Shown here piece by piece: positions 1 through 55,867 of a DNA stretch of 55,867 nt. Below the pieces are notes generated by a model. It was not told the origin of the DNA and ran no database searches. It saw nothing but the letters and a program-made list of their open reading frames with translations. Source of the DNA: Actinomycetes bacterium. Lineage in GTDB: Bacteria > Actinomycetota > Acidimicrobiia > Acidimicrobiales > Bog-793. Every line of letters starts with the position of its first letter. Position 1 is the stretch's first letter. Location of the stretch: the NCBI GenBank assembly GCA_021798985.1, contig JAJZBI010000025.1, forward strand, positions 1-55,867, given 5' to 3'. Made by a program: the position numbers and the translations under genes.

Positions 1-87
1 CCCTCTGCGACCGCTTGCGCCCCTATCGCCTACCCTTCGGCGACCGGCGAGCCTCTTCTGCGGGGGCCTACCTGTCTGGCTGCAATA

Positions 88-655
88 TCAGGGTCTGACG
101 CAGCGCAACCTTGCGTTGGGTTGCGATGCGCCGAGCGCAGGCGCGCCGGGTTCGGACCGCTCGGTCGCGCCGGTCCCGATCCCTGCGGCCGAGGATCCCG
201 CCGGCTCGGGGGGCGCTCGGTTCGACGACGCGGTGCAGTTGAACATCCAGCGGACGCCGTAGCGATCCGTGCATGCCCCAGTACGCTCCCGAGGGCATGT
301 CGGCGAGGCCGAAGACCTCGCTCCCGCCCGCAGCGAGGCGCGCGAAGAGCCGTTCGGTCTCGCTGCGGTCCTCGAGCGCGAGGTTGATGGTGACGTCGTT
401 GCCGACCCGGCGCTCGTGGCCCATCGACGGCACCATGTCGGTGGCCATGATGACATGGCCAGCCAGGATCGGCAGCTCGACGTGCATCACGAGGTTCTTC
501 TCGGCGTCGGTGAGCTCTGGCGCACCCGGCTGCGGCGGCAGGTCGCCCATGCGCGCGATCGGCCCCGAGAACTCGGTGTCAAAGACGGAGCGGTCGACGT
601 TGTGGGCCTCTTCGGTGTTTCCCATGAAATTCAGGTAGGTGCTGACGCGTGGCAT
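88..655 (-). pseudogene. VOC/PhnB-like protein, frameshifted
   Basis: The reading frame from the ATG at 655 encodes a PhnB-type vicinal-oxygen-chelate (glyoxalase/DUF1428-like) protein beginning MPRVSTYLNFMGNTEEAH, as is usual for this family of small metal-binding or resistance enzymes. Near position 270 the frame breaks. The family's C-terminal signature TDRYGVRWMFNC is read only in another minus-strand frame, directly after the YWGM segment. A one-base insertion or two-base loss explains this. The shifted frame then runs about 47 residues beyond the usual end, to a TGA at 88-90, so the natural stop may also be gone. It lies 13 nt downstream of a regulator remnant that is also frameshifted, with a GGAAAGG ribosome site between them. 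It could be a sequencing error, but two breaks in neighbouring genes favour decay. The exact reaction is unknown. Confidence 0.7.
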
Positions 656-668
656 TCGGACCCTTTCC

Positions 669-909
669 TCAGCCGCCAGGGCGCACAATCTGGGAGCGGC
701 CGCTGCGTTGCTTGGTGACGAGTCCGGCGCGCTCGAGCACGGCGACGTGCCTTTGGACCGCTGCGAAGCTCATCGGGAAGTGCCGCGCCAGTTCCGACAC
801 GCAGCGTTCGGTGTCGCTTGCCCGCGCGAGCAGCGCGGCGCGCGCGATCGGAGCGGGCGTGGAAGATGCGATCGAGGTCCTCGTCGGCGACCCGACTATC
901 TACAACCAT
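669..909 (-). pseudogene. ArsR-family transcriptional regulator, frameshifted
   Basis: Starting at the ATG at 909, one frame reads a typical ArsR N-terminus (DEDLDRIFHARSDRARRA). Around 835-850, in a run of GCGC repeats, the homology moves to a second frame that reads VSELARHFPMSFAAVQRHV, the winged-helix recognition helix, then AVLERAGLVTKQRSGRS, and ends at TGA 669-671. Neither frame alone gives a full regulator. ArsR proteins of this SmtB-like size (about 80-110 aa) commonly sit just upstream of a PhnB/VOC or SRPBCC gene, and that pairing is seen here. Just upstream of the start is a TATAGC hexamer, a possible promoter -10. The GC repeat at the break is a plausible slippage site, whether biological or from sequencing. 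Confidence 0.65.
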
Positions 910-1039
910 ATGGCTATAAAGTGGGGAAGCGGCGTGGTCCGTGCGAGTGGTGTCGCCCAGCACCGACGAGATCTTTTCACCCGGTGCGCGCTTGGCGTCC
1001 TGGCGAGCTGCCGCTGTGGCCCCCGCAGGAACGTGGCGG

Positions 1040-3598
1040 CTACTCGGTCGCGATGGCCTCCAGCACGTTGAGCCGGGCCGCCCGGCGCGCCGGGGAGAGC
1101 GAGGCGATCACGCCTGCCAGGAGGGCAACGATGACGACCTCGAGGATCGGAGCGACGGGGATCTCCAGGCGGGTGACCCCGCTCGTCCGCATCGCCGTCA
1201 CGAGCGCGACGCCGAGCGCCAGGCCGACCGCGAGGCCGAGTAGCGCGCCGAAGAGGGCGATCAGCATGGATTCATAGCGGATCGTGGCCCGCACCTGCCG
1301 TTTGGTCATGCCGACCGCCCGCAGGAGGCCGATCTCGCGGATCCGTTCGTGCACCGACAGCGCCAAGGTGTTGGCGATCCCGATCACTGCGATCGCGATG
1401 GCGAGCGAGAGTAGGGCGTTCACCAGCCCGAGCGCCTGGTCGATCTGGGCGGCCTGCTGCGCTTTGTACTGCGCTTGGTCCATCAGCGTCGCCGTCGGAT
1501 AGCTCGCGAGCACGCGCTCGATCGCCTGGCGTCCGGCGGCCGCGGAGACGCCGGGGCGGAGCTTGACGTAGACCTGGTAGTCGAGCTGCTCGACGAAGTT
1601 GCTCCGCGCCGCCGCCAAGGGAAGCACGTAGTCGCCGGCGACTTGGCGGTCACGGTAGATGGCACGCACGGTGAAGACCTTGCGCCCGGTGGCCGGGAAG
1701 ACGACCGGGACCGCACTGCCGAGCACCAGATGACGCGAGTCCGCCACCTGCTCGGAGACCGCGAGGTCATTTGCCCCGAGCGAGCCGATCCTGCCGGCGA
1801 CGACTCCGACGTCGAAGAGGTCGCCGACCTTGGTGGGGTCGGCGGCGAGGACCGCCATGGTGCGCCCGGCGATCTTGACGGTGCCGGCGCGGATGCCGGT
1901 GGCCGCGGCGACGTCGGGCAAGCGGGCGACGGCGGCCTCGAGGTGGGGGCTGAATCCGGTCGCCATCGAGCTGGCGCTGGCGGGCGAGATGACATAGTCC
2001 GCCTGCATCGCGGCGTCGAGGATCGAGTTCACCGAGGCCCGGATCGAGGTGGCGAACACCGCCATGACGCTCACGAGCGCGATCCCGACCATCAGTGCCG
2101 ATGCCGTGTGGGCGGTGCGCCGTGGGTTGCGCATCGCGTTCTGGCGAGCGAGACGACCTATGGGGGATCGCTGTGCGATCGGCGCACCGAGCGCGGCGCT
2201 GACCGGACGCGCCACCAGCGGGGCGAGGACCGCGACGCCCACGAACAAGACCGCCCCGCCGATGCCGACCAGCGCGACGCGATTGCCAGTGCTGGCGAAC
2301 AGGCCGATGCCGAGGGCGAGCGCGCCCGCGCCGACGAGCGCGCCGCCGATCGCGCCGCGGTGGGCCGCGTCGTCTTCGGGCTCGAGATCGACGGCCTGCA
2401 AGGCGGCGATCGGTGGCGCTGCCGCAGCTCGCCGTGCGGGCAGCACCGCGGCGGCGAGGGTGACCGCCGTGCCGACGCACAGCGCAACGAGGAGGGTCCT
2501 CTCGCCGACGACGATCCCCGTCGCCGGCAGCGACACACCGATGGCCCCGAGCAACGCCTTCAGCGCTGCCGCCAGGCCGATCCCAGCGGCGATCCCGGCG
2601 ATCGACGCGGCGACACCGATCACGAGCGCCTCGACGAGCAGCGACGCGACGAGCTGGCGGCGGCTCGCACCGATCGCGCGCAAGAGCGCCAGCTCGCGCT
2701 GGCGCTGGGCGACGATGATCGAGAAGGTGTTGAAGACGAGGAAGGAGCCGACGAAGAGCGCGATCACGGCGAAGACGAGCAGGAACGTGTCGAACACGCC
2801 CATCGCCTGGTGGACCGCGTCCTGCCCCTCGGCGGCCACCATGGTCCCCGTGACTACCTCCAGAGAGGGGTCGTCCAGCGCTCGGCGAAGGCGCGAGGCG
2901 AGCTCGGGCTCGGAGACGCCAGGTGCAGCTGCGACGTCGATCTCGTTCACCTTGCCCGGCTGACCGACGACCTCGGCCGCCGTCTTGTGGTCGAACAGGG
3001 TGACGGAGGCGCCGAGCGGGCTGGCGGCGCTGCCCCAGGTGACGATCCCGGTCACGCGGTAGCGCCGCGGCGGCTGCTTGGTGAGCACGAGCACGCGCGA
3101 TCCGACCTTGAGGTTCCCCACGCTCGCCGAGTGCTGGTCGATCGCGACCTCGCCGGGTCCCTGCGGCGGGCGGCCGCCGGCCAGCAGGCGGTAGGGGCTC
3201 ATGTCGGCGGCGAGCGGCCAGGCCTCGCCGAGGGTCGGCGGCCCGCTTGCCGGGTTGCCGATCGCCTTGCCGTTCGCTCCGACGAGCTGGGCGTAGCCCT
3301 CGATGCCGACGGAGACCTCCCGCACCCCCTGGACCCGGCGAACCGCGGCGACGAGCGCGGCGGGGATCGGGGGCCGTTGGGTCTGGTAGCTGATGCCGGG
3401 GTTGAAGGCTTGCCGCGCCCGGACCACGGCAGCAGTGTTGGCGTAGATCGTCGTGTAGAGGTCGTCGAAGGTGTGATTGATCGTGTCGGTGAGCACGAAC
3501 GTGCCGGCCATAAAGGCGACGCCGAGCAGGACGGCGAACGCCGTCAACAGGTAGCGCACGCGCTGGGCGAGCAACCCCTTCAGCGCGACCCTCAGCAT
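1040..3598 (-). CDS. MacB/FtsX-family ABC transporter permease
   Basis: This 852-residue membrane protein is the permease of a type VII (MacB/LolE-like) ABC exporter, using energy from the ATPase encoded just upstream. It has an N-terminal membrane helix near residues 18-38, a large extracytoplasmic domain, an FtsX block of three helices at about 268-392, a second extracytoplasmic domain, and a C-terminal FtsX block at about 727-850. Both blocks end with the family's arginine-rich PARRAA sequence (around 388 and 840). The start ATG follows the ATPase stop by 3 nt, so the two are surely co-transcribed. Such systems export peptides, lipoproteins or drugs by a mechanotransmission mechanism; nothing here identifies the cargo. 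The duplicated permease layout is normal for actinobacterial members of about 850 aa. Confidence 0.9.
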   Translation of the reverse strand: MLRVALKGLLAQRVRYLLTAFAVLLGVAFMAGTFVLTDTINHTFDDLYTTIYANTAAVVRARQAFNPGISYQTQRPPIPAALVAAVRRVQGVREVSVGIEGYAQLVGANGKAIGNPASGPPTLGEAWPLAADMSPYRLLAGGRPPQGPGEVAIDQHSASVGNLKVGSRVLVLTKQPPRRYRVTGIVTWGSAASPLGASVTLFDHKTAAEVVGQPGKVNEIDVAAAPGVSEPELASRLRRALDDPSLEVVTGTMVAAEGQDAVHQAMGVFDTFLLVFAVIALFVGSFLVFNTFSIIVAQRQRELALLRAIGASRRQLVASLLVEALVIGVAASIAGIAAGIGLAAALKALLGAIGVSLPATGIVVGERTLLVALCVGTAVTLAAAVLPARRAAAAPPIAALQAVDLEPEDDAAHRGAIGGALVGAGALALGIGLFASTGNRVALVGIGGAVLFVGVAVLAPLVARPVSAALGAPIAQRSPIGRLARQNAMRNPRRTAHTASALMVGIALVSVMAVFATSIRASVNSILDAAMQADYVISPASASSMATGFSPHLEAAVARLPDVAAATGIRAGTVKIAGRTMAVLAADPTKVGDLFDVGVVAGRIGSLGANDLAVSEQVADSRHLVLGSAVPVVFPATGRKVFTVRAIYRDRQVAGDYVLPLAAARSNFVEQLDYQVYVKLRPGVSAAAGRQAIERVLASYPTATLMDQAQYKAQQAAQIDQALGLVNALLSLAIAIAVIGIANTLALSVHERIREIGLLRAVGMTKRQVRATIRYESMLIALFGALLGLAVGLALGVALVTAMRTSGVTRLEIPVAPILEVVIVALLAGVIASLSPARRAARLNVLEAIATE

Positions 3599-3601
3599 GG
3601 T

Positions 3602-4366
3602 TCAACGCTCGAGGCGGCGGAGCGCCTCGAGGATCTCGTCAGGGCTGGGCGCGTCGAGATCCTCGACGACCCTCCCGTCGCCGAGGAAGAGCACGCGGTC
3701 GGCGTAGCTCGCTGCGCGCGGGTCGTGGGTGACCATCACGACCGTCTGGTCGAACGCGTCGACGGCGCGTCGGATCTGGGCGAGAAGATCGGTGGCCGAG
3801 CGGGAGTCGAGGTTGCCGGTTGGCTCGTCGGCGAAGACGAGATCGGGGCGGGTCACGAGCGCCCGCGCCACGGCGACGCGCTGTTGCTGGCCACCGGAGA
3901 GCTCGCTCGGGCGGTGCCCGAGCCGCTCCTCCAGGCGCAACGAGGCGACCAGGCGGCCGACCCAGGCGGCGTCCGGCTTCCGCCCTGCCAGCGTGAGGGG
4001 CAAGACGATGTTCTCCTGTGCTGTGAGCGTGGGCACGAGGTTGTAGGCCTGGAACACGAAGCCGATCCGCTCGCGCCGAAGGAGCGTCATCGACTTGTCG
4101 TCGAGGGAGCCGAGGTCGGTCTCGCCGATCAGCACCTGGCCGGCCGTGAGCCGGTCAAGGCCGGCGAGACAGTGCAGGAGTGTCGACTTGCCCGAACCAG
4201 ACGGGCCCATCACGGCCGTGAGAGCGCCTTGGGCGAAGGCGGCGCTCACGTGGTCGAGGGCGAGCACGGCCGCCTCGCCCCGCCCGTAGATCTTGACGCC
4301 GTCGGCGATTCGCGCCGCCGGGACCGGCTCGCTCGCTCGGAGGCCGTCGGCGCGAGCTCGGACCAT
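3602..4366 (-). CDS. ABC transporter ATP-binding protein, MacB/LolD type
   Basis: This 254-residue ATPase drives the adjacent FtsX-type permease. Using the start at 4366, the Walker A motif GPSGSGKST is at residues 54-62, the Q-loop FVFQAYN near 103-109, the signature LSGGQQQR at 156-163, Walker [14 protein letters not shown] near 176-188, and the switch His is H214 in [13 protein letters not shown] is typical of the LolD/MacB/FtsE subgroup. An in-frame ATG lies 15 nt upstream at 4381, but a perfect AGGAGG sits between the two, 6 nt before 4366, so 4366 is preferred. The leader contains a 15-bp sequence (4440-4454) repeated upstream of the AOX-like gene. Confidence 0.92.
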
Positions 4367-4439
4367 CGCACGCCTCCTCATCGAGCACGCAGCCGGCGAT
4401 CCGGCCGCACCCGGCTGCTCTCATCGTGCGGATGGGGGA

Positions 4440-4454
4440 GGGCGCACCGAAGAT
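4440..4454. repeat. 15-bp intergenic repeat GGGCGCACCGAAGAT, copy 1
   Basis: An exact 15-base match to 6147-6161. This copy lies 74 nt upstream of the ABC ATPase start; the other lies about 140 nt upstream of the AOX-like gene. Both copies are in intergenic DNA and in the same orientation relative to the downstream minus-strand gene. It may be a shared regulator site or a chance match. Confidence 0.4.
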
Positions 4455-4579
4455 GGCGTTGGACGTTTTCGGGCGGGTCGTTCTGCTCTTTGGGGTGGCG
4501 AGGGCCCTTTCGCCGTGTCGCCGGCCTGCGCGCGCCGGAGGGCTCGGACGGTGCTCCTTGGCTGCCCGGTCAGCTCTGC

Positions 4580-5218
4580 CTACCAGGCCTCCCAGTGGAT
4601 GACCTCGTCGGGCTCAGGGCGGCGGGCGGGCTGGAAGTCGGTCCCCTTGGTGAAGGCGAGCGGCGAGAGGACTGCCTGCACGACGGTGTCGTAGGGGATG
4701 CCGAGCAGCTCGGCGACCTCCTGCTCGCGGGCCCGGTGCATCGAGGTCCACGCCGTCCCGAGCCCTCGGGCGCGCGCCGCGAGCATGAAGCTCCACATGG
4801 CCGGCAGGACGCTCCCCATGCCGGCGAGGGCCTGCTCCCGGTCGGATCCCTGGTTCACGGCGATCACGAGTGCCGGCGACTCGCCGAGGTGCTCGCCGAG
4901 GTAGTCCGCCGAGCGGGCGACGCGGGCCTGCTGCGCGGCGCGCTCTTGGTCCTGGAGCTGGCGACCGGCGTAGGCGGGCGAGGCCTTGTAGACGGCGTAC
5001 ACCTCCCGGTACAGCGCGCCGATCGCCTGGCGCTTCGCGGCCTCGGTGACCACCACGAAGCCCATGGTCACCACGTTCGAAGCCGATGGCGCCTGGAGCG
5101 CGATCGCCACGCACTCGCGGATGAGCTCGGCGGGCACAGGGCGCGAGAAGTCGAGCCGGCGGCGGACCGCCCGGGTCGTCGTGAGCAGCTGATCGGGATC
5201 GAGGGGGAGGAGGGCCAC
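4580..5218 (-). CDS. Nitroreductase family FMN oxidoreductase
   Basis: The product (212 residues from a GTG at 5218) is a nitroreductase-fold flavoprotein, a family that uses FMN and NAD(P)H to reduce nitroaromatics, quinones or related substrates in the cytoplasm. Visible landmarks are the N-terminal RAVRRRLDFSRPVP segment (FMN phosphate contact), LQAPSASN, a long insert with ALYREVYAVYK, and GLGTAWTS in the conserved Gly-rich region. The frame is open further upstream to 5413, but that extension overlaps the preceding gene and is Arg/Pro-rich like shadow sequence, so I use the GTG where homology begins. It lies 47 nt downstream of the AOX-like gene on the same strand and is probably in its operon. 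Substrate unknown. Confidence 0.85.
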   Translation of the reverse strand: MALLPLDPDQLLTTTRAVRRRLDFSRPVPAELIRECVAIALQAPSASNVVTMGFVVVTEAAKRQAIGALYREVYAVYKASPAYAGRQLQDQERAAQQARVARSADYLGEHLGESPALVIAVNQGSDREQALAGMGSVLPAMWSFMLAARARGLGTAWTSMHRAREQEVAELLGIPYDTVVQAVLSPLAFTKGTDFQPARRPEPDEVIHWEAW

Positions 5219-5265
5219 GCCGGGAGTGTAGGGAGCTGGGCGGGGTGGTGCAGCCCCGAGCCCTC

Positions 5266-6009
5266 TCAGGAAAAGCGCGGGGCGTGGATCGCCTCCAGGC
5301 TCTCCTCTTTGTGCACGCGCTCGTCGTAGCTGATCTGGCGGAAGAGATCGGCGAGGGATGCGAGCCGGCCGTAGTCGTCGGCGAAGGCGCTCTCGAAGGG
5401 ACGCTCCTCCCACTCGGGGTGCTCGTCGACGAGATGCGCGTACTCATGCTCGGCATGGTCCTCGAAGTCGGCGTTCAGCCGGTAGCTCCACTGCGGCCGC
5501 AGCACGTACAAGAGCCAGGACAGCTGGTAGTAGGCGAACGCGATGACCTGGGGGATCACGGCGAACTTGAGCACTGGCTCTGGCGTGCCTTCGGCAGCGA
5601 TGAGCTCCTCGAGGATCAACAGGTGCCACTGCTCGTTGTCTTCCTGGCCCCGGCTGCGGGTGACCTGGTCGAAGACCCGGCGGGCAAAGTCGGGCCGGCG
5701 GTGGGTGTGGGTGATCGCGATGTAGGCGACCTGCTCCCAGGACTGGTACGGGACCCGGGCGACCAGCTCGAGGACCTTGAACTTGGAGAGGGTTCGCCCG
5801 CGTCCATAGATCGCGTCGAGCAGCGCGAAGAGCACCCGTGCCCCCAGCCCGTAGGCTCGCCGCGGCGTGGCGAGCGTCTCGCGCTGTGCCACCACGAGCG
5901 CATCGTGATCGAGGTCCGCCATCGCCCCCTGTGCCGAGTTCGAGCGCATCCCGGCGGGTCGGACGGCAGCGGGTGCACGCGGCGGGGTCGGTCGACGGTC
6001 ATCGGTCAT
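5266..6009 (-). CDS. Alternative oxidase (AOX/PTOX)-like diiron protein
   Basis: This 247-residue protein resembles alternative oxidase and plastid terminal oxidase, which oxidise quinols and reduce O2 to water with a carboxylate-bridged diiron centre at the membrane face. All six expected iron ligands can be placed: E81 in LELVARVPY (compare ETIARVPY of PTOX), E126 and H129 in NEQWHLLILEEL (compare NEMHHLLIMEEL), E183 in FEDHAEHEY, and E230 and H233 in DERVHKEE. A hydrophobic stretch near 150-172 (IPQVIAFAYYQLSWLLYVL) matches the family's membrane-binding helix pair. Start ATG 6009 has AAAGGA 7 nt upstream. A ferritin-like protein is the main alternative, but ligand order and the RVPY motif favour AOX/PTOX. 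The leader holds 13-bp tandem repeats. A nitroreductase gene follows. Confidence 0.82.
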   Translation of the reverse strand: MTDDRRPTPPRAPAAVRPAGMRSNSAQGAMADLDHDALVVAQRETLATPRRAYGLGARVLFALLDAIYGRGRTLSKFKVLELVARVPYQSWEQVAYIAITHTHRRPDFARRVFDQVTRSRGQEDNEQWHLLILEELIAAEGTPEPVLKFAVIPQVIAFAYYQLSWLLYVLRPQWSYRLNADFEDHAEHEYAHLVDEHPEWEERPFESAFADDYGRLASLADLFRQISYDERVHKEESLEAIHAPRFS

Positions 6010-6146
6010 GCTGGGTCCTTTCGGGTCGCGTCAGCCCCCGGTGTGGCGAGTGCTCGCGTAGGCGCTTCCCGGCGTCGCCGCTCGCCATGCCAGCGAACAA
6101 GCGCTGCGGCGCCGGTGGTCACCTGGCCTCGCCAGCGGCTGGAGAT

Positions 6147-6161
6147 GGGCGCACCGAAGAT
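6147..6161. repeat. 15-bp intergenic repeat GGGCGCACCGAAGAT, copy 2
   Basis: Exact copy of 4440-4454. It runs directly into the first 13-bp tandem repeat unit upstream of the AOX-like gene, so the two elements overlap by the GAAGAT bases. Confidence 0.4.
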
Positions 6162-6194
6162 ATGGGCAGAAGATATGGGCAGAAGATATGGGCA
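6156..6194. repeat. Three tandem 13-bp repeats GAAGATATGGGCA
   Basis: Three perfect head-to-tail copies occupy 6156-6168, 6169-6181 and 6182-6194. The last merges with a short hairpin, GGGCA-ATTG-TGCCC at 6190-6203. The array is conspicuously AT-richer than its surroundings and lies 147-185 nt upstream of the AOX-like gene start. A 13-bp period places copies on nearly the same helix face only every few units, so cooperative activator binding, an iteron-like function, or simple slippage are all possible. Confidence 0.85.
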
Positions 6195-6239
6195 ATTGTG
6201 CCCTAGCGCGTGCGCATTTCGTTGGCTCATACTCTTGTT

Positions 6240-6347
6240 GTCTACGGACGAGAGAGGGAGCCAAAAGGCTGAGAGGTCAACCGAAGGGTTGACGACCCCG
6301 AGCTACCTGATCCGGACCATGCCGGCGGAGGGAGATCGCCCGTAGAC
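6240..6347 (+). ncRNA. TPP riboswitch (THI element), apparently orphan
   Basis: All core elements of a thiamine-pyrophosphate riboswitch are present in order on the plus strand: P3 AGCC-AAAA-GGCT followed by CTGAGA (6269-6274), an optional P3a hairpin GTCAACC/GGTTGAC, GACCCC closing P2 with GGG near 6257-6259, then ACCTGATCCGG (6305-6315) and CCGGCGGAGGGA (6322-6333). An outer P1 helix of eight perfect pairs joins GTCTACGG (6240-6247) to CCGTAGAC (6340-6347). Length (108 nt) is normal. Such RNAs usually control thi biosynthesis or transport genes, but the next gene downstream is prfC on the opposite strand and no credible plus-strand ORF follows. The regulated gene has been lost, or the switch controls a short RNA. 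Confidence 0.88.
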
Positions 6348-6354
6348 ACTGTCG

Positions 6355-6385
6355 CGCCCGGGCCGAGCTCGCGTCGGCTCGGGCG
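6355..6385. terminator. Strong GC hairpin between riboswitch and prfC
   Basis: An 11-bp stem (6355-6365 with 6375-6385, one G-U pair) encloses a 9-nt loop. There is no T-run on either side, so it is not a classical intrinsic terminator. It lies just past the riboswitch on the plus strand and 33 nt past the prfC stop on the minus strand, so it may end either transcript or separate convergent transcription. Confidence 0.5.
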
Positions 6386-6417
6386 CCGCATCGGTCGCTC
6401 GGGCGGCGCCAGCGCGC

Positions 6418-8016
6418 TCAGCGGGAAGGAACCTCCGCGAGCACCTGCTCGAGGCGCCAGTCGGGATGGTCGCTCTCCAGGCGGGCGAGCCAGTACGGGC
6501 TCTCAAAGAGCGCCAGCAGGCTGTCGTCGCGCGTCGTGAGCAGGCGCACGCCGAACGCCCCGCGCAGGTGCGCTGCGGTCGCCTCGTCGGTGCGCCGGGC
6601 CACGGTGTAGGGGGTCGGCGAGAGGTCGACGGCGGCACCGAACTCGTGCTCGAGGCGGTGGGAGAACACCTCGAACTGCATCTGGCCGACCGCCGCCACG
6701 ACGGGATGCGGATCCCCGTTGGGGTCGCGCAGGACCTGCACGACCCCCTCCCGCTCTAGCTGGTCGAGGCCGCGGCGGAACTGCTTGTGGCGCTGGGTGT
6801 CGCGGACCCGGGCCGTGGAGAACAGCTCGGGCGCGAGGCTGGGGATCTTCGGGAACTCGACTGGCTCGGCGGCATAGAGCGTGTCGCCGATCCGCAGCTC
6901 GCTGGCGTTCACCAGGCCGACCACGTCGCCGGGGAACGCCTCGTCGATCGTGTCGCGCTCCGCGCCGAACAGCGACGCCGCGTACTTGGTCGCAAAGGGC
7001 CGACCGGTTGCGCCATGGGTGACGGTCATTCCGCGCTCGAAGCGGCCCGAGCAGACGCGCAAGAACGCGACGTGGTCACGGTGTGCCGGGTCCATGTTGG
7101 CTTGGATCTTGAAGACGAAGCCCGAGAGCGGCTGGTCGAGGGCGCGCTCGGTGCCCTCGCGGTCAGCTCGAGGCGAGGGGGCGGGCGCGAGGTCGATCAC
7201 CGCGTCGAGAAGGTGGCGCACCCCGAAGTTCGTGAGTGCCGAGCCGACAAAGAGTGGGCTCGACTCGCCGGCGAGGAAGGACTTCATGTCGAGATCGGCG
7301 CCGACCTCGCCTAGGAGCGCGCACTCCTCCAGCGCCGTGTCCCACGCCGGTCCTTCCTCTCGCGCGGCGCGCTCGGCCGCGAGGAGCTCCTCGGGTGCTT
7401 CGCTGGTGCCGCGCGTGGTCCGGCTGAAGCGGACAAAGGAGCCGTGCCGACGGTCGATGACGCCCCGGAAGTCGCCGGCGATGCCAACTGGCCAGGTCAC
7501 CGGCGTGGGCCGGAGGCCGATTTCCTCCTCGATCTGGTCCAGCAGTGACAGCGGCTCGCGCCCCGGGCGGTCGTATTTGTTCAAGAAGGTCAGGACCGGC
7601 AGGGCACGGGCCCGACAGACCTCGAAGAGCTTGAGCGTCTGCGGCTCGATGCCCTTGGCGACATCGAGAACCATCACCGCGGCGTCTGCAGCCGCCAGCA
7701 CCCGGTAGGTGTCCTCGGAGAAGTCTCGGTGCCCGGGGGTGTCGAGCAGGTTGACGACGTGGTCGCGGTAGGCGAACTGCAGGACCGTCGAGGTGATCGA
7801 GATCCCGCGCTCCTGTTCCATCGCCATCCAGTCCGACGTCGCCCGGCGACGTCCGGCCCGCGCCTTGACGGCCCCGGCCTCGGCGACCGCACCGGCGTAG
7901 AGGAGGAACTTCTCGGTCAGCGTGGTCTTGCCGGCATCCGGGTGGCTGATGATCGCGAAGGTCCGCCGCCGCCCCGCCTGCGCGGCGATGTCGTGCTCGG
8001 TCACAGGTGAGGCCAT
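6418..8016 (-). CDS. prfC: Peptide chain release factor 3
   Basis: The product (532 residues, near the usual 529) is RF3, the translational GTPase that recycles RF1/RF2 after peptide release. From the ATG at 8016 it shows Walker A SHPDAGKTT at residues 24-32, switch II DTPGH at 92-96, NKYD at 146-149, and the RF3-specific segment YRVLAAADAAVMVLDVAKGIE in the G domain. Domain II and the RF3 C-terminal domain follow, with the family motif VVAAVGQMQFEVFSHRLEHE. The frame is open further upstream to 8694, but AAAGGA 8 nt before 8016 and the homology fix the start there. It is monocistronic, divergent from the YihY-type gene and convergent with the orphan TPP riboswitch. Confidence 0.95.
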   Translation of the reverse strand: MASPVTEHDIAAQAGRRRTFAIISHPDAGKTTLTEKFLLYAGAVAEAGAVKARAGRRRATSDWMAMEQERGISITSTVLQFAYRDHVVNLLDTPGHRDFSEDTYRVLAAADAAVMVLDVAKGIEPQTLKLFEVCRARALPVLTFLNKYDRPGREPLSLLDQIEEEIGLRPTPVTWPVGIAGDFRGVIDRRHGSFVRFSRTTRGTSEAPEELLAAERAAREEGPAWDTALEECALLGEVGADLDMKSFLAGESSPLFVGSALTNFGVRHLLDAVIDLAPAPSPRADREGTERALDQPLSGFVFKIQANMDPAHRDHVAFLRVCSGRFERGMTVTHGATGRPFATKYAASLFGAERDTIDEAFPGDVVGLVNASELRIGDTLYAAEPVEFPKIPSLAPELFSTARVRDTQRHKQFRRGLDQLEREGVVQVLRDPNGDPHPVVAAVGQMQFEVFSHRLEHEFGAAVDLSPTPYTVARRTDEATAAHLRGAFGVRLLTTRDDSLLALFESPYWLARLESDHPDWRLEQVLAEVPSR

Positions 8017-8254
8017 CAGCGGGGTCCTTTGCCATCGTGCGGTGCGGACTCCCGGGTCGCAGGCCGGCACCTCCCCGAGGGCGGCGGCTCGCGGTGGTGG
8101 CGCACCGCAGCCACACCCGCACGACGACGTGCCCAGCCTAGTGGGGCGGCTGGCTGGCGTTTTCGAGCTCGCGACGCTGGGCAGACGCCGGGGGTCGGTG
8201 GCCCGAGGCCGCCGCGCCCGGGCAGCGGACCTAGGGCGCAGACAGGGAGGCGAC

Positions 8255-9217
8255 GTGGCGACACAGCCTGGACGAGCGCTGGAGCATCCAACGATCCGGC
8301 TGTTGCACGGCCGCGGTCCAGCAGGCCAAGGGCCAGGCGGGGCGGCTGGCCGGTGGCGCCCTGCGGCGAAGCGGGTCGCCAAGAGCGCCTCCGAGGACCG
8401 GATCTCAATGGCCGCCGGGAGCCTCGCGTACCACTGGTTCCTCGCGATCTTTCCCGCGGTGATCGCGCTCCTCGGCCTGGTCACGCTCACCCATCTCGGC
8501 GGCGGGGCCCTGAGGCACCTCGAGCACGGCATCGGCCGCGCGCTCCCGAGGGGGGCGGCGGGCGTCTTCACCGCAGCGGTGCGGGCGGCCGCCCACCGAA
8601 GCGCCGGCTCGGTGGTCGCCGTCGTCGTCGGCATCGCCGTCGCGATCTGGAGCGCCTCGGCGGGTATGGCGGCGCTCGAGCAGGCCCTCAACATCGCCTA
8701 CGGCGTGAACAGGGACCGCAAGTTCCTCGCCCGGCGGCTCCGCGCCGTCGGACTCATGGCGCCGACGTTGGTGCTTGGCGGCGCGTCCGCCGCCCTGATC
8801 GTCTTCGGCGCCCCCATCGGCGGGGCCATCTCTGGCCACGTGCCGCTCCGCGGCACGGCCTTCAGCGTCGCGTGGACGATCGTGCGCTGGGTCGTGACGG
8901 CGCTCTTGCTCTCCTTCCTCTTCTCCTTCCTCTACTCCTTCGGCCCCAACCGCCAGGGGCGCCCCTTCCAGTGGGTGAGCCCGGGGGGCGCGATCGCCAC
9001 CGCCACGTTCCTGCTCGCCTCGCTGGCCTTCTCGTTCTATGTGAGCGCCTTCGGCTCGTACGCGAAGACCTACGGGAGCTTCGCTGGGGTCGCCATCTTG
9101 ATCTTGTGGCTCTACCTGATCGGGCTCGCGGTGCTCCTTGGCGCCGAGGTCAACGCCGAGCGCGAGGCAGCGCGAGCTGGAGCCGAGCGCCGCCTGACCG
9201 GGCGCGCCGCCTCCTGA
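8255..9217 (+). CDS. YihY/BrkB-family membrane protein
   Basis: The 320-residue product belongs to the YihY/virulence-factor-BrkB family of six-helix inner-membrane proteins, historically and misleadingly annotated as ribonuclease BN. Typical features are the N-terminal MAAGSLAYHWFLAIFPAVIAL, the central WSASAGMAALEQALNIAYGV segment, FLYSFGPNRQ, and the C-terminal GSFAGVAILILWLYLIGLAVLLGAEVNAE with its acidic end. I chose the GTG at 8255 because a strong ACAGGGAGG lies 4 nt upstream; the frame is open further back across the divergent promoter region. The function of the family is unresolved; envelope integrity roles have been proposed. It is followed by a separate LOG-family gene. Confidence 0.88.
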   Translation: MATQPGRALEHPTIRLLHGRGPAGQGPGGAAGRWRPAAKRVAKSASEDRISMAAGSLAYHWFLAIFPAVIALLGLVTLTHLGGGALRHLEHGIGRALPRGAAGVFTAAVRAAAHRSAGSVVAVVVGIAVAIWSASAGMAALEQALNIAYGVNRDRKFLARRLRAVGLMAPTLVLGGASAALIVFGAPIGGAISGHVPLRGTAFSVAWTIVRWVVTALLLSFLFSFLYSFGPNRQGRPFQWVSPGGAIATATFLLASLAFSFYVSAFGSYAKTYGSFAGVAILILWLYLIGLAVLLGAEVNAEREAARAGAERRLTGRAAS

Positions 9218-9322
9218 GCCGGATGCACCTGCCGCTGGGTGCGCTGCTCGATGGCGCCGCCCCGGCGGGCGTGCCACGATCGGCCCCATGACGAGCCACG
9301 TCGTCCACGAGCGCGTATCGAC

Positions 9323-9916
9323 ATGCAGGTGAGCTTCGCGGCACTGGCCGTCTTCTGCGGCTCGGCGCCGGGGAACGACCCAGTTTTTTCCGAACGGGCC
9401 CACGACTTTGGCGCCTTGCTCGCCCGGCGCGGCATCCGCCTCGTCTATGGCGGCGGTGACGTCGGTCTGATGGGGGCCGTCGCCGACGGGGCGCTCTCGT
9501 TTGGGGGCGACGTGCACGGGGTGATCACGCGGTCGCTGCAGGCCAAGGAGATCGCCCATCGTGGCCTTGGGACCCTCGAGGTGGTCGAGACGATGCACGA
9601 GCGCAAGGCCCGCATGGCCGACCTCGCCGACGGCTTCGTCTTGTTGCCTGGAGGCTTCGGGAGCCTCGATGAGTTCTTCGAGGCCGTGACGTGGACCCAG
9701 CTCGGCATCCATGAGAAGCCCTGTGGCGTGCTGGACCTCGCCGGCTACTACCTGCCGCTTGCGGCGATGATCGCGAATGGGCTCGAGCGCGGCTTCGTCC
9801 GTCCCCAGCACGGGTCGCTCGTCCTCGTCGACGAGGACCCCGAAGAGCTCCTCGCCCGGATGGCGGCCTGGGAACCGGTCAGCGTCGACAAGTGGGTGGA
9901 CCGCCGCCAGCGCTGA
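9323..9916 (+). CDS. LOG-family protein (cytokinin riboside 5'-monophosphate phosphoribohydrolase type)
   Basis: This 197-residue protein has the Lonely-Guy/TIGR00730 pattern: an N-terminal VFCGSAPG, VYGGGDVGLMGAVADGAL at residues 41-58, MHERKARM at 91-98 and PGGFGSLDEFFE at 109-120, corresponding to the family's PGGxGTxxE with Thr replaced by Ser. LOG enzymes release the base from nucleoside 5'-monophosphates; in bacteria the physiological substrate may be AMP or a pyrimidine nucleotide. The start ATG 9323 gives the usual length and N-terminus. The ribosome site is weak. An upstream ATG at 9239 adds unrelated Arg/Pro-rich residues and is rejected. It stands alone between the YihY-type gene and the MEDS gene. 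Confidence 0.9.
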   Translation: MQVSFAALAVFCGSAPGNDPVFSERAHDFGALLARRGIRLVYGGGDVGLMGAVADGALSFGGDVHGVITRSLQAKEIAHRGLGTLEVVETMHERKARMADLADGFVLLPGGFGSLDEFFEAVTWTQLGIHEKPCGVLDLAGYYLPLAAMIANGLERGFVRPQHGSLVLVDEDPEELLARMAAWEPVSVDKWVDRRQR

Positions 9917-10036
9917 GGCACCCGAGTTCCTCGAGCCAGGTGTGGCGCGCGCTCGTTGGGGGTATGGCGCCGGTGCGAGACGATCCTGCGCGGGTGGGCC
10001 CGTGCAGAGTGAGCGGATCTCGACGGATTGGAGCCC

Positions 10037-10984
10037 ATGCCCGCGACCCCGGGACTGGCGACCACGCGAGGCGGGCACGTCGCCGTGGTCTCCCCCTCGC
10101 CGGACCAGCTGACGCGCAGCGTCGCTGGCTTCTTGCACCGCGCACCACTGCTCGGCGGTGCCGCGGTCGTGCTCGCGACGCCCGAGCACCGCGCGGCGGT
10201 CGCACACGGCCTCCAAGCCCTAGGCCTGGTTCCTGCTCGTCTCCGCCGCCAGGGGGCCCTCGTGGAGATCGATGCCGCCTTGGCGCTCGAGAACTTCGTC
10301 GTCGAGGGAACCGTGGACGCGGAGCGCTTCGAGCGCTTCGCGTCGCAGGTGCTCGAGCCGCTCGGGCGCCTCAGCGGGCCGATCCACGTCTACGGCGAGA
10401 TGGTCGCTGTGCTCTGGGACGCCGGCCGGGTGGCGGCCGCCGTCGAGCTCGAGGCGTGCTGGAACGCCCTCGCCAGCCGCTTCACCTTCGCCCTGTTCTG
10501 TGGCTATCCGGCCGCCTCGCTTGCCGCGGCGCCCGCCGCTGCCGAGGAGGTGGCCCGCCTGCACCAAGGGGTGCTCGTCCCGCCCGAGCTGACCCGCTCC
10601 CCGGGCCCGGCCACCCACGTTGCCAGATTCGCCGCCGATCTCGCCGAGCTGGCACGGGCGCGGCGCTTCGTGGCCAGCTCGCTCCCCGGGATCGGCGAGG
10701 AGGCGGAGGCGGAGGCGACGCTGATCGTCACCGAGCTCGCAGCGAACGCGGTGGTCCACGCCGGCTCGCGCTTTTCCGTGCGCCTCGGCATCGCGCACCG
10801 CCAGCTGTGGATCGCTGTGCAAGACGGAGCTGGCCTCTTGGCCCCGCTGGCCCCGACGCCCGGCCGGGGCCTTGGCCTCGTTGCGGCGCTCGCCGAGCGA
10901 TGGGGCTGCGAGCAGCTCGAGCGCGGCAAGGTGGTGTGGGCTTTGCTCCCGCTCACGCGGGAGATGCCGGCACCTGCTCCCTGA
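10037..10984 (+). CDS. MEDS sensory domain plus HATPase anti-sigma-like protein
   Basis: The 315-residue product joins a MEDS domain (DcmR-type sensory, about residues 10-180; note HVYGEMVAVLWDAGR at 117-131 and FALFCGYP at 151-158) to a C-terminal GHKL/HATPase domain of the RsbW kind (about 200-305). In the ATPase the N-box is TELAANAVVHAG with N237, the G1-like residue is D263 in VQDG, and the G2 box is GRGLGLV at 276-282. Such proteins are thought to sense a small molecule and act as serine kinases or anti-sigma factors in a partner-switching cascade; partner genes are not in the window. ATG 10037 is preferred because TTGGAG lies just upstream. A 15-bp tandem repeat begins right after the stop. 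Confidence 0.82.
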   Translation: MPATPGLATTRGGHVAVVSPSPDQLTRSVAGFLHRAPLLGGAAVVLATPEHRAAVAHGLQALGLVPARLRRQGALVEIDAALALENFVVEGTVDAERFERFASQVLEPLGRLSGPIHVYGEMVAVLWDAGRVAAAVELEACWNALASRFTFALFCGYPAASLAAAPAAAEEVARLHQGVLVPPELTRSPGPATHVARFAADLAELARARRFVASSLPGIGEEAEAEATLIVTELAANAVVHAGSRFSVRLGIAHRQLWIAVQDGAGLLAPLAPTPGRGLGLVAALAERWGCEQLERGKVVWALLPLTREMPAPAP

Positions 10985-10987
10985 GGG

Positions 10988-11034
10988 GCCGTCGATCAGC
11001 AGGCCGTCGATCAGCAGGCCGTCGATCAGCGGCC
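10988..11034. repeat. 15-bp tandem repeat GTCGATCAGCAGGCC, about three copies
   Basis: Copies start at 10991, 11006 and 11021; the third lacks one base (GTCGATCAGCGGCC). The array starts within a few bases after the MEDS gene stop codon. GATC-containing units repeated without divergence suggest recent slippage or a protein-binding array. Confidence 0.75.
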
Positions 11035-11271
11035 GGGGGACTTGACGCGGCGTCGGGCGAGCGCTCCGAGCGCGCGGAACGGGTGGGCGAGCGCGTCGAG
11101 CCAGGTTGCGTCGGGACCCTCGAGCCAGGTCGCGGGAAAGCCGAGCACGCGCTGGGGCTCTGGGCCGTCGCGGTGGCGCCGTGCCGCCCCCCCGGGCGCC
11201 AGCGCGAATCCGAGCACGCGCTGGGGCGCAACTGCTGGCGCCTGAGCCGGTCGCGTGCCGTCGCTCATCAC
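11026..11271 (-). CDS. Small hypothetical protein with duplicated PQRVLGF motif
   Basis: An 80-81 residue ORF with consecutive GTG (11271) and ATG (11268) start candidates, preceded by GGGAGGTGA at a good distance (6-9 nt). The product contains PQRVLGF twice, in VAPQRVLGFALAPGG and PEPQRVLGFPATWLEG, then WLDALAHPFRALGALARRRVKSPG, a basic amphipathic C-terminus. I do not recognise a family. The internal duplication and the clear ribosome site argue for a real gene; overlapping frames are also open, which lowers certainty. It lies 97 nt downstream of the two membrane-protein genes on the same strand and could end their operon. Its 3' end reaches the 15-bp repeat array. Confidence 0.5.
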   Translation of the reverse strand: MMSDGTRPAQAPAVAPQRVLGFALAPGGAARRHRDGPEPQRVLGFPATWLEGPDATWLDALAHPFRALGALARRRVKSPGR

Positions 11272-11368
11272 AGCTCACCTCCCGCCGAGTGCACCGCCGC
11301 GCTCCATGATCTCACCGGCGAGGCGACCCGACGCCCGGCCGACGTCGAGCGAGTGGCGCGCGCGATGG

Positions 11369-11785
11369 CTACTCGGCGAGGCGCTGGTAGCGGGCAACGG
11401 TGAATCCCAAGATGACCGGCACGTTGATCGCGAAGATGACGAGCGAGGCGACCAGGAGCGCGAGCGGTCCGCCGCGGGTGCCGTCTTTGATGAAGACGAA
11501 CGCCAACAGGCCGGCGATCACCACGTAGGCGAGGATCGCGTAGCGCGCCACGAGGAAGAAGCGGTCCCACGCGAAGCGGCGCAGGCGCGAGAGCGCGACG
11601 AGCACCGCGAGCAAGATCGCCCCGCCGGCAGCGGTCAGCGCCGCTGCAAGCCCCAGGCCAGCTGGGCGCGCCAGGTGCGCGGCGAGATCGATCCCGGCCG
11701 CGATCACGCAGGCCATGGAGGACATGCACAGCGCGGTGACCGGCGGCAGGCCGGTCGGCGTCTTGGGTGGTAGTGGCCTCGCCAT
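11369..11785 (-). CDS. Hypothetical four-helix membrane protein
   Basis: A 138-residue protein with four clear hydrophobic segments at about residues 17-35, 44-67, 80-103 and 106-130 and short basic loops (RLRRFAWDRF). No catalytic motif is visible. The start ATG at 11785 lies 9 nt after the stop of the preceding membrane-protein gene, so the two form an operon and may assemble together. The layout is reminiscent of small accessory subunits found beside CopD- or DUF2269-like membrane proteins, but that is only an impression. Confidence 0.7.
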   Translation of the reverse strand: MARPLPPKTPTGLPPVTALCMSSMACVIAAGIDLAAHLARPAGLGLAAALTAAGGAILLAVLVALSRLRRFAWDRFFLVARYAILAYVVIAGLLAFVFIKDGTRGGPLALLVASLVIFAINVPVILGFTVARYQRLAE

Positions 11786-11794
11786 CGCTGCCCC

Positions 11795-12439
11795 TCAGCT
11801 CGTCGCGACGCGAGTCATGATCACGAGGGTCGCGATCTGCATCGCGCCGGTGATCCCGGCGGTGTACACGAAGCGCTTCATCAGCGAGGCGATCACCGCG
11901 CCGTCGGGCACGGGCTTGCGCAGCTCGAAGAGCACGGCGATGTTCGCCGGCTCGAGCAGGCCGAGGGCGACGAGGGCCATCACGCCGACGACGATGAAGG
12001 ACGCCACGAGCCACCCATGGGTCGGCGCCCCAGCGTTGAGGTCACCGATGTGGCGCGCCAGCTGCCATCCCGCCGTCAGGGTGCAGATCACCAGCGTGGG
12101 CATGATCAGCACCATCTTCGGCATGAAGCGCTTGGTGAACTCGACGCGCGCGGGAATCGAGAGCCGCCCGAGGATCGGACCGATCACGAAGCCGACGAAC
12201 AGGTCGATCCCGGTCCACAGCCCGCCGGAAACGACGTGGAAGAAGTCGATCGACCACAGCGTGTTCGTCGCCACGGCGACGACGAGGCCGACGAGGACTA
12301 CCGCCACGATCGGAAGCCCCTTGCGGGGCACGACCTCGAAGGGCAGCGCCGGCGACGTCCCGGCCACCGCCGGGTGCGCCATACCTTCGGGTCGGGTTCC
12401 CGCAACTGCGCTCGCGCCTTCGACGATCGTGTCGCCCAT
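11795..12439 (-). CDS. Polytopic membrane protein, CopD/DUF2269-like
   Basis: The 214-residue product has about five transmembrane helices. The first membrane pair contains FFHVVSGGLWTGIDLFVGFVIG, a His followed by a Gly-Trp motif that recalls CopD/DUF2269-type membrane proteins, where intramembrane His may bind haem or copper. A later segment, MKRFVYTAGITGAMQIATLVIM, resembles the closing helix of such proteins. The start is the ATG at 12439, with AGGAGG 4 nt upstream; a longer frame to 12484 lacks a ribosome site. Its partner is the small membrane protein 9 nt downstream. Upstream, a GCGAA-A-TTCGC palindrome adjoins a TACGAT hexamer that could be the -10. The function is unassigned. Confidence 0.72.
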   Translation of the reverse strand: MGDTIVEGASAVAGTRPEGMAHPAVAGTSPALPFEVVPRKGLPIVAVVLVGLVVAVATNTLWSIDFFHVVSGGLWTGIDLFVGFVIGPILGRLSIPARVEFTKRFMPKMVLIMPTLVICTLTAGWQLARHIGDLNAGAPTHGWLVASFIVVGVMALVALGLLEPANIAVLFELRKPVPDGAVIASLMKRFVYTAGITGAMQIATLVIMTRVATS

Positions 12440-12465
12440 CGGCCCTCCTGTCAGATGCCGGTCAA

Positions 12466-12482
12466 ATCGTAGCGAAATTCGC
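12466..12482 (-). promoter_or_regulatory. Candidate -10 (TACGAT) with adjoining palindrome
   Basis: On the minus strand TACGAT (12471-12466) lies 27 nt before the start at 12439. Immediately upstream is the inverted repeat GCGAA-A-TTCGC (12472-12482), the position expected for an operator between -35 and -10. No good -35 is visible. Confidence 0.35.
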
Positions 12483-12729
12483 ACCCGCCCTTGTGGTTGT
12501 GGTCACCCGCGGATAGAGCCGCGAGCCGCCAGGGCGCCGAGGCTCGAATCGGTATCGGGGAACAGCGCCGGCCGCCGCGCTCGGTGGCGGGCCGGCCGAG
12601 AAACGTGGCGGTGCAGTCGAAGAGATCGCCCCTCCGGACCGGCGCTCGCCTCCTCTCGCCGCCAGCCGGCTCGTCCGTCACGATGGTGCGACGTCGCGAT
12701 CGGGGCGCGGGCCAGGCGGAGGAGGGCCA

Positions 12730-14289
12730 ATGGGCAACAAGAAGTGGTGGACACTCGCTGCGGTGTGCCTTGGCACCTTCATGCTCTTGCTCGATATCAC
12801 GATCGTGTCCGTTGCCTTGCCACCGATCGAGCGCAGCCTCGGTGCCAGCTTCTCCGAGCTGCAGTGGGTCGTCGACGCCTACTCGCTGACACTCGCCTCG
12901 CTGTTGTTGACCGGTGGCTCGCTCGCCGACCTGTTCGGCCGCCGCAAGGTCTTCGTCGCCGGCGTGGCCGCGTTCACCTCCGGCTCGCTGCTTTGCGGCC
13001 TCGCCACGAGCCCGCTGTTCTTGATCTTGTCGCGCGGCTTCCAGGGGATCGGAGGCGCCGCCATGTTCTCGACGGCGCTCGCGCTGTTGGCCAACGCGTT
13101 CGGTGGCCGCGAGCGCGGGGTGGCCTTCGGCGTGTGGGGCGCGGTGACCGGCATCGCCGTCGCCGTGGGCCCCGTGCTCGGAGGTCTGATCACGAGCGGG
13201 CTGTCTTGGCGCTGGATCTTCTTTGTGAACGCGCCCTTCGGCATCGCGGCGATCGCCATCTCCCTGGCGCGGGTCGAAGAATCCCGAGAGCGCTCTGGCC
13301 GCCGGGTCGACTGGCCGGGCTTCGCCCTCTTCAGTGCCGCGCTCGTCTCACTCGTCTACGGCTTGATCCGCGCCAGCGAACAGGGGTTCGGCGACGCCGG
13401 CGTGCTCGCTTGCCTCGCGATCGCTGCGCTCGGCGTCGCTGCCTTCGTCCTCCTCGAGCGCCACAGCGCGTCGCCGATGTTCGATCTCGGCCTGTTCAAG
13501 GTGCCGACCTTTGTCGGCGGCCTGGTCGCGGCGTTCGGCCTGTCGGTCTCGGTCTTCTCGATCCTGCTGTACCTCGTGCTGTACCTCCAAGACGCCCTTG
13601 GCTATAGCGCGCTGCAGTCGGGGCTTCGCCTGCTCATCATCTCTGGCGCGATCCTCGTTGTCTCCTCCCTGACAGGCCGCCTGAGCGCGAGCGTCCCGAT
13701 CCGTGTTCTGATCGGCCCCGGGCTCGTCGTCTCGGGCGCCAGCCTTTTCGTGATGTCCGGGATCTCGGGCGACTCTTCATGGACCCACCTCGTGCCCGGC
13801 TTCGTCCTGGCGGGCGTGGGCGCGGGCCTGGTCAACCCGCCGCTCGCCTCGACGGCAATCGGCGTGGTCACGCCCTTTCGGGCGGGCATGGCATCGGGCA
13901 TCAACAGCACGTTGCGACAGGTAGGGATCGCGACCGGGATCGCCGCCCTCGGCTCGTTGTTCGCCACCGCCGAGCGTCACGCCGTCGTCGCGCGTGCCAG
14001 CAAGATCCCTGGGCTCGCCACGCACGCCGGTCAGATCGCGACGGCCCTGCGCAACGGCGCGGCACGCGCCGTGCTCGCGCGGATCCCCAAGCTGGAGCGC
14101 CCGCGTGTCGCCGTCATGCTGCGGGCCAGTTTTGCAAGCGGCCTCGATGAGATCTTGGTCATCGGGGGAGTGCTCGCCTGCGTGAGCGGCGTCGCCGCGT
14201 TCTTCTTGATCCGCAGCCAGGACTTCGTCGTGACGAGCTCCGCGCCCGCCGCGCCGACCGCGCGCGGCGAGCAGGCGCGCGACGTGTGA
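12730..14289 (+). CDS. MFS multidrug exporter, DHA2 (EmrB/QacA) family
   Basis: A 519-residue proton-coupled exporter with 14 predicted helices. The N-terminal helix carries the DHA2 motif LDITIVSVALPPIERSL (motif D1). Motif A is GSLADLFGRRKVFV near residues 63-76, motif B is LSRGFQGIGGAAMFS near 99-113, and motif C is GVWGAVTGIAVAVGPVLGG near 137-155. The second half ends with a long periplasmic loop before the last helix. GGAGGAGGG lies 5 nt before the ATG. It is divergent from the small membrane-protein pair; the 290-nt region between them must hold both promoters. Such pumps usually expel drugs or toxic metabolites, and the actual substrate cannot be read from sequence. Confidence 0.93.
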   Translation: MGNKKWWTLAAVCLGTFMLLLDITIVSVALPPIERSLGASFSELQWVVDAYSLTLASLLLTGGSLADLFGRRKVFVAGVAAFTSGSLLCGLATSPLFLILSRGFQGIGGAAMFSTALALLANAFGGRERGVAFGVWGAVTGIAVAVGPVLGGLITSGLSWRWIFFVNAPFGIAAIAISLARVEESRERSGRRVDWPGFALFSAALVSLVYGLIRASEQGFGDAGVLACLAIAALGVAAFVLLERHSASPMFDLGLFKVPTFVGGLVAAFGLSVSVFSILLYLVLYLQDALGYSALQSGLRLLIISGAILVVSSLTGRLSASVPIRVLIGPGLVVSGASLFVMSGISGDSSWTHLVPGFVLAGVGAGLVNPPLASTAIGVVTPFRAGMASGINSTLRQVGIATGIAALGSLFATAERHAVVARASKIPGLATHAGQIATALRNGAARAVLARIPKLERPRVAVMLRASFASGLDEILVIGGVLACVSGVAAFFLIRSQDFVVTSSAPAAPTARGEQARDV

Positions 14290-14421
14290 CATCGCGCCGG
14301 CAGGGGTACTCGGCGCGATGCCGGGGCGAGCAGCCCCCGTAACTGCTGCCAGACGCGCACGTTCGGTGGAGCGCGCCGTTCATGCCGTCCGGCTCCGTTC
14401 AAGTGAGGAGGCTCCTCGACG

Positions 14422-15354
14422 ATGAAGATGGTCTTGCTGGCGGCTGGGCACGGTCGCCGCTTCGGCGGGCTGAAGCAGCTCGCCCCGGTTGGCGATGGCG
14501 GTGAGGCGCTGATCGACTTCACGGTGCAACAGGCCCAGCGCGCCGGTTTCGAGGGCATTGTCCTTGTCGTGCGCGAGGAGATCCGCGCCGAGATGGAGCA
14601 CCACGTCGGCCGCGCCTGGCCGGCTGGCCTGCCCGTCGATGTGGTGGTGCAAGGCCCGCAGCCGGGGACCGTGCCAGCGGTGCTCGCCGCGGCGGCGGCC
14701 ATCGACGGGCCCTTCGCCGTGGCAAACGCCGATGACCTCTACGACGAGGCGGCGCTTGGCAGCATCGTCCGGCACTTTCGCGGCGATTGCGAGCGCCAGG
14801 TCCTCGTTGGCTACCGGCTCGCCAACACCGTGCTCACCAACCAGCCAGTGAAGCGCGGCCTGTGCGTCCTGGATGAGCAGGGGGACCTGCTTGACCTCGT
14901 CGAGCACCACGTCTGCCGGCGCCAGGACGGGGCCTTTGATGCCTCGCCGCTCTTTGGTGGAGACGAGAGCGCCCCCCGCGTCCTGCTCGGGGACGAGCCG
15001 GTCTCAATGAATCTCTGGGGATTCCATCACGAGATGCTCGCATTGCTCGAAGAGGCAGCAGCCGAGCATCGGCTCGCAGCGACGCGAAATCCCGGGAAAA
15101 CGCCCGCAGAGCTGCTGCTGCCCGAAGTGCTCGGGCAGCAGGTTCGGCACCAAAGGGCACGAGTGCGGGTCGTGGAGACCAGTGGCCGCTGCATCGGCCT
15201 CACCCACCGCGAGGACCTCCCGTTGGTGCGCGCGGCGCTCGCGCCACTCATCTTCCCAGCTCACGAGCCTGTCATTGGTGAAAGCGGGTGCGCGCTCGCC
15301 GGCCGAGGGCCCGCGCACGAACGTGCCGGTCGGGCCGATCTGGCGAGTGCGTGA
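14422..15354 (+). CDS. NTP-transferase-domain sugar nucleotidyltransferase
   Basis: This 310-residue protein has a GT-A type nucleotidyltransferase fold: VLLAAGHGRRFGGLKQLAPVG at the N-terminus (the LxxGxGxRxxxxxK nucleotide-binding signature), the metal-binding pair in VANADDLYDEAAL near residues 99-111, and SMNLWGFHHEML near 195-206, typical of glucose-1-phosphate thymidylyl/uridylyl-like enzymes. It probably activates a sugar or alcohol phosphate. ATG 14422 is preceded by GAGGAGG. It opens the run of co-directional genes that continues through a glycosyltransferase, AcpS, a carrier protein, an amino acid:carrier-protein ligase, a hydrolase-fold protein and a flippase, so it may supply the activated sugar for that pathway. 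The exact substrate is unknown. Confidence 0.78.
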   Translation: MKMVLLAAGHGRRFGGLKQLAPVGDGGEALIDFTVQQAQRAGFEGIVLVVREEIRAEMEHHVGRAWPAGLPVDVVVQGPQPGTVPAVLAAAAAIDGPFAVANADDLYDEAALGSIVRHFRGDCERQVLVGYRLANTVLTNQPVKRGLCVLDEQGDLLDLVEHHVCRRQDGAFDASPLFGGDESAPRVLLGDEPVSMNLWGFHHEMLALLEEAAAEHRLAATRNPGKTPAELLLPEVLGQQVRHQRARVRVVETSGRCIGLTHREDLPLVRAALAPLIFPAHEPVIGESGCALAGRGPAHERAGRADLASA

Positions 15355-15507
15355 GGATTGGCCCTCGCGCGCTGTGGGTACCTCTGAGAGCAGTCCGTGC
15401 CTCGCATGAGAGACGGAAACAACCAGTTGAAAGCAGTATTTGTCGCGCACATGCCGTTGCCGGCCCTGCGGTTCGCGCACCAGGACACCAACGAAAGAGG
15501 AGGGTTG

Positions 15508-16413
15508 ATGAGCAGCGAATCCCGGGCTGGTCGCCTCGGAACCGAGCGCGCGCTTCGGCCGCTCGAAGAAGGGGCTTCGGGGGAGACACGGCCCTTCGTG
15601 CTGATGCACGGGGCAGGAGGCCGCGAGCTACCCGCTGCGGTTCCGGCGGGGGTTCGAGTCAGCGTCGTGATCCCGGCCCGCAACGAGGCCGCCAATCTGC
15701 CGCACGTCTTCGCCCGCTTGCCAGAAGGGCTGTATGAGATCATCGTCGTCGACGGTCGCTCGACCGACGACACCGTGGAGGTGGCCCGCCGCCTGTATCC
15801 GAGCGTCCGCATCGTCCACCAGCAAGGCAAGGGCAAGGGCAACGCGCTCGCCGAGGGCTTCGCGGCCTGCACGGGCGACGTGATCGTGATGATCGATGCC
15901 GACCGCTCGACCGACCCTGCCGAGATCCCGCTGTTCGTCCAGCAGATCGTCGACGGGGCCGACTTTGCCAAGGGTTCCCGGTTCTTGCCGGACGGGGGGA
16001 GCTCTGACCTCACCCCGGTCCGCCGGCTCGGCAACGCCTTCTTGAATGGCATTGTCAACGTTCTCTACGGCACGAAGTATACGGACCTGTGCTATGGCTA
16101 CAACGCCTTCCGGCGCAGCGTCCTCGACTCGCTCGTCATCGACTGCGATGGCTTCGAGGTCGAGACGCTCATGAACATCCGGGTCGCGAAGCTCGGCATG
16201 AAGATCGCCGAGGTGCCGAGCTTTGAGTCGGCCCGGCTATACGGCGAGAGCAACCTCCGCCCGGTGCGCGACGGCCTGCGCGTCCTCCGCGTCGTGCTGC
16301 AAGAGCGCTTCCGCAAGACGATGCCCGTGCCCGCTGGCACGGGGCGCGGCGACGAGGACGGGTTCGTCCTCGCAGAAGGAGGGCCATGCGAGGCGCGCGT
16401 GGAGGTCGTCTGA
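15508..16413 (+). CDS. Family 2 glycosyltransferase (dolichol-phosphate mannosyltransferase-like)
   Basis: A 301-residue GT-A enzyme. After a 50-residue leader the catalytic domain begins VSVVIPARNEAANLPHVF, with EIIVVDGRSTDDTVEVA, a DxD-type motif in MIDADRS, and GSRFLPDGGSSDLTPVRRLGN, the DPM1-like acceptor region. YTDLCYGYNAFRR and CDGFEVETLMNIR follow. There are no strong C-terminal membrane helices, so it may act on a polyprenyl or other lipid phosphate at the membrane surface. Start ATG 15508 has AGAGGAGGG 4 nt upstream; the frame is open back to 15397 but without a ribosome site. Its last codons contain the ribosome site of acpS, showing translational coupling with the next gene. Confidence 0.88.
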   Translation: MSSESRAGRLGTERALRPLEEGASGETRPFVLMHGAGGRELPAAVPAGVRVSVVIPARNEAANLPHVFARLPEGLYEIIVVDGRSTDDTVEVARRLYPSVRIVHQQGKGKGNALAEGFAACTGDVIVMIDADRSTDPAEIPLFVQQIVDGADFAKGSRFLPDGGSSDLTPVRRLGNAFLNGIVNVLYGTKYTDLCYGYNAFRRSVLDSLVIDCDGFEVETLMNIRVAKLGMKIAEVPSFESARLYGESNLRPVRDGLRVLRVVLQERFRKTMPVPAGTGRGDEDGFVLAEGGPCEARVEVV

Positions 16414-16943
16414 GCCAAGGGCTCGCGACGAGAGACGAACGAACCGACGCCGCCGCGCACGAGCTCGTGGCGTCGGAGCTGGCGGCCGCACCGGGCAACG
16501 CTCCGGTGCGGCCGCAGGTGTCGGTGGCCATCGGTGTCGATCTCGTGGAGATCGCGCAGGTCGCGGCCGCGCTCGAGACCTTCGGGGAGCGGTATTTGCG
16601 GCGGCTCTTCACCTCGAGCGAGATCGACGCCTGCCGCCGTGCGGGCGGCGGCTATGCGATCGAGCGCCTGGCGACGCGCTTTGCCGCCAAGGAGGCGGCA
16701 CTCAAGATGCTCGAGCCCGCGCCGGACGAGGTGCCAGAGTGGCACGAGATCGAGGTCCGTTCCTTGCCCTCAGGTGCCTCCGAGATCGCCTTGGCCGGTG
16801 CCGCCGCGCGCCTCGCCGCGCGCCGCGCCATCCGCTCGGTTGCCATGAGCGCCAGCCACGAGGGCGGCTTTGCGACCGCCGTCGCCATCGGCTGGGGCGA
16901 ATCGTCCTGCCGGTGCAAATCAGTCGGTTTGGACAACGCCTGA
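16386..16943 (+). CDS. acpS: Holo-[acyl-carrier-protein] synthase
   Basis: The 185-residue product is an AcpS-type 4'-phosphopantetheinyl transferase, which moves the phosphopantetheine arm of CoA to a Ser of a carrier protein. The core motifs are GVDLVEI at residues 50-56 (Mg ligand D52) and TRFAAKEAALKML at 97-109 (E103); their 51-residue spacing matches the family. It is longer than the usual 120-130 aa because of a 45-residue N-terminal extension. AGGAGGGCC directly before ATG 16386, inside the end of the glycosyltransferase gene, supports this start and a 28-nt overlap. The next gene, 50 nt on, encodes a carrier protein, its likely substrate. Whether this is also the organism's fatty-acid AcpS cannot be decided from the window. 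Confidence 0.9.
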   Translation: MRGARGGRLSQGLATRDERTDAAAHELVASELAAAPGNAPVRPQVSVAIGVDLVEIAQVAAALETFGERYLRRLFTSSEIDACRRAGGGYAIERLATRFAAKEAALKMLEPAPDEVPEWHEIEVRSLPSGASEIALAGAAARLAARRAIRSVAMSASHEGGFATAVAIGWGESSCRCKSVGLDNA

Positions 16944-16993
16944 CCGGCAAATGCACGAATAGGCACGACGCATCGATGGAAGGAGCACCCCCA

Positions 16994-17239
16994 ATGGACG
17001 AGCCGATCCGCCGGATCCTCGGCGAGCACGCCCATCTTCAGGCCGACGTGGCCGAACTCGGCGACGACTCGGATCTCTACCAAGCTGGCTTGACCTCGCA
17101 CTCGAGCGTGAGCGTGATGCTCGCCCTGGAGGACGAGTTCGACGTGGAGTTTCCCCAGGAGATGCTGCGCAAGAAGACCTTCGGGTCGATCCACGCGATT
17201 CGCGACGCTCTCGCCCAGCTCGGAGCGGTGGTGGCCTGA
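16994..17239 (+). CDS. Small carrier protein (aminoacyl-carrier-protein type)
   Basis: An 81-residue acidic four-helix carrier protein. The expected phosphopantetheine site is S35 in YQAGLTSHSSVSVMLALED, where GLTS replaces the GxDS of fatty-acid ACPs. This variant is typical, as I recall, of the carrier proteins paired with SerRS-like amino acid:[carrier protein] ligases (Bradyrhizobium Bll0956/Bll0957 type). Helix III contains FPQEMLRKKTFGSIHAI. ATG 16994 has AAGGAG at a fair distance; another in-frame ATG at 16976 lacks a site. The gene ends in a TGATG overlap with the ligase gene, implying coupled translation and roughly equal amounts. AcpS is encoded just upstream. Confidence 0.88.
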   Translation: MDEPIRRILGEHAHLQADVAELGDDSDLYQAGLTSHSSVSVMLALEDEFDVEFPQEMLRKKTFGSIHAIRDALAQLGAVVA

Positions 17240-18210
17240 TGACAACGCTCGAGCACGCGGGCGCTGCACCCCCGACTGGCGTGCCGGCGCCTGCACCGAC
17301 GGCCGAGCACGGCGACCCCTACCGCGCCTTTCGGGACGAGCTGTTCGCCGCCGGCCTGCTCGTGCCCACCGGCGTCGACGGCCTCTACCTGCGTTCGGAG
17401 GCCTTCGAGTCGATCGTCCGTGGGATCGACGCGGCCGTCAGCAAGATGGCGGCAGTCGAAGCGCCGACCGTCTACCACTTCCCGCTCGTGGTGCCGGCTG
17501 GCTTGCTCGAGCGGACCGACTACGTGCGGTCGTTTCCCGACCTCATCGGGGTCCTCGACAGCTACGCGAAGGGTGAGGCCGGCTATGGCGACCTCCTCGC
17601 CGCCGCCGAGGAGGGCAGTTGGCCGCAGCACCTCGAGCACACTGGCCTCGGCCTGTGCTCGGCCGCCTGCCACCCGCTCTATCCGACGCTCGCGGGCAGC
17701 GAGATCCCACCGGCGGGGCGGCGCTTTGAGATCTTCGGTCAGGTGTTCCGGCACGAGCCGAGCGTCGACCCGGCGCGCCAGCAGGTGTTCCGCCAGCACG
17801 AGGTCGTCTTCGTCGGGGCACCGGCGGATGCCGCGGCGCATCGCGACGCCTGGGTGGAGCGCGGCCTCTCACTGCACCGCCGGCTCGGCCTTGTCGTCGA
17901 GGCGGTGGTGGCGAACGACCCCTTCTTCGGCCGGGGCGGCAGGATCCTCGCCGCCAACCAGCGTGCCGAGGCGTTGAAGATCGAGCTCGTCGCGCCGATC
18001 TGCTCGGCGGACCAGCCGACCGCGATCACCTCGGCGAACTGCCACCTCGACCACTTCGGCACGGCCTTCGGCCTGCGCCTCGGCGACGAGGTGGCGCACA
18101 GCGCGTGCGTGGGCTTCGGACTCGAGCGCATCGCGCTCGCCCTTTTGGCTGCGCACGGCTTGGAGTTCTCGAGCTGGCCGGCGAGCGTGCGCCAGGAGCT
18201 CGGTTGGTGA
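17239..18210 (+). CDS. Amino acid:[carrier protein] ligase, SerRS-like class II
   Basis: This 323-residue protein is the catalytic core of an atypical archaeal-type seryl-tRNA synthetase without a tRNA-binding arm. Family members adenylate a small amino acid and pass it to the phosphopantetheine of a carrier protein rather than to tRNA. Class II motif 2 is QVFRHEP near residues 168-174, continuing to FRQHEVVFVG (184-193); motif 3 is GFGLERIALAL at 292-302. Likely zinc ligands are C144, E188 and C290, with spacings of 44 and 102 that fit what I recall for the Bradyrhizobium enzyme (C131, E176, C279). The ATG overlaps the carrier-protein stop, and the next gene overlaps its own stop. The amino acid used (glycine or alanine in known cases) cannot be told here. 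Confidence 0.88.
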   Translation: MTTLEHAGAAPPTGVPAPAPTAEHGDPYRAFRDELFAAGLLVPTGVDGLYLRSEAFESIVRGIDAAVSKMAAVEAPTVYHFPLVVPAGLLERTDYVRSFPDLIGVLDSYAKGEAGYGDLLAAAEEGSWPQHLEHTGLGLCSAACHPLYPTLAGSEIPPAGRRFEIFGQVFRHEPSVDPARQQVFRQHEVVFVGAPADAAAHRDAWVERGLSLHRRLGLVVEAVVANDPFFGRGGRILAANQRAEALKIELVAPICSADQPTAITSANCHLDHFGTAFGLRLGDEVAHSACVGFGLERIALALLAAHGLEFSSWPASVRQELGW

Positions 18211-20000
18211 CCGAGACCCTCGCCAGCCCGCCGGCCGAAGCGGCCCCGGGTCCCGAGCTCGCGCTGGGTGGCCTCGCCGCGCCCGCCTCGGCGCGCGCCG
18301 TCCCCGTCTACTTCGGCGAGGGCGACGAGAGCCGCTTCGGCTGGCTCCACCTCCCCGAGGCCACGACGGCGCGCGCCGCGGTCGTGCTCTGCCCGCCCCT
18401 TGGGATCGAAGCGCTCAACGCGCACTGGGTGTACCGGCGCCTGGCCAGCGAGCTCGCGGCGTCCGGCGTGCTGGCGCTGCGATTCGACTATCGCGGCACC
18501 GGCGACTCGAGCGGCGAGGCGGATGGCGTCGCCGGCCTCGTCGAAGACGTTGCTGCGGCAATCCGCTTCGTGCGGGACTGCGGCGCCCCCCGGGTCGGCC
18601 TCGTTGGCCTGCGCGTCGGCGCCACCCTTGCGGCCGCCGCCGCCGAGAGCGAGCCGGTGGATGCGCTGGTGCTGTGGGACGTCTGCTCGGGGCGCTCGTT
18701 CCTGCGCGAGCAGCGCGCCCTCAAGCTCTTGAGCGTCGGCCCGTCGGCAGACGCGCCCGACGGCGCGGTGGAGCTGCTCGGCATGGTGCTGCCCAAAGAT
18801 GTCGCCGACGAGCTGCGCGCCACGGCGCTGCAGCCGAGCGAGGCGCCGCGCGCTCGCCGGAGCCTGTTGATCGAGCGCCCGGAGCGACCGCGGGACGAGC
18901 GGCTGCGCCGCGCCCTCGAGCACGAGGAACTGGAGCTGCTTGCAGCCGAGGGCCAGCACGAGTTCATCGATGTCGAGCCCGGCTACTCCCAGCCCCCCGA
19001 GCGGGTGATGAAGGACCTCGTGCACTGGCTCGACGCCCAGTTCCCCGCCGAGCGCGTGCCGGTGCTGAACGCCGGTCGCGAGAGCGCCGTCGTGCGTGCC
19101 GGCGATGGCTCGTGCCACACCGAGCGCACCGAGGTGATCGCGACCCACGGGCTCGCCGCCGTGCTGACCGAGCCGGCGCGGCGCGATCCTGCGGCCCCCG
19201 TGGCGTTCTTCTTGAACGCCGGGCTGATCCATCACGTCGGGCCGGGACGGCTGTGGGTCGACCTCGCCCGAGAGTTCGCCGCCCGCGGGATCGCGTCGGT
19301 CCGCTTCGATCTGCGCGGCATCGGCGATAGCGACGGCGCCGAGGCACCGATCCGCGGGGCCTATCCCCCTGAGGCGCTCGCCGATGTGGCCGCGGCGATC
19401 GCGCACTACTGCCCAGGAGGGGCGCGCGACGCGTACCTCGTCGGGCTGTGCTCGGGCGCCTATCACGCGGCCGAGGCGGCGATCGCGCTCGGCGCGCGCG
19501 CTGTCGGGCTGCTCAACCCGGCGTTGTTCTTCGACCCCGCCGAGCTGCGCGTCCCCCGCGAGGACGACGCCGCGCCCACGGCGGGGGCCGGGATCGCGAT
19601 GAACCCGCTCGTGCGCTGGATGCGCTCCAAGCGCGTCCTGCTCGATCTCGTGGAGTGGCGCCCGATCCGAACGCTGCGTCACAGCCCGCGCCTCACCGCG
19701 ATGCTCGACGGCGCGTACCTATTGTGGGCGGCCGCCGACCGGCTCGGGATCGCGAAGAGCCCGCTGCGGGTCATGGAGGCGCTGGCCGCGGCCGAGGTCG
19801 ACACGCTGCTCGTCTGCGGCAGTTGGGAGCGCCGACCCTTCGCGCGCTGGCGCAAGCGCACCCGGGCGCTCGAGCAGACCGGGGCGCTGCGCTATGTGAG
19901 CTTCACGAGCGATGACCACACCTTCTTCGAGGCCGGAAACCGCCGGCGCGCGGCGGCGCTCGTGTGCGAGCAGGCGACAAAGGCACTGGCTGGCCGATGA
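18207..20000 (+). CDS. Tandem alpha/beta hydrolase-fold protein (Arg lobe, Cys lobe)
   Basis: The 597-residue protein contains two alpha/beta-hydrolase domains (about 40-280 and 325-595). Both keep the family's oxyanion region and FDYRGTGDSSGE (93-104) or FDLRGIGDSDGA (367-378). At the nucleophile elbow the first lobe reads GLRVG (R136 in place of Ser) and lacks an obvious catalytic His, so it looks inactive. The second reads GLCSG with C415, plus a likely catalytic His in SDDHTFF near the end. Cys nucleophiles in this fold occur in acyltransferases and dienelactone hydrolases. Start GTG 18207 overlaps the ligase stop (GTGA), with GGAG upstream. Its place beside an aminoacyl-carrier pathway suggests transfer or hydrolysis of the aminoacyl thioester, which is an inference. 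Confidence 0.82.
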   Translation: MTETLASPPAEAAPGPELALGGLAAPASARAVPVYFGEGDESRFGWLHLPEATTARAAVVLCPPLGIEALNAHWVYRRLASELAASGVLALRFDYRGTGDSSGEADGVAGLVEDVAAAIRFVRDCGAPRVGLVGLRVGATLAAAAAESEPVDALVLWDVCSGRSFLREQRALKLLSVGPSADAPDGAVELLGMVLPKDVADELRATALQPSEAPRARRSLLIERPERPRDERLRRALEHEELELLAAEGQHEFIDVEPGYSQPPERVMKDLVHWLDAQFPAERVPVLNAGRESAVVRAGDGSCHTERTEVIATHGLAAVLTEPARRDPAAPVAFFLNAGLIHHVGPGRLWVDLAREFAARGIASVRFDLRGIGDSDGAEAPIRGAYPPEALADVAAAIAHYCPGGARDAYLVGLCSGAYHAAEAAIALGARAVGLLNPALFFDPAELRVPREDDAAPTAGAGIAMNPLVRWMRSKRVLLDLVEWRPIRTLRHSPRLTAMLDGAYLLWAAADRLGIAKSPLRVMEALAAAEVDTLLVCGSWERRPFARWRKRTRALEQTGALRYVSFTSDDHTFFEAGNRRRAAALVCEQATKALAGR

Positions 20001-20010
20001 GGCGACGCCC

Positions 20011-21483
20011 GTGAGCCCACCCGCGCTCAGGCTGCGCCGCGAAGGCGAGGCCGGCACGTGGTCCGACGGTGACGGCGCCAGCGCGCCGGCCGAGGAGCGG
20101 GCGCGCCCACGGGGCGCCCATCTCCGCCACCACGTGCGGGGCGCCCGTCACCACCTGCCGACCCTGCTCGCCGGCAAGGGCCTGATCGGCCGGTTCGTCT
20201 ACCTCGTGGCCACCCAGGTCGTCACCGTGCTCCTCGGCCTCGTCTACTGGACGACGGTCGCCCGCCTGGTCGTCCCCAACCAGGTCGGGCTCGCCTCGAC
20301 GGCGATGTTCGCTGCCTCGCTCATCGCCGCGCTCGGCGTCCTCGGCCTCACCTCTCTCGTGCTCGTGATCCTCGGGTCGGCTGACGAGGGCGAGCGGCGC
20401 GCCATCGTGTCGACCTCGGTGACCTTGGCGGCGATCGTCACCGGCGCGATCGCGCTCGGCGTCTGGGGGGCGTCGCGTTTCATGGGCCCGAGCTTCCGTC
20501 GCATCGGTGCCGACCCGGTGACCTCGCTGCTCTTCGTGCTCGGCACCGCCACCTTCACGTCGGTGACCGTGCTCGACGCCGTCTGCATCGGCCTGCGCCG
20601 TGGCCCGGTGCAGCTCGCGCGCAACATCGTGTCCGCGGTGCTGAAGGTCGCCCTGGCGGGGGCGTGCGTGCTGCTCGGCTTCAAGACGACGGCCGGGCTG
20701 CTCGGCGCCTGGGACGCCTCGATGCTGATCTCGGTGCCGATCGTGCCGCTGATGCTGCGGCTGCATCGCCACGCCCCCGCCTACTCCCTGCGCCAGCGGG
20801 TCGCGCTCATCCGGCGCTACGGGATGCTCTCGCTCCGCCACCACCTGCTCAACGTGGCGATCAGCTCGGTGGCCTTCTTCCTGCCCGTCGTGGCCGCGCT
20901 GTTCACGGTGCCCGAGCAGATGGCCTACTTCTCGATGGCCCAGCTCGTGTCGGCCTGTGCCCTGCTGCTGCCCTTCTTGTTGACGATGAGCCTGTTCGTC
21001 GAGAGCAGCGGCGACCACGAGCTGCTGCGCCGCAACCTGCGCCGCACGCTGCCGGTCGGCCTGGGCTGCTGCGTGCTCGTCCTCGCCGTGCTCGAGCCCG
21101 GCGGTCCGCTCGTGCTGTCGGTCTTTGGGCACAACTACGTGACCCACGGGCTCGTGCCGCTGCGCCTGCTCCTGCTCGGCGGCCTCCCCTATGTCGCAAA
21201 GGACCACTTCGTCGCGGTCCGTCGGGCCCAGGAGCGTCTCGGTGAGGCGGCGAAGATCGGGGCGGTCTCGACGCTCGCCGAGATCGCGGCGGCGGCGCTT
21301 GGCGGCTGGCTCGGCGGCCTCGACGGCCTGTGCCTTGGCTGGCTGTGCTGCACCGTGCTCGAGGCGACCTACTTCTTGCCCCGCGTGCTGTCGGTGCTGC
21401 GCTCGCCGGTCCCGACGCCGACGCTCGAGACCGAGCTCGCGCTCGAGACCGTGGCCTTGAGCGAGCCGAACGCCCTTCGCTGA
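20011..21483 (+). CDS. Wzx/MOP-superfamily flippase-like membrane protein
   Basis: A 490-residue integral membrane protein with about 12 helices beginning near residue 60, after an Arg-rich cytoplasmic N-terminus. The first helices, KGLIGRFVYLVATQVVTVLL and VYWTTVARLVVPNQVGLAST, match the polysaccharide-biosynthesis flippase pattern. Such proteins move lipid-linked sugars, or in some cases other amphipaths, across the cytoplasmic membrane. The assigned start is GTG 20011, 10 nt after the preceding stop; the ribosome site is weak, and coupling with the upstream gene is likely. It closes the carrier-protein cluster and so would export whatever lipid-linked glycan that cluster makes. Confidence 0.82.
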   Translation: MSPPALRLRREGEAGTWSDGDGASAPAEERARPRGAHLRHHVRGARHHLPTLLAGKGLIGRFVYLVATQVVTVLLGLVYWTTVARLVVPNQVGLASTAMFAASLIAALGVLGLTSLVLVILGSADEGERRAIVSTSVTLAAIVTGAIALGVWGASRFMGPSFRRIGADPVTSLLFVLGTATFTSVTVLDAVCIGLRRGPVQLARNIVSAVLKVALAGACVLLGFKTTAGLLGAWDASMLISVPIVPLMLRLHRHAPAYSLRQRVALIRRYGMLSLRHHLLNVAISSVAFFLPVVAALFTVPEQMAYFSMAQLVSACALLLPFLLTMSLFVESSGDHELLRRNLRRTLPVGLGCCVLVLAVLEPGGPLVLSVFGHNYVTHGLVPLRLLLLGGLPYVAKDHFVAVRRAQERLGEAAKIGAVSTLAEIAAAALGGWLGGLDGLCLGWLCCTVLEATYFLPRVLSVLRSPVPTPTLETELALETVALSEPNALR

Positions 21484-21530
21484 GCTGGCACGACGCGCCA
21501 AGCCCTTGCCGGCTGGGGCACCCTTGCGCA

Positions 21531-21536
21531 TAGGCT
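21531..21536 (+). promoter_or_regulatory. -10-like TAGGCT for a probable leaderless start
   Basis: TAGGCT ends 8 nt before ATG 21545, which has no Shine-Dalgarno site. The distance fits transcription starting at or near the ATG. Confidence 0.45.
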
Positions 21537-21544
21537 AAGCGACC

Positions 21545-21778
21545 ATGCGCCTCGCTCCTCGCCTCCGAAAGGCCGTGGCGACCGGCCCGGAGCGCTGCGC
21601 GGCGGACTGGCGCCGGCCCGACGGCTACTGGCGCTGTTCCCGCCCCGCCGGCCACCGCGGGCGCCACAAGCTGCGTGCCACGGTGCGCGAGCAGGCCCAG
21701 GTCGGCCTGCGCGAGCTGAACCGTCGCGAGGCGACGCGCCGTGCCGCGGACGGGGGCGACGGTCTCGTCGCTGGCTGA
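21545..21778 (+). CDS. Small Cys/His-rich hypothetical protein
   Basis: A 77-residue basic protein with the pattern C-x12-C-x5-H-x3-H in its middle (C19, then C31 in YWRCSRPAGHRGRHK with H37 and H41), which could bind one zinc ion. I recognise similar short actinobacterial proteins with a WxCxxxxGHxGxH core but no assigned function. The rest is Arg/Ala-rich and probably helical. It has no ribosome site; a TAGGCT hexamer 8 nt upstream suggests a leaderless mRNA. It lies between the flippase gene and a GNAT gene, both separate units. Confidence 0.6.
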   Translation: MRLAPRLRKAVATGPERCAADWRRPDGYWRCSRPAGHRGRHKLRATVREQAQVGLRELNRREATRRAADGGDGLVAG

Positions 21779-21834
21779 CGCCGCGCCGAGCCCCGCGCTC
21801 GGTCGGTGCAGGTTTGTCCGTGGTCGTGGGGCGG

Positions 21835-21840
21835 TATGGC
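21835..21840 (+). promoter_or_regulatory. -10-like TATGGC for a probable leaderless start
   Basis: TATGGC ends 6 nt before ATG 21847, which lacks a Shine-Dalgarno site. Confidence 0.35.
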
Positions 21841-21846
21841 CGCGAC

Positions 21847-22683
21847 ATGGCGGCTCGCCCCGTGCCGGAGGACCGGCCCGCGCTCGGGACGGGAGGCGCC
21901 GACGCCCTGGCGCCGGTTCGTGAGCGCTTCGCAACGAGCACCCGGCTATGGGGCGGGCCGGCGGCGCGCCACGTCGTCGAGCCGGGCTACTGGCACACCC
22001 TCAGCGGGTCGGCGAGCATCGACTACAACGTGGCCGGGGTGCACGACCCCGACGAGGCGGCATGCGCGCGGGCGGCCGCCGCGATCGAGCAGGAGCGGGT
22101 CCCGGGCCTGGTGATGGTGGCGGGGCCGGCGCTCGGCGGCGTTGCCGCGCTGATCGAAGCGGGCTGGAGCCCGATCTCGGCGGTGCCCTTCATGGTGGCG
22201 GCGCTCGACGACCATGCGGCGGCCGTCGCGGCCGATCCCGCCGTGCGGCGCCTTGGCGCCGAGCACGCCCGGCCGCTGCGCTCGCTCGTCGCCGAGACCT
22301 TCTCGACGGGCGAGGAGTCGGCGCGCGTGGCCGTCCCCGACGAGGCGCTGCGCCCCCCCGGCGCGGCGCGCCACCACGCCAGCCCGGCGCGCTATGACGC
22401 GTTCGGGCTCGTGTCGCAGGGCGAGCTCGTGTCCGCGGTGCTCGCCTCGAGCGTCGGTGAGACCACCTGCTTGTGGGCGATGGCCACGGCGCCCCGGGCC
22501 CAGCGCCAAGGCCACGGCCAGCGCTTGCTCGCCAGCGTGCTGGCCGAGGCGCGCCGCGCCGGCGCGACGCGGGCGCTGTTGCTCGCCTCGGCGGCCGGCC
22601 GGCGGCTGTACGCGGCGGCCGGCTTCGAGGTGCTCGAGTACTGGCAGGTGTGGTCCAAGCGGCGCTGGGCCGTGCTCTGCTAG
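21847..22683 (+). CDS. GNAT-family N-acetyltransferase
   Basis: A 278-residue protein whose C-terminal 100 residues form a GNAT acetyl-CoA-binding domain: AMATAPRAQRQGHGQRLLASVL contains the Q/RxxGxG/A pyrophosphate loop, followed by AGATRALLLASAAGRRLYAAAGFEVLEYW, the beta5-alpha4 segment. The N-terminal half resembles a degenerate second acetyltransferase domain (compare LWGGPAARHVVEPGYWHTLSGSASIDYN), a layout seen in several actinobacterial GNAT proteins. The ATG at 21847 is chosen; a GTG-like start at 21814 is possible. The acceptor cannot be deduced. The gene overlaps no neighbour and is probably transcribed alone. Confidence 0.75.
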   Translation: MAARPVPEDRPALGTGGADALAPVRERFATSTRLWGGPAARHVVEPGYWHTLSGSASIDYNVAGVHDPDEAACARAAAAIEQERVPGLVMVAGPALGGVAALIEAGWSPISAVPFMVAALDDHAAAVAADPAVRRLGAEHARPLRSLVAETFSTGEESARVAVPDEALRPPGAARHHASPARYDAFGLVSQGELVSAVLASSVGETTCLWAMATAPRAQRQGHGQRLLASVLAEARRAGATRALLLASAAGRRLYAAAGFEVLEYWQVWSKRRWAVLC

Positions 22684-22832
22684 GCCTTGGCCCGCTGGCG
22701 CGGCGATGTGCGCGCGCCCCGAGCACGCGTCACGATGGTGCTGCTGCCGGCGGAGCGGCCGGCGGTCGCCGGTCCCGCGCCACGTGGTGCGTCGCGCCGG
22801 CGGGGGCGAGGACACAAAGGGAGGACGGGCGC

Positions 22833-23576
22833 GTGTACGACGCCATGCAGGCCGAAACGGTGACCATCGCAGGCCACGGCGACGACGACATCGAGGCCTA
22901 CCTCGCCCGTCCCCTCGTCGCCGGGCCGATCGGGGGCGTCGTCGTCATCCACCACATGCCCGGCTACGACCCCGAGACCAAAGAGATCACCCGGCGCTTC
23001 GCGGCGCAGGGCTACGCGGCCATCTGCCCCAACCTCTACAGCCGCGAGGCGCCCGGGGCGAGCCCGGACGACGCGGCCGCAGCGGCCCGGGCGGCCGGCG
23101 GCGTCCCCGACGACCGCCTCGTCGGGGACGTGGCGGGTGCCGCCGCTGCGCTGCGCGCGCTGTCGTCCTCGAACGGCAAGGTCGGCGTGATCGGCTACTG
23201 CTCAGGGGGGCGCCAGGCCTTCCTCGCCGCTTGCTCGCTGCCGCTCCAGGCCGCCGTCGACTGCTACGGCGCCTTCGTGGTGAACACGCCGCCCCCTGAG
23301 TCGCCGCTGCGCGTCACCCCGCTGCTCGATCGCGCCGAGCAGCTGGCCTGCCCGCTGCTCGGCTTGTTCGGGGCCGAGGACGGCTACCCGAGCCCCGAGG
23401 AGGTCGCCGAGCTCGACCGCCGCCTGAGCGAGCTCAACAAGCCGCACGAGTTCCACAGCTACGAGGGCGCAGGGCACGCCTTCTTCGCCGTCAACCGCCC
23501 GAGCTACCGCCCCGAGGCGGCCGTTGAGGGATGGCGGAGGATCTTTGCGTTCTTCGGCACCCACCTGAAGGGCTAG
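22833..23576 (+). CDS. Dienelactone hydrolase family protein
   Basis: The 247-residue product is a carboxymethylenebutenolidase-type alpha/beta hydrolase with the Cys-Asp-His triad: C123 in VIGYCSGGRQAF, D183 in LFGAEDGYPSPEE and H215 in YEGAGHAFFAV. The N-terminus has VVVIHHMPGYDPETKEI, the usual oxyanion region. Such enzymes open lactone rings in aromatic degradation, and many homologues have other ester substrates. GTG 22833 is chosen over ATG 22845 because AAAGGGAGG lies 8-9 nt upstream. A small DUF6295-like gene follows after 8 nt with its own AGGAGA site, indicating an operon of two. Confidence 0.88.
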   Translation: MYDAMQAETVTIAGHGDDDIEAYLARPLVAGPIGGVVVIHHMPGYDPETKEITRRFAAQGYAAICPNLYSREAPGASPDDAAAAARAAGGVPDDRLVGDVAGAAAALRALSSSNGKVGVIGYCSGGRQAFLAACSLPLQAAVDCYGAFVVNTPPPESPLRVTPLLDRAEQLACPLLGLFGAEDGYPSPEEVAELDRRLSELNKPHEFHSYEGAGHAFFAVNRPSYRPEAAVEGWRRIFAFFGTHLKG

Positions 23577-23584
23577 GAGAGACC

Positions 23585-23896
23585 ATGTGCACCTACCTCA
23601 CCGAACGCGTGGCGATGGCGGCGCGCGCCAAGGGGACGCCGGAGTGGCTGAAGGTCACCGATGCGTCCGTCTACTTCGACCATCCAGCGGACCTGCCGGC
23701 GGAGCACTCGCTCAACATCGACCTGCTGGCACCGGCAGAAGGGCCCTCGGCGCGCGTCGCCGTCGAGCTCGACGCGGCCGCGGCGCTCGGCCTCGCCCGC
23801 GCCGTCTTGGAGATGCTGGCGAGCGCGCCCGAGGGGCTCTTGCCGAACGAGGTGGCGAGCGCGGCCCGCGCGCACCTCGCCGGGGCCGCGCGCTGA
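23585..23896 (+). CDS. DUF6295-like small protein
   Basis: A 103-residue protein beginning MCTYLTERVAMAARAKG and containing VTDASVYFDHPADLPAEHSLNIDLL, a pattern I associate with the uncharacterised actinobacterial family DUF6295. Helical VELDAAAALGLARAVLEML and a C-terminal Ala-rich helix follow. No catalytic residues can be assigned. The start has AGGAGAG 4 nt upstream. It is the second gene of an operon with the dienelactone hydrolase, which suggests a linked role. A 20-bp direct duplication spans its stop codon. Confidence 0.75.
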   Translation: MCTYLTERVAMAARAKGTPEWLKVTDASVYFDHPADLPAEHSLNIDLLAPAEGPSARVAVELDAAAALGLARAVLEMLASAPEGLLPNEVASAARAHLAGAAR

Positions 23897-23929
23897 GCTG
23901 CCCGGTGCTGCGCTGAGCTGACCGGTGCG
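23890..23929. repeat. 20-bp tandem duplication across a stop codon
   Basis: Two adjacent 20-bp units (23890-23909 and 23910-23929) differ at 2 positions. Each contains the CGCTGA that forms the stop of the DUF6295-like gene. Confidence 0.7.
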
Positions 23930-23934
23930 GCGCG

Positions 23935-23951
23935 CTTGCCAATGGGGCAAG
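23935..23951. promoter_or_regulatory. Inverted repeat CTTGCC-N5-GGCAAG before malic enzyme
   Basis: Perfect 6-bp arms with a 5-nt spacer lie 20 nt upstream of the malic enzyme start at 23971, in a good place for a repressor or activator site. Confidence 0.45.
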
Positions 23952-23970
23952 GGCGCGCTCAGATAGCCGG

Positions 23971-25371
23971 ATGGGAGCACCCAGCGCGTCGTTCTCCGTG
24001 ACCATGCGCATCGAGCTCGACGACCCCCGGGGCGTCGGCTCGGTGACGACAGCGCTCGGGGACGCCGGCGGCGTGGTGATCGCCCTCGACGTCGTCGAGC
24101 CCCGCCAGAACGGCCTCGTGGTCGACCTCACCTGCAACGCGATCGACGAGGGCCACGCCGACCGGCTGCGGGCGGCGGTCAACGCCGTCGAAGGCGCGAA
24201 CGTGCGGGCCGTCAGCGACCGCACCTTGCTGCTGCACCTCGGCGGCACCCTGGCCGTCGCGCCGCGCGTGCCGCTGCGCACCCGTGACGACCTGTCGATG
24301 GTCTACACGCCGGGGGTCGCGCGGGTGAGCCGCGCCATCGCCGCCGACCCGGCGGCGGCGCGCAACTTGACGATCAAGCGCAACACCGTCGCCGTCGTCA
24401 CCGACGGCTCGGCGGTGCTCGGCCTCGGCAACATCGGTCCCGCCGCCGCCCTCCCCGTGATGGAGGGCAAGGCGGTGCTCTTCAAGCGGTTCGCCGACGT
24501 GGACGCCTGGCCGGTCTGCCTCGCGACCCAGGACGTCGACGAGATCGTGCGCATCGTGGAGTGCCTCGCCCCGGTCTATGGGGGGATCAACCTCGAAGAC
24601 ATCGCCGCCCCGCGGTGCTTTGAGGTCGAGCGGCGCCTGCGCAAGTCCCTCGACCTGCCGGTGTTCCACGACGACCAGCACGGCACGGCAATCGTCGTGC
24701 TCGCCGCCCTCACCAACGCGTTGCGCGTCGTCGACAAGGCGCTCGGCTCGACCCGCGCGGTGGTGCTCGGCGCCGGCGCCGCCGGCGTGGCGATCACCAA
24801 GCTGTTGCTGGCGGCGGGCATCGGCGACGTCGTCGCCGTCGACCGCCAGGGGATCTTGACGCCCGACATGGCCGACCTCGACGAGGACCGCGCCTATGTC
24901 GCCGAGCACACCAACCTCGAGCGGCGCTCGGGTGGGATCGTTGAGGCAATGAAGGGCGCCGACGTCTTCATCGGCGTCGCCGGAGCCGGCCTGATCGACG
25001 AGACGCACCTCGCCGCGATGGGCCGCGACCCGATCGTCTTCGCGCTCGCCAACCCCGACCCCGAGATCGACCCGGCGCTCGCTCGGGCGAGCGCCGCGGT
25101 GGTCGCCACCGGGCGCAGCGATGAGCCCAACCAGATCAACAACGTCCTCGTCTTCCCCGGGCTCTTCCGCGGCCTGCTGAACGTCGGGGCCCGCAAGATC
25201 ACGACGGAGATGAAGCTCGCCGCCGGCCTCGCGCTCGCCGCGGTGGTCGGCGAGGACGAGCTGTCGCCCGCCTACATCGTGCCGACGGTCTTCAACCCCG
25301 GCGTGGTCCCCGCCGTCGCCGGAGCGGTCGAGCGGGTCGCCGAACGCTCGCTGCAGCGGCCCGCGAGCTAG
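23971..25371 (+). CDS. NAD-dependent malic enzyme with N-terminal ACT domain
   Basis: The 466-residue enzyme oxidatively decarboxylates malate to pyruvate. An N-terminal ACT-like domain (about 1-88; [22 protein letters not shown]) should bind a small regulatory ligand. The malic N domain follows, with catalytic Tyr Y112 in [24 protein letters not shown], and [15 protein letters not shown]. The metal site is in [15 protein letters not shown] and FHDDQHGTA. The NAD domain has the Rossmann motif [12 protein letters not shown], and NPDPEI marks the usual loop. Length and order match bacterial ACT-malic enzymes. The start ATG lacks a clear ribosome site; a CTTGCC inverted repeat and AGATAG lie just upstream. 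It converges with the acyl-CoA dehydrogenase-like gene, with a 4-nt overlap at the stops. Confidence 0.93.
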
Positions 25372-26396
25372 GGCGCGGGCGAGAGGCGCTCGAGCAGCTC
25401 GCCTTTGATCGCGGCGGTCTGGCCGAACACGAGCAGAAAGCTGGCCTCGCGGGCCAGGCGCTCGGCCGGATCGCCGCGCAGCACTGCCCGACCGCCGGTG
25501 CGCGCCACGAGCCGCGCGGCGAGGCGGTGGGCAAGGAGCGCGGCCTCGGCGCGCGCCGCCGCGAGCGCGTTGTTCGCGGCGCGGTCCAGCCGGGCGCGGG
25601 CTGTTGCGAGGGCGGGGTGGTCGGCGTTCGGCCCGGCCTCGCCAAGAAGCAGCAGGCAGCGCCGCCCGAGGCCGAGGGCGAACGAGCCGTTCGCCCGCAG
25701 CGAGGCGGCATCGCGCCGGCGCCACTGCGCGTCCTCCTCGACGCCGATCACCGCCTCGGGATCGACGAGCAGGCCCGAGAAGCTCAGCGAGACGGTGCCG
25801 CTCGCGCCCATCGCGCCGAGCCCGAGCGGCGTCACGGCGAGCTGCGCGCCCGGGCGCGCCTCGACCAGGCACCACAACACGTCGCCCGCGTCGGTACGTG
25901 CGCCGACGAGGAGGAGGTCGACACGTCCGAAGCCGCTCACCCAGTCCGCGCGGCCCTCGAGCCGCCACCCGCCCGCCTCGTCGCGCGCCCGCAGCGGCGG
26001 TGGGCCGGGCCGGCGCAGCCCGGCATACGCGATGCCGGCGCGCACCGCCCCGGAGCACAGCGGTGCCAGCAGGCGGTCGCGCAGCGCCGGCGGGCCGGCT
26101 TCGACGGCGCGCAGCGCGCCGTGGTGCTGGCCGAGGACGAAGGCCGTGGTGAGGCAGCCGCTCGCCAGCTCCTCGACGGCGCGGAAGAACGTCTCCCGGT
26201 CGACCCCGAGTCCGCCGGCCGAGCGCGGCCCTGCCAAGCCGTAGAAGCCGGCAGCCGCCAGGGCGTCGAGGCGCTCGAGCGGCACGAGCGGCGAGGCATC
26301 GACCTCGCTGGCGCTCGGGGCGAGGACCTCGTCCGCGAGCTGGCGGGCGGCGACGATCACGCCGTGATCGTCGGTCGGAACGGCATCGCGGACCAT
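25368..26396 (-). CDS. Acyl-CoA dehydrogenase-like flavoprotein
   Basis: A 342-residue member of the acyl-CoA dehydrogenase superfamily. The N-terminal helical domain (about 1-100) has GFYGLAGPRSAGGLGVDRETFFRAVEELASG and AFVLGQHHGAL. The middle beta domain includes GRADWVSGFGRVDLLLVGARTD and PLGLGAMGASGTVSLSFSG, the FAD/substrate region. The C-terminal helical domain is short and I cannot find a clear catalytic Glu, so it may be a divergent or flavin-dependent monooxygenase-like member rather than a true beta-oxidation enzyme. The start ATG is 4 nt from a run of Arg/Pro codons and has no strong site. It is divergent from the aldo/keto reductase across a 317-nt gap. Confidence 0.78.
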   Translation of the reverse strand: MVRDAVPTDDHGVIVAARQLADEVLAPSASEVDASPLVPLERLDALAAAGFYGLAGPRSAGGLGVDRETFFRAVEELASGCLTTAFVLGQHHGALRAVEAGPPALRDRLLAPLCSGAVRAGIAYAGLRRPGPPPLRARDEAGGWRLEGRADWVSGFGRVDLLLVGARTDAGDVLWCLVEARPGAQLAVTPLGLGAMGASGTVSLSFSGLLVDPEAVIGVEEDAQWRRRDAASLRANGSFALGLGRRCLLLLGEAGPNADHPALATARARLDRAANNALAAARAEAALLAHRLAARLVARTGGRAVLRGDPAERLAREASFLLVFGQTAAIKGELLERLSPAP

Positions 26397-26713
26397 GGCC
26401 CGACCCTACCGAGGCGCAGGCGACGGCACCTGGAGAGGCGGCCGCCCCGGCGCGATGGCGCCGAGGGACCGCCTGCGCCCGCCAATGCGACTGGGCGGGC
26501 GCGCGTCGCCTAGCGTTTGCTTGTCGCTTGTGACGGCGGGGAGCGGCTCGACCAGGCGCTGGCGACGAAGGCGGGCGGTCAGGCGCGAACCGTCACGGCA
26601 GGCCCGGGGGCGCGCCAGTCGCTGCCACCCCGCGCCGGCGTGCGGTGCGGTTTTTGTGCGATGCGATGAGCAGACTGATGGCGTGACGAAGCAGACCAAT
26701 GCGAGGAGCTGAG
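26397..26713. promoter_or_regulatory. Divergent intergenic region, acyl-CoA dehydrogenase-like / aldo-keto reductase
   Basis: No gene is supported in this 317-nt stretch. It should hold both promoters. A TAGCGT hexamer (26511-26516) like those before leaderless genes is present, but it is about 200 nt from the plus-strand start. A T5 run at 26651-26655 and the direct repeat TGCGATGCGATG (26657-26668) lie closer to the reductase. The ribosome site GAGGAG is at 26703-26708. Confidence 0.4.
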
Positions 26714-27733
26714 ATGAGTGAACGCGGTGCCACGACCCTTCCGACGAACCAGCTCGGGCGGACCGACCTGCACCTCACCCGCGTCGGCCTGGGCGCCTGG
26801 GCGATGGGCGGCGGTGGCTGGGTCTTCGGCTGGGGCGGCCAGGACGACGACGAGTCCGTCGCCGCCATCCGCCGGGCGCTCGAGCTCGGGGTCAACTGGA
26901 TCGACACGGCGGCTGTCTACGGCTTTGGCCACTCCGAGGAGGTGATCGGCCGCCTGCTGCGCCAGCTGCCCGATGCCGAGCGCCCCTATGTCTTCACCAA
27001 GTGGGGCGTGCGCCAGAACCCAGACGGCAAGATGCTGCCGACCAAGCGCGTCGGCGACCCGGCGTTCTTGCGCCAAGAGCTCGAGGCGAGCCTGTCGCGC
27101 CTCGGGGTGGACCAGATCGACCTCTACCAGGTCCACTGGCCCGCCGAGGACGGCACACCGGTCGAGGAGTACTGGGGCGCCATGCTCGAGATGAAAGACA
27201 AGGGCCTCGTGCGCCACATCGGCCTGTCGAATCACGGCGTGGACCTGCTCGAGCGCGCCGAGGCGGTCGGCCACGTCGACTCCCTCCAGCCGCCGCTCTC
27301 GCTGCTCAATCGCGACGCGGCCGGCGAGATCGTGCCGTGGTGCGCCGACCACGGCACCGGCGTCATCGTCTACAGCCCGATGCAGGCGGGCCTGTTGACC
27401 GGCGCCTTCTCCGCCGAGCGGGTGGCGGCGCTCCCCGAGGACGACTGGCGGCGCAAGGCGCCGCTGTTCAACGGCGCGGCGCTCGAGGCGAACCTCGCGT
27501 TCGTCGACGCGATGCGGCCGATCGCCGAGCGGCACGGCTGCAGCCTCGGGGCGGTGGCGATCGCCTGGACGCTGTCGTTGCGCGGCGTCACCGGCGCCAT
27601 CGTGGGCGCCCGGCGCCCCGCCCAGGTGGACGGCTGGATCTCGGCGGCCAGCCTGGAGCTCGACGAAGCCGACCTCGCCGCGCTCGCCACGGCGCTGCGC
27701 GAGACCGGCGCCGGCAGCGGCCCGCTCGGCTGA
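26714..27733 (+). CDS. Aldo/keto reductase
   Basis: The 339-residue protein is a TIM-barrel NADPH-dependent reductase. The catalytic tetrad is visible: D64 and Y69 in NWIDTAAVYGFGHSEE, K96 in YVFTKWG, and H141 in LYQVHWP. RHIGLSNHGVDLLERAEAV, YSPMQAGLLTGAF and TGAIVGARRPAQVDG (NADPH-phosphate site) are typical of the AKR subgroup related to YajO/perakine reductase. ATG 26714 has GAGGAG at 6 nt; the frame extends 5 codons upstream, without reason to use them. The physiological aldehyde or ketone is unknown. It converges with the MarR gene 12 nt downstream. Confidence 0.92.
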   Translation: MSERGATTLPTNQLGRTDLHLTRVGLGAWAMGGGGWVFGWGGQDDDESVAAIRRALELGVNWIDTAAVYGFGHSEEVIGRLLRQLPDAERPYVFTKWGVRQNPDGKMLPTKRVGDPAFLRQELEASLSRLGVDQIDLYQVHWPAEDGTPVEEYWGAMLEMKDKGLVRHIGLSNHGVDLLERAEAVGHVDSLQPPLSLLNRDAAGEIVPWCADHGTGVIVYSPMQAGLLTGAFSAERVAALPEDDWRRKAPLFNGAALEANLAFVDAMRPIAERHGCSLGAVAIAWTLSLRGVTGAIVGARRPAQVDGWISAASLELDEADLAALATALRETGAGSGPLG

Positions 27734-27744
27734 GCTCGCCCGCC

Positions 27745-28209
27745 TCAGCGCTCGGCGAGGCGGGAAAGGACGGGGATCGCCGCGGCGAGCTGGGCCAGCT
27801 CTTTCGGGCTCAGCTCGCCGAGCGCCTCGGCGATCCAGGCGTTGCGCAGCCGCCGGGTCTCGGCAAGGACCCGGCGGCCCTCCTCGGTGATGGCGATGAC
27901 CGCCTGGCGGCGGTCGCGCTCGTGCGGGGCCCGCACGGCGTAGCCGTGGGCCTCGAGCGCGGCGATCACCCGGGTCATCGAGGGCGGCTGGACGCGCTCG
28001 GCCTCAGCCAGCTCGGTCGGTGAGCAGCTGGTGAGCCGCTCGAGGGAGGCGAGCGCGGAGAGCTGGCTCAAGGTGAGCGACTCGTCCCCGCGCTCGACGC
28101 GCAACCGTCGCGCCAGGCGCAAGACGGCGATCCGCAGGCCGGCAGCGAACTCCCCGTCGGGGGGCTCGGGACGCGTCGCGCCGGCTGGTCGGTCGGTGGC
28201 ACTCGCCAT
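27745..28209 (-). CDS. MarR-family transcriptional regulator
   Basis: A 154-residue winged-helix protein. LTLSQLSALASLERLTSCSPTELAEAERVQPPSMTRVI covers the helix-turn-helix (about 46-83), and VRAPHERDRRQAVIAITEEGRRVL (about 92-115) is the beta-wing with the conserved D-R. C-terminal helices would form the dimer interface. MarR proteins respond to phenolic or oxidised ligands and usually control neighbouring genes. Here the neighbours are the upstream M20 peptidase gene on the same strand (51 nt between) and the convergent aldo/keto reductase. No clear operator can be seen. Confidence 0.9.
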   Translation of the reverse strand: MASATDRPAGATRPEPPDGEFAAGLRIAVLRLARRLRVERGDESLTLSQLSALASLERLTSCSPTELAEAERVQPPSMTRVIAALEAHGYAVRAPHERDRRQAVIAITEEGRRVLAETRRLRNAWIAEALGELSPKELAQLAAAIPVLSRLAER

Positions 28210-28259
28210 GGGCCGCGAGGCTAGGCGAGCGGCACGGACCGACCGGGGACCCTCGCGCC

Positions 28260-29717
28260 TCAGCGCTCGGCCGGCAGGCTGGCGAGGACGTGCGCCACGC
28301 TGGCCGTGACCGCCTTGGCCGTCGGTAGGTGCAAGGACTCGTCGGGACCGTGCTCGTTCGAGCCTGGCCCGAGCACTCCGGTGGCAAGGAACTGGGTCCC
28401 GGGGAAGCGGTGGCCGAGCGAAGCCATGAAGGGGATCGACCCGCCGACGCCGGCGACGCCCGGCGGCGCGCCGAAGTAGGCGAGGGACGCCTCGCGGCTG
28501 GCGCGCGCCAGCCAGGGGGCCGCCGGCGGGGCGTCCCAGCCCTGCCCGGGCTCGCCGGGGACGAAGCGGACCCTGGCGCCAGCCGGCGGGTCGGCGGTGA
28601 GCGCGCGGCTGATCGCCGCGGTGGCCGCCTCGGCGTCACAGGTGGGCGGGAGGCGGAACGAGAGCATCAGCGAGGTCGAGGGGCGCAGCACGTTGCCGGC
28701 GTCCTCGAGCGCCGGCAGGCCGGCGGCACCGATCACGGTCAGGCTCGGCGACCAGGTCCCCGCCAGGCGACGCTCGGCCACGCTCGCGCCGGTGAGCTCG
28801 AGGCCTGCGACGGTGGGGAAGGATTCCGCCGCGGCACCGCCGAGCGCCTCGGCGAGCTCGGCGATCTCGTGGCGGCGGTGCTCGGGGACCTCGACGTGCA
28901 GGGCCTGCAGGCGCAGCTCGCCGGTCTGCTCGTCCTCAAGGCGGCTGAGGAGCTGGCGGGCGATGCGGAAGGAGTCCGGGACGATGCCCCCGGCCATGCC
29001 GCTGTGGACGCCGACGTCGAGCACCTGGACCTCGAGGACGCCGTTCACGTTGCCCCGCAGCGAGCTCGTCGTCCAGAGGCGGTCGAAGCTGAGGCCGCCC
29101 GAGTCCAAGCAGCACACCAGGCGCACGTCGCCGAGGCGATCGGCGAGGTGCTCGACGTAGGCGGGAAGGTCGGGGCTGCCGCTCTCCTCGCTCGCCTCCG
29201 CGAGCAGCACGCAGCGGCCATGGCGCGTGCCGGTCGCGGCGAGCGACTCGAGGGCGACCATCGCGGCGAAGCTGGCGTAGCCGTCGTCGGCGGCGCCGCG
29301 CCCATAGAGCCGGTCGCCCTCGCGCACTGCGGTGAAGGGGCCGAGGCCGGCGCGCCAGGACCCGAGCGGCGGTTGCTTGTCGAAATGGCCATAGAGCAGG
29401 GTCGTCGTGGCGGCGCGCGCCGGGTCGGTCGCCGGGACCTCGACCACAACCACCGGGCTGCGGCCCCCGAGGCGCACGATCTCGGCGTGCACGCCGGGGA
29501 TGGCGCGGGCGGCGCAGAAGCCGCGCAGCAGCTCGGCGGCCTGGTCGAGGTGGCCGTGGTCGGCCCAGGCGGCGTCGAAGCTCGGCGACAGGCACGGGAT
29601 CTCGACGTAGCGCTCGAGCACCGGGAGCGCGTCGCGCTCCCAGCGCTCGTCCACCTCGGCGGCGAGCGCCTGGGTGTCGAGCGGCCCGAGCGCGGGCATG
29701 CCCTCGTTTGTCTCCAT
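28260..29717 (-). CDS. M20-family metallopeptidase (dipeptidase)
   Basis: The 485-residue protein is a di-zinc M20 peptidase of the CNDP/dipeptidase type. Metal ligands are H111 in LLYGHFDKQPP, D145 in YGRGAADDGY (bridging Asp), E178 in EASEESGSPD (with catalytic E177), D205 in CCLDSGGL, and a late His in GSNEHGPDESLHLP. The lid domain occupies about 215-390. The start at 29717 has AGGAGG 5 nt upstream; the frame continues to 29912 only as antisense of glmU. Such enzymes cleave dipeptides or acylated amino acids in the cytoplasm. It is divergent from the glmU-like gene, with 52 nt between start codons, and probably in operon with the downstream MarR gene. Confidence 0.92.
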   Translation of the reverse strand: METNEGMPALGPLDTQALAAEVDERWERDALPVLERYVEIPCLSPSFDAAWADHGHLDQAAELLRGFCAARAIPGVHAEIVRLGGRSPVVVVEVPATDPARAATTTLLYGHFDKQPPLGSWRAGLGPFTAVREGDRLYGRGAADDGYASFAAMVALESLAATGTRHGRCVLLAEASEESGSPDLPAYVEHLADRLGDVRLVCCLDSGGLSFDRLWTTSSLRGNVNGVLEVQVLDVGVHSGMAGGIVPDSFRIARQLLSRLEDEQTGELRLQALHVEVPEHRRHEIAELAEALGGAAAESFPTVAGLELTGASVAERRLAGTWSPSLTVIGAAGLPALEDAGNVLRPSTSLMLSFRLPPTCDAEAATAAISRALTADPPAGARVRFVPGEPGQGWDAPPAAPWLARASREASLAYFGAPPGVAGVGGSIPFMASLGHRFPGTQFLATGVLGPGSNEHGPDESLHLPTAKAVTASVAHVLASLPAER

Positions 29718-29757
29718 GTCGCCTCCTTCGCCGACGCGCGCCGCGCCGTCCGTGGGA

Positions 29758-29763
29758 AAGAAT
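29758..29763 (+). promoter_or_regulatory. -10-like AAGAAT for a probable leaderless start
   Basis: AAGAAT ends 6 nt before ATG 29770, which lacks a Shine-Dalgarno site. Confidence 0.35.
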
Positions 29764-29769
29764 GCATCG

Positions 29770-30882
29770 ATGCCGCACCGCAAGCTTGCCGCGATCGTGC
29801 TCGCCGCTGGGGAGGGCACACGGATGCGCTCCCCGCTCCCCAAGCCGCTGCACCGCCTCTGCGGGCGAGCGATGGTCCTCCACGTCCTCGACGCGCTGGC
29901 CGAGCTGCCCATCGAGCGCGTGGTGGTGGTCGTCGGCTATCGCTCGGCCGAGGTGACCAAGACCTTGCAGGCCGAGGCGCCAGCGTCGCTGCGCCTCGAG
30001 TTCGTCGAGCAGACCCGCCCGCTCGGGACCGGCGACGCCGCCGCCGTGGCCCTCACCGCTTTCCCCGACGGCTACGCCGACGGCCCCGAGGAGGGCGACC
30101 TCGTCGTGCTGCCCGGCGACACCCCGCTGCTCACGCCGGCGACCCTCGCCCCCCTCGTCGAGGAGCACCGCCGCAGCGAGGCGGCGGCCACCTTGCTCAC
30201 CGCCCGCCTCGCGGACCCGAGCGGCTACGGCCGGGTGCTGCGGGCCAAGGACGGTCGCGTCGCTCGCATCATCGAGCAGGCGGACGCCAGCGAGGAGGAG
30301 CGGTTGATCGACGAGGTGAGCACCTCGATCTACTGCTTCCGCCACACCGTGCTGGCACCCAGCCTGCGCCGGCTCCTGCCGAACAACGCCCAGGGCGAGT
30401 ACTACCTGACCGACACGGTGACCGTGCTGCACGACGCCGGCTACGTCGTCGGCTCGGTGCTCGCCGAGGACCCCCGCGAGGCCGTCGGGGTGAACGACCG
30501 CCTCCAGCTCGCCTTCGCCGAGGGGGAGCTGCGCCGGCGGATGAACGAGCGCCTCTTGCGCGCGGGCGTGACGATGACCGACCCGGCGAGCACCTACCTC
30601 GACGCCAGCGTGCGGGTCGAAGAGGACGTGACGCTGCTGCCGGGATGTGTGCTCGAGGGCACGACGACGATCGGCCGCGGCGCGGTGATCGGGCCGCACA
30701 CCCACCTCGTCGACTGCGCCGTGGGCGAGCGCGCCCGCGTCGAGCACAGCGTCGCGGAGCGCTCGGTGATTGGCGAGGACGCCGTGGTCGGCCCCTTCGC
30801 CCACCTGCCGCCGGGCAGCCGGTTGGCGCCGGGCGCCCTCACCGGAGCATTCTTCCGGGCGGAGGGCACCGGCACGCCCTGA
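29770..30882 (+). CDS. glmU: GlmU-like UDP-GlcNAc pyrophosphorylase, truncated C-terminus
   Basis: The product (370 residues) matches the uridyltransferase half of GlmU, which makes UDP-N-acetylglucosamine for peptidoglycan: LAAGEGTRMRS at 11-21, PKPLH with K25, QTRPLGTGDAA, VLPGDTPLL and GEYYLTDTV. A left-handed beta-helix begins near residue 250 but stops after the FAHLPPGSRLAPGALTGAFF rung. The segment with the acetyltransferase catalytic residues (the conserved GHLTYLGD-type turn and later rungs) is missing, so full-length GlmU (450-480 aa) is shortened by about 100 residues. The stop is followed after 27 nt by prs, leaving no space for a frameshifted tail. Either acetylation is done elsewhere or this is a separate pyrophosphorylase clade. 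Confidence 0.85.
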   Translation: MPHRKLAAIVLAAGEGTRMRSPLPKPLHRLCGRAMVLHVLDALAELPIERVVVVVGYRSAEVTKTLQAEAPASLRLEFVEQTRPLGTGDAAAVALTAFPDGYADGPEEGDLVVLPGDTPLLTPATLAPLVEEHRRSEAAATLLTARLADPSGYGRVLRAKDGRVARIIEQADASEEERLIDEVSTSIYCFRHTVLAPSLRRLLPNNAQGEYYLTDTVTVLHDAGYVVGSVLAEDPREAVGVNDRLQLAFAEGELRRRMNERLLRAGVTMTDPASTYLDASVRVEEDVTLLPGCVLEGTTTIGRGAVIGPHTHLVDCAVGERARVEHSVAERSVIGEDAVVGPFAHLPPGSRLAPGALTGAFFRAEGTGTP

Positions 30883-30909
30883 GGCGGCGGTGCGGGGCGG
30901 GGGGCGGAG

Positions 30910-31962
30910 ATGGGTCGAGCGGAGCCAGTACTGGGAGCGGGTGTGGACGCGGACGAGGAGATGCGGACGGCGGGCGAATGGGAGCACGAGCTCGAGACGC
31001 TCTCGCGGCGTCGGCTCGTGCTCTTGAGCGGCCGGGCGCACCCCGGTCTCGCCGAGGAGATCGCCGACCACCTGCGCACCCACCTCGGCGACGCCAACCT
31101 GCGCGAGTTCGCCGACGGCGAGATCCACGCCCGCTTCTCCGAGTCGGTGCGCGGGGCGGACGTCTTCATCATCCAGCCGCACGCCCGGCCGGTGAACGAC
31201 TCGCTGATGGAGCAGCTCATCATGGTGGACGCGGCCAAGCGCGCCTCGGCGGGGCGTATCACGGCGGTCTGCCCCTACTACGGCTACTCCCGCCAGGACC
31301 GCAAGTCCTCGGGGCGCGAGCCGATCACGGCCAAGCTCGTCGCCGACCTGCTCTCGACCGCCGGGGTCTCGCGCGTCATCAGCGTCGACCTGCACTCTGG
31401 CCAGGTGCAGGGCTTCTTCGACTTCCCCGTCGACCACCTTGTTGCCTGGCCGGTCCTGATCTCGTACCTGAAGACCCACGGCGGCGACGGCTTCGTCGTC
31501 GTCTCGCCCGACGCCGGGCGCGTGCACGTCGCCGAGCGCTACAGCCAGCAGCTCGGCACCGACCTCGCCTTCGTGCACAAGCGCCGGCCGCCCGGCCAGG
31601 CGAACGTCGTGGAGGCGCTCGAGGTGATCGGCGACGTCCGCGGGCGGCGCTGCGTGATCGTCGACGACATGATCGACACCGCCGGCACGATGTGCGCGGC
31701 CGCCGCCCGGCTCGTCGAGGAGGGGGCGACCGAGGTCTGGGCGATGGCGACGCATGCCATCTTGTCGGGACCGGCGACCGAGCGCCTCGAGCGCGCCCCG
31801 ATCGCCAAGGTCGTGGTGACGAACACCTTGCCGCTGCCGGCCGAGCGGCGCATCGCCAAGCTCGAGGTGCTCTCGATTGCCCAGGTGATCGCCTCGGCGA
31901 TCGACGCCGTTTTCGAGGACAGCTCGGTCTCCAAGCTCTTCGGCGGCCAGAACCTCAGCTGA
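30910..31962 (+). CDS. prs: Ribose-phosphate pyrophosphokinase
   Basis: PRPP synthetase, about 320-350 residues, supplies PRPP for nucleotides, histidine and tryptophan. Landmarks are LLSGRAHPGLAEEIADHL, FADGEIHARFSESVRGADVF, the catalytic/flexible loop YYGYSRQDRKSSGREPI, the metal-binding DLHSGQVQGFFDFPVDHL, and the PRPP-binding CVIVDDMIDTAGTMCAAA. The conserved order glmU-prs matches other Actinobacteria. The annotated ATG at 30910 has weak spacing to a G-rich run. An in-frame GTG at 30943 has GGGAG 5 nt upstream and gives an N-terminus closer to homologues, so the true start may be 30943. Confidence 0.95.
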   Translation: MGRAEPVLGAGVDADEEMRTAGEWEHELETLSRRRLVLLSGRAHPGLAEEIADHLRTHLGDANLREFADGEIHARFSESVRGADVFIIQPHARPVNDSLMEQLIMVDAAKRASAGRITAVCPYYGYSRQDRKSSGREPITAKLVADLLSTAGVSRVISVDLHSGQVQGFFDFPVDHLVAWPVLISYLKTHGGDGFVVVSPDAGRVHVAERYSQQLGTDLAFVHKRRPPGQANVVEALEVIGDVRGRRCVIVDDMIDTAGTMCAAAARLVEEGATEVWAMATHAILSGPATERLERAPIAKVVVTNTLPLPAERRIAKLEVLSIAQVIASAIDAVFEDSSVSKLFGGQNLS

Positions 31963-31992
31963 CGCCCGGCCGAGCCCCCCGGGCCGATGGCG

Positions 31993-31998
31993 TAGAAT
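31993..31998 (+). promoter_or_regulatory. Candidate -10 TAGAAT before rplY
   Basis: TAGAAT lies 84 nt before the rplY start, in the 120-nt gap after prs. An AAGGAG ribosome site follows at 32070-32075. No strong -35 is visible. Confidence 0.4.
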
Positions 31999-32082
31999 CT
32001 CGCGGTTCGCTGCACCTCTGGGCGCTTCGCGCCGCGGGCGGCGAGCCGCCCGTCGGACCCGTCGACTTCAAGGAGCCCTCAC

Positions 32083-32709
32083 ATGGCCGAGATCCGCCTC
32101 GCCGCTGAAGCCCGCGCCGAGCGCGGAAGCGCCGCCAGCCGCCGCACGCGTCACTCCGGGCGCGTCCCGGGCGTGCTGTACGGCCATGGCAGCGGGCCGG
32201 TCGCGCTCAGCGTCGACGCCCGCGAGCTGCGCGCCGCGCTCGCCGCTGGCGGGCCGAACGCGCTCTTCGACCTCGCGCTCGGCGGGGACGTGCACCTGGC
32301 GATCGCCCGGGAGGTGCAGCAGCACCCCGTCCGGCGCACCGTGGCCCACATCGACTTCCAGCTCGTCGCCCGCGACGAGCTCGTGCATGGCGACGTGCCG
32401 GTCGAGCTCGTCGGCGAGCCGGTCGAGGTGAACCGAGGCGGCGGGACCGTCGAGCACGTCGTCGTGTCGCTGTCGGTGCGCGCCAAGCCCGCCGACCTGC
32501 CCGCCGCGATCGAGCTCGACATCAGCGGCCTGCAGATCGGCGACACCGTCCGCTTCGGCGACGTCCGCCTGCCCCGCGGCGTGAGCTGCGAGCTCGACCC
32601 CGACACCGTGATCGCCGTGGCCGCGCCGCCCCGCGTCGAGGCGCCCGAGGCGGCCGCCTCGACCGAGACGGCCGGCGAGGCCGCCGGTGGCGAGTCCGCG
32701 GAGGGCTGA
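32083..32709 (+). CDS. rplY: 50S ribosomal protein L25, long (CTC) form
   Basis: The 208-residue protein is the general-stress-type L25/Ctc, which binds 5S rRNA in the large subunit. The N-terminal domain has RGSAASRRTRHSGRVPGVLYG, the RNA-binding loop, and HPVRRTVAHIDFQLV; the C-terminal TL5-like beta domain has VPVELVGEPVEVNRGG and LPRGVSCELDPDTVIAV, with an acidic Ala/Glu tail. AAGGAG lies 7 nt before the ATG. Its stop lies just upstream of the pth gene, which begins with an unusual codon and is probably translated by coupling. Confidence 0.95.
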   Translation: MAEIRLAAEARAERGSAASRRTRHSGRVPGVLYGHGSGPVALSVDARELRAALAAGGPNALFDLALGGDVHLAIAREVQQHPVRRTVAHIDFQLVARDELVHGDVPVELVGEPVEVNRGGGTVEHVVVSLSVRAKPADLPAAIELDISGLQIGDTVRFGDVRLPRGVSCELDPDTVIAVAAPPRVEAPEAAASTETAGEAAGGESAEG

Positions 32710-32714
32710 GCCTC

Positions 32715-33332
32715 CTGCTCAACAGACGCTTCGCCCACGCGCGCGCCGGCGCGGCGGCCGACTACCTGGCGATCGGCCTCGGCAACCCGGGCGAGCAGTA
32801 CGCGCACACGCGCCACAACGTCGGTGCCGAGGCCGTCGAGACCCTTGCGCGCCGTGGCGGGGCCGAGCTGCGGCGCGAGCGGGGCACCCACGCCCGCGCC
32901 GCGACCGTGCGCTTCGAGGACCGCTCGCTGCTCGCGGCGGTGCCCGAGACCTACATGAACGAGTCAGGCCTGGCGGCCCGCCCGCTCGTGCGCCGGGCGG
33001 GGCTCGAGGGCGTGCTCGAGCGCGTCGTCATCGTCCACGACGAGCTCGACCTGCCCGTCGGCACCGTGCGGATCAAGCGAGGTGGGGGCATCGCCGGCCA
33101 CAACGGGCTGCGCTCGGTGCAGTCCCACCTGCACAGCCCGGACTTTCTGCGGGTGCGGATCGGGATCGGCCGGCCTCCGGGCAAGATGGCCGGTGCGGAC
33201 TACGTGCTGCGGCGCCCGTCCTCGAGCGAGCGCGAGCTCTTGGACGTCGCCGTCGAGCGCGCCGCGGACGCCATCGAAGCGATCGCGCGCCGCGGCGTGG
33301 ACCAGGCGATGAACGAGTGGAACCAGCGATGA
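32715..33332 (+). CDS. pth: Peptidyl-tRNA hydrolase, probable CTG start
   Basis: The enzyme recycles peptidyl-tRNA dropped from ribosomes. Homology begins at DYLAIGLGNPGEQYAHTRHN (catalytic His in RHN) and continues through PETYMNESG, VIVHDELDLPVGTVRIKRGG, GIAGHNGLRS, and LRVRIGIGRPPG. The first ATG in frame (32907) would delete the catalytic N-terminus. No ATG, GTG or TTG exists between the upstream region and the GLGNPG motif. The best candidate is CTG at 32715, 9 nt after GGAGGG, giving 205 residues; CTG 32706 overlapping the rplY stop is an alternative. Frame and homology are otherwise uninterrupted to the TGA at 33330-33332. Confidence 0.85.
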   Translation: MLNRRFAHARAGAAADYLAIGLGNPGEQYAHTRHNVGAEAVETLARRGGAELRRERGTHARAATVRFEDRSLLAAVPETYMNESGLAARPLVRRAGLEGVLERVVIVHDELDLPVGTVRIKRGGGIAGHNGLRSVQSHLHSPDFLRVRIGIGRPPGKMAGADYVLRRPSSSERELLDVAVERAADAIEAIARRGVDQAMNEWNQR

Positions 33333-33372
33333 GGACAATCGGCCGCGAGCTGGCGGCGGGAAGGACGAGACG

Positions 33373-36300
33373 GTGCGCCTCTTCGCGCTGACGCGGCGGC
33401 TCGCCAGCGAGCCGGTCGTCGCGGAGCTGCTCGGCGCGGATGAGCGCCGGGCCGCGGTGCCCGAGGCGGCACGGCCGTTCCTGCTCGCCGGGCTCGCCCG
33501 GCTCTCGAGCGCCCCCGTGCTGCTCGTGGCGACCGCGACGGCGGCGGAGGCCGAGCACCTCAGCCACGATCTCGAGGCCTTCCTTCCCGCCGAGCAGGTC
33601 GAGCTGCTCCCGGCCTGGGAGACGCTGCCCTTCGAGCGGGTCTCGCCCGGCGAGGCGACGATGGGCCGGCGGATGCGCGTGCTGTGGCGCATCGCGACGG
33701 CCGAGGGCGGCCAGCCCGGCGGCGCCCTCGTGGTCGTGGCGCCGCTCCGGGCGCTGCTGCAGCGCCTCGGCGTGCGCCCTGAGCAGGCCGAGCCGATCGT
33801 CGTCCGGCCCGGCGACCGCATCGACGTCGACGACCTCGTCGCCCGCCTCGTGAGCGCCGGTTATCGCCGCGAGTACCAGGTGGAGCACCGTGGCGAGCTC
33901 GCGGTGCGCGGGGGCATCGTTGACGTCTTCCCGGCGACCGCCGACCAGGGCGTGCGCATCGACTGCTTCGGCGACGAGGTGGACCGGTTGACCGAATTCG
34001 ACGTCGGCAACCAGCGATCGGTGCGCGAGCTGGCCGACGTGGCGATCTTCGCCTGCCGCGAGCTCGTCCTCGACGCCACGGCGCGCGCCCGGGCGAGCGA
34101 GCTCGCCGAGCAGGCGGCCTTCGCCGCCGACCAGTTCCGCCGGCTCGCCGAGGGCGCCCTGTTCGAGGGAGCGGAGTCCTTCTTGCCCTGGCTCGTCGAC
34201 GAGCGCCTGCTCACCGACCTGCTCGGCGAGCAGGACCGGGTCGTGCTCGTCGAGCCGCGGCGGCTGCGCGACCGGGCCGTCGAGCTCGTCGAGGAGGAGG
34301 CCGCGCTCGCCGACTCGCTGGCGACGACCTGGGGGGCCGAGGGGAGCGACTTCCCGCGCCTGCACGCGCCCTTCGACCGGCTGCTGGCGCGCTGTCCCGC
34401 CCGCCTCGTCGCGCTCTTGGCGGCGGCCGAAGACCCCGACACCTTGGCGCTGCCGGCGACGGGCTGGCCGGTCACCCTCGGCGACGCGGCGGGCCTGGCG
34501 CGCCGGCTCGGCGAGCTCACCCGCGCTGGCGTGTCGGCGGTCATCTGCGCCGAGGGCCGCGGCTCGGGCGAGCGCATCGCCGGTCTGCTCGAGGGCGAGG
34601 GGGTCGAGCTCCAGCGCCACATGGAGGCGCCCGGGGCCGGAGAGGACGAGCGCCTGCTCGCCCCCGGCGTGCACGTCGTCGTGGGGGCGCTCGACCGGGG
34701 CTTTGTGCTCGAGCGCGACGGCGTCGCCGTGCTCGCCGAGTCCGACCTCACCGGCCGGCGCCGTCCGCACCGCGTTCCCCGGGCCCGGGCGCGACCGGTC
34801 GAGGGCTTCTTCGACGACCTCGCCGTGGGCGGCTACGTGGTCCACCACGTCCACGGCGTCGCCCGCTACGGCGGCATGGTGCGCCGCGAGATCGCCGGTG
34901 CCGAGCGCGACTACCTGCTGCTCGAGTACCGCGGCGGGGACAAGCTGTATGTCCCCTCGGACCAGATCGACGCCCTCACGCCCTACAGCGGCGGCGACCA
35001 GCCGAGCCTGTCGCGCCTCAACGGGAACGAGTGGCAGCGCCAGCGCGCCAAGGTGCGCAAGGCGGTGCACGAGGTCGCCCAGGAGCTCGTCGTGCTCTAC
35101 CAGCGCCGCCTGGCCTCCAAGGGCCACGCCTTTGGCGCCGACACGCCCTGGCAGGCCGAGCTCGAACAGGCCTTCCCCTACCCCGAGACCCCCGACCAGC
35201 TGCGCGCCATCGGCGAGGTCAAGGCGGACATGGAGCGCGACGTGCCGATGGATCGCCTCGTCTGCGGCGACGTCGGCTTTGGCAAGACCGAGGTGGCGAT
35301 CCGGGCGGTGTTCAAGTGTGTCCAGGACGGCAAGCAGGCCGCCGTGCTCGTGCCGACGACCCTGCTCGCTCAGCAGCACTTCCAGACCTTCGCCGACCGC
35401 TTCTCGCCCTATCCGGTGCGCGTCGAGACGCTCTCGCGCTTTCTCACGGGCGCCGAGGCGCGCGCCGTCGCCAACGGCTTGAAGGACGGCTCGATCGACG
35501 TCGTGGTCGGCACGCACCGCCTGCTCGGTGAGGACGTCGCCTTCAAGGACCTCGGGCTGCTCGTCGTGGACGAGGAGCAGCGCTTTGGCGTCTCGCACAA
35601 AGAGGCGATCAAGAAGCTGCGCGTCGGCGTGGACGTGTTGACCCTGACGGCGAGCCCGATCCCGCGCACCTTGGAGATGGGCCTCACGGGCATCCGGGAT
35701 CTGTCGATCATCGACACGCCACCGGCCGAGCGCCAGCCGATCCTCACCTATGTGGGCGAGGAGGACGACCGGGCGGTCGCCGAGGCGCTGCGCCGCGAGC
35801 TGCTGCGCGAGGGGCAGGTCTTTTTCGTCCACAACCGTGTCCAGGACATCGAGCGGGTCGCGGCGCGCCTGTCGGGGCTCGTCCCCGAGGCGCGCATCGC
35901 GGTCGCGCACGGCCAGATGGACGAGGGGACCCTCGAGCAGGTGGTGCTCGACTTCGCCGAGCGCCGCTACGACGTGCTGGTCTGCACGACGATCATCGAG
36001 TCGGGGATCGACATGCCGACGGTCAACACGATGGTCGTCGACCGCGCCGACCTGCTCGGCCTCGGCCAGCTGCACCAGCTGCGCGGCCGGGTGGGTCGGG
36101 CCGGGAGCCGGGCGTACGCGTACCTGTTCCACCCCAAAGACCGCGTCCTGTCCGAGCAGGCCTACGAGCGGCTGCGGACGATCGGCGAGCACACCGAGCT
36201 CGGCTCGGGCTTCAAGATCGCGATGCGCGACCTCGAGATCCGTGGGGCGGGGAACCTGCTCGGCAACGACCAGTCGGGCCACATCGCGGCGGTCGGCTAC

Positions 36301-36846
36301 GACCTGTACGTGCGCATGGTGGCTGAGGCCGTCGCCGAGCTGAAGGGCGAGAGCGTGCCCGAACCCGCCGAGGTCAAGCTCGACCTGCCGCTCGACGCGC
36401 ACCTGCCCGCCGACTACGTCGAGCGCGAGGACCTGCGCCTCGAGGCCTACCGGCGCCTGGCGGCGGTGCGCGAGGAGCAGGAGGTCGCCGACATCGGGGC
36501 GGAGTGGCTGGACCGCTTCGGCCCGCTGCCCGAGCCCGCCAGCATGCTGCTCGCCATCGCCCGGCTGCGCGCCGCGTGCGTGCGCAGCGGGGTCCGGGAG
36601 CTAAGCGTCGTGCCCTGGCGCCCCGGCGCGGGCGGGATCGGCAAGATGGGCGAGGCGACGGCGCGCCTGTCGCCGCTGCGCCTTCGGGCGTCGGCGCGGG
36701 TCCGCCTCAGCCGCCTGGTGCCCCGGGCCATTGTGAAAGAGGACGCCGAGCAGCTGCTCGTGCCGTGCCGCCTCGGGCCCGGGCTCGCTGACGAGCTCGC
36801 CAAGCTGCTGCGCGAGCTCGTCCCCGACGAGGTCGCGGCGGCATGA
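33373..36846 (+). CDS. mfd: Transcription-repair coupling factor
   Basis: Mfd (1157 residues) removes RNA polymerase stalled at DNA lesions and recruits UvrA. Domains follow the usual order: an N-terminal UvrB-homology region (about 30-300, with [13 protein letters not shown]), the RNAP-interacting RID with [24 protein letters not shown] near 475-500, and the RecG-like translocase with Walker [10 protein letters not shown] at about 632-640, [15 protein letters not shown], and [20 protein letters not shown]7 is at the C-terminus. GTG 33373 is chosen; an AAGGA site lies 6-7 nt upstream. It follows pth by 40 nt. Confidence 0.97.
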
Positions 36847-36880
36847 GGGGGCCGGCTGGCCGGCCGAGCGCGATCGCCTT

Positions 36881-36886
36881 TAGCAT
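36881..36886 (+). promoter_or_regulatory. -10-like TAGCAT for a probable leaderless start
   Basis: TAGCAT ends 9 nt before GTG 36896; there is no Shine-Dalgarno site in between. Confidence 0.45.
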
Positions 36887-36895
36887 CGGGGCGCC

Positions 36896-37939
36896 GTGAT
36901 CACTCGACGCCTCCTCCTGCCCGCGCTCGCCCTCGCCGGCGCCGCGCTCGGCCTCAGCGCCTGCAACGCCAACGTGGCGACGATCGCCGCCCGCGTGGGG
37001 GGCGATCAGATCAGCCGCGCCGAGCTCACCGACACGCTGGCGGCCGTGAACGCCAACAGCGGCTTCCGCTGCGTCATCACGGGCGGCAACAGCGCGAAGA
37101 CGGTCGGGGCAGGCGCGAGCTACAGCTCGGCCTTCACCGCCCAGATCCTCACGACCCTTGTCGAGAATCGGGCGCTTGCGGCCGAGCTGCGCGCCCAGCA
37201 CCTTGTCGTGACCCCCTTTGCCCGCTCGATCGGCCAGACCGAGCTCGAGCAGGCGCTCGCTCCCGGCCAGTCGGGCGACGCCAGCTGCACCGAGCAGGCC
37301 CAGGTCGTGCTGGCCTCGCTCTCGCCCGCCGTGCGCCGCCAATTCGTCGACCTGCAGGCCGAAGAGGACCTGCTGGCGGCGCGCAGCGAGCACGTGGAGC
37401 TGACGCCGGCGGGGCTGACCGCCTGGGCCAAGGCGAACCCCGACCAGGCGACGCTGACCTGCCTGTCCGTCGCCGTCTTCCAGACCAAGGCGGCCGCCGA
37501 CCACTTCGCCAGCCTGGCTCGATCGGCCGGAGCGTCGGGCTTCTCGTCCGCCGCAGCCGCCTCGGGCACCCAGGCGCAGTCCGGCTGCTTGCAGGCCACG
37601 AGCCTGCCCGAGCCGCTTCGGACCGAGATCGGCTCGGCGCCAACGGGCGTGGTCTCGCGCGCCTACAGCTACAACGGCGGCTATCTCGTCGTCGACGTCA
37701 CCTCCCGCAAGGCGGCGACCGGCAAGAGCGCCGCGGCGCTGTTGATGGGCTCGCTCGCCTCGCGCATCGGCACCATCGTCGCCTCCGCCCTCTCCTCGGC
37801 CGAGGTGCACGTCGACCCGGCCTATGGGACCTGGAAGAAGGTGTCGGCGACCTACGAGGTCGTCCCGCCGAAGTCGCCGCCCCCCGCCCTCTTGCTCAAC
37901 CCGAGCGCGGTGGAGTCGAACGCGGGCAGCCTCGGCTAG
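36896..37939 (+). CDS. SurA-N-like lipoprotein
   Basis: A 347-residue exported lipoprotein. MITRRLLLPALALAGAALGL ends in the lipobox LSAC with C23 as the lipidated Cys. IAARVGGDQISRAELTDTL (about 29-47) resembles the start of SurA/PpiC chaperones. The middle is helical with two Cys that might form a disulphide, and a parvulin-like core is suggested by VSRAYSYNGGYLVVDVTSR but lacks clear catalytic residues. The C-terminus is Pro/Ser-rich. In the mycobacterial order this place is taken by the unrelated lipoprotein LpqU. The start GTG has a TAGCAT promoter-like hexamer 9 nt upstream and no ribosome site. Confidence 0.75.
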   Translation: MITRRLLLPALALAGAALGLSACNANVATIAARVGGDQISRAELTDTLAAVNANSGFRCVITGGNSAKTVGAGASYSSAFTAQILTTLVENRALAAELRAQHLVVTPFARSIGQTELEQALAPGQSGDASCTEQAQVVLASLSPAVRRQFVDLQAEEDLLAARSEHVELTPAGLTAWAKANPDQATLTCLSVAVFQTKAAADHFASLARSAGASGFSSAAAASGTQAQSGCLQATSLPEPLRTEIGSAPTGVVSRAYSYNGGYLVVDVTSRKAATGKSAAALLMGSLASRIGTIVASALSSAEVHVDPAYGTWKKVSATYEVVPPKSPPPALLLNPSAVESNAGSLG

Positions 37940-37949
37940 GCGTCGCGCC

Positions 37950-39431
37950 GTGAGCAGCGCGGCGCCGGCGCGCCCGGTGGTCGTCGCCGTCGGCCTTGGC
38001 CCGGCGGGCGAGGCCCACACGAGCGCGGCGGCGCTCGCCGCGAGGGACTCCGGCGCCCCGCTGTACCTGCGCACCGCCCGGCACCCGGCCGCGGCGAGCT
38101 GGCTCGAGCGCGGCGCCGTGCCACTCGATCGCCACTATGAGACCGCCGGCTCCTTCGAGGCGACCTACGCGGCGATCGTCGACGAGCTCGTTGAGGCGGC
38201 GACGCGTGCCAGCCGGATCGTCTACGCGGTGCCCGGCTCGCCCCTCGTCCTCGAGTCGACGGTCGCCCGCCTGCGTGCCGATGGGCGGGTGGAGGTGGAG
38301 CTCGTCGCGGGGATGTCCTTCCTCGACCTCGCCTTCGAGCGCCTCGGCATCGACCCGGTCGCGTCGGCCGTCCGCCTGATCGACGCCCAGGACTTCGCCC
38401 GCCAGGCGGCCGGCGACCACGGCCCGCTGCTCGTCGCCCACCTCTGGTCCCACGCGCTGTGCTCGGAGGTCAAGCTCGCCGTCGAGGAGTTCCCCGACGA
38501 GCCGGTGATCGTGCTGCAGCGCCTCGGCCTCCCTGACGAGGCGGTCTTTCCCGTCGCCTGGGCCGACCTCGACCGCTCCTTTGCGCCCGACCACCTCACG
38601 TGCTGCTACGTGCCCGCCCTCGCCGCGCCGGTCGGCGCCGAGCTCGTGGGCCTGGACGAGCTGGTGCGGACGCTGCGCGAGCGCTGCCCCTGGGACGCCG
38701 AGCAGAGCCACGCCTCGCTCGCCCGGCACCTGATCGAGGAGGCCTACGAGGCCGTCGAGGCGATCGACGAGCTCGGCGGCCCCGCCGAGGACGCCCCCGC
38801 CGAGGCGGTCGCCCACCTCGAAGAGGAGCTCGGCGACGTCTTGTTCCAGGTGTACTTCCACGCCCTGCTCGCCGCCGAAGAGGGGCTCTTTGGCCTCGCG
38901 GACGTGGCCCGAACGGTCCACGACAAGCTCGTCGGGCGCCACCCGCACCTCTTCGGCATCGCCAAGGAGGCCACGCCGCCGGGGACGAGCCGCGCCCAGG
39001 AGGCGAGCTGGGAGCAGCTGAAGGCGAAGGAGAAGGGGCGCGAGAGCCTGACCGAGGGGATCCCGCCTGCGCTGCCCGCCCTCGCCCGCGCCGCCAAGCT
39101 CGAAGGGCGCGCCCGCTCGGCGGGCCTTGGCATCGAGGCCGCGGCGGCCGACCGGGACGCGGCCGCCGCGGCGCGCCTCGCTGGCCTCGTCTCGCTGCTC
39201 GGCGAGCTCGCCGCGGACGCCCCGGGCGCCGAGGAGGACCTCGGCGACCTCTTGTTGGACCTGGCCCGCCTCGCGGCCGCCCGGCGCATCGAGCCTGAGC
39301 AGGCCCTGCGCCGGGCGGTTGGCCGCTGGGAGGAGCGCGTCCGTCGCGCCGAGCGCTCCGCTGGCGCGCCGCTCGACCGGCTCGATCCGCCCGCCGCCCG
39401 CCGCCATTGGCGCGGCGCGGGAGCACCTTGA
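37950..39431 (+). CDS. mazG: Methylase-like domain fused to MazG pyrophosphohydrolase
   Basis: The 493-residue protein has an N-terminal tetrapyrrole (corrin/porphyrin) methylase fold (about 8-220; VVAVGLGPAGEAHTSAAALA and VYAVPGSPLVLESTVARL) and a C-terminal MazG-like NTP pyrophosphohydrolase (about 235-375). The latter shows RERCPWDAEQSHASLARHL and EEAYEAVEAID...EELGDVLFQV, the Mg-binding ExxE12-28ExxD pattern. The layout is as in Bacillus YabN. A last domain (about 395-490) resembles a second, partial MazG helix pair. MazG removes aberrant or signalling nucleotides. GTG 37950 is just 10 nt after the lipoprotein stop, and the gene ends 67 nt before eno. Confidence 0.92.
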   Translation: MSSAAPARPVVVAVGLGPAGEAHTSAAALAARDSGAPLYLRTARHPAAASWLERGAVPLDRHYETAGSFEATYAAIVDELVEAATRASRIVYAVPGSPLVLESTVARLRADGRVEVELVAGMSFLDLAFERLGIDPVASAVRLIDAQDFARQAAGDHGPLLVAHLWSHALCSEVKLAVEEFPDEPVIVLQRLGLPDEAVFPVAWADLDRSFAPDHLTCCYVPALAAPVGAELVGLDELVRTLRERCPWDAEQSHASLARHLIEEAYEAVEAIDELGGPAEDAPAEAVAHLEEELGDVLFQVYFHALLAAEEGLFGLADVARTVHDKLVGRHPHLFGIAKEATPPGTSRAQEASWEQLKAKEKGRESLTEGIPPALPALARAAKLEGRARSAGLGIEAAAADRDAAAAARLAGLVSLLGELAADAPGAEEDLGDLLLDLARLAAARRIEPEQALRRAVGRWEERVRRAERSAGAPLDRLDPPAARRHWRGAGAP

Positions 39432-39450
39432 CGACCTGGACGTTTGCTAA

Positions 39451-40808
<1,358 letters not shown>

Positions 40809-40809
<1 letters not shown>

Positions 40810-41327
40810 TGCCGACCGGGCGGGCGAGGGGGGGGAGCGCCACGGCGCGCCGGCGCGGCCAGTCGCCCGCCACCACGCGGCGGCGCGCCTCGACCGGCGC
40901 GCTCCGCCTGCGCCGCGCCCGGGCCGCGCTCGTGACCTCCCTCGTGGTCAGCGGCGTCGTGGTGGCCACCCAGCTGCCCATCGGCGAGCTCGTCCACCAG
41001 CGCAGCGACCTGTCCACCGTCGACGCCGAGCTCGGCGCGGCGCACGCCGCGGTGAGCCGGCTGCGCCACGACATCGCCTCGCTGCGTCAGCCCCAGACGA
41101 TCGCCAACATCGCCCACCAGGACTACGGGCTGGTGAACAAGGGGCAGACGACCTATGTGGTGCTGCCCTCGAGCGGGGCCGCCTCCCAGCTCTCCACGCC
41201 CGAGATCCCAACGGGCGACCTCATGCCGTCCTCGCTGTCGCCCTACGCGGCCGTGAAGGCCGCCATCGCCCGCCCGGCCGGCTCGCTGTGGCACCGCGTG
41301 CTGAAGCGCCTCGAGTTCTGGCGCTGA
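40809..41327 (+). CDS. ftsB: FtsB/DivIC-family septum formation initiator
   Basis: A 172-residue bitopic membrane protein. An Arg-rich cytoplasmic tail (1-38) precedes one transmembrane helix (about 39-58, ALVTSLVVSGVVVATQLPIG). An extracytoplasmic coiled coil follows (about 62-95, LSTVDAELGAAHAAVSRLRHDI), then IANIAHQDYGLVNKGQTTYVVLP, the family's conserved end. It would join FtsL and FtsQ at the division site. The ATG shares bases with the eno stop, so the two are translationally coupled, as in mycobacteria (Rv1023-Rv1024). Confidence 0.9.
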
Positions 41328-41402
41328 GCGCCCCGTTGGGCGCGGCGGGGCGGCCGGTAGCGGCGCTTCCCAGCCGCCGGGGGCGGCGCGCGGCCGCGGT
41401 GC

Positions 41403-41408
41403 TAGCGT
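41403..41408 (+). promoter_or_regulatory. -10-like TAGCGT for a probable leaderless start
   Basis: TAGCGT ends 8 nt before GTG 41417; no Shine-Dalgarno site intervenes. Confidence 0.45.
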
Positions 41409-41416
41409 CCGGCGAT

Positions 41417-42319
41417 GTGAGCGATGCCGGGCCGACCTGGGACGGGCGCGGCCTGCCACCGGCGGCGCTGGCCCGCCTGGAGCGCGCCAAGAACTCGGGC
41501 GTGCGTACGAGCCTGCTGGCCGTCGACTCCCAGGCGGGCCTCGACACCGCGGGCTTTGCTCCCGTCGGCGAGGTGATGGGTTCGACCGTGCTGCACCTCG
41601 GCTGGCAGGGCTACGCCGGCTGCGGGTGGTACGGGGCGATGGGCGGCTTGGCGATGCCCTTCCAGGTCCAGACGCAGGTCGCCACGCCCGGCTCGGGGCT
41701 CGCCTTCGCCCCCTACCTCGACGCCCTCGACGCGGGCTGGAAGAGCGCGATCGGCCGCATGCTCAGCGAGGCGCGTGCGCTCGGCGCCGACGGCGTCGTC
41801 GGCGTGCGGCTGTCCGAGGACCGCTTCGAGCAGGGCAACCGGGAGTTCCTCGCCCTCGGCACGGCGGTCCGCTCGCTCGGCCAGGTGCACAGTGACCGGC
41901 CGTTCGCCACGACGCTTGGCGGCAGCGATCTCGCCAAGCTACTGCGTGCGGGGTGGGTGCCCGCCGGCGTGATGGTCTGCCTCAGCCTCGGCATCCGCCA
42001 CGACGACTTCCGCACGCGCCAGTCCACCTTCTGGTCGGCCGGCAACATCGAGGTGCCGGGATATACCGACCTCGTGACGACGGTGCGCGAGGCGAACCGC
42101 CGCCAGATCTCGACGCGCTGCGCGGAGATCGGTGCCGACGGGGCGGTGTTGACCTCGCCGATGCGCATCCAGATCGAAGAGCTCGAGGTCGGTGAGGGGC
42201 ACACCGACCACGCCGCCATCGCGAGCTGCGTCGCCACGGCGGTCGCGACCTTTGGAGACAAGAGCGCGTCGTCGCGCAGCCTCGTCGTGCTCCCGCTGAA
42301 CGGAAAGGGCCCGAGATGA
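41417..42319 (+). CDS. YbjQ-like heavy-metal-binding-domain protein, copy A
   Basis: The 300-residue protein contains two YbjQ/DUF74-type repeats. Each has a start like FAPVGEVMGSTVLHLGWQ (56-73) or WVPAGVMVCLSLGI and a conserved turn, LGADGVVGVRL near 131-141 and IGADGAVLTSPMRI near 240. YbjQ proteins form pentamers and are named heavy-metal-binding without a firmly known function. Start GTG 41417 is the first codon in frame with the homology and has a TAGCGT hexamer 8 nt upstream, no ribosome site. The next gene, a paralogue, overlaps by 4 nt (ATGA). Confidence 0.78.
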   Translation: MSDAGPTWDGRGLPPAALARLERAKNSGVRTSLLAVDSQAGLDTAGFAPVGEVMGSTVLHLGWQGYAGCGWYGAMGGLAMPFQVQTQVATPGSGLAFAPYLDALDAGWKSAIGRMLSEARALGADGVVGVRLSEDRFEQGNREFLALGTAVRSLGQVHSDRPFATTLGGSDLAKLLRAGWVPAGVMVCLSLGIRHDDFRTRQSTFWSAGNIEVPGYTDLVTTVREANRRQISTRCAEIGADGAVLTSPMRIQIEELEVGEGHTDHAAIASCVATAVATFGDKSASSRSLVVLPLNGKGPR

Positions 42320-43134
42320 CCGACGCCGAGCAGATGACCGGTATCCCCGACGACGCGATGCGGCGCCTGGCCGAGATGCGTCCGGGCTCGCCGCGGGCCC
42401 TGTTCACCTCGGACCTCACCGTGAACGAGTTCCTGCTCGTGCGCGAGGCCGGCTTCCACCCGCTCGGCCTCGTGCTCGGCTCGAGCATCTACCACGTCGG
42501 CCTGCAGGTCGGCCGGTGGAGCAAGAACATGGAGCTCGACCGGCTCTCCGAGGCGATGTACCACGCGAGAGAGCTGGCGATGAGCCGGATGGAGGCCGAG
42601 GCCGAGGCGCTCGGCGCCGACGGGGTGGTCGGCGTGCGCCTCGACATCGAGTTCAAAGAGTTCGGCAACGACCTCGCCGAGTTCGTCGCGGTCGGCACCG
42701 CGGTCAAGTCCGACACCGGCGGCAGCTGGCGCAACGACGCCGGGGTGCCCTTCACCTCGGACCTGTCGGGGCAGGACTTCTGGACCTTGCTGCGCGCCGG
42801 CTACGCCCCGCTCGGCATGGTGATGGGCAGCTGCGTCTACCACATCGCCCACCAGCGCGGCCTCGCCGCGCTCGGCAACGTCGGGCGCAACGTCGAGATC
42901 CCCCAGTTCACCGAGGCCCTCTACGACGCCCGCGAGCTGGCGATGAGCCGGATGCAGGCCGAGGCCGAAGAGCTGCACGCCGAGGGCATCGTCGGCGTGC
43001 AGCTGCTCGCGTTGCCGCACCGCTGGGGCGGACACACCACCGAGTTCTTCGCCATCGGCACGGCGGTCCGACCGCTGCGCGCCGACCACACGATCCCGCC
43101 GCCCCAGCTCGTCTTGCCGATGAGCGACGGATGA
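42316..43134 (+). CDS. YbjQ-like heavy-metal-binding-domain protein, copy B
   Basis: A 272-residue paralogue of the preceding gene, also with two repeats. FHPLGLVLGSSIYHVGLQ with LGADGVVGVRLDIEF, and YAPLGMVMGSCVYHIAHQ with LHAEGIVGVQLLAL, are mutually similar, implying an internal duplication before the gene duplication. Both copies retain an A-D/E-G-hydrophobic turn and YHVG/YHIA segments. The ATG overlaps the previous stop, and the next ORF overlaps this stop by 4 nt as well, so three proteins are made together. The stoichiometry suggests a hetero-oligomer. Metal binding is not proven. Confidence 0.78.
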   Translation: MTDAEQMTGIPDDAMRRLAEMRPGSPRALFTSDLTVNEFLLVREAGFHPLGLVLGSSIYHVGLQVGRWSKNMELDRLSEAMYHARELAMSRMEAEAEALGADGVVGVRLDIEFKEFGNDLAEFVAVGTAVKSDTGGSWRNDAGVPFTSDLSGQDFWTLLRAGYAPLGMVMGSCVYHIAHQRGLAALGNVGRNVEIPQFTEALYDARELAMSRMQAEAEELHAEGIVGVQLLALPHRWGGHTTEFFAIGTAVRPLRADHTIPPPQLVLPMSDG

Positions 43135-43535
43135 GCGACGCTCTGCCCGACGTCGACCTGCTCGCCGCGGCGTTGCGCGCCGATCGGGGCGACCTCGACA
43201 CCTACGCCAAGGTGCTCGTCGGCACGCTCGCTGACGCCCTGCCCGACGGCGTCGTCGAGATCGAGCGCGAGCGCTCGCTCGCCGATCGCCTCGCCGGCAA
43301 GGCGGGGACGGCCAAGTCCGTGCGCGTCCGGCTCGGCGAGCTCGACTTGCTGCTGGCGAGCGGCCGCCACGGCCTCGTGGCGACGGCCAGCCGTTCGGTG
43401 CGCGGCGTGGCGATCAGCCGCAAAGAGGTCCCCCTTGCCGAGTGGGCCCGCCTGCTCGCCACCGAGCTGCGGCGGATGGCCGAGGAGAGCGCGGCGGCCC
43501 GTGCCGCGCTCGGCCGCCTGCTCGGCGCCGAGTAG
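43131..43535 (+). CDS. Hypothetical partner protein of the YbjQ cassette
   Basis: A 134-residue protein starting MSDALPDVDLLAAALRADRGD. Its centre has IERERSLADRLAGKAGTAKSVRV and RLGELDLLLASGRHGLVATASRSVRGVAISRKEVPL, a pattern of beta hairpins with basic residues, and the C-terminus is an amphipathic helix (LATELRRMAEESAAARAALG). I do not recognise the family by name, though similar short ORFs accompany YbjQ-like genes. It overlaps the previous gene by 4 nt and ends 5 nt from the convergent Rpf-like gene. Confidence 0.7.
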   Translation: MSDALPDVDLLAAALRADRGDLDTYAKVLVGTLADALPDGVVEIERERSLADRLAGKAGTAKSVRVRLGELDLLLASGRHGLVATASRSVRGVAISRKEVPLAEWARLLATELRRMAEESAAARAALGRLLGAE

Positions 43536-43539
43536 GCGC

Positions 43540-44736
43540 TCAGCCGAGCCCGGCGATCGCTGCGCAGGCCGGCCAGCTGGCCCAGCCGCTCGAGCGGTAG
43601 AGGCGGTAGGCGGCGCCATCTTGGACGGCGGGCGGAGCGTCGCTCGGCAACCCGCTCTCGCCGAGGCCCCACCACGTCGACAGGCTGAACTGGTACGCGC
43701 CGTAGTAGCCGTTGCCGGTGTTCTCGGCGTAGTCGCCGCCCGACTCGCAGTTGCGCACGGCGGTGAAGTCGCCCTGCAGGCTGGCCGGGATCGGGTCGCC
43801 GGCGACCACCGGGGTGCTCGCCGCCACCGGGGTGCTCGCCGCCACGAGCGGCGGTGCGCTCGTCGCGGGCGCCTGGCGGCGGTGATGGTGGCGCGCGGCG
43901 GTCGCTGCAGCGGCGCGAGCAGCAGCGGCGCGAGCAGCAGCGGCGTGCTCGGCGGCCGCGATCGCGGCCTGGCGGGCGGCTGCCAGCGCCGCCGCGCGCG
44001 CCCGTGCCGCCGCCTCGGCGGCGAGCAGCGCCGCCAGTCGGCCCCGCGTTGTGGCAAGCAGATGCCGCTCGGCCGACAGCGTGGCGAGGGCGCGCTGGCG
44101 CTCGCGCCCGGCGCTGGCGAGCGCCGCGCTCGCCCGCTGGCCGGCCAGGTGCGCCGATCGCGCCGCGGCGAGCTGGCCGAGGCGCGCCGCGGACAGCGCC
44201 GAGGCGGCGCTTGCGAGCTGGCCCGTCTCAGCCGCGAGGTAGGCCTCCCCGAGATCGAGCTGGTCGGCGTGGGCATTGAGGAACAGGCCGATCTCGCTGG
44301 CGCTGGCGTCGGTCACATAGGCCTGGATCGCCGCCCTGCGCACCGTCGTGGTGTCGGCGCGCACCTGCGCCTGCAGGCCCGCGGCGGCGCGCTCGGCACG
44401 GCGCTGGCGGGACTGGTCGGCGTTGCGCTCGGCCATCGCCGCGAGGTAGCGCTCGCCGATGCGCTGGAGGCTGGCGCCGTCGGCCGCGATCGCTGCCTCG
44501 ACCTCGGCCGCCTTGGCCCGCAGCCCGGCGGCCGTGCCCGACGTGCCAGCCGCCCGGCTGCGCACCAGCGCGCCGACCGGGCCGCCCAGTGCCCCGAGGC
44601 CGCCCGCGATCGGTGACGCGCCGATGAGCAGGGCGAACGCCGTCGCCCGAATGGCGCGTCCTCGCCGGGACAGGCGAGGGGGCCGACCGTATCGGCCGCT
44701 TCGCTGCGCGACAGCGGCGGCCGCGCTCGCGGTCAC
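43540..44736 (-). CDS. Rpf-like transglycosylase with long coiled coil
   Basis: A 398-residue exported wall enzyme. An N-terminal helix (about 27-52) serves as signal or anchor. Residues 60-280 form a long Ala/Arg/Glu coiled coil, as in PcsB/CwlO-type hydrolases, and a His-rich, Thr/Pro-rich linker follows with a 6-residue repeat VAASTP. The C-terminal 72 residues are a resuscitation-promoting-factor/lysozyme-like domain: VRNCESGGDY with catalytic E331, NGYYGAYQFSLSTW, and a C-terminal W-x-W-P-x-C (second Cys for the disulphide). It cleaves glycan strands during growth or resuscitation. The coiled coil is encoded in repetitive GC-rich DNA (43907-43950). The start is a GTG at 44736 or another downstream. 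Confidence 0.85.
   Translation of the reverse strand: MTASAAAAVAQRSGRYGRPPRLSRRGRAIRATAFALLIGASPIAGGLGALGGPVGALVRSRAAGTSGTAAGLRAKAAEVEAAIAADGASLQRIGERYLAAMAERNADQSRQRRAERAAAGLQAQVRADTTTVRRAAIQAYVTDASASEIGLFLNAHADQLDLGEAYLAAETGQLASAASALSAARLGQLAAARSAHLAGQRASAALASAGRERQRALATLSAERHLLATTRGRLAALLAAEAAARARAAALAAARQAAIAAAEHAAAARAAAARAAAATAARHHHRRQAPATSAPPLVAASTPVAASTPVVAGDPIPASLQGDFTAVRNCESGGDYAENTGNGYYGAYQFSLSTWWGLGESGLPSDAPPAVQDGAAYRLYRSSGWASWPACAAIAGLG
43907..43950. repeat. GC-rich triplet/12-bp repeats inside the Rpf-like gene
   Basis: GCAGCGGCGCGA is repeated with little change through the segment encoding the Ala/Arg part of the coiled coil. The length of this region is likely to vary between strains. 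Confidence 0.6.
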
Positions 44737-44824
44737 GGGCCGTGACGCTACCGGCGCCGCCCGCCGGCTGCAATCGTCACGGGCGCGCCGGGCGCGCCGG
44801 GCGGGCCGGGCCGCTTCGGGCCAC

Positions 44825-44830
44825 TACGCT
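44825..44830 (+). promoter_or_regulatory. -10-like TACGCT for a probable leaderless start
   Basis: TACGCT ends 6 nt before GTG 44837, with no Shine-Dalgarno site. Confidence 0.4.
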
Positions 44831-44836
44831 GCGGCC

Positions 44837-45343
44837 GTGACCCGGGCTGCTGTGATCCTCGCGCGCCGCGAGCCCGTAGGGCGCGAACCGGCGGGCCGGG
44901 GCCGGTCCGCGCCACGCGCGGCGGCGGTCAACGCCAAGGCGGCCCTGGACGCGGACTTCGACGAGGTGCTGGCGGTCGTGACCGACGCCGGCGCCGCGAA
45001 CGGACTTCCTGACGGGGTGACCGTGCTGCTGGACGAGGCCGGCGAGCCCGACGAGGCCTCCTCGCTGCGCGTCGCGACCGACTGGTGCGCGCGTATGGGC
45101 CATCACGACGTGGTGGTGGCGGCGCTGTATGAGGCGGGGCCGCTCGACGTCGCCGGGTGGCGGCTCCTCGCCGAGGCGACGAGCACCCCGATCGTGCTGG
45201 CGCGCAACCGCCGCGGCCGGCTGGCGGTGGCCCGGCTAGAGGCAACGGTCTTCTCCTTGCTCCCCCTCGAGGGCCGCGTCGACGTGCTGTGGCGCTCGCG
45301 CCCCGAGCTGCTGAGCGAGCTGGCGGTCGACGTCGAGCCATGA
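44837..45343 (+). CDS. Nucleotidyltransferase-like protein (MobA-like)
   Basis: A 168-residue protein that resembles a worn-down NTP-transferase (MobA-like) domain: the first strand is RAAVILARREP, then NAKAALDADFDEVLAVVTDA, the position of the nucleotide-binding Lys. The usual LAGGxSxRMGxDK signature is missing, so catalytic activity is doubtful. The order before DUF501/Ppx and after a divergent Rpf-like gene may reflect a role in envelope building. The gene ends 18 nt before the fused DUF501-Ppx gene. Annotation is tentative. Confidence 0.55.
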   Translation: MTRAAVILARREPVGREPAGRGRSAPRAAAVNAKAALDADFDEVLAVVTDAGAANGLPDGVTVLLDEAGEPDEASSLRVATDWCARMGHHDVVVAALYEAGPLDVAGWRLLAEATSTPIVLARNRRGRLAVARLEATVFSLLPLEGRVDVLWRSRPELLSELAVDVEP

Positions 45344-45361
45344 GGCGGGGACGCCGGGACG

Positions 45362-46747
45362 ATGGACGCGGCTGACCGGGCCGCCGTCGAGGCGCTACTC
45401 GGCCGTCCGGTGCGGGCGGACTTCACCGTCGTCGTGCGGGACGCCTCGGGAGCGCCGCTCGTCATTCAAAACGCGCCGCTGCTCGAGGACGACACGCCGA
45501 TGCCGACCCGCTACTGGCTGGTCTCGGTCGCGGCGCGCGCCGCGGTGGGCCGTCTCGAGGCGCGCGGGGGCGTCGCCGCCGCCCAGCGCGCGCTCGACCC
45601 GGCGGCGATCGCCGCCGCCCATGAGCGCTACCGCCAAGAGCGCGACGCGGCGCTGCCGGCCGGGCACACCGGGCCCGTGCCGGGCGGCGGGGTGGGGGGC
45701 ACGCGCCAGGGTGTGAAGTGCCTGCACGCCCACCTCGCCTGGTACCTCGCGGGAGGGCGAGACCCGGTCGGGCGCTGGGTCGCCAGCCAGCTGCCCGAGC
45801 TCGAGGGCCCGGTCGCGGCGATCGACCTCGGCACCAACTCGGTACGGCTGTTGGTGCTGAGCGCCGACGGCACGTCGCTCGAGCGCCAGATGACGATCAC
45901 GCGCCTCGGCGAGGGCCTCGGAGAGCGCGGCGAGATCGGCGCGGCGGCGCTCGCCCGCACGGCGGCCGTCCTTGCCCGCTACCGCGACCTCGCCGAGGGC
46001 CACGGTGCGCTGCGCCTGCGCGCGGCGGCGACGGCGGCGGTACGCGACGCCGCCAACGGGCAGGAGGTGCTCGAGGCGCTCGGGGCGGCCCTCGGCACGC
46101 GGCCCGAGCTCCTCTCGGGCGAGGAGGAAGGCCGCCTCGCCTACCGCGGGGCGACGGGGGTGCTGGCGGCGCCGGGGGGCGTGCCGTGGCTCGTCGTCGA
46201 CCTCGGCGGCGGCTCGACCGAGCTGATCGCCGGGGCGCCGGCAGGTGAGCCCGGGCCGATCGCCGCGGCGGTCTCCCTCCCGCTCGGCTGCGTGCGGGTC
46301 GCCGAGGCCTTCCTCTCGAGCGACCCCCCGAGCCCATCCGAGCTCGAGGCGGCACGCCGGCACGTGCGCGCCGTGCTCGCCGCCGCGCTCGCCGCCGAGC
46401 CGGCGCTCGCCTCGCCGCGCCCGCTGCTCGGAGTGGCCGGCACGGTGGCGGCGCTGTGCGCCCTGCACCTCGACCGGCCGCCCGAGGAGTTCGCCGCGCT
46501 GCACGGCACGGTCCTTGGCCTGGACGACGTGCGGCACCTCGTCGCCGCGCTCGCCGCCGAGCCGCTCGCTTCGCGCCGGGCACGGCGCAGCCTCGAGGCG
46601 GCCCGTGCCGACGTGATCGTCGGCGGCGGGATCGTGCTCGAGGAGCTGATGGTGGCGCTCGGAGCCAAAGCCGTTGTGCACTCGAGTCACGACCTGCTCG
46701 ACGGGCTCGCCGAGAGTCTGCTCGTCCGCCCCGGTGAGGTGCGCTGA
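45362..46747 (+). CDS. DUF501-Ppx/GppA exopolyphosphatase fusion
   Basis: A single 461-residue ORF contains two proteins that are separate in most Actinobacteria (Rv1025 and Rv1026/ppx2 in Mycobacterium). DUF501 covers about residues 5-140 and ends in its signature GVKCLHAHLAWYLAGG..DPVGRW. After about ten residues the Ppx/GppA phosphatase begins: VAAIDLGTNSVRLLV (151-165), the phosphate loop, then SGEEEGRLAYRGA with a catalytic Glu, VVDLGGGSTELI, and VGGGIVLEELM. It hydrolyses polyphosphate or pppGpp; which is unknown. No stop or internal start is apparent between the domains. The start ATG has only a weak upstream site. Confidence 0.88.
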   Translation: MDAADRAAVEALLGRPVRADFTVVVRDASGAPLVIQNAPLLEDDTPMPTRYWLVSVAARAAVGRLEARGGVAAAQRALDPAAIAAAHERYRQERDAALPAGHTGPVPGGGVGGTRQGVKCLHAHLAWYLAGGRDPVGRWVASQLPELEGPVAAIDLGTNSVRLLVLSADGTSLERQMTITRLGEGLGERGEIGAAALARTAAVLARYRDLAEGHGALRLRAAATAAVRDAANGQEVLEALGAALGTRPELLSGEEEGRLAYRGATGVLAAPGGVPWLVVDLGGGSTELIAGAPAGEPGPIAAAVSLPLGCVRVAEAFLSSDPPSPSELEAARRHVRAVLAAALAAEPALASPRPLLGVAGTVAALCALHLDRPPEEFAALHGTVLGLDDVRHLVAALAAEPLASRRARRSLEAARADVIVGGGIVLEELMVALGAKAVVHSSHDLLDGLAESLLVRPGEVR

Positions 46748-46804
46748 GAGCCGCTGAAAGTACACGAGGAGTAAAGAAGGGCGCCGCGCGGCAATGGAAG
46801 AGCG

Positions 46805-48202
46805 GTGCCAGTCATCGGGAAGCTCTTCGGGCGCGAACGCGACCTCGGCCAGCCCCCCGCCGAGCCCATCTGGGTCGGCGAGGTCGAGCTCGGCCGCGCG
46901 CTCGCGCTCGAGCCGGTCCTGGCACCGCCAAGTCCTTCGCACCGCCGGGCGCTGCTGCTGGTGCGCCTGCACGGCGAGCCGGTCGGCTTCGTCGCCACGG
47001 CGCTTCGCCCCGACGGCGGCGCCGACCTCGGCGACCTCGCCCGGCAGATCGCCGACGAGTGCCGCCCGGCGATCCTCGCCCACCTGGCCGCGGACGCCGA
47101 GCACCACGAGGCCGCCGAGACGGTCACGCCGATGCTCCCCGCACTGGCGGCCGCCGAGCCCCCCGCCACGCTTGCCCGCCAGCTCCGCTCCGGCCTCGGC
47201 AGCTTCTGCCCGGCGCGCCGACAGGCCGAGACGCCGGGCATCTCGGTCGTCTTGTGCACCCGCAACCGGCCGGAGCTGGCGCGGCGTGCCCTCGCCTCGC
47301 TCGCCCGGCTGGAGTACCCGGACTTCGAGGTCCTCGTGGTCGACAACGCGCCGAGCGACGAGGCGACCAAGGAGGTCTTCAGCGCCGACTTCGCCAGCGA
47401 CGAGCGCTTCCGCTACGTGCGCGAACCGCGCCCGGGCCTGTCCCGGGCGCGCAACCGGGGCCTCGCGGAGGCCCGCCACGGCATCGTCGCCTTCACCGAC
47501 GACGACACCCGCGCCGACGCGCGGTGGCTCGAGGGCATCGCCCGCGGCGTGAAGCGGCACGCCGGGGTCGGTTGCGTCACCGGCCTCGTGCCCTCCGCCC
47601 AGCTCGACACGGCCGCCCAGCAGTACTTCCACGACCGCGTCTGGTGGGCGTCCTCGCTCGTGCCGACGTGCTATCGGGCCGAGCGCGCCGAGGGCGACTC
47701 GCCGCTCCACCCCTACCGGATGGGCATCTACGGCACGGGTGCCAACTTCGCGATCGACCGCGAGCTCGCCCGCTCGCTCGGTGGCTTCAGCGAGCTCTTG
47801 GGCGCCGGCTCGCCGTGCCGCGGTGGCGCCGAGGACCTCGACATGTTCGTCCGGGTGCTGAAGGCAGGGGCGCTGATCAGCTTCGAGCCCTCGGCGATCA
47901 TCTGGCACCGGGCGCGCCCGAGCAACGAGGAGCTCGCCGAGCAGCTCGAAGAGTACGGGCGGGGGATCCCGATCACGGGCCTCAAGTGGCTCGCCGACCC
48001 CTCGACGCGCCGCGACGTGCTCGTACGCATCCCTGGCGCTTTCGCCTACTACCTCTCGCTGTTGTGGAACCGGGGCTATGGGGGAGAAGCGAGCCGCGCC
48101 CCGATGGCGCTCGTCGAGCTGCGCGGGACCCTGTTCGGGCCGCTCGCCTTTGCTCGGGGCTGGTCGGCGCTGCGCGCCGAGCGCCGGGCCGGGGAGGCCT
48201 GA
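46805..48202 (+). CDS. Family 2 glycosyltransferase with N-terminal extension
   Basis: The 465-residue protein has a GT-A domain (about 140-390): ISVVLCTRNRPELARRALASL, EVLVVDNAPSDEAT, the RARNRG segment and a DDD triad in VAFTDDDTRADARWL (DxD-like metal site), and a later FxGxG..EDLDMFVR (the catalytic ED pair). The first 130 residues (LGRALALEPVLAPPSPSHRRALLLVRLHGEPVGFVATAL) form a separate unknown domain seen in actinobacterial relatives. Start GTG 46805 follows GGAAGAG; a preceding AT-richer segment (46755-46780) may hold the promoter. It begins a cluster with two GH16 genes and further glycosyltransferases, pointing to surface polysaccharide synthesis. Confidence 0.87.
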   Translation: MPVIGKLFGRERDLGQPPAEPIWVGEVELGRALALEPVLAPPSPSHRRALLLVRLHGEPVGFVATALRPDGGADLGDLARQIADECRPAILAHLAADAEHHEAAETVTPMLPALAAAEPPATLARQLRSGLGSFCPARRQAETPGISVVLCTRNRPELARRALASLARLEYPDFEVLVVDNAPSDEATKEVFSADFASDERFRYVREPRPGLSRARNRGLAEARHGIVAFTDDDTRADARWLEGIARGVKRHAGVGCVTGLVPSAQLDTAAQQYFHDRVWWASSLVPTCYRAERAEGDSPLHPYRMGIYGTGANFAIDRELARSLGGFSELLGAGSPCRGGAEDLDMFVRVLKAGALISFEPSAIIWHRARPSNEELAEQLEEYGRGIPITGLKWLADPSTRRDVLVRIPGAFAYYLSLLWNRGYGGEASRAPMALVELRGTLFGPLAFARGWSALRAERRAGEA

Positions 48203-49138
48203 ATGCCGAGGCCGCGCAACTGGCTGCGATCGCGCGCTGGCCTCGCCGCCGCGGTGCTCGTCCTCGGCGCGTCCGGGCTCGGCACGGCGAGCGCGCTGGT
48301 GCCGCACCATCGTCGCGCCAACGCACCCTCGTCGGCGACGGCCACGGCGCCGAGGGTGGCGACGGCGGCGCCGGCGCTGCGGCTCGAGGACGGCTTTTCC
48401 GGACCGGCCGGCGCGAGCCCCAACACGGGACTGCCGCGGACGCTGTGGTACACGGACACGTGCTGGACGAGCGGGTGCGGCTCGCCGCCCCAGCCGACGC
48501 GCTACGCGCCGAGCCACGCCGTGCTGGACGGACGGGGCCACCTCGTCATCACCGCCACCGAGGGGGCGACCGGCCGCTGCGGGGCGATCGCCTGCCGCTT
48601 CACGAGCGGCCGGCTGACCATGCTCGACTGGGCGGCTGGCGGTGCGGCGAGCTGGTGGCAGCAGTACGGGACGTTCTCGGCGCGCCTCAAGCTCCCGGTG
48701 GGCAAGGACCTCTACCCCTCTTTCTGGCTCGTCGGTACCAACCTCGCCCGGGCCGGCTGGCCGGCGGCCGGGGAGATCGATGTCATCGACGGCGTCGGGG
48801 CGAGCGCCATCGGCGAGCAGCAGGCGCAGTTCGGCACGCCCGACTACGTCGCCCCCTACGCCGGCACCTTCGTGCTCCCGGGCCACCAGTCACTGGCTGG
48901 CTGGCACACCTACGCGGTCAGCTGGTCGCCGCGCGGCATCTCTTGGTCGGTGGACGGACACCGGACGTTGTTCATGAGCGCCGCCCGGGCGGGCAGCGAC
49001 TGGAAGGTGTCCTTCGAGCATCCCTTCAGCATCGTCTTCGACCTCGCCGTCGGCTCGGCCATGAGCCCGGCCGAGGCGGCGCACGTCCTGCCGGCCAAGA
49101 TGCTGGTCGACTGGGTCCGTGTTGTCGGCGGCGCCTGA
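48203..49138 (+). CDS. GH16-family protein A, acid/base Glu replaced
   Basis: An exported 311-residue beta-jelly-roll protein. A signal/anchor helix is near residues 13-32. The GH16 core runs from about 60 to 311. The active-site strand reads GEIDVID with E191 (nucleophile), D193 and D196; in active GH16 enzymes (ExDxxE) the last residue is Glu, so here the acid/base is Asp. Flanking features (QQYGTFSARLKLP, YPSFWLVG, WHTYAVSWSPRGISWSVDG) are complete. It could hydrolyse or transglycosylate beta-1,3/1,4-glucans or act as a binding protein. It is co-directional with the glycosyltransferase (start adjacent to that stop) and overlaps the next GH16 gene by 20 nt. Confidence 0.85.
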   Translation: MPRPRNWLRSRAGLAAAVLVLGASGLGTASALVPHHRRANAPSSATATAPRVATAAPALRLEDGFSGPAGASPNTGLPRTLWYTDTCWTSGCGSPPQPTRYAPSHAVLDGRGHLVITATEGATGRCGAIACRFTSGRLTMLDWAAGGAASWWQQYGTFSARLKLPVGKDLYPSFWLVGTNLARAGWPAAGEIDVIDGVGASAIGEQQAQFGTPDYVAPYAGTFVLPGHQSLAGWHTYAVSWSPRGISWSVDGHRTLFMSAARAGSDWKVSFEHPFSIVFDLAVGSAMSPAEAAHVLPAKMLVDWVRVVGGA

Positions 49139-50078
49139 GCAGCGGAGCGCGCTGCGCGAGCGCGCGCCCGATGCCCCCGTCGCCCTGCTCGGCCGCCGCC
49201 GCCGGCCCGCGCTCCTCCTTGCGGCGGTGATCGCCATCGCCCTGGCGCTGACCGGCACCTCGGTCAGCCTGGCGGTCTTCGTCCGCCACAGCCCGAGCCT
49301 GCCCACCCACGTGACCTTCTTCGACAACTTCAACGGGCCGGCCGGGGCGAGCCCGAACTACGGATGGGCCCATCCGATCTGGTACAGCGACCCGTGCTGG
49401 CGGACCGGATGCGGCGGCGACACGCCGACGCGCTACTCGAGCGCCAACGCCTATCTCGACGGCCACGGCCACCTCGTGATCGTCGCCCGGCCCGGTGCCG
49501 AGGGGACGTGTGGGACCGGGCCGTGCCGCTACACGAGCGCCCGGCTGACGATGGTCCGCTGGAGTGGCCCTGACTACGGCTCGACGTCGTTCTCCCAGCG
49601 TTACGGGACCTTCTCGGCGCGCATCAAGCTGCCCACCGGGGCGGGCTTTTGGCCCGCCTTCTGGCTCGTCGGGAGCGACATCGCCCGCGTCGGCTGGCCG
49701 CGCTCGGGCGAGATCGACGCGCTCGAGGCCTACCACGGTCCCGACGTCGTCGAGCAGCACGTGGCCTTCGGCCGGGTGGGGCGGGTCCGCCGCTACGGCA
49801 GCGGCTGGGCCCTGCCGGCGGGACAGTCGCTGTCGGGCTGGCACACCTACACGGTGGTCTGGTCTCCCTCCGGCATCACGTGGGAGGTGGACGGCCAGAG
49901 CACGCTCAGCCTCTCGGCGAGCCAGGTCGGCCCGGACTGGGCGAGCGAGTTCGAGCACCCCTTCAGCATCATCTTGGACCTCGCGGTCGGGGGCCTTGCC
50001 GGCACGCCGCCGCCCTCGACGCACTGGCCGGCCAAGATGCTCGTCGCCTGGGTCCGCGTCACCCAGAGCGGCCGTTGA
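49119..50078 (+). CDS. GH16-family protein B, canonical active site
   Basis: A 319-residue paralogue of the preceding gene with an N-terminal anchor helix (about 29-52, PALLLAAVIAIALALTGTSV). The active-site strand is SGEIDALEAYHG with E198, D200 and E203, a complete ExDxxE. Substrate-groove features resemble copy A (RYGTFSARIKLP, FWPAFWLVG, WHTYTVVWSPSGITWEVDG). GTG 49119 lies within the end of copy A, so the two are coupled. The pair probably trims or crosslinks an extracellular glucan or galactan made by the adjacent glycosyltransferases. The next gene is convergent, 6 nt away. Confidence 0.86.
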   Translation: MLSAAPEQRSALRERAPDAPVALLGRRRRPALLLAAVIAIALALTGTSVSLAVFVRHSPSLPTHVTFFDNFNGPAGASPNYGWAHPIWYSDPCWRTGCGGDTPTRYSSANAYLDGHGHLVIVARPGAEGTCGTGPCRYTSARLTMVRWSGPDYGSTSFSQRYGTFSARIKLPTGAGFWPAFWLVGSDIARVGWPRSGEIDALEAYHGPDVVEQHVAFGRVGRVRRYGSGWALPAGQSLSGWHTYTVVWSPSGITWEVDGQSTLSLSASQVGPDWASEFEHPFSIILDLAVGGLAGTPPPSTHWPAKMLVAWVRVTQSGR

Positions 50079-50084
50079 GGCCGC

Positions 50085-51263
50085 TCAGCCGAGCACGAGC
50101 CCGGCGAGGTGCTCGACGAAGGGCGCCATCTCGCCGTGGTGGGCGAGCGCGTAGGCCTCGCCCTGCGCGGCGAGGCGGTTGCGCAGCGGGTAGTCGAGCA
50201 TCGCCCTGGTCGCCGCCACGAGCTCGCGCAGTTCCGCGAACCACAGCCCGCCCGACGCGGCGCGGGCGTGTTCCATCGCCGCGGTGGCGTCGGGGACGAG
50301 GACCGGCGTGCCGAGCAGCATCGACTCGATCGCCTCCCGCCCGAGCGGCCCGCCGGGGCGCACATCGATCGTGGCGACGGCGTGCTCCATCAGCCGCCAC
50401 AGGTTCACCCGGCTCGGGTTCACCGGCAGCAACAAGGTGTTCTCGCCGTCGGTGATGCGCCAGCGCTCGATGTCGACCTCGGCGACCGAGACGCGCCCGA
50501 GCACGGCGCGCAGCATCTCGTGGGTGATCGTGCGCTCGAGGCGCGGCGCGCCGGCGGGGAAGCCGCGCAGCAAGACGACGTAGCGGCCGAACCAGCGCAC
50601 CCCGAAGAGCCGGTGGCGCACCGCGGCGCGGTTGATCGTGAAGGCGAGGTCGAGCGCGCGAACGCGCCCGGCGCGCTCAGGGCCGAGCACGGCCTGCACG
50701 GCACGGGCCTCGCCGGGGTGGGCGGCGAGCACCACGTCGCAGCGCTCGAGCAGCCGGCAGACGCTGTCGAGCTGGAGGCCATGGCTGTCGCCGAGCAGTG
50801 GGAGCGCGCTGAGGCGCACGCGCCCGCTCGCCGACCAGGCGGCATGGTCCCAGGGCTGGTCGTGGCCGACCAGCACGACGGCGCGCGGCTCGATGGCGTC
50901 GAGGAGCTCGGCGACTCCCGGTGCCTGGCCGCCGAGGCGGTCCAAGAGCGCGCTCGCCGCGGCGCCGAGCGGCGTGCCCCGTCGCGTGAGCGCGGCCTGG
51001 GCGATGCCGGCGCGCTCGGGCCGCGCCGCCTTGATCCCGAGGCGGTGCACCCGAAAGACGCTGTCGGCGAGCGCCCCGGCCGGGTGGTCGCCGGTCGGCG
51101 ACAGGTGCACGACCTCGACCTCGGCGTGGCGCGACAGCGCCCCGGCGACGAGGCGCGCCGTCGCCGCGCGCTCCTCGTCGCCGCCGCCCCAGTGCCGCGT
51201 CACGAGCGCGACGGTCGGGCGCTTGGCTCGGTGGGGGGCGATCGCCCGGTGGGCGTCGCTCAT
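50085..51263 (-). CDS. GT4-like glycosyltransferase
   Basis: A 392-residue GT-B glycosyltransferase. The N-terminal half has the Rossmann start VALVTRHWGGGDEERAATARLVAGAL and a segment with a possible UDP-sugar acceptor groove; the C-terminal half has GREAIESMLLGTPVLVPD, where the E..L-G-P-V pattern is the nucleotide-sugar-binding site of family GT4. It would add one sugar to a lipid- or protein-linked acceptor at the membrane. ATG 51263 lies 7 nt after the stop of the preceding small gene, in an operon with it and the large double-domain glycosyltransferase upstream. It converges with the GH16 pair. Confidence 0.78.
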   Translation of the reverse strand: MSDAHRAIAPHRAKRPTVALVTRHWGGGDEERAATARLVAGALSRHAEVEVVHLSPTGDHPAGALADSVFRVHRLGIKAARPERAGIAQAALTRRGTPLGAAASALLDRLGGQAPGVAELLDAIEPRAVVLVGHDQPWDHAAWSASGRVRLSALPLLGDSHGLQLDSVCRLLERCDVVLAAHPGEARAVQAVLGPERAGRVRALDLAFTINRAAVRHRLFGVRWFGRYVVLLRGFPAGAPRLERTITHEMLRAVLGRVSVAEVDIERWRITDGENTLLLPVNPSRVNLWRLMEHAVATIDVRPGGPLGREAIESMLLGTPVLVPDATAAMEHARAASGGLWFAELRELVAATRAMLDYPLRNRLAAQGEAYALAHHGEMAPFVEHLAGLVLG

Positions 51264-51270
51264 CGCCAGC

Positions 51271-51753
51271 TCACCGCGGCTCGAGCGATGCCCCGAGGCG
51301 CTCGCAGCTGGCCTCGACGTGGCGGGCGAGGTCGAACAGGTCGTCGCGCACGAGCTCGAGGAGGTTGCGCTCGTCCGCGCTCGTCACCTCGTCGATGCGG
51401 TAGGCGAGGGCGTCGATCGACTGGGCGAGCGCGGCGCGGTACTCGAGCTCCTGGCGGAAGTAGGTGCCGAGGGCGTGCTCGAGGTAGCGGTGGATGAAGC
51501 GCTTCACGCGCGCCTTTGGGCCGCGGCCCGACGGCGGCGGCCCGAGCGCCTCCATGTTCCAGTAGTGGTGCAGGTGGTGGATCGCCGGGTGGAGGTGGAT
51601 GGGCTCCCGGTTCATCCGCCGCATCAGCTCGTCGAAGGTCGCCTGGGGCGACCACTGCCGCGGCGCCTCGGTGGCGTTCGCGGCGAGGATCGCCCTCAGG
51701 TGCTCGACGACGAGTTCGGCGTCGAGGCGTGTGTCGCCCGGTAGATGTTCCAA
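51271..51753 (-). CDS. Small helical protein of the glycosyltransferase operon
   Basis: A 160-residue mostly helical protein. MNREPIHLHPAIHHLHHYWNMEALG contains a cluster of His and aromatic residues, and the C-terminal half (GTYFRQELEYRAALAQSIDALAYRIDEV) is a long amphipathic helix. A GTG start at 51786 is possible, but TTG 51753 has AGGAGG 7 nt upstream and fits better; either way it overlaps the end of the double glycosyltransferase gene. Similar ORFs accompany family-2 and GT4 genes in actinobacterial polysaccharide loci; I cannot assign a role. Confidence 0.7.
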   Translation of the reverse strand: MEHLPGDTRLDAELVVEHLRAILAANATEAPRQWSPQATFDELMRRMNREPIHLHPAIHHLHHYWNMEALGPPPSGRGPKARVKRFIHRYLEHALGTYFRQELEYRAALAQSIDALAYRIDEVTSADERNLLELVRDDLFDLARHVEASCERLGASLEPR

Positions 51754-54431
51754 CGCTCTTCCTCCTGCACCGTCGAGAGCGGGCACCAGTATCGCCAGTG
51801 GCTGAGGTGCTCGTTGACGTACGGGTCGCCCCCCGCGATCGTCGGCCCCCAGCGCTCGATGATCCGGCGCCCCTCGACGAGGTCGTCGGTGTGGCCGCGG
51901 CTCTTTGACTCGTGGTGGATCAGCTCGGCGAGCGGCTCGTAGACCACGAGGTAGCCCTTCTCGCGCAGCTTGAGGCAGAAGTCGACGTCGTTGAAGGCGA
52001 CCGGGAGCCGCTCGTCGAAGCCGCCGACGGCATCGAAGACCTCGCGGCGCGTCATCATGCAGGCGCCGGTGACCACCGTGCAGTTGCGCGTCTGGATGGC
52101 CATCGAGGCGTAGCCCGGCTGGTCGGCGGGCAGGTTCTTCAGCACGTGGCCGGCGATGCCGCCGAGGCCGAGCACGACGCCGGCGTGCTGGATCGTCTGG
52201 TCCGGGTACAGCAGGCGCCCGCCGACTGCGCCGACCTCGGGGCGCTGGACGTGGGCGACGAGGGCGTGCAACCAGCCGCCGACGCGCGCCTCGATGTCGT
52301 TGTTCATGAACAACAAGACGTCGCCCGAGGCACGCCGCGCCGCGGCGTTGTTGATCGCCGGCCAGTTGAACGGCCCGGGCGCCTCGACGACCTGCACGCC
52401 GTCCTCGGCGACCAGGCGCTCGAGGAGCTCGGCGGTCTCGGGCAGCTCGCTGCCGTTGTCGACGAGCACGAGCTCATAGCGCCCGTAGCCGGGATCCTCG
52501 CGCAACGATGCGGCGCACGTGGCGAGCAGGGCCGGCTCGTCGCGAAAGGGGATGATGATGCTGACGAGCGGCTGGCCGACGACCGTCCGCCGGACGTGGT
52601 AGCGGCCGGGAAAGCGCGCCTCTTGGGTCACCTCGCCCGCCTCGCCGCGGCGCGCCAGCGCGTCCCGCAGCACCCGCTCGCCGGCGGCGAAGGCCCAAGG
52701 CTTGGCCTCGGCCCCGCCGGCGGTGGAGCCGGCCAGCGAGCGCCAGTGGTAGAGGATGTCGGCGACGTGCACGACGCGGCGCGCCCGCTCGGTGCTGCGC
52801 AGCGCGAGATCCCAGTCCTCGCTGCCGTCAAAGGCGCTGCGGAAGCCCCCGACCTGCTCGACGAGCGAGCGGCGGATCACCGTCAGGTGGGCGAGATAGG
52901 CGTAGCTCATCAACAAGTCGGGCGACCACTCGGGCTTGAAGAAGGGGTCGAAGCGCTCGCCGAGCTGGTTGATCTTGTCTTCGTCGCTGTAGAGGACGTC
53001 GGCCTCGGGCTCCCGCGCGATCGCCGTGGCGACCGCGCCGAGGGCATGGGGGGCGAGCTCGTCGTCGTGGTCCAAGAAGGTGACGAACTCGCCCGTGGCG
53101 AGCTCGAGGGCAGTGTTGCGGGCGGCCGAGATGCCGCCGCTCTCGGCGCGAAGCGTCACCGAGATGCGCGGGTCGCGCCCCGCGAGGTCGCGCAGGTAGG
53201 TGGCGATCTCCTCGGACCCCGAGCCGTCGTCGCAGCACACGAGCTGCCAGGAGGCGAAGTCCTGGGCGAGCACCGAGCCGACGCAGCGCTCGAGCGCCCA
53301 CAGCGGGGGGCGGTAGACCGGGACGACCACCGAGACGAGCGGGCTGGCGACGTCGGCCGGCGCGGTGCGCGCCTGGCGCGGCGGAGGATCGGTGTCCGCA
53401 CCCACGCTGGTTGGGTGCCCGTGGGTGCGGAGCCAGCGGTGGTAGGCGGCGAGATCCTCGGCGGCGTTGAGGGGATAGGGCCCCCCATCCTCGGGGGTGC
53501 TGCGATCCTCGCCCTCGACGCGGCGCTCTGGGGGCTCCGCGGGCGCCGGACGCGCCGGGGCCGGCGCGGCGAGCAGGCGTTCGATCTGGGCCGCGGACCA
53601 CTCGACGGCGACCAGCGCGCCCTCGAGGTCGTCGGCTGCCGCCACGAGCGCGCTCGCCCACGGGCTCGACGCGCCGATCTTGGGCGCGAAGACCTCGTGA
53701 GGCCCCGCGCAGCGCGCCAGCTCAGCGTCGAGGGCGAGCTGCTCGCCGAGCAAGAGCCCGGCGCGCGCCCCGGCCTCGGCGCGGCGGGGCGGGGGCGGCG
53801 CTGGCGCCGGGCGGTGCTGCGCGACGCCGTGCTCTGCGAGGAAGGACGCGAGGTCCTCGCTCACGCCGGCTCCTGCGTCGGCGACGAAGACGGCCATCGC
53901 CTGCAGGCTCGAGAGCGCGCGGCGGAGCCAGCGCTCGCGGCGGGCGATCGCCGCGACGGCCTCGGCGTCCGACGCGTGCCGGCTCGCCAGCGTGCCGAGG
54001 GGCTCGGTCGCCAGCACCGCGACCAGCGGCCGCTCGCCGGGGAGGACCTCGCGCCAGAATCCGAGCAGCTCGGCGTGGCGGGCGTCGTACCAGATGGCGG
54101 TGCGCTCAGGGGCGGGGAAGGATGCCGAGAACGACGCGAGGGCGCGGCCGCGTAGCCCGGCGATGGTCGCGGAGCGCCAGAACGGGCCGCTCGCCCCGGA
54201 GCGGGCATGGGAGCTGGCGAGGGCGGCGAGCTCCTCGCCGAGCGCGGACAGCCGGCCGGCCCCGCCGAGGGCCGGCGAGGTGCCGAGGACGAGGTCGGCC
54301 GGCCCGAGCGCAGCGAGCTGGCGGGCGAGCGCCTGGCAGGCGGCGGGGTCGTCGCCGACGAGGACGACGCAGGGTGCCGGCGAGAGTGCGGCGGCCGGTC
54401 GAATCACCGCCGCTTGCTTCGTGTCCGTCAT
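51696..54431 (-). CDS. Double-domain family 2 glycosyltransferase
   Basis: A 911-residue protein with a poorly conserved N-terminal region (1-370) followed by two GT-A family-2 domains. The first begins VSVVVPVYRPPLWALERCVGSVL and has VCCDDGSGSEEI and the DxD-like FLDHDDELAPHAL. The second begins VSIIIPFRDEPALLATCAAS with VDNGSELPET, FMNNDIEAR and the late VVTGACMMTRREVFDAVGGFDERL and FNDVDFCLKLREKG (ED-type catalytic pair). Such twin enzymes, for example WsaE-like rhamnosyltransferases, add two sugars in turn to an O-antigen-type chain. It starts the minus-strand operon with the small helical protein and the GT4-like gene, and lies 90 nt from the divergent GNAT gene. Confidence 0.85.
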   Translation of the reverse strand: MTDTKQAAVIRPAAALSPAPCVVLVGDDPAACQALARQLAALGPADLVLGTSPALGGAGRLSALGEELAALASSHARSGASGPFWRSATIAGLRGRALASFSASFPAPERTAIWYDARHAELLGFWREVLPGERPLVAVLATEPLGTLASRHASDAEAVAAIARRERWLRRALSSLQAMAVFVADAGAGVSEDLASFLAEHGVAQHRPAPAPPPPRRAEAGARAGLLLGEQLALDAELARCAGPHEVFAPKIGASSPWASALVAAADDLEGALVAVEWSAAQIERLLAAPAPARPAPAEPPERRVEGEDRSTPEDGGPYPLNAAEDLAAYHRWLRTHGHPTSVGADTDPPPRQARTAPADVASPLVSVVVPVYRPPLWALERCVGSVLAQDFASWQLVCCDDGSGSEEIATYLRDLAGRDPRISVTLRAESGGISAARNTALELATGEFVTFLDHDDELAPHALGAVATAIAREPEADVLYSDEDKINQLGERFDPFFKPEWSPDLLMSYAYLAHLTVIRRSLVEQVGGFRSAFDGSEDWDLALRSTERARRVVHVADILYHWRSLAGSTAGGAEAKPWAFAAGERVLRDALARRGEAGEVTQEARFPGRYHVRRTVVGQPLVSIIIPFRDEPALLATCAASLREDPGYGRYELVLVDNGSELPETAELLERLVAEDGVQVVEAPGPFNWPAINNAAARRASGDVLLFMNNDIEARVGGWLHALVAHVQRPEVGAVGGRLLYPDQTIQHAGVVLGLGGIAGHVLKNLPADQPGYASMAIQTRNCTVVTGACMMTRREVFDAVGGFDERLPVAFNDVDFCLKLREKGYLVVYEPLAELIHHESKSRGHTDDLVEGRRIIERWGPTIAGGDPYVNEHLSHWRYWCPLSTVQEEERWNIYRATHASTPNSSSST

Positions 54432-54508
54432 CGCACCTCAAGAGCCCGTGAGGCGGCGCTCCAGGCGGTGCGCGGCCCGCATGGAGTGTACGCAATCGGG
54501 GGCCGAGG

Positions 54509-54514
54509 CAATCT
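54509..54514 (+). promoter_or_regulatory. -10-like CAATCT for a probable leaderless start
   Basis: CAATCT ends 6 nt before ATG 54521, with no Shine-Dalgarno site; weak match. Confidence 0.3.
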
Positions 54515-54520
54515 GCAACC

Positions 54521-55177
54521 ATGGGCGACGTGGTGAGGGACGCGTTCCGCCTCGAGGATCGCGATCTGGCCGGCGAGCTGCGCGGCCGACGCGTGCTCCT
54601 GCGCCCGCTTCGCGCGGATGACTACCCGGCGTGGCGCGAGGTCCGCCTCCGCTGTCGGGACTGGCTCTTGCGCTGGGAGCCGCGCCCGGCCGGGGCGCCC
54701 TATGCCAGCGAGGACCGGGCGACCTTCGTGGCGCGCTGCGCGATGCGCGAGCGCGACCGCCAGCTCGGGACGGGCTACGGCTACGGCTTGTTCGTGGCGG
54801 GCCGCTTCGCCGGCGAGGTCAACCTGTCCTCGGTGCAGCGCGGGGCGTTCCAGAACGGCTACGTCGGCTACTGGATCGACGAGGAGCTGGCGGGCCACGG
54901 CTATGTGCCCGAGGCCTGCGTCGTGCTGTTCCGCTACGCCTTCGAGGTGCTCGGCCTGCACCGGCTGCAGGTGGCGATCGTGCCGCGCAACGCGCCGAGC
55001 CGCGCCGTCGCCCGCAAGCTCGGGCTGCGGGGCGAGGGCATCGCGCTGCGCTACCTCGAGATCGACGGGCGGTGGGAGGACCATGTCCGCTACGCCATCA
55101 CCGTCGAGGAGTGGGAGGAGCGGCGCCGGCACTACCTCGAGCAATGGCTCGAGCCGCTGCCTCCTGAGGCCGGCTGA
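54521..55177 (+). CDS. RimJ/RimL-type GNAT acetyltransferase
   Basis: A 218-residue GNAT protein of the RimJ/RimL (COG1670) group. RVLLRPLRADDYPAWREVR starts the domain, and GYVGYWIDEELAGHGYVPEACVVLFRYAFEVLGLHRLQVAIVPRNAPSRAVARKLGL has the acetyl-CoA signature (RNxxSxxVxxKxGF-like). It would acetylate an N-terminus or a small amine in the cytoplasm. ATG 54521 has no ribosome site, but CAATCT lies 6 nt upstream, a possible leaderless promoter. It is alone, between a divergent glycosyltransferase gene and a convergent NlpC/P60 gene. Confidence 0.88.
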   Translation: MGDVVRDAFRLEDRDLAGELRGRRVLLRPLRADDYPAWREVRLRCRDWLLRWEPRPAGAPYASEDRATFVARCAMRERDRQLGTGYGYGLFVAGRFAGEVNLSSVQRGAFQNGYVGYWIDEELAGHGYVPEACVVLFRYAFEVLGLHRLQVAIVPRNAPSRAVARKLGLRGEGIALRYLEIDGRWEDHVRYAITVEEWEERRRHYLEQWLEPLPPEAG

Positions 55178-55189
55178 CCGGCCCCGGGC

Positions 55190-55867
55190 TCACGGCCGTC
55201 CGGCTCCGACGAGGCCCATGTAGTACATCGGCGCGTACGAGACCGTCTGGCCCGGCTGGGGCGCCTGGATGATCGTCTGGGAGCCATAGGGGCCGGTGCC
55301 GACGTACATCGCGACGTGGGTCACCGGGTCGCTGCCGTCGTTCGGGAAGTAGTAGAAGAGCAGGTCACCCGGCTCGAGCGCCTGGAGCGAGACCGGCTTG
55401 GTCTCGTTGTACTGGTACCACGCGCTGTGGGACAGCGACACCCCGGCGGCGGCCCAAGCGAGCATCGTCAACCCCGAGCAGTCCAGGCCGGAGCGGTTGG
55501 CGCCGCCCCAGACGTAGGGGATCCCGAGGTAGCTCTCGGCCGCCTGCACGGCGGCGTCGCCGGCGCTCGAGGTCCCCGCCTCGACGAGCGGGCCGGTCAC
55601 CGCACCGATCGGCCGGCCGACCTGGGTCGCCGCCGTCGCCGCCACGGCCGCAGTCGAGGCCTCGGTGGCGACTCCGGTGCTCGGTGCCGTCGTGGCCACT
55701 GCCTGGGCGACGGCGGCCGCCTGCACCGCCTGGCGCGCGGCCGCCTGCTCGGCGGCGCGCGCGGCGGCCTGCTCGGCGGCTTGTTGGGCCTGCTGGCGGG
55801 CGCGCCTGGCCGCTGCCGCTCGCGCCCGGGCCCGTGCCGCCGCGGCGGCCGCCGCCCGTGCCCGCGC
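55190..55867 (-). CDS. NlpC/P60-family peptidoglycan endopeptidase, partial
   Basis: The gene runs off the right end of the window. The visible 226 codons encode an Ala/Arg/Gln-rich coiled coil, then an NlpC/P60 (C40) domain: [19 protein letters not shown], the catalytic Cys in [11 protein letters not shown] (codon at 55478-55480), [22 protein letters not shown] and the catalytic His in THVAMYVG. Such enzymes cut D-Glu-mDAP bonds in peptidoglycan and in Actinobacteria often have an N-terminal coiled coil like RipA. An internal GTG at 55726 could be called the start, but the open frame and coding pattern continue to the edge. The gene converges with the GNAT gene. Confidence 0.9.

Follow-up and report, generated by a model that had tools for sequence, protein, structure and literature searches.

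The window, that is, the whole stretch of 55,867 nucleotides analysed here, comes from an actinobacterium of uncultured type and carries seven co-directional genes on its + strand (14422-21483), in the order NTase, GT2, AcpS, ACP, LIG, HYD and FLIP (Table 1). We propose, with a probability of about 45%, that these genes constitute a compact aminoacyl-carrier-protein pathway by which a lipid-linked sugar or glycan receives a small amino acid and is then exported. In such a pathway, AcpS would generate holo-ACP, modified at S35, and LIG, using ATP and Zn2+, would activate the amino acid and load it on the ACP thiol. At HYD, with its triad C415-E541-H571, the aminoacyl group would next form a thioester with Cys415, from which HYD would pass it on to a hydroxyl or an amine on a sugar. 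NTase and GT2 would supply this acceptor, first as an NDP-sugar and then as a polyprenyl-phosphate sugar, and FLIP would move the product to the outer face.

Table 1. Genes of the cluster and their positions in the window.
Gene	Product	Coordinates	Strand	Matches and features
NTase	MobA/sugar-1-phosphate-type nucleotidyltransferase, 310 aa	14422..15354	+	PF12804 45.9 bits, PF00483 44.6 bits
GT2	family-2 glycosyltransferase, 301 aa	15508..16413	+	PF00535 100 bits; DAD motif
AcpS	4'-phosphopantetheinyl transferase	16386..16943	+	PF01648 55.7 bits
ACP	carrier protein, 81 aa, attachment site S35 in GLTS	16994..17239	+	NF005480; Pfam PP-binding
LIG	SerRS-like amino acid:[carrier protein] ligase, 323 aa	17239..18210	+	NF005479
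HYD	tandem alpha/beta-hydrolase, 597 aa, GTG start	18207..20000	+	Pfam alpha/beta-hydrolase; candidate aminoacyl transferase
FLIP	polytopic membrane protein, probable MOP/Wzx-like flippase	19912..21483	+	PF01943 below cut-off

Layout and conservation of the cluster

A sequence-only reading of this DNA had described seven genes in one direction, several of them overlapping, and this is what was found: the overlaps are of 28 nt between GT2 and AcpS, 1 nt between ACP and LIG, and 4 nt between LIG and HYD. Purine-rich sequences resembling ribosome-binding sites are present upstream of NTase, GT2 (where the sequence is AGAGGAGG), AcpS, ACP and HYD. The gene identities proposed at that time were confirmed by Pfam and NCBIfam for six genes, with NTP_transf_3, Glycos_transf_2, ACPS, PP-binding and alpha/beta-hydrolase among the Pfam matches, and the carrier does have its serine in a GLTS site. 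The flippase call was weaker. FLIP, a probable but weakly identified flippase, reached 17.1 bits against PF01943 (cut-off 28.2) and has 13 hydrophobic segments, where 12-14 TM helices would be expected of a MOP/Wzx protein. In the genomes G047, G131 and G142, relatives of FLIP co-localise with those of GT2, which counts in favour of the proposed pathway. Its start is ambiguous (19912, or a GTG at 20011 or 20134), and a structure model with a pLDDT of 38, built on an alignment with two usable homologues only, was discarded.

An independent genome, at the locus L028, contains all seven genes in identical order, with 70-94% protein identity to the window. The dN/dS values between both loci were 0.10-0.40 for all seven genes, indicating purifying selection. 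Since L028 keeps the whole set in order under such selection, the seven-gene cluster is not the product of chance. Among the loci compared, the co-occurrence of all seven families, which the sequence-only reading had proposed to look for, was seen in the window order in L028 and in no further locus; L029 presents six of the genes together with the three extra ones of the full operon described below, and its contig ends inside HYD. An MFS efflux gene (12730-14289) lies just upstream of the cluster; it was rejected as a member, having no counterpart in L028.

Predicted carrier loading and the operon of the ligase family

The AcpS of the cluster is a second copy in the genome, with one other located elsewhere. 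ACP passes the NF005480 cut-off (107.8 bits, cut-off 72), and the GLTS or GMTS motif was found in 74 of 86 ACP relatives. LIG also passes its family model, NF005479 (363.3 bits, cut-off 357), and its residues 23-322 are homologous to 4h2w and 3mey. By alignment, its Zn ligands are C144, E188 and C290, kept across 89 relatives, an assignment that draws partly on the site of methanogenic SerRS. The class II motif 2 and 3 residues R171, E173 and R297 are present and conserved. It is likely that LIG charges ACP with a small amino acid. Positions 145 and 268 split the ligase family mainly into Y/Y, as in Bll0957, and H/C, as in the window; a prediction of amino-acid specificity from these pocket residues was rejected because nothing in this analysis ties the split to a substrate.

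It has been known since 2010 that amino acid:[carrier protein] ligases charge carriers, and structures have been solved. Bll0957 (3mey/4h2w) and LIG share the sequence family, the Zn and class II motif residues and a partner carrier gene, and both are without an N-terminal tRNA-binding domain; LIG differs in its genetic setting, which includes AcpS, HYD and the glycan genes.

About nine phyla share the conserved operon of which the carrier-ligase pair is a part. It often lies amid glycosyltransferases, and its full order is (AcpS)-ACP-acyl-CoA-dehydrogenase-like-ligase-DUF1839-GH2 glycosidase-HYD. Culturable bacteria such as Rhodococcus jostii, Geothrix and Marmoricola have the system. Gene order beyond the pair, chosen beforehand as the point on which the proposal could fail, is thus conserved across phyla. 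AcpS, ACP, LIG and HYD occur together in the window, L028, L033, L062, L098 and other loci. The window holds a compact form of this operon, in which these four genes are accompanied by NTase, GT2 and the probable flippase, and DUF1839, the dehydrogenase and GH2 are missing. A search for DUF1839 (PF08893) gave no match in the whole genome of the window, and the identical search was positive in four relatives; neither the dehydrogenase nor GH2 was found beside the window's ligase. The comparison of DUF1839 with solved structures yielded no useful match.

The compact clusters do not form one clade: the ligase tree shows 14 changes between the compact and the full form, a result no better than that obtained when the labels are shuffled. 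As the window groups with the full-operon relatives L029-L031 and the forms alternate, its compact form probably arose by loss. In the literature covered, we found no description of the compact variant or of a role for HYD. A compact variant with a candidate transferase having a Cys active site appears, then, to be undescribed.

HYD as candidate transferase

HYD has a predicted alpha/beta-hydrolase fold (pLDDT 86.3). The nucleophile position is occupied by Arg136 in the N-domain (Arg in 49 of 50 homologues) and by Cys415 in the C-domain (Cys in all 50); His571 is kept in 48 of the 50 and an Asp or Glu at position 541, E541 in the window, in 46. The possible thioester transferase of the sequence-only reading has gained in this way an invariant Cys nucleophile. 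HYD resembles the two hydrolases of exosortase A systems, with scores below both cut-offs (TIGR03100, 68.3 bits, cut-off 168.45; TIGR03101, 96 bits, cut-off 202.75).

Alpha/beta-hydrolase folds are often plain hydrolases, and HYD could be a proofreading thioesterase that clears the carrier after wrong or idle loading, while another enzyme, encoded elsewhere, aminoacylates the sugar. The Foldseek matches of HYD, which are serine lipases and esterases, agree with this explanation, as does the coexistence of DUF1839 with HYD in many loci. However, the nucleophile is never Ser among the homologues, and a Cys nucleophile in this fold suits acyl transfer, as established for PHA synthases. Furthermore, DUF1839, the likely published candidate for the transferase, has no match in this genome. 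We consider a thioesterase unlikely, and we infer that HYD acts in transfer rather than in hydrolysis.

The distribution of HYD was also evaluated. Eleven of the 13 ACP-bearing loci that are without DUF1839 and uncut by a contig end have HYD within 6.5 kb. Among 396 genomes of the phylum, four of the six with a strong ligase are among the six with a strong full-length HYD (P about 2e-7, a statistic that ignores phylogeny). The marker used was an alignment of HYD itself; TIGR03101 was rejected for this purpose as too loose, since it matched general hydrolases in 216 of the 396 genomes. HYD could not be the sole transferase of the family, because about a third of the full operons are without it in reach. 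For the window cluster, its sequence makes HYD the likeliest transferase. No paper on HYD-type proteins together with carrier proteins was found in the literature search.

Glycan context and comparison with known systems

The best NCBIfam matches of NTase were Arch_glmU and AglF, both below cut-off, and the protein presumably makes an NDP-sugar. GT2 most resembles AglJ and the dolichyl-phosphate hexose transferases (TIGR04182, 149.5 bits, below the cut-off of 325) and is presumed to be a polyprenyl-phosphate sugar synthase. The joint aminoacyl-carrier and glycan logic suggested earlier is supported.

We regard it as very unlikely that the aminoacyl-ACP genes (AcpS, ACP, LIG and HYD) and the glycan genes (NTase, GT2 and FLIP) are two unrelated modules, neighbours by chance and with no common product. 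Relatives of GT2 and FLIP do stand together without the ligase in other genomes of the class, and the three glycan genes are linked to the ligase in few lineages only, most ligase loci being without them. Against a chance arrangement, GT2 adjoins AcpS in four loci (window, L028, L029 and L033), in the window with the 28-nt overlap, NTase is linked in three (window, L028 and L029), FLIP follows HYD in three (window, L028 and L030), and other ligase loci carry other glycosyltransferases.

The aminoacyl-ACP could also feed a secreted small molecule, such as an aminoacylated sugar metabolite with a butirosin-like ACP side chain, instead of a surface glycan. The upstream MFS gene would suit this product, and in L158 HYD relatives stand beside an NRPS A-T-TE protein and a P450. 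Nevertheless, L028 is without the MFS gene, the commonest neighbour families of ligase loci are glycosyltransferases, together with sugar transferases of envelope type, and relatives of GT2 and FLIP lie together in loci resembling those for polysaccharides, which makes a secreted metabolite improbable. In butirosin, BtrH-type transfer moves an acyl group from ACP to an aminosugar, as proposed for the window, but BtrH has a papain-like domain (PMC10318531), unlike the predicted fold of HYD.

Surface-glycan aminoacylation itself cannot be called an undescribed system, as had been suggested, because for the family of SerRS paralogues the joining of an amino acid to a derivative of a cell-surface sugar was predicted in a 2010 note in proof (PMC2922099). 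This note in proof proposed a conserved uncharacterised operon protein (Atu2574), DUF1839 by our reading, as the amide ligase, and also named a redox enzyme and a glycosidase. The window has in common with that pathway the ACP and ligase, the glycan context and the predicted destination of the amino acid. Surface-saccharide genes, as that pathway expects, are near the window's ligase: NTase, GT2 (by Pfam) and the probable flippase. However, this ligase has neither the redox enzyme nor Atu2574/DUF1839 nor the glycosidase beside it, and HYD and AcpS, which are present here, go unnamed in the 2010 note. The role of the ligase family is described as unknown (PMC9437257), and a 2022 review still gave the role of the loaded amino acid as unknown.

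The earlier comparison with D-alanylation holds as an analogy: DltABCD and the window share only the logic of an amino acid travelling as a carrier thioester towards an envelope polymer. A search of the seven proteins gave no relative of DltA, DltB or DltD, and none of them matched the AMP-binding or MBOAT families; the ligase is SerRS-like, whereas Dlt uses the AMP-binding DltA. With no Dlt enzymes, and with ACP below the cut-off of the DltC model (17.4 bits, cut-off 68), membership in the Dlt system was rejected.

The hydrolases of exosortase A loci match HYD in their order (hydr2, then hydr1), in their polysaccharide context and, as seen in L138, in having Arg at one nucleophile position and Cys at the other, like R136 and C415. 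They are a pair, whereas HYD is one fused protein, and the loading enzymes in L138 and L139 differ from those of the window, the pair standing beside other acyl-handling enzymes. A tentative and rather doubtful extension is that HYD and these relatives are general acyl-carrier transferases of envelope-glycan systems, moving acyl groups from interchangeably loaded carriers to lipid-linked sugars, with the window as the minimal form. The loading modules would be the SerRS-like ligase, an AMP-binding ligase and possibly PDH-like enzymes. On this reading, the window cluster would do without the enzyme on which the only prediction found relies.

What appears to be new here is the compact variant and the role proposed for HYD, the aminoacylation of a surface sugar having been predicted already. 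The window separates two candidate transferases, DUF1839, which is absent, and HYD, which is present. If HYD is the transferase, the "hydrolases" that are annotated in pairs at exosortase-A polysaccharide loci would be explained as well. The seven genes form a small testable unit with functions for activating and loading the carrier and for supplying the sugar, besides a candidate transferase and a probable exporter, and this compact cluster could help to show the purpose of the widespread family of SerRS-like ligases.

The seven-gene cluster and its edges

As the sequence-only reading had it, the seven genes are all present in the window, co-directional and mostly overlapping or close-set. 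They encode a nucleotidyltransferase (NTase), a family-2 glycosyltransferase (GT2), AcpS, a carrier protein (ACP), a SerRS-like amino acid:[carrier protein] ligase (LIG), a tandem alpha/beta-hydrolase protein (HYD) and a flippase-like protein (FLIP). In NCBIfam profile searches LIG reached 363.3 bits (NF005479 cut-off, 357) and ACP 107.8 bits (NF005480 cut-off, 72), and AcpS, GT2, NTase and the two hydrolase domains were clear in Pfam. The flippase call stands as a suggestion: FLIP has 13 hydrophobic segments, its PF01943 score is below the cut-off and its structure model failed. The genome holds one ligase of this type, two matches to AcpS and three to PP-binding, and on these counts AcpS and ACP appear to serve this cluster specifically.

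All seven genes occur in the same order in another actinobacterial genome (locus L028), with dN/dS between the two loci of 0.18 (NTase), 0.10 (GT2), 0.40 (AcpS), 0.15 (ACP), 0.12 (LIG), 0.18 (HYD) and 0.10 (FLIP). The MFS gene directly upstream has no counterpart in L028, which places the left edge at NTase. The right edge is set by function and not by synteny, because synteny continues past FLIP through GNAT, dienelactone-hydrolase-like and malic-enzyme-like genes.

Coordinates of the features discussed
Feature	Sequence	Positions	Strand
Seven-gene cluster	window	14422-21483	+
Tandem GT2 protein	window	51696-54431	-
L022, two ligase sets	G423:C1	5147-6841 and 13920-19752	
L138, exosortase-A hydrolase pair	G324:C64	193-9506	
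L139, hydrolase pair	G013:C20		

The wider operon and its compact variant

Few genomes carry the ligase: 3/296 in the window's class and 10/396 in its phylum, several of the latter ligases being distant. A locus scan with one genome per species, started from the ligase of the window and biased to its closer relatives, gave 80 loci; once loci from whole genomes were included, the analysis covered 89 core ligases. The source genomes include several fragmentary MAGs whose names are doubtful. Two MAG records (L055, L059) are titled Klebsiella pneumoniae, probably wrongly; their ligases cluster with environmental proteobacterial MAGs.

Using profiles built in this analysis, we found the operon (AcpS)-ACP-ACAD-LIG-DUF1839-GH2, usually with HYD too, where ACAD is acyl-CoA-dehydrogenase-like and GH2 a glycosidase, in records labelled Actinomycetota, Pseudomonadota, Planctomycetota, Acidobacteriota, Verrucomicrobiota, Gemmatimonadota, Myxococcota, Chloroflexota and Bdellovibrionota. 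Counted irrespective of phylogeny in the 48 loci whose flanks reach 6 kb or more on each side, the partners were ACP (46), ACAD (40), DUF1839, GH2 and HYD (36 each) and AcpS (20). Glycosyltransferase families headed the other neighbours (12 GT4-type, 3 GT2 and 3 Bac_transf among 118 ORFs sampled at 20 loci); their enrichment, 17/118 where a 4% background was assumed, has P ~5e-6 when phylogeny is ignored.

ACAD, DUF1839 and GH2 are all absent beside the window ligase, and PF08893 (DUF1839) had no match in the whole window genome, while four relatives searched alongside it gave strong matches. The compact form in this lineage probably arose through loss, because the ligase tree groups the window and L028 with the full-operon loci L029, L030 and L031; comparable compact loci lie elsewhere on the tree. 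L029 reads GT2-AcpS-ACP-ACAD-LIG-DUF1839-GH2-NTase-HYD, its sequence stopping within HYD, L030 has FLIP downstream of HYD, and L033 reads GT2-AcpS-ACP-LIG-HYD. HYD lies within 6.5 kb in 11 of the 13 ACP-bearing loci that lack DUF1839 and are uncut by a contig end.

One genome (L022) carries two ligases about 9 kb apart, in a divergent compact AcpS-ACP-LIG set and in an ACP-ACAD-LIG-DUF1839-GH2 set, a layout suggestive of two aminoacyl systems working in parallel. Distant ligase-like proteins of other actinobacterial genomes (L023-L027; 25-33% identity), mostly without HYD or DUF1839 partners, probably have separate functions. At ligase positions 145 and 268 (P0005 numbering) the family shows two main residue pairs, Y/Y (as in Bll0957) and H/C (as in the window), which may mark differing amino-acid specificities.

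The tandem hydrolase-like protein and the putative glycan module

The high-confidence HYD model (mean pLDDT 86.3) has two alpha/beta-hydrolase domains, its nearest PDB structures being monoglyceride lipases and feruloyl esterases. The C-terminal domain has a GLCSG nucleophile elbow; its Cys415 is present in 50/50 homologues, His571 in 48/50 and Asp or Glu at position 541 in 46/50; the N-terminal domain has Arg136 at the nucleophile position in 49/50. A Cys nucleophile with acyl transfer is known for enzymes such as PHA synthases, an analogy that would favour transfer over hydrolysis in HYD. The Arg and Cys recur in the nucleophile positions of a true exosortase-A hydrolase pair that exceeds both cut-offs (L138); upstream of this pair lie PDH-E1/E2-like genes and an 89-residue ORF in which Pfam recognised no carrier. 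In L139 the pair shares its locus with a PP-binding protein, an AMP-binding ligase and an acyl-CoA dehydrogenase. The recurrence of HYD-type proteins next to carriers with differing loading enzymes points to action on the carrier-bound acyl group.

GT2 is nearest to AglJ and dolichyl-phosphate hexose transferases, with scores below cut-off. In three genomes where the ligase was not found (G047, G131 and G142, with two instances in G131), a GT2 relative is encoded no more than about 5 kb from a FLIP relative, and one pair is accompanied by more GT2 domains and a polysaccharide deacetylase. A putative glycan module thus exists independently and was joined to the aminoacyl module in the window lineage. 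A protein encoded between GT2 and FLIP relatives in L153 is 31% identical to a tandem GT2 protein that the window carries 30 kb from the cluster, so the latter may be part of the same glycan pathway.

Earlier predictions and present additions

Carrier loading by this ligase family is established, according to the passages of PMC9437257 on Mocibob 2010 and 2013; the same 2022 review states that the family's biological role remains unknown. An earlier note in proof, from 2010 (PMC2922099), had listed the carrier together with a redox enzyme, a glycosidase, liposaccharide genes and Atu2574, a conserved protein of unknown function that we read, from its operon position, as the DUF1839 protein. The note predicted that the family attaches an amino acid to a cell-surface sugar derivative, with Atu2574 as the proposed amide ligase. 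A 2023 survey (PMC10318531) placed DUF1839 in the papain-like superfamily and suggested a glycan-related role from context. The central idea of the sequence-only reading, amino-acid decoration of a surface glycan, is therefore a rediscovery of that little-known 2010 prediction. This analysis adds the wide distribution of the operon, the frequent partnership with HYD and its Cys/Arg pattern, the link of HYD to exosortase-A hydrolases, and a compact variant that omits the predicted amide ligase.
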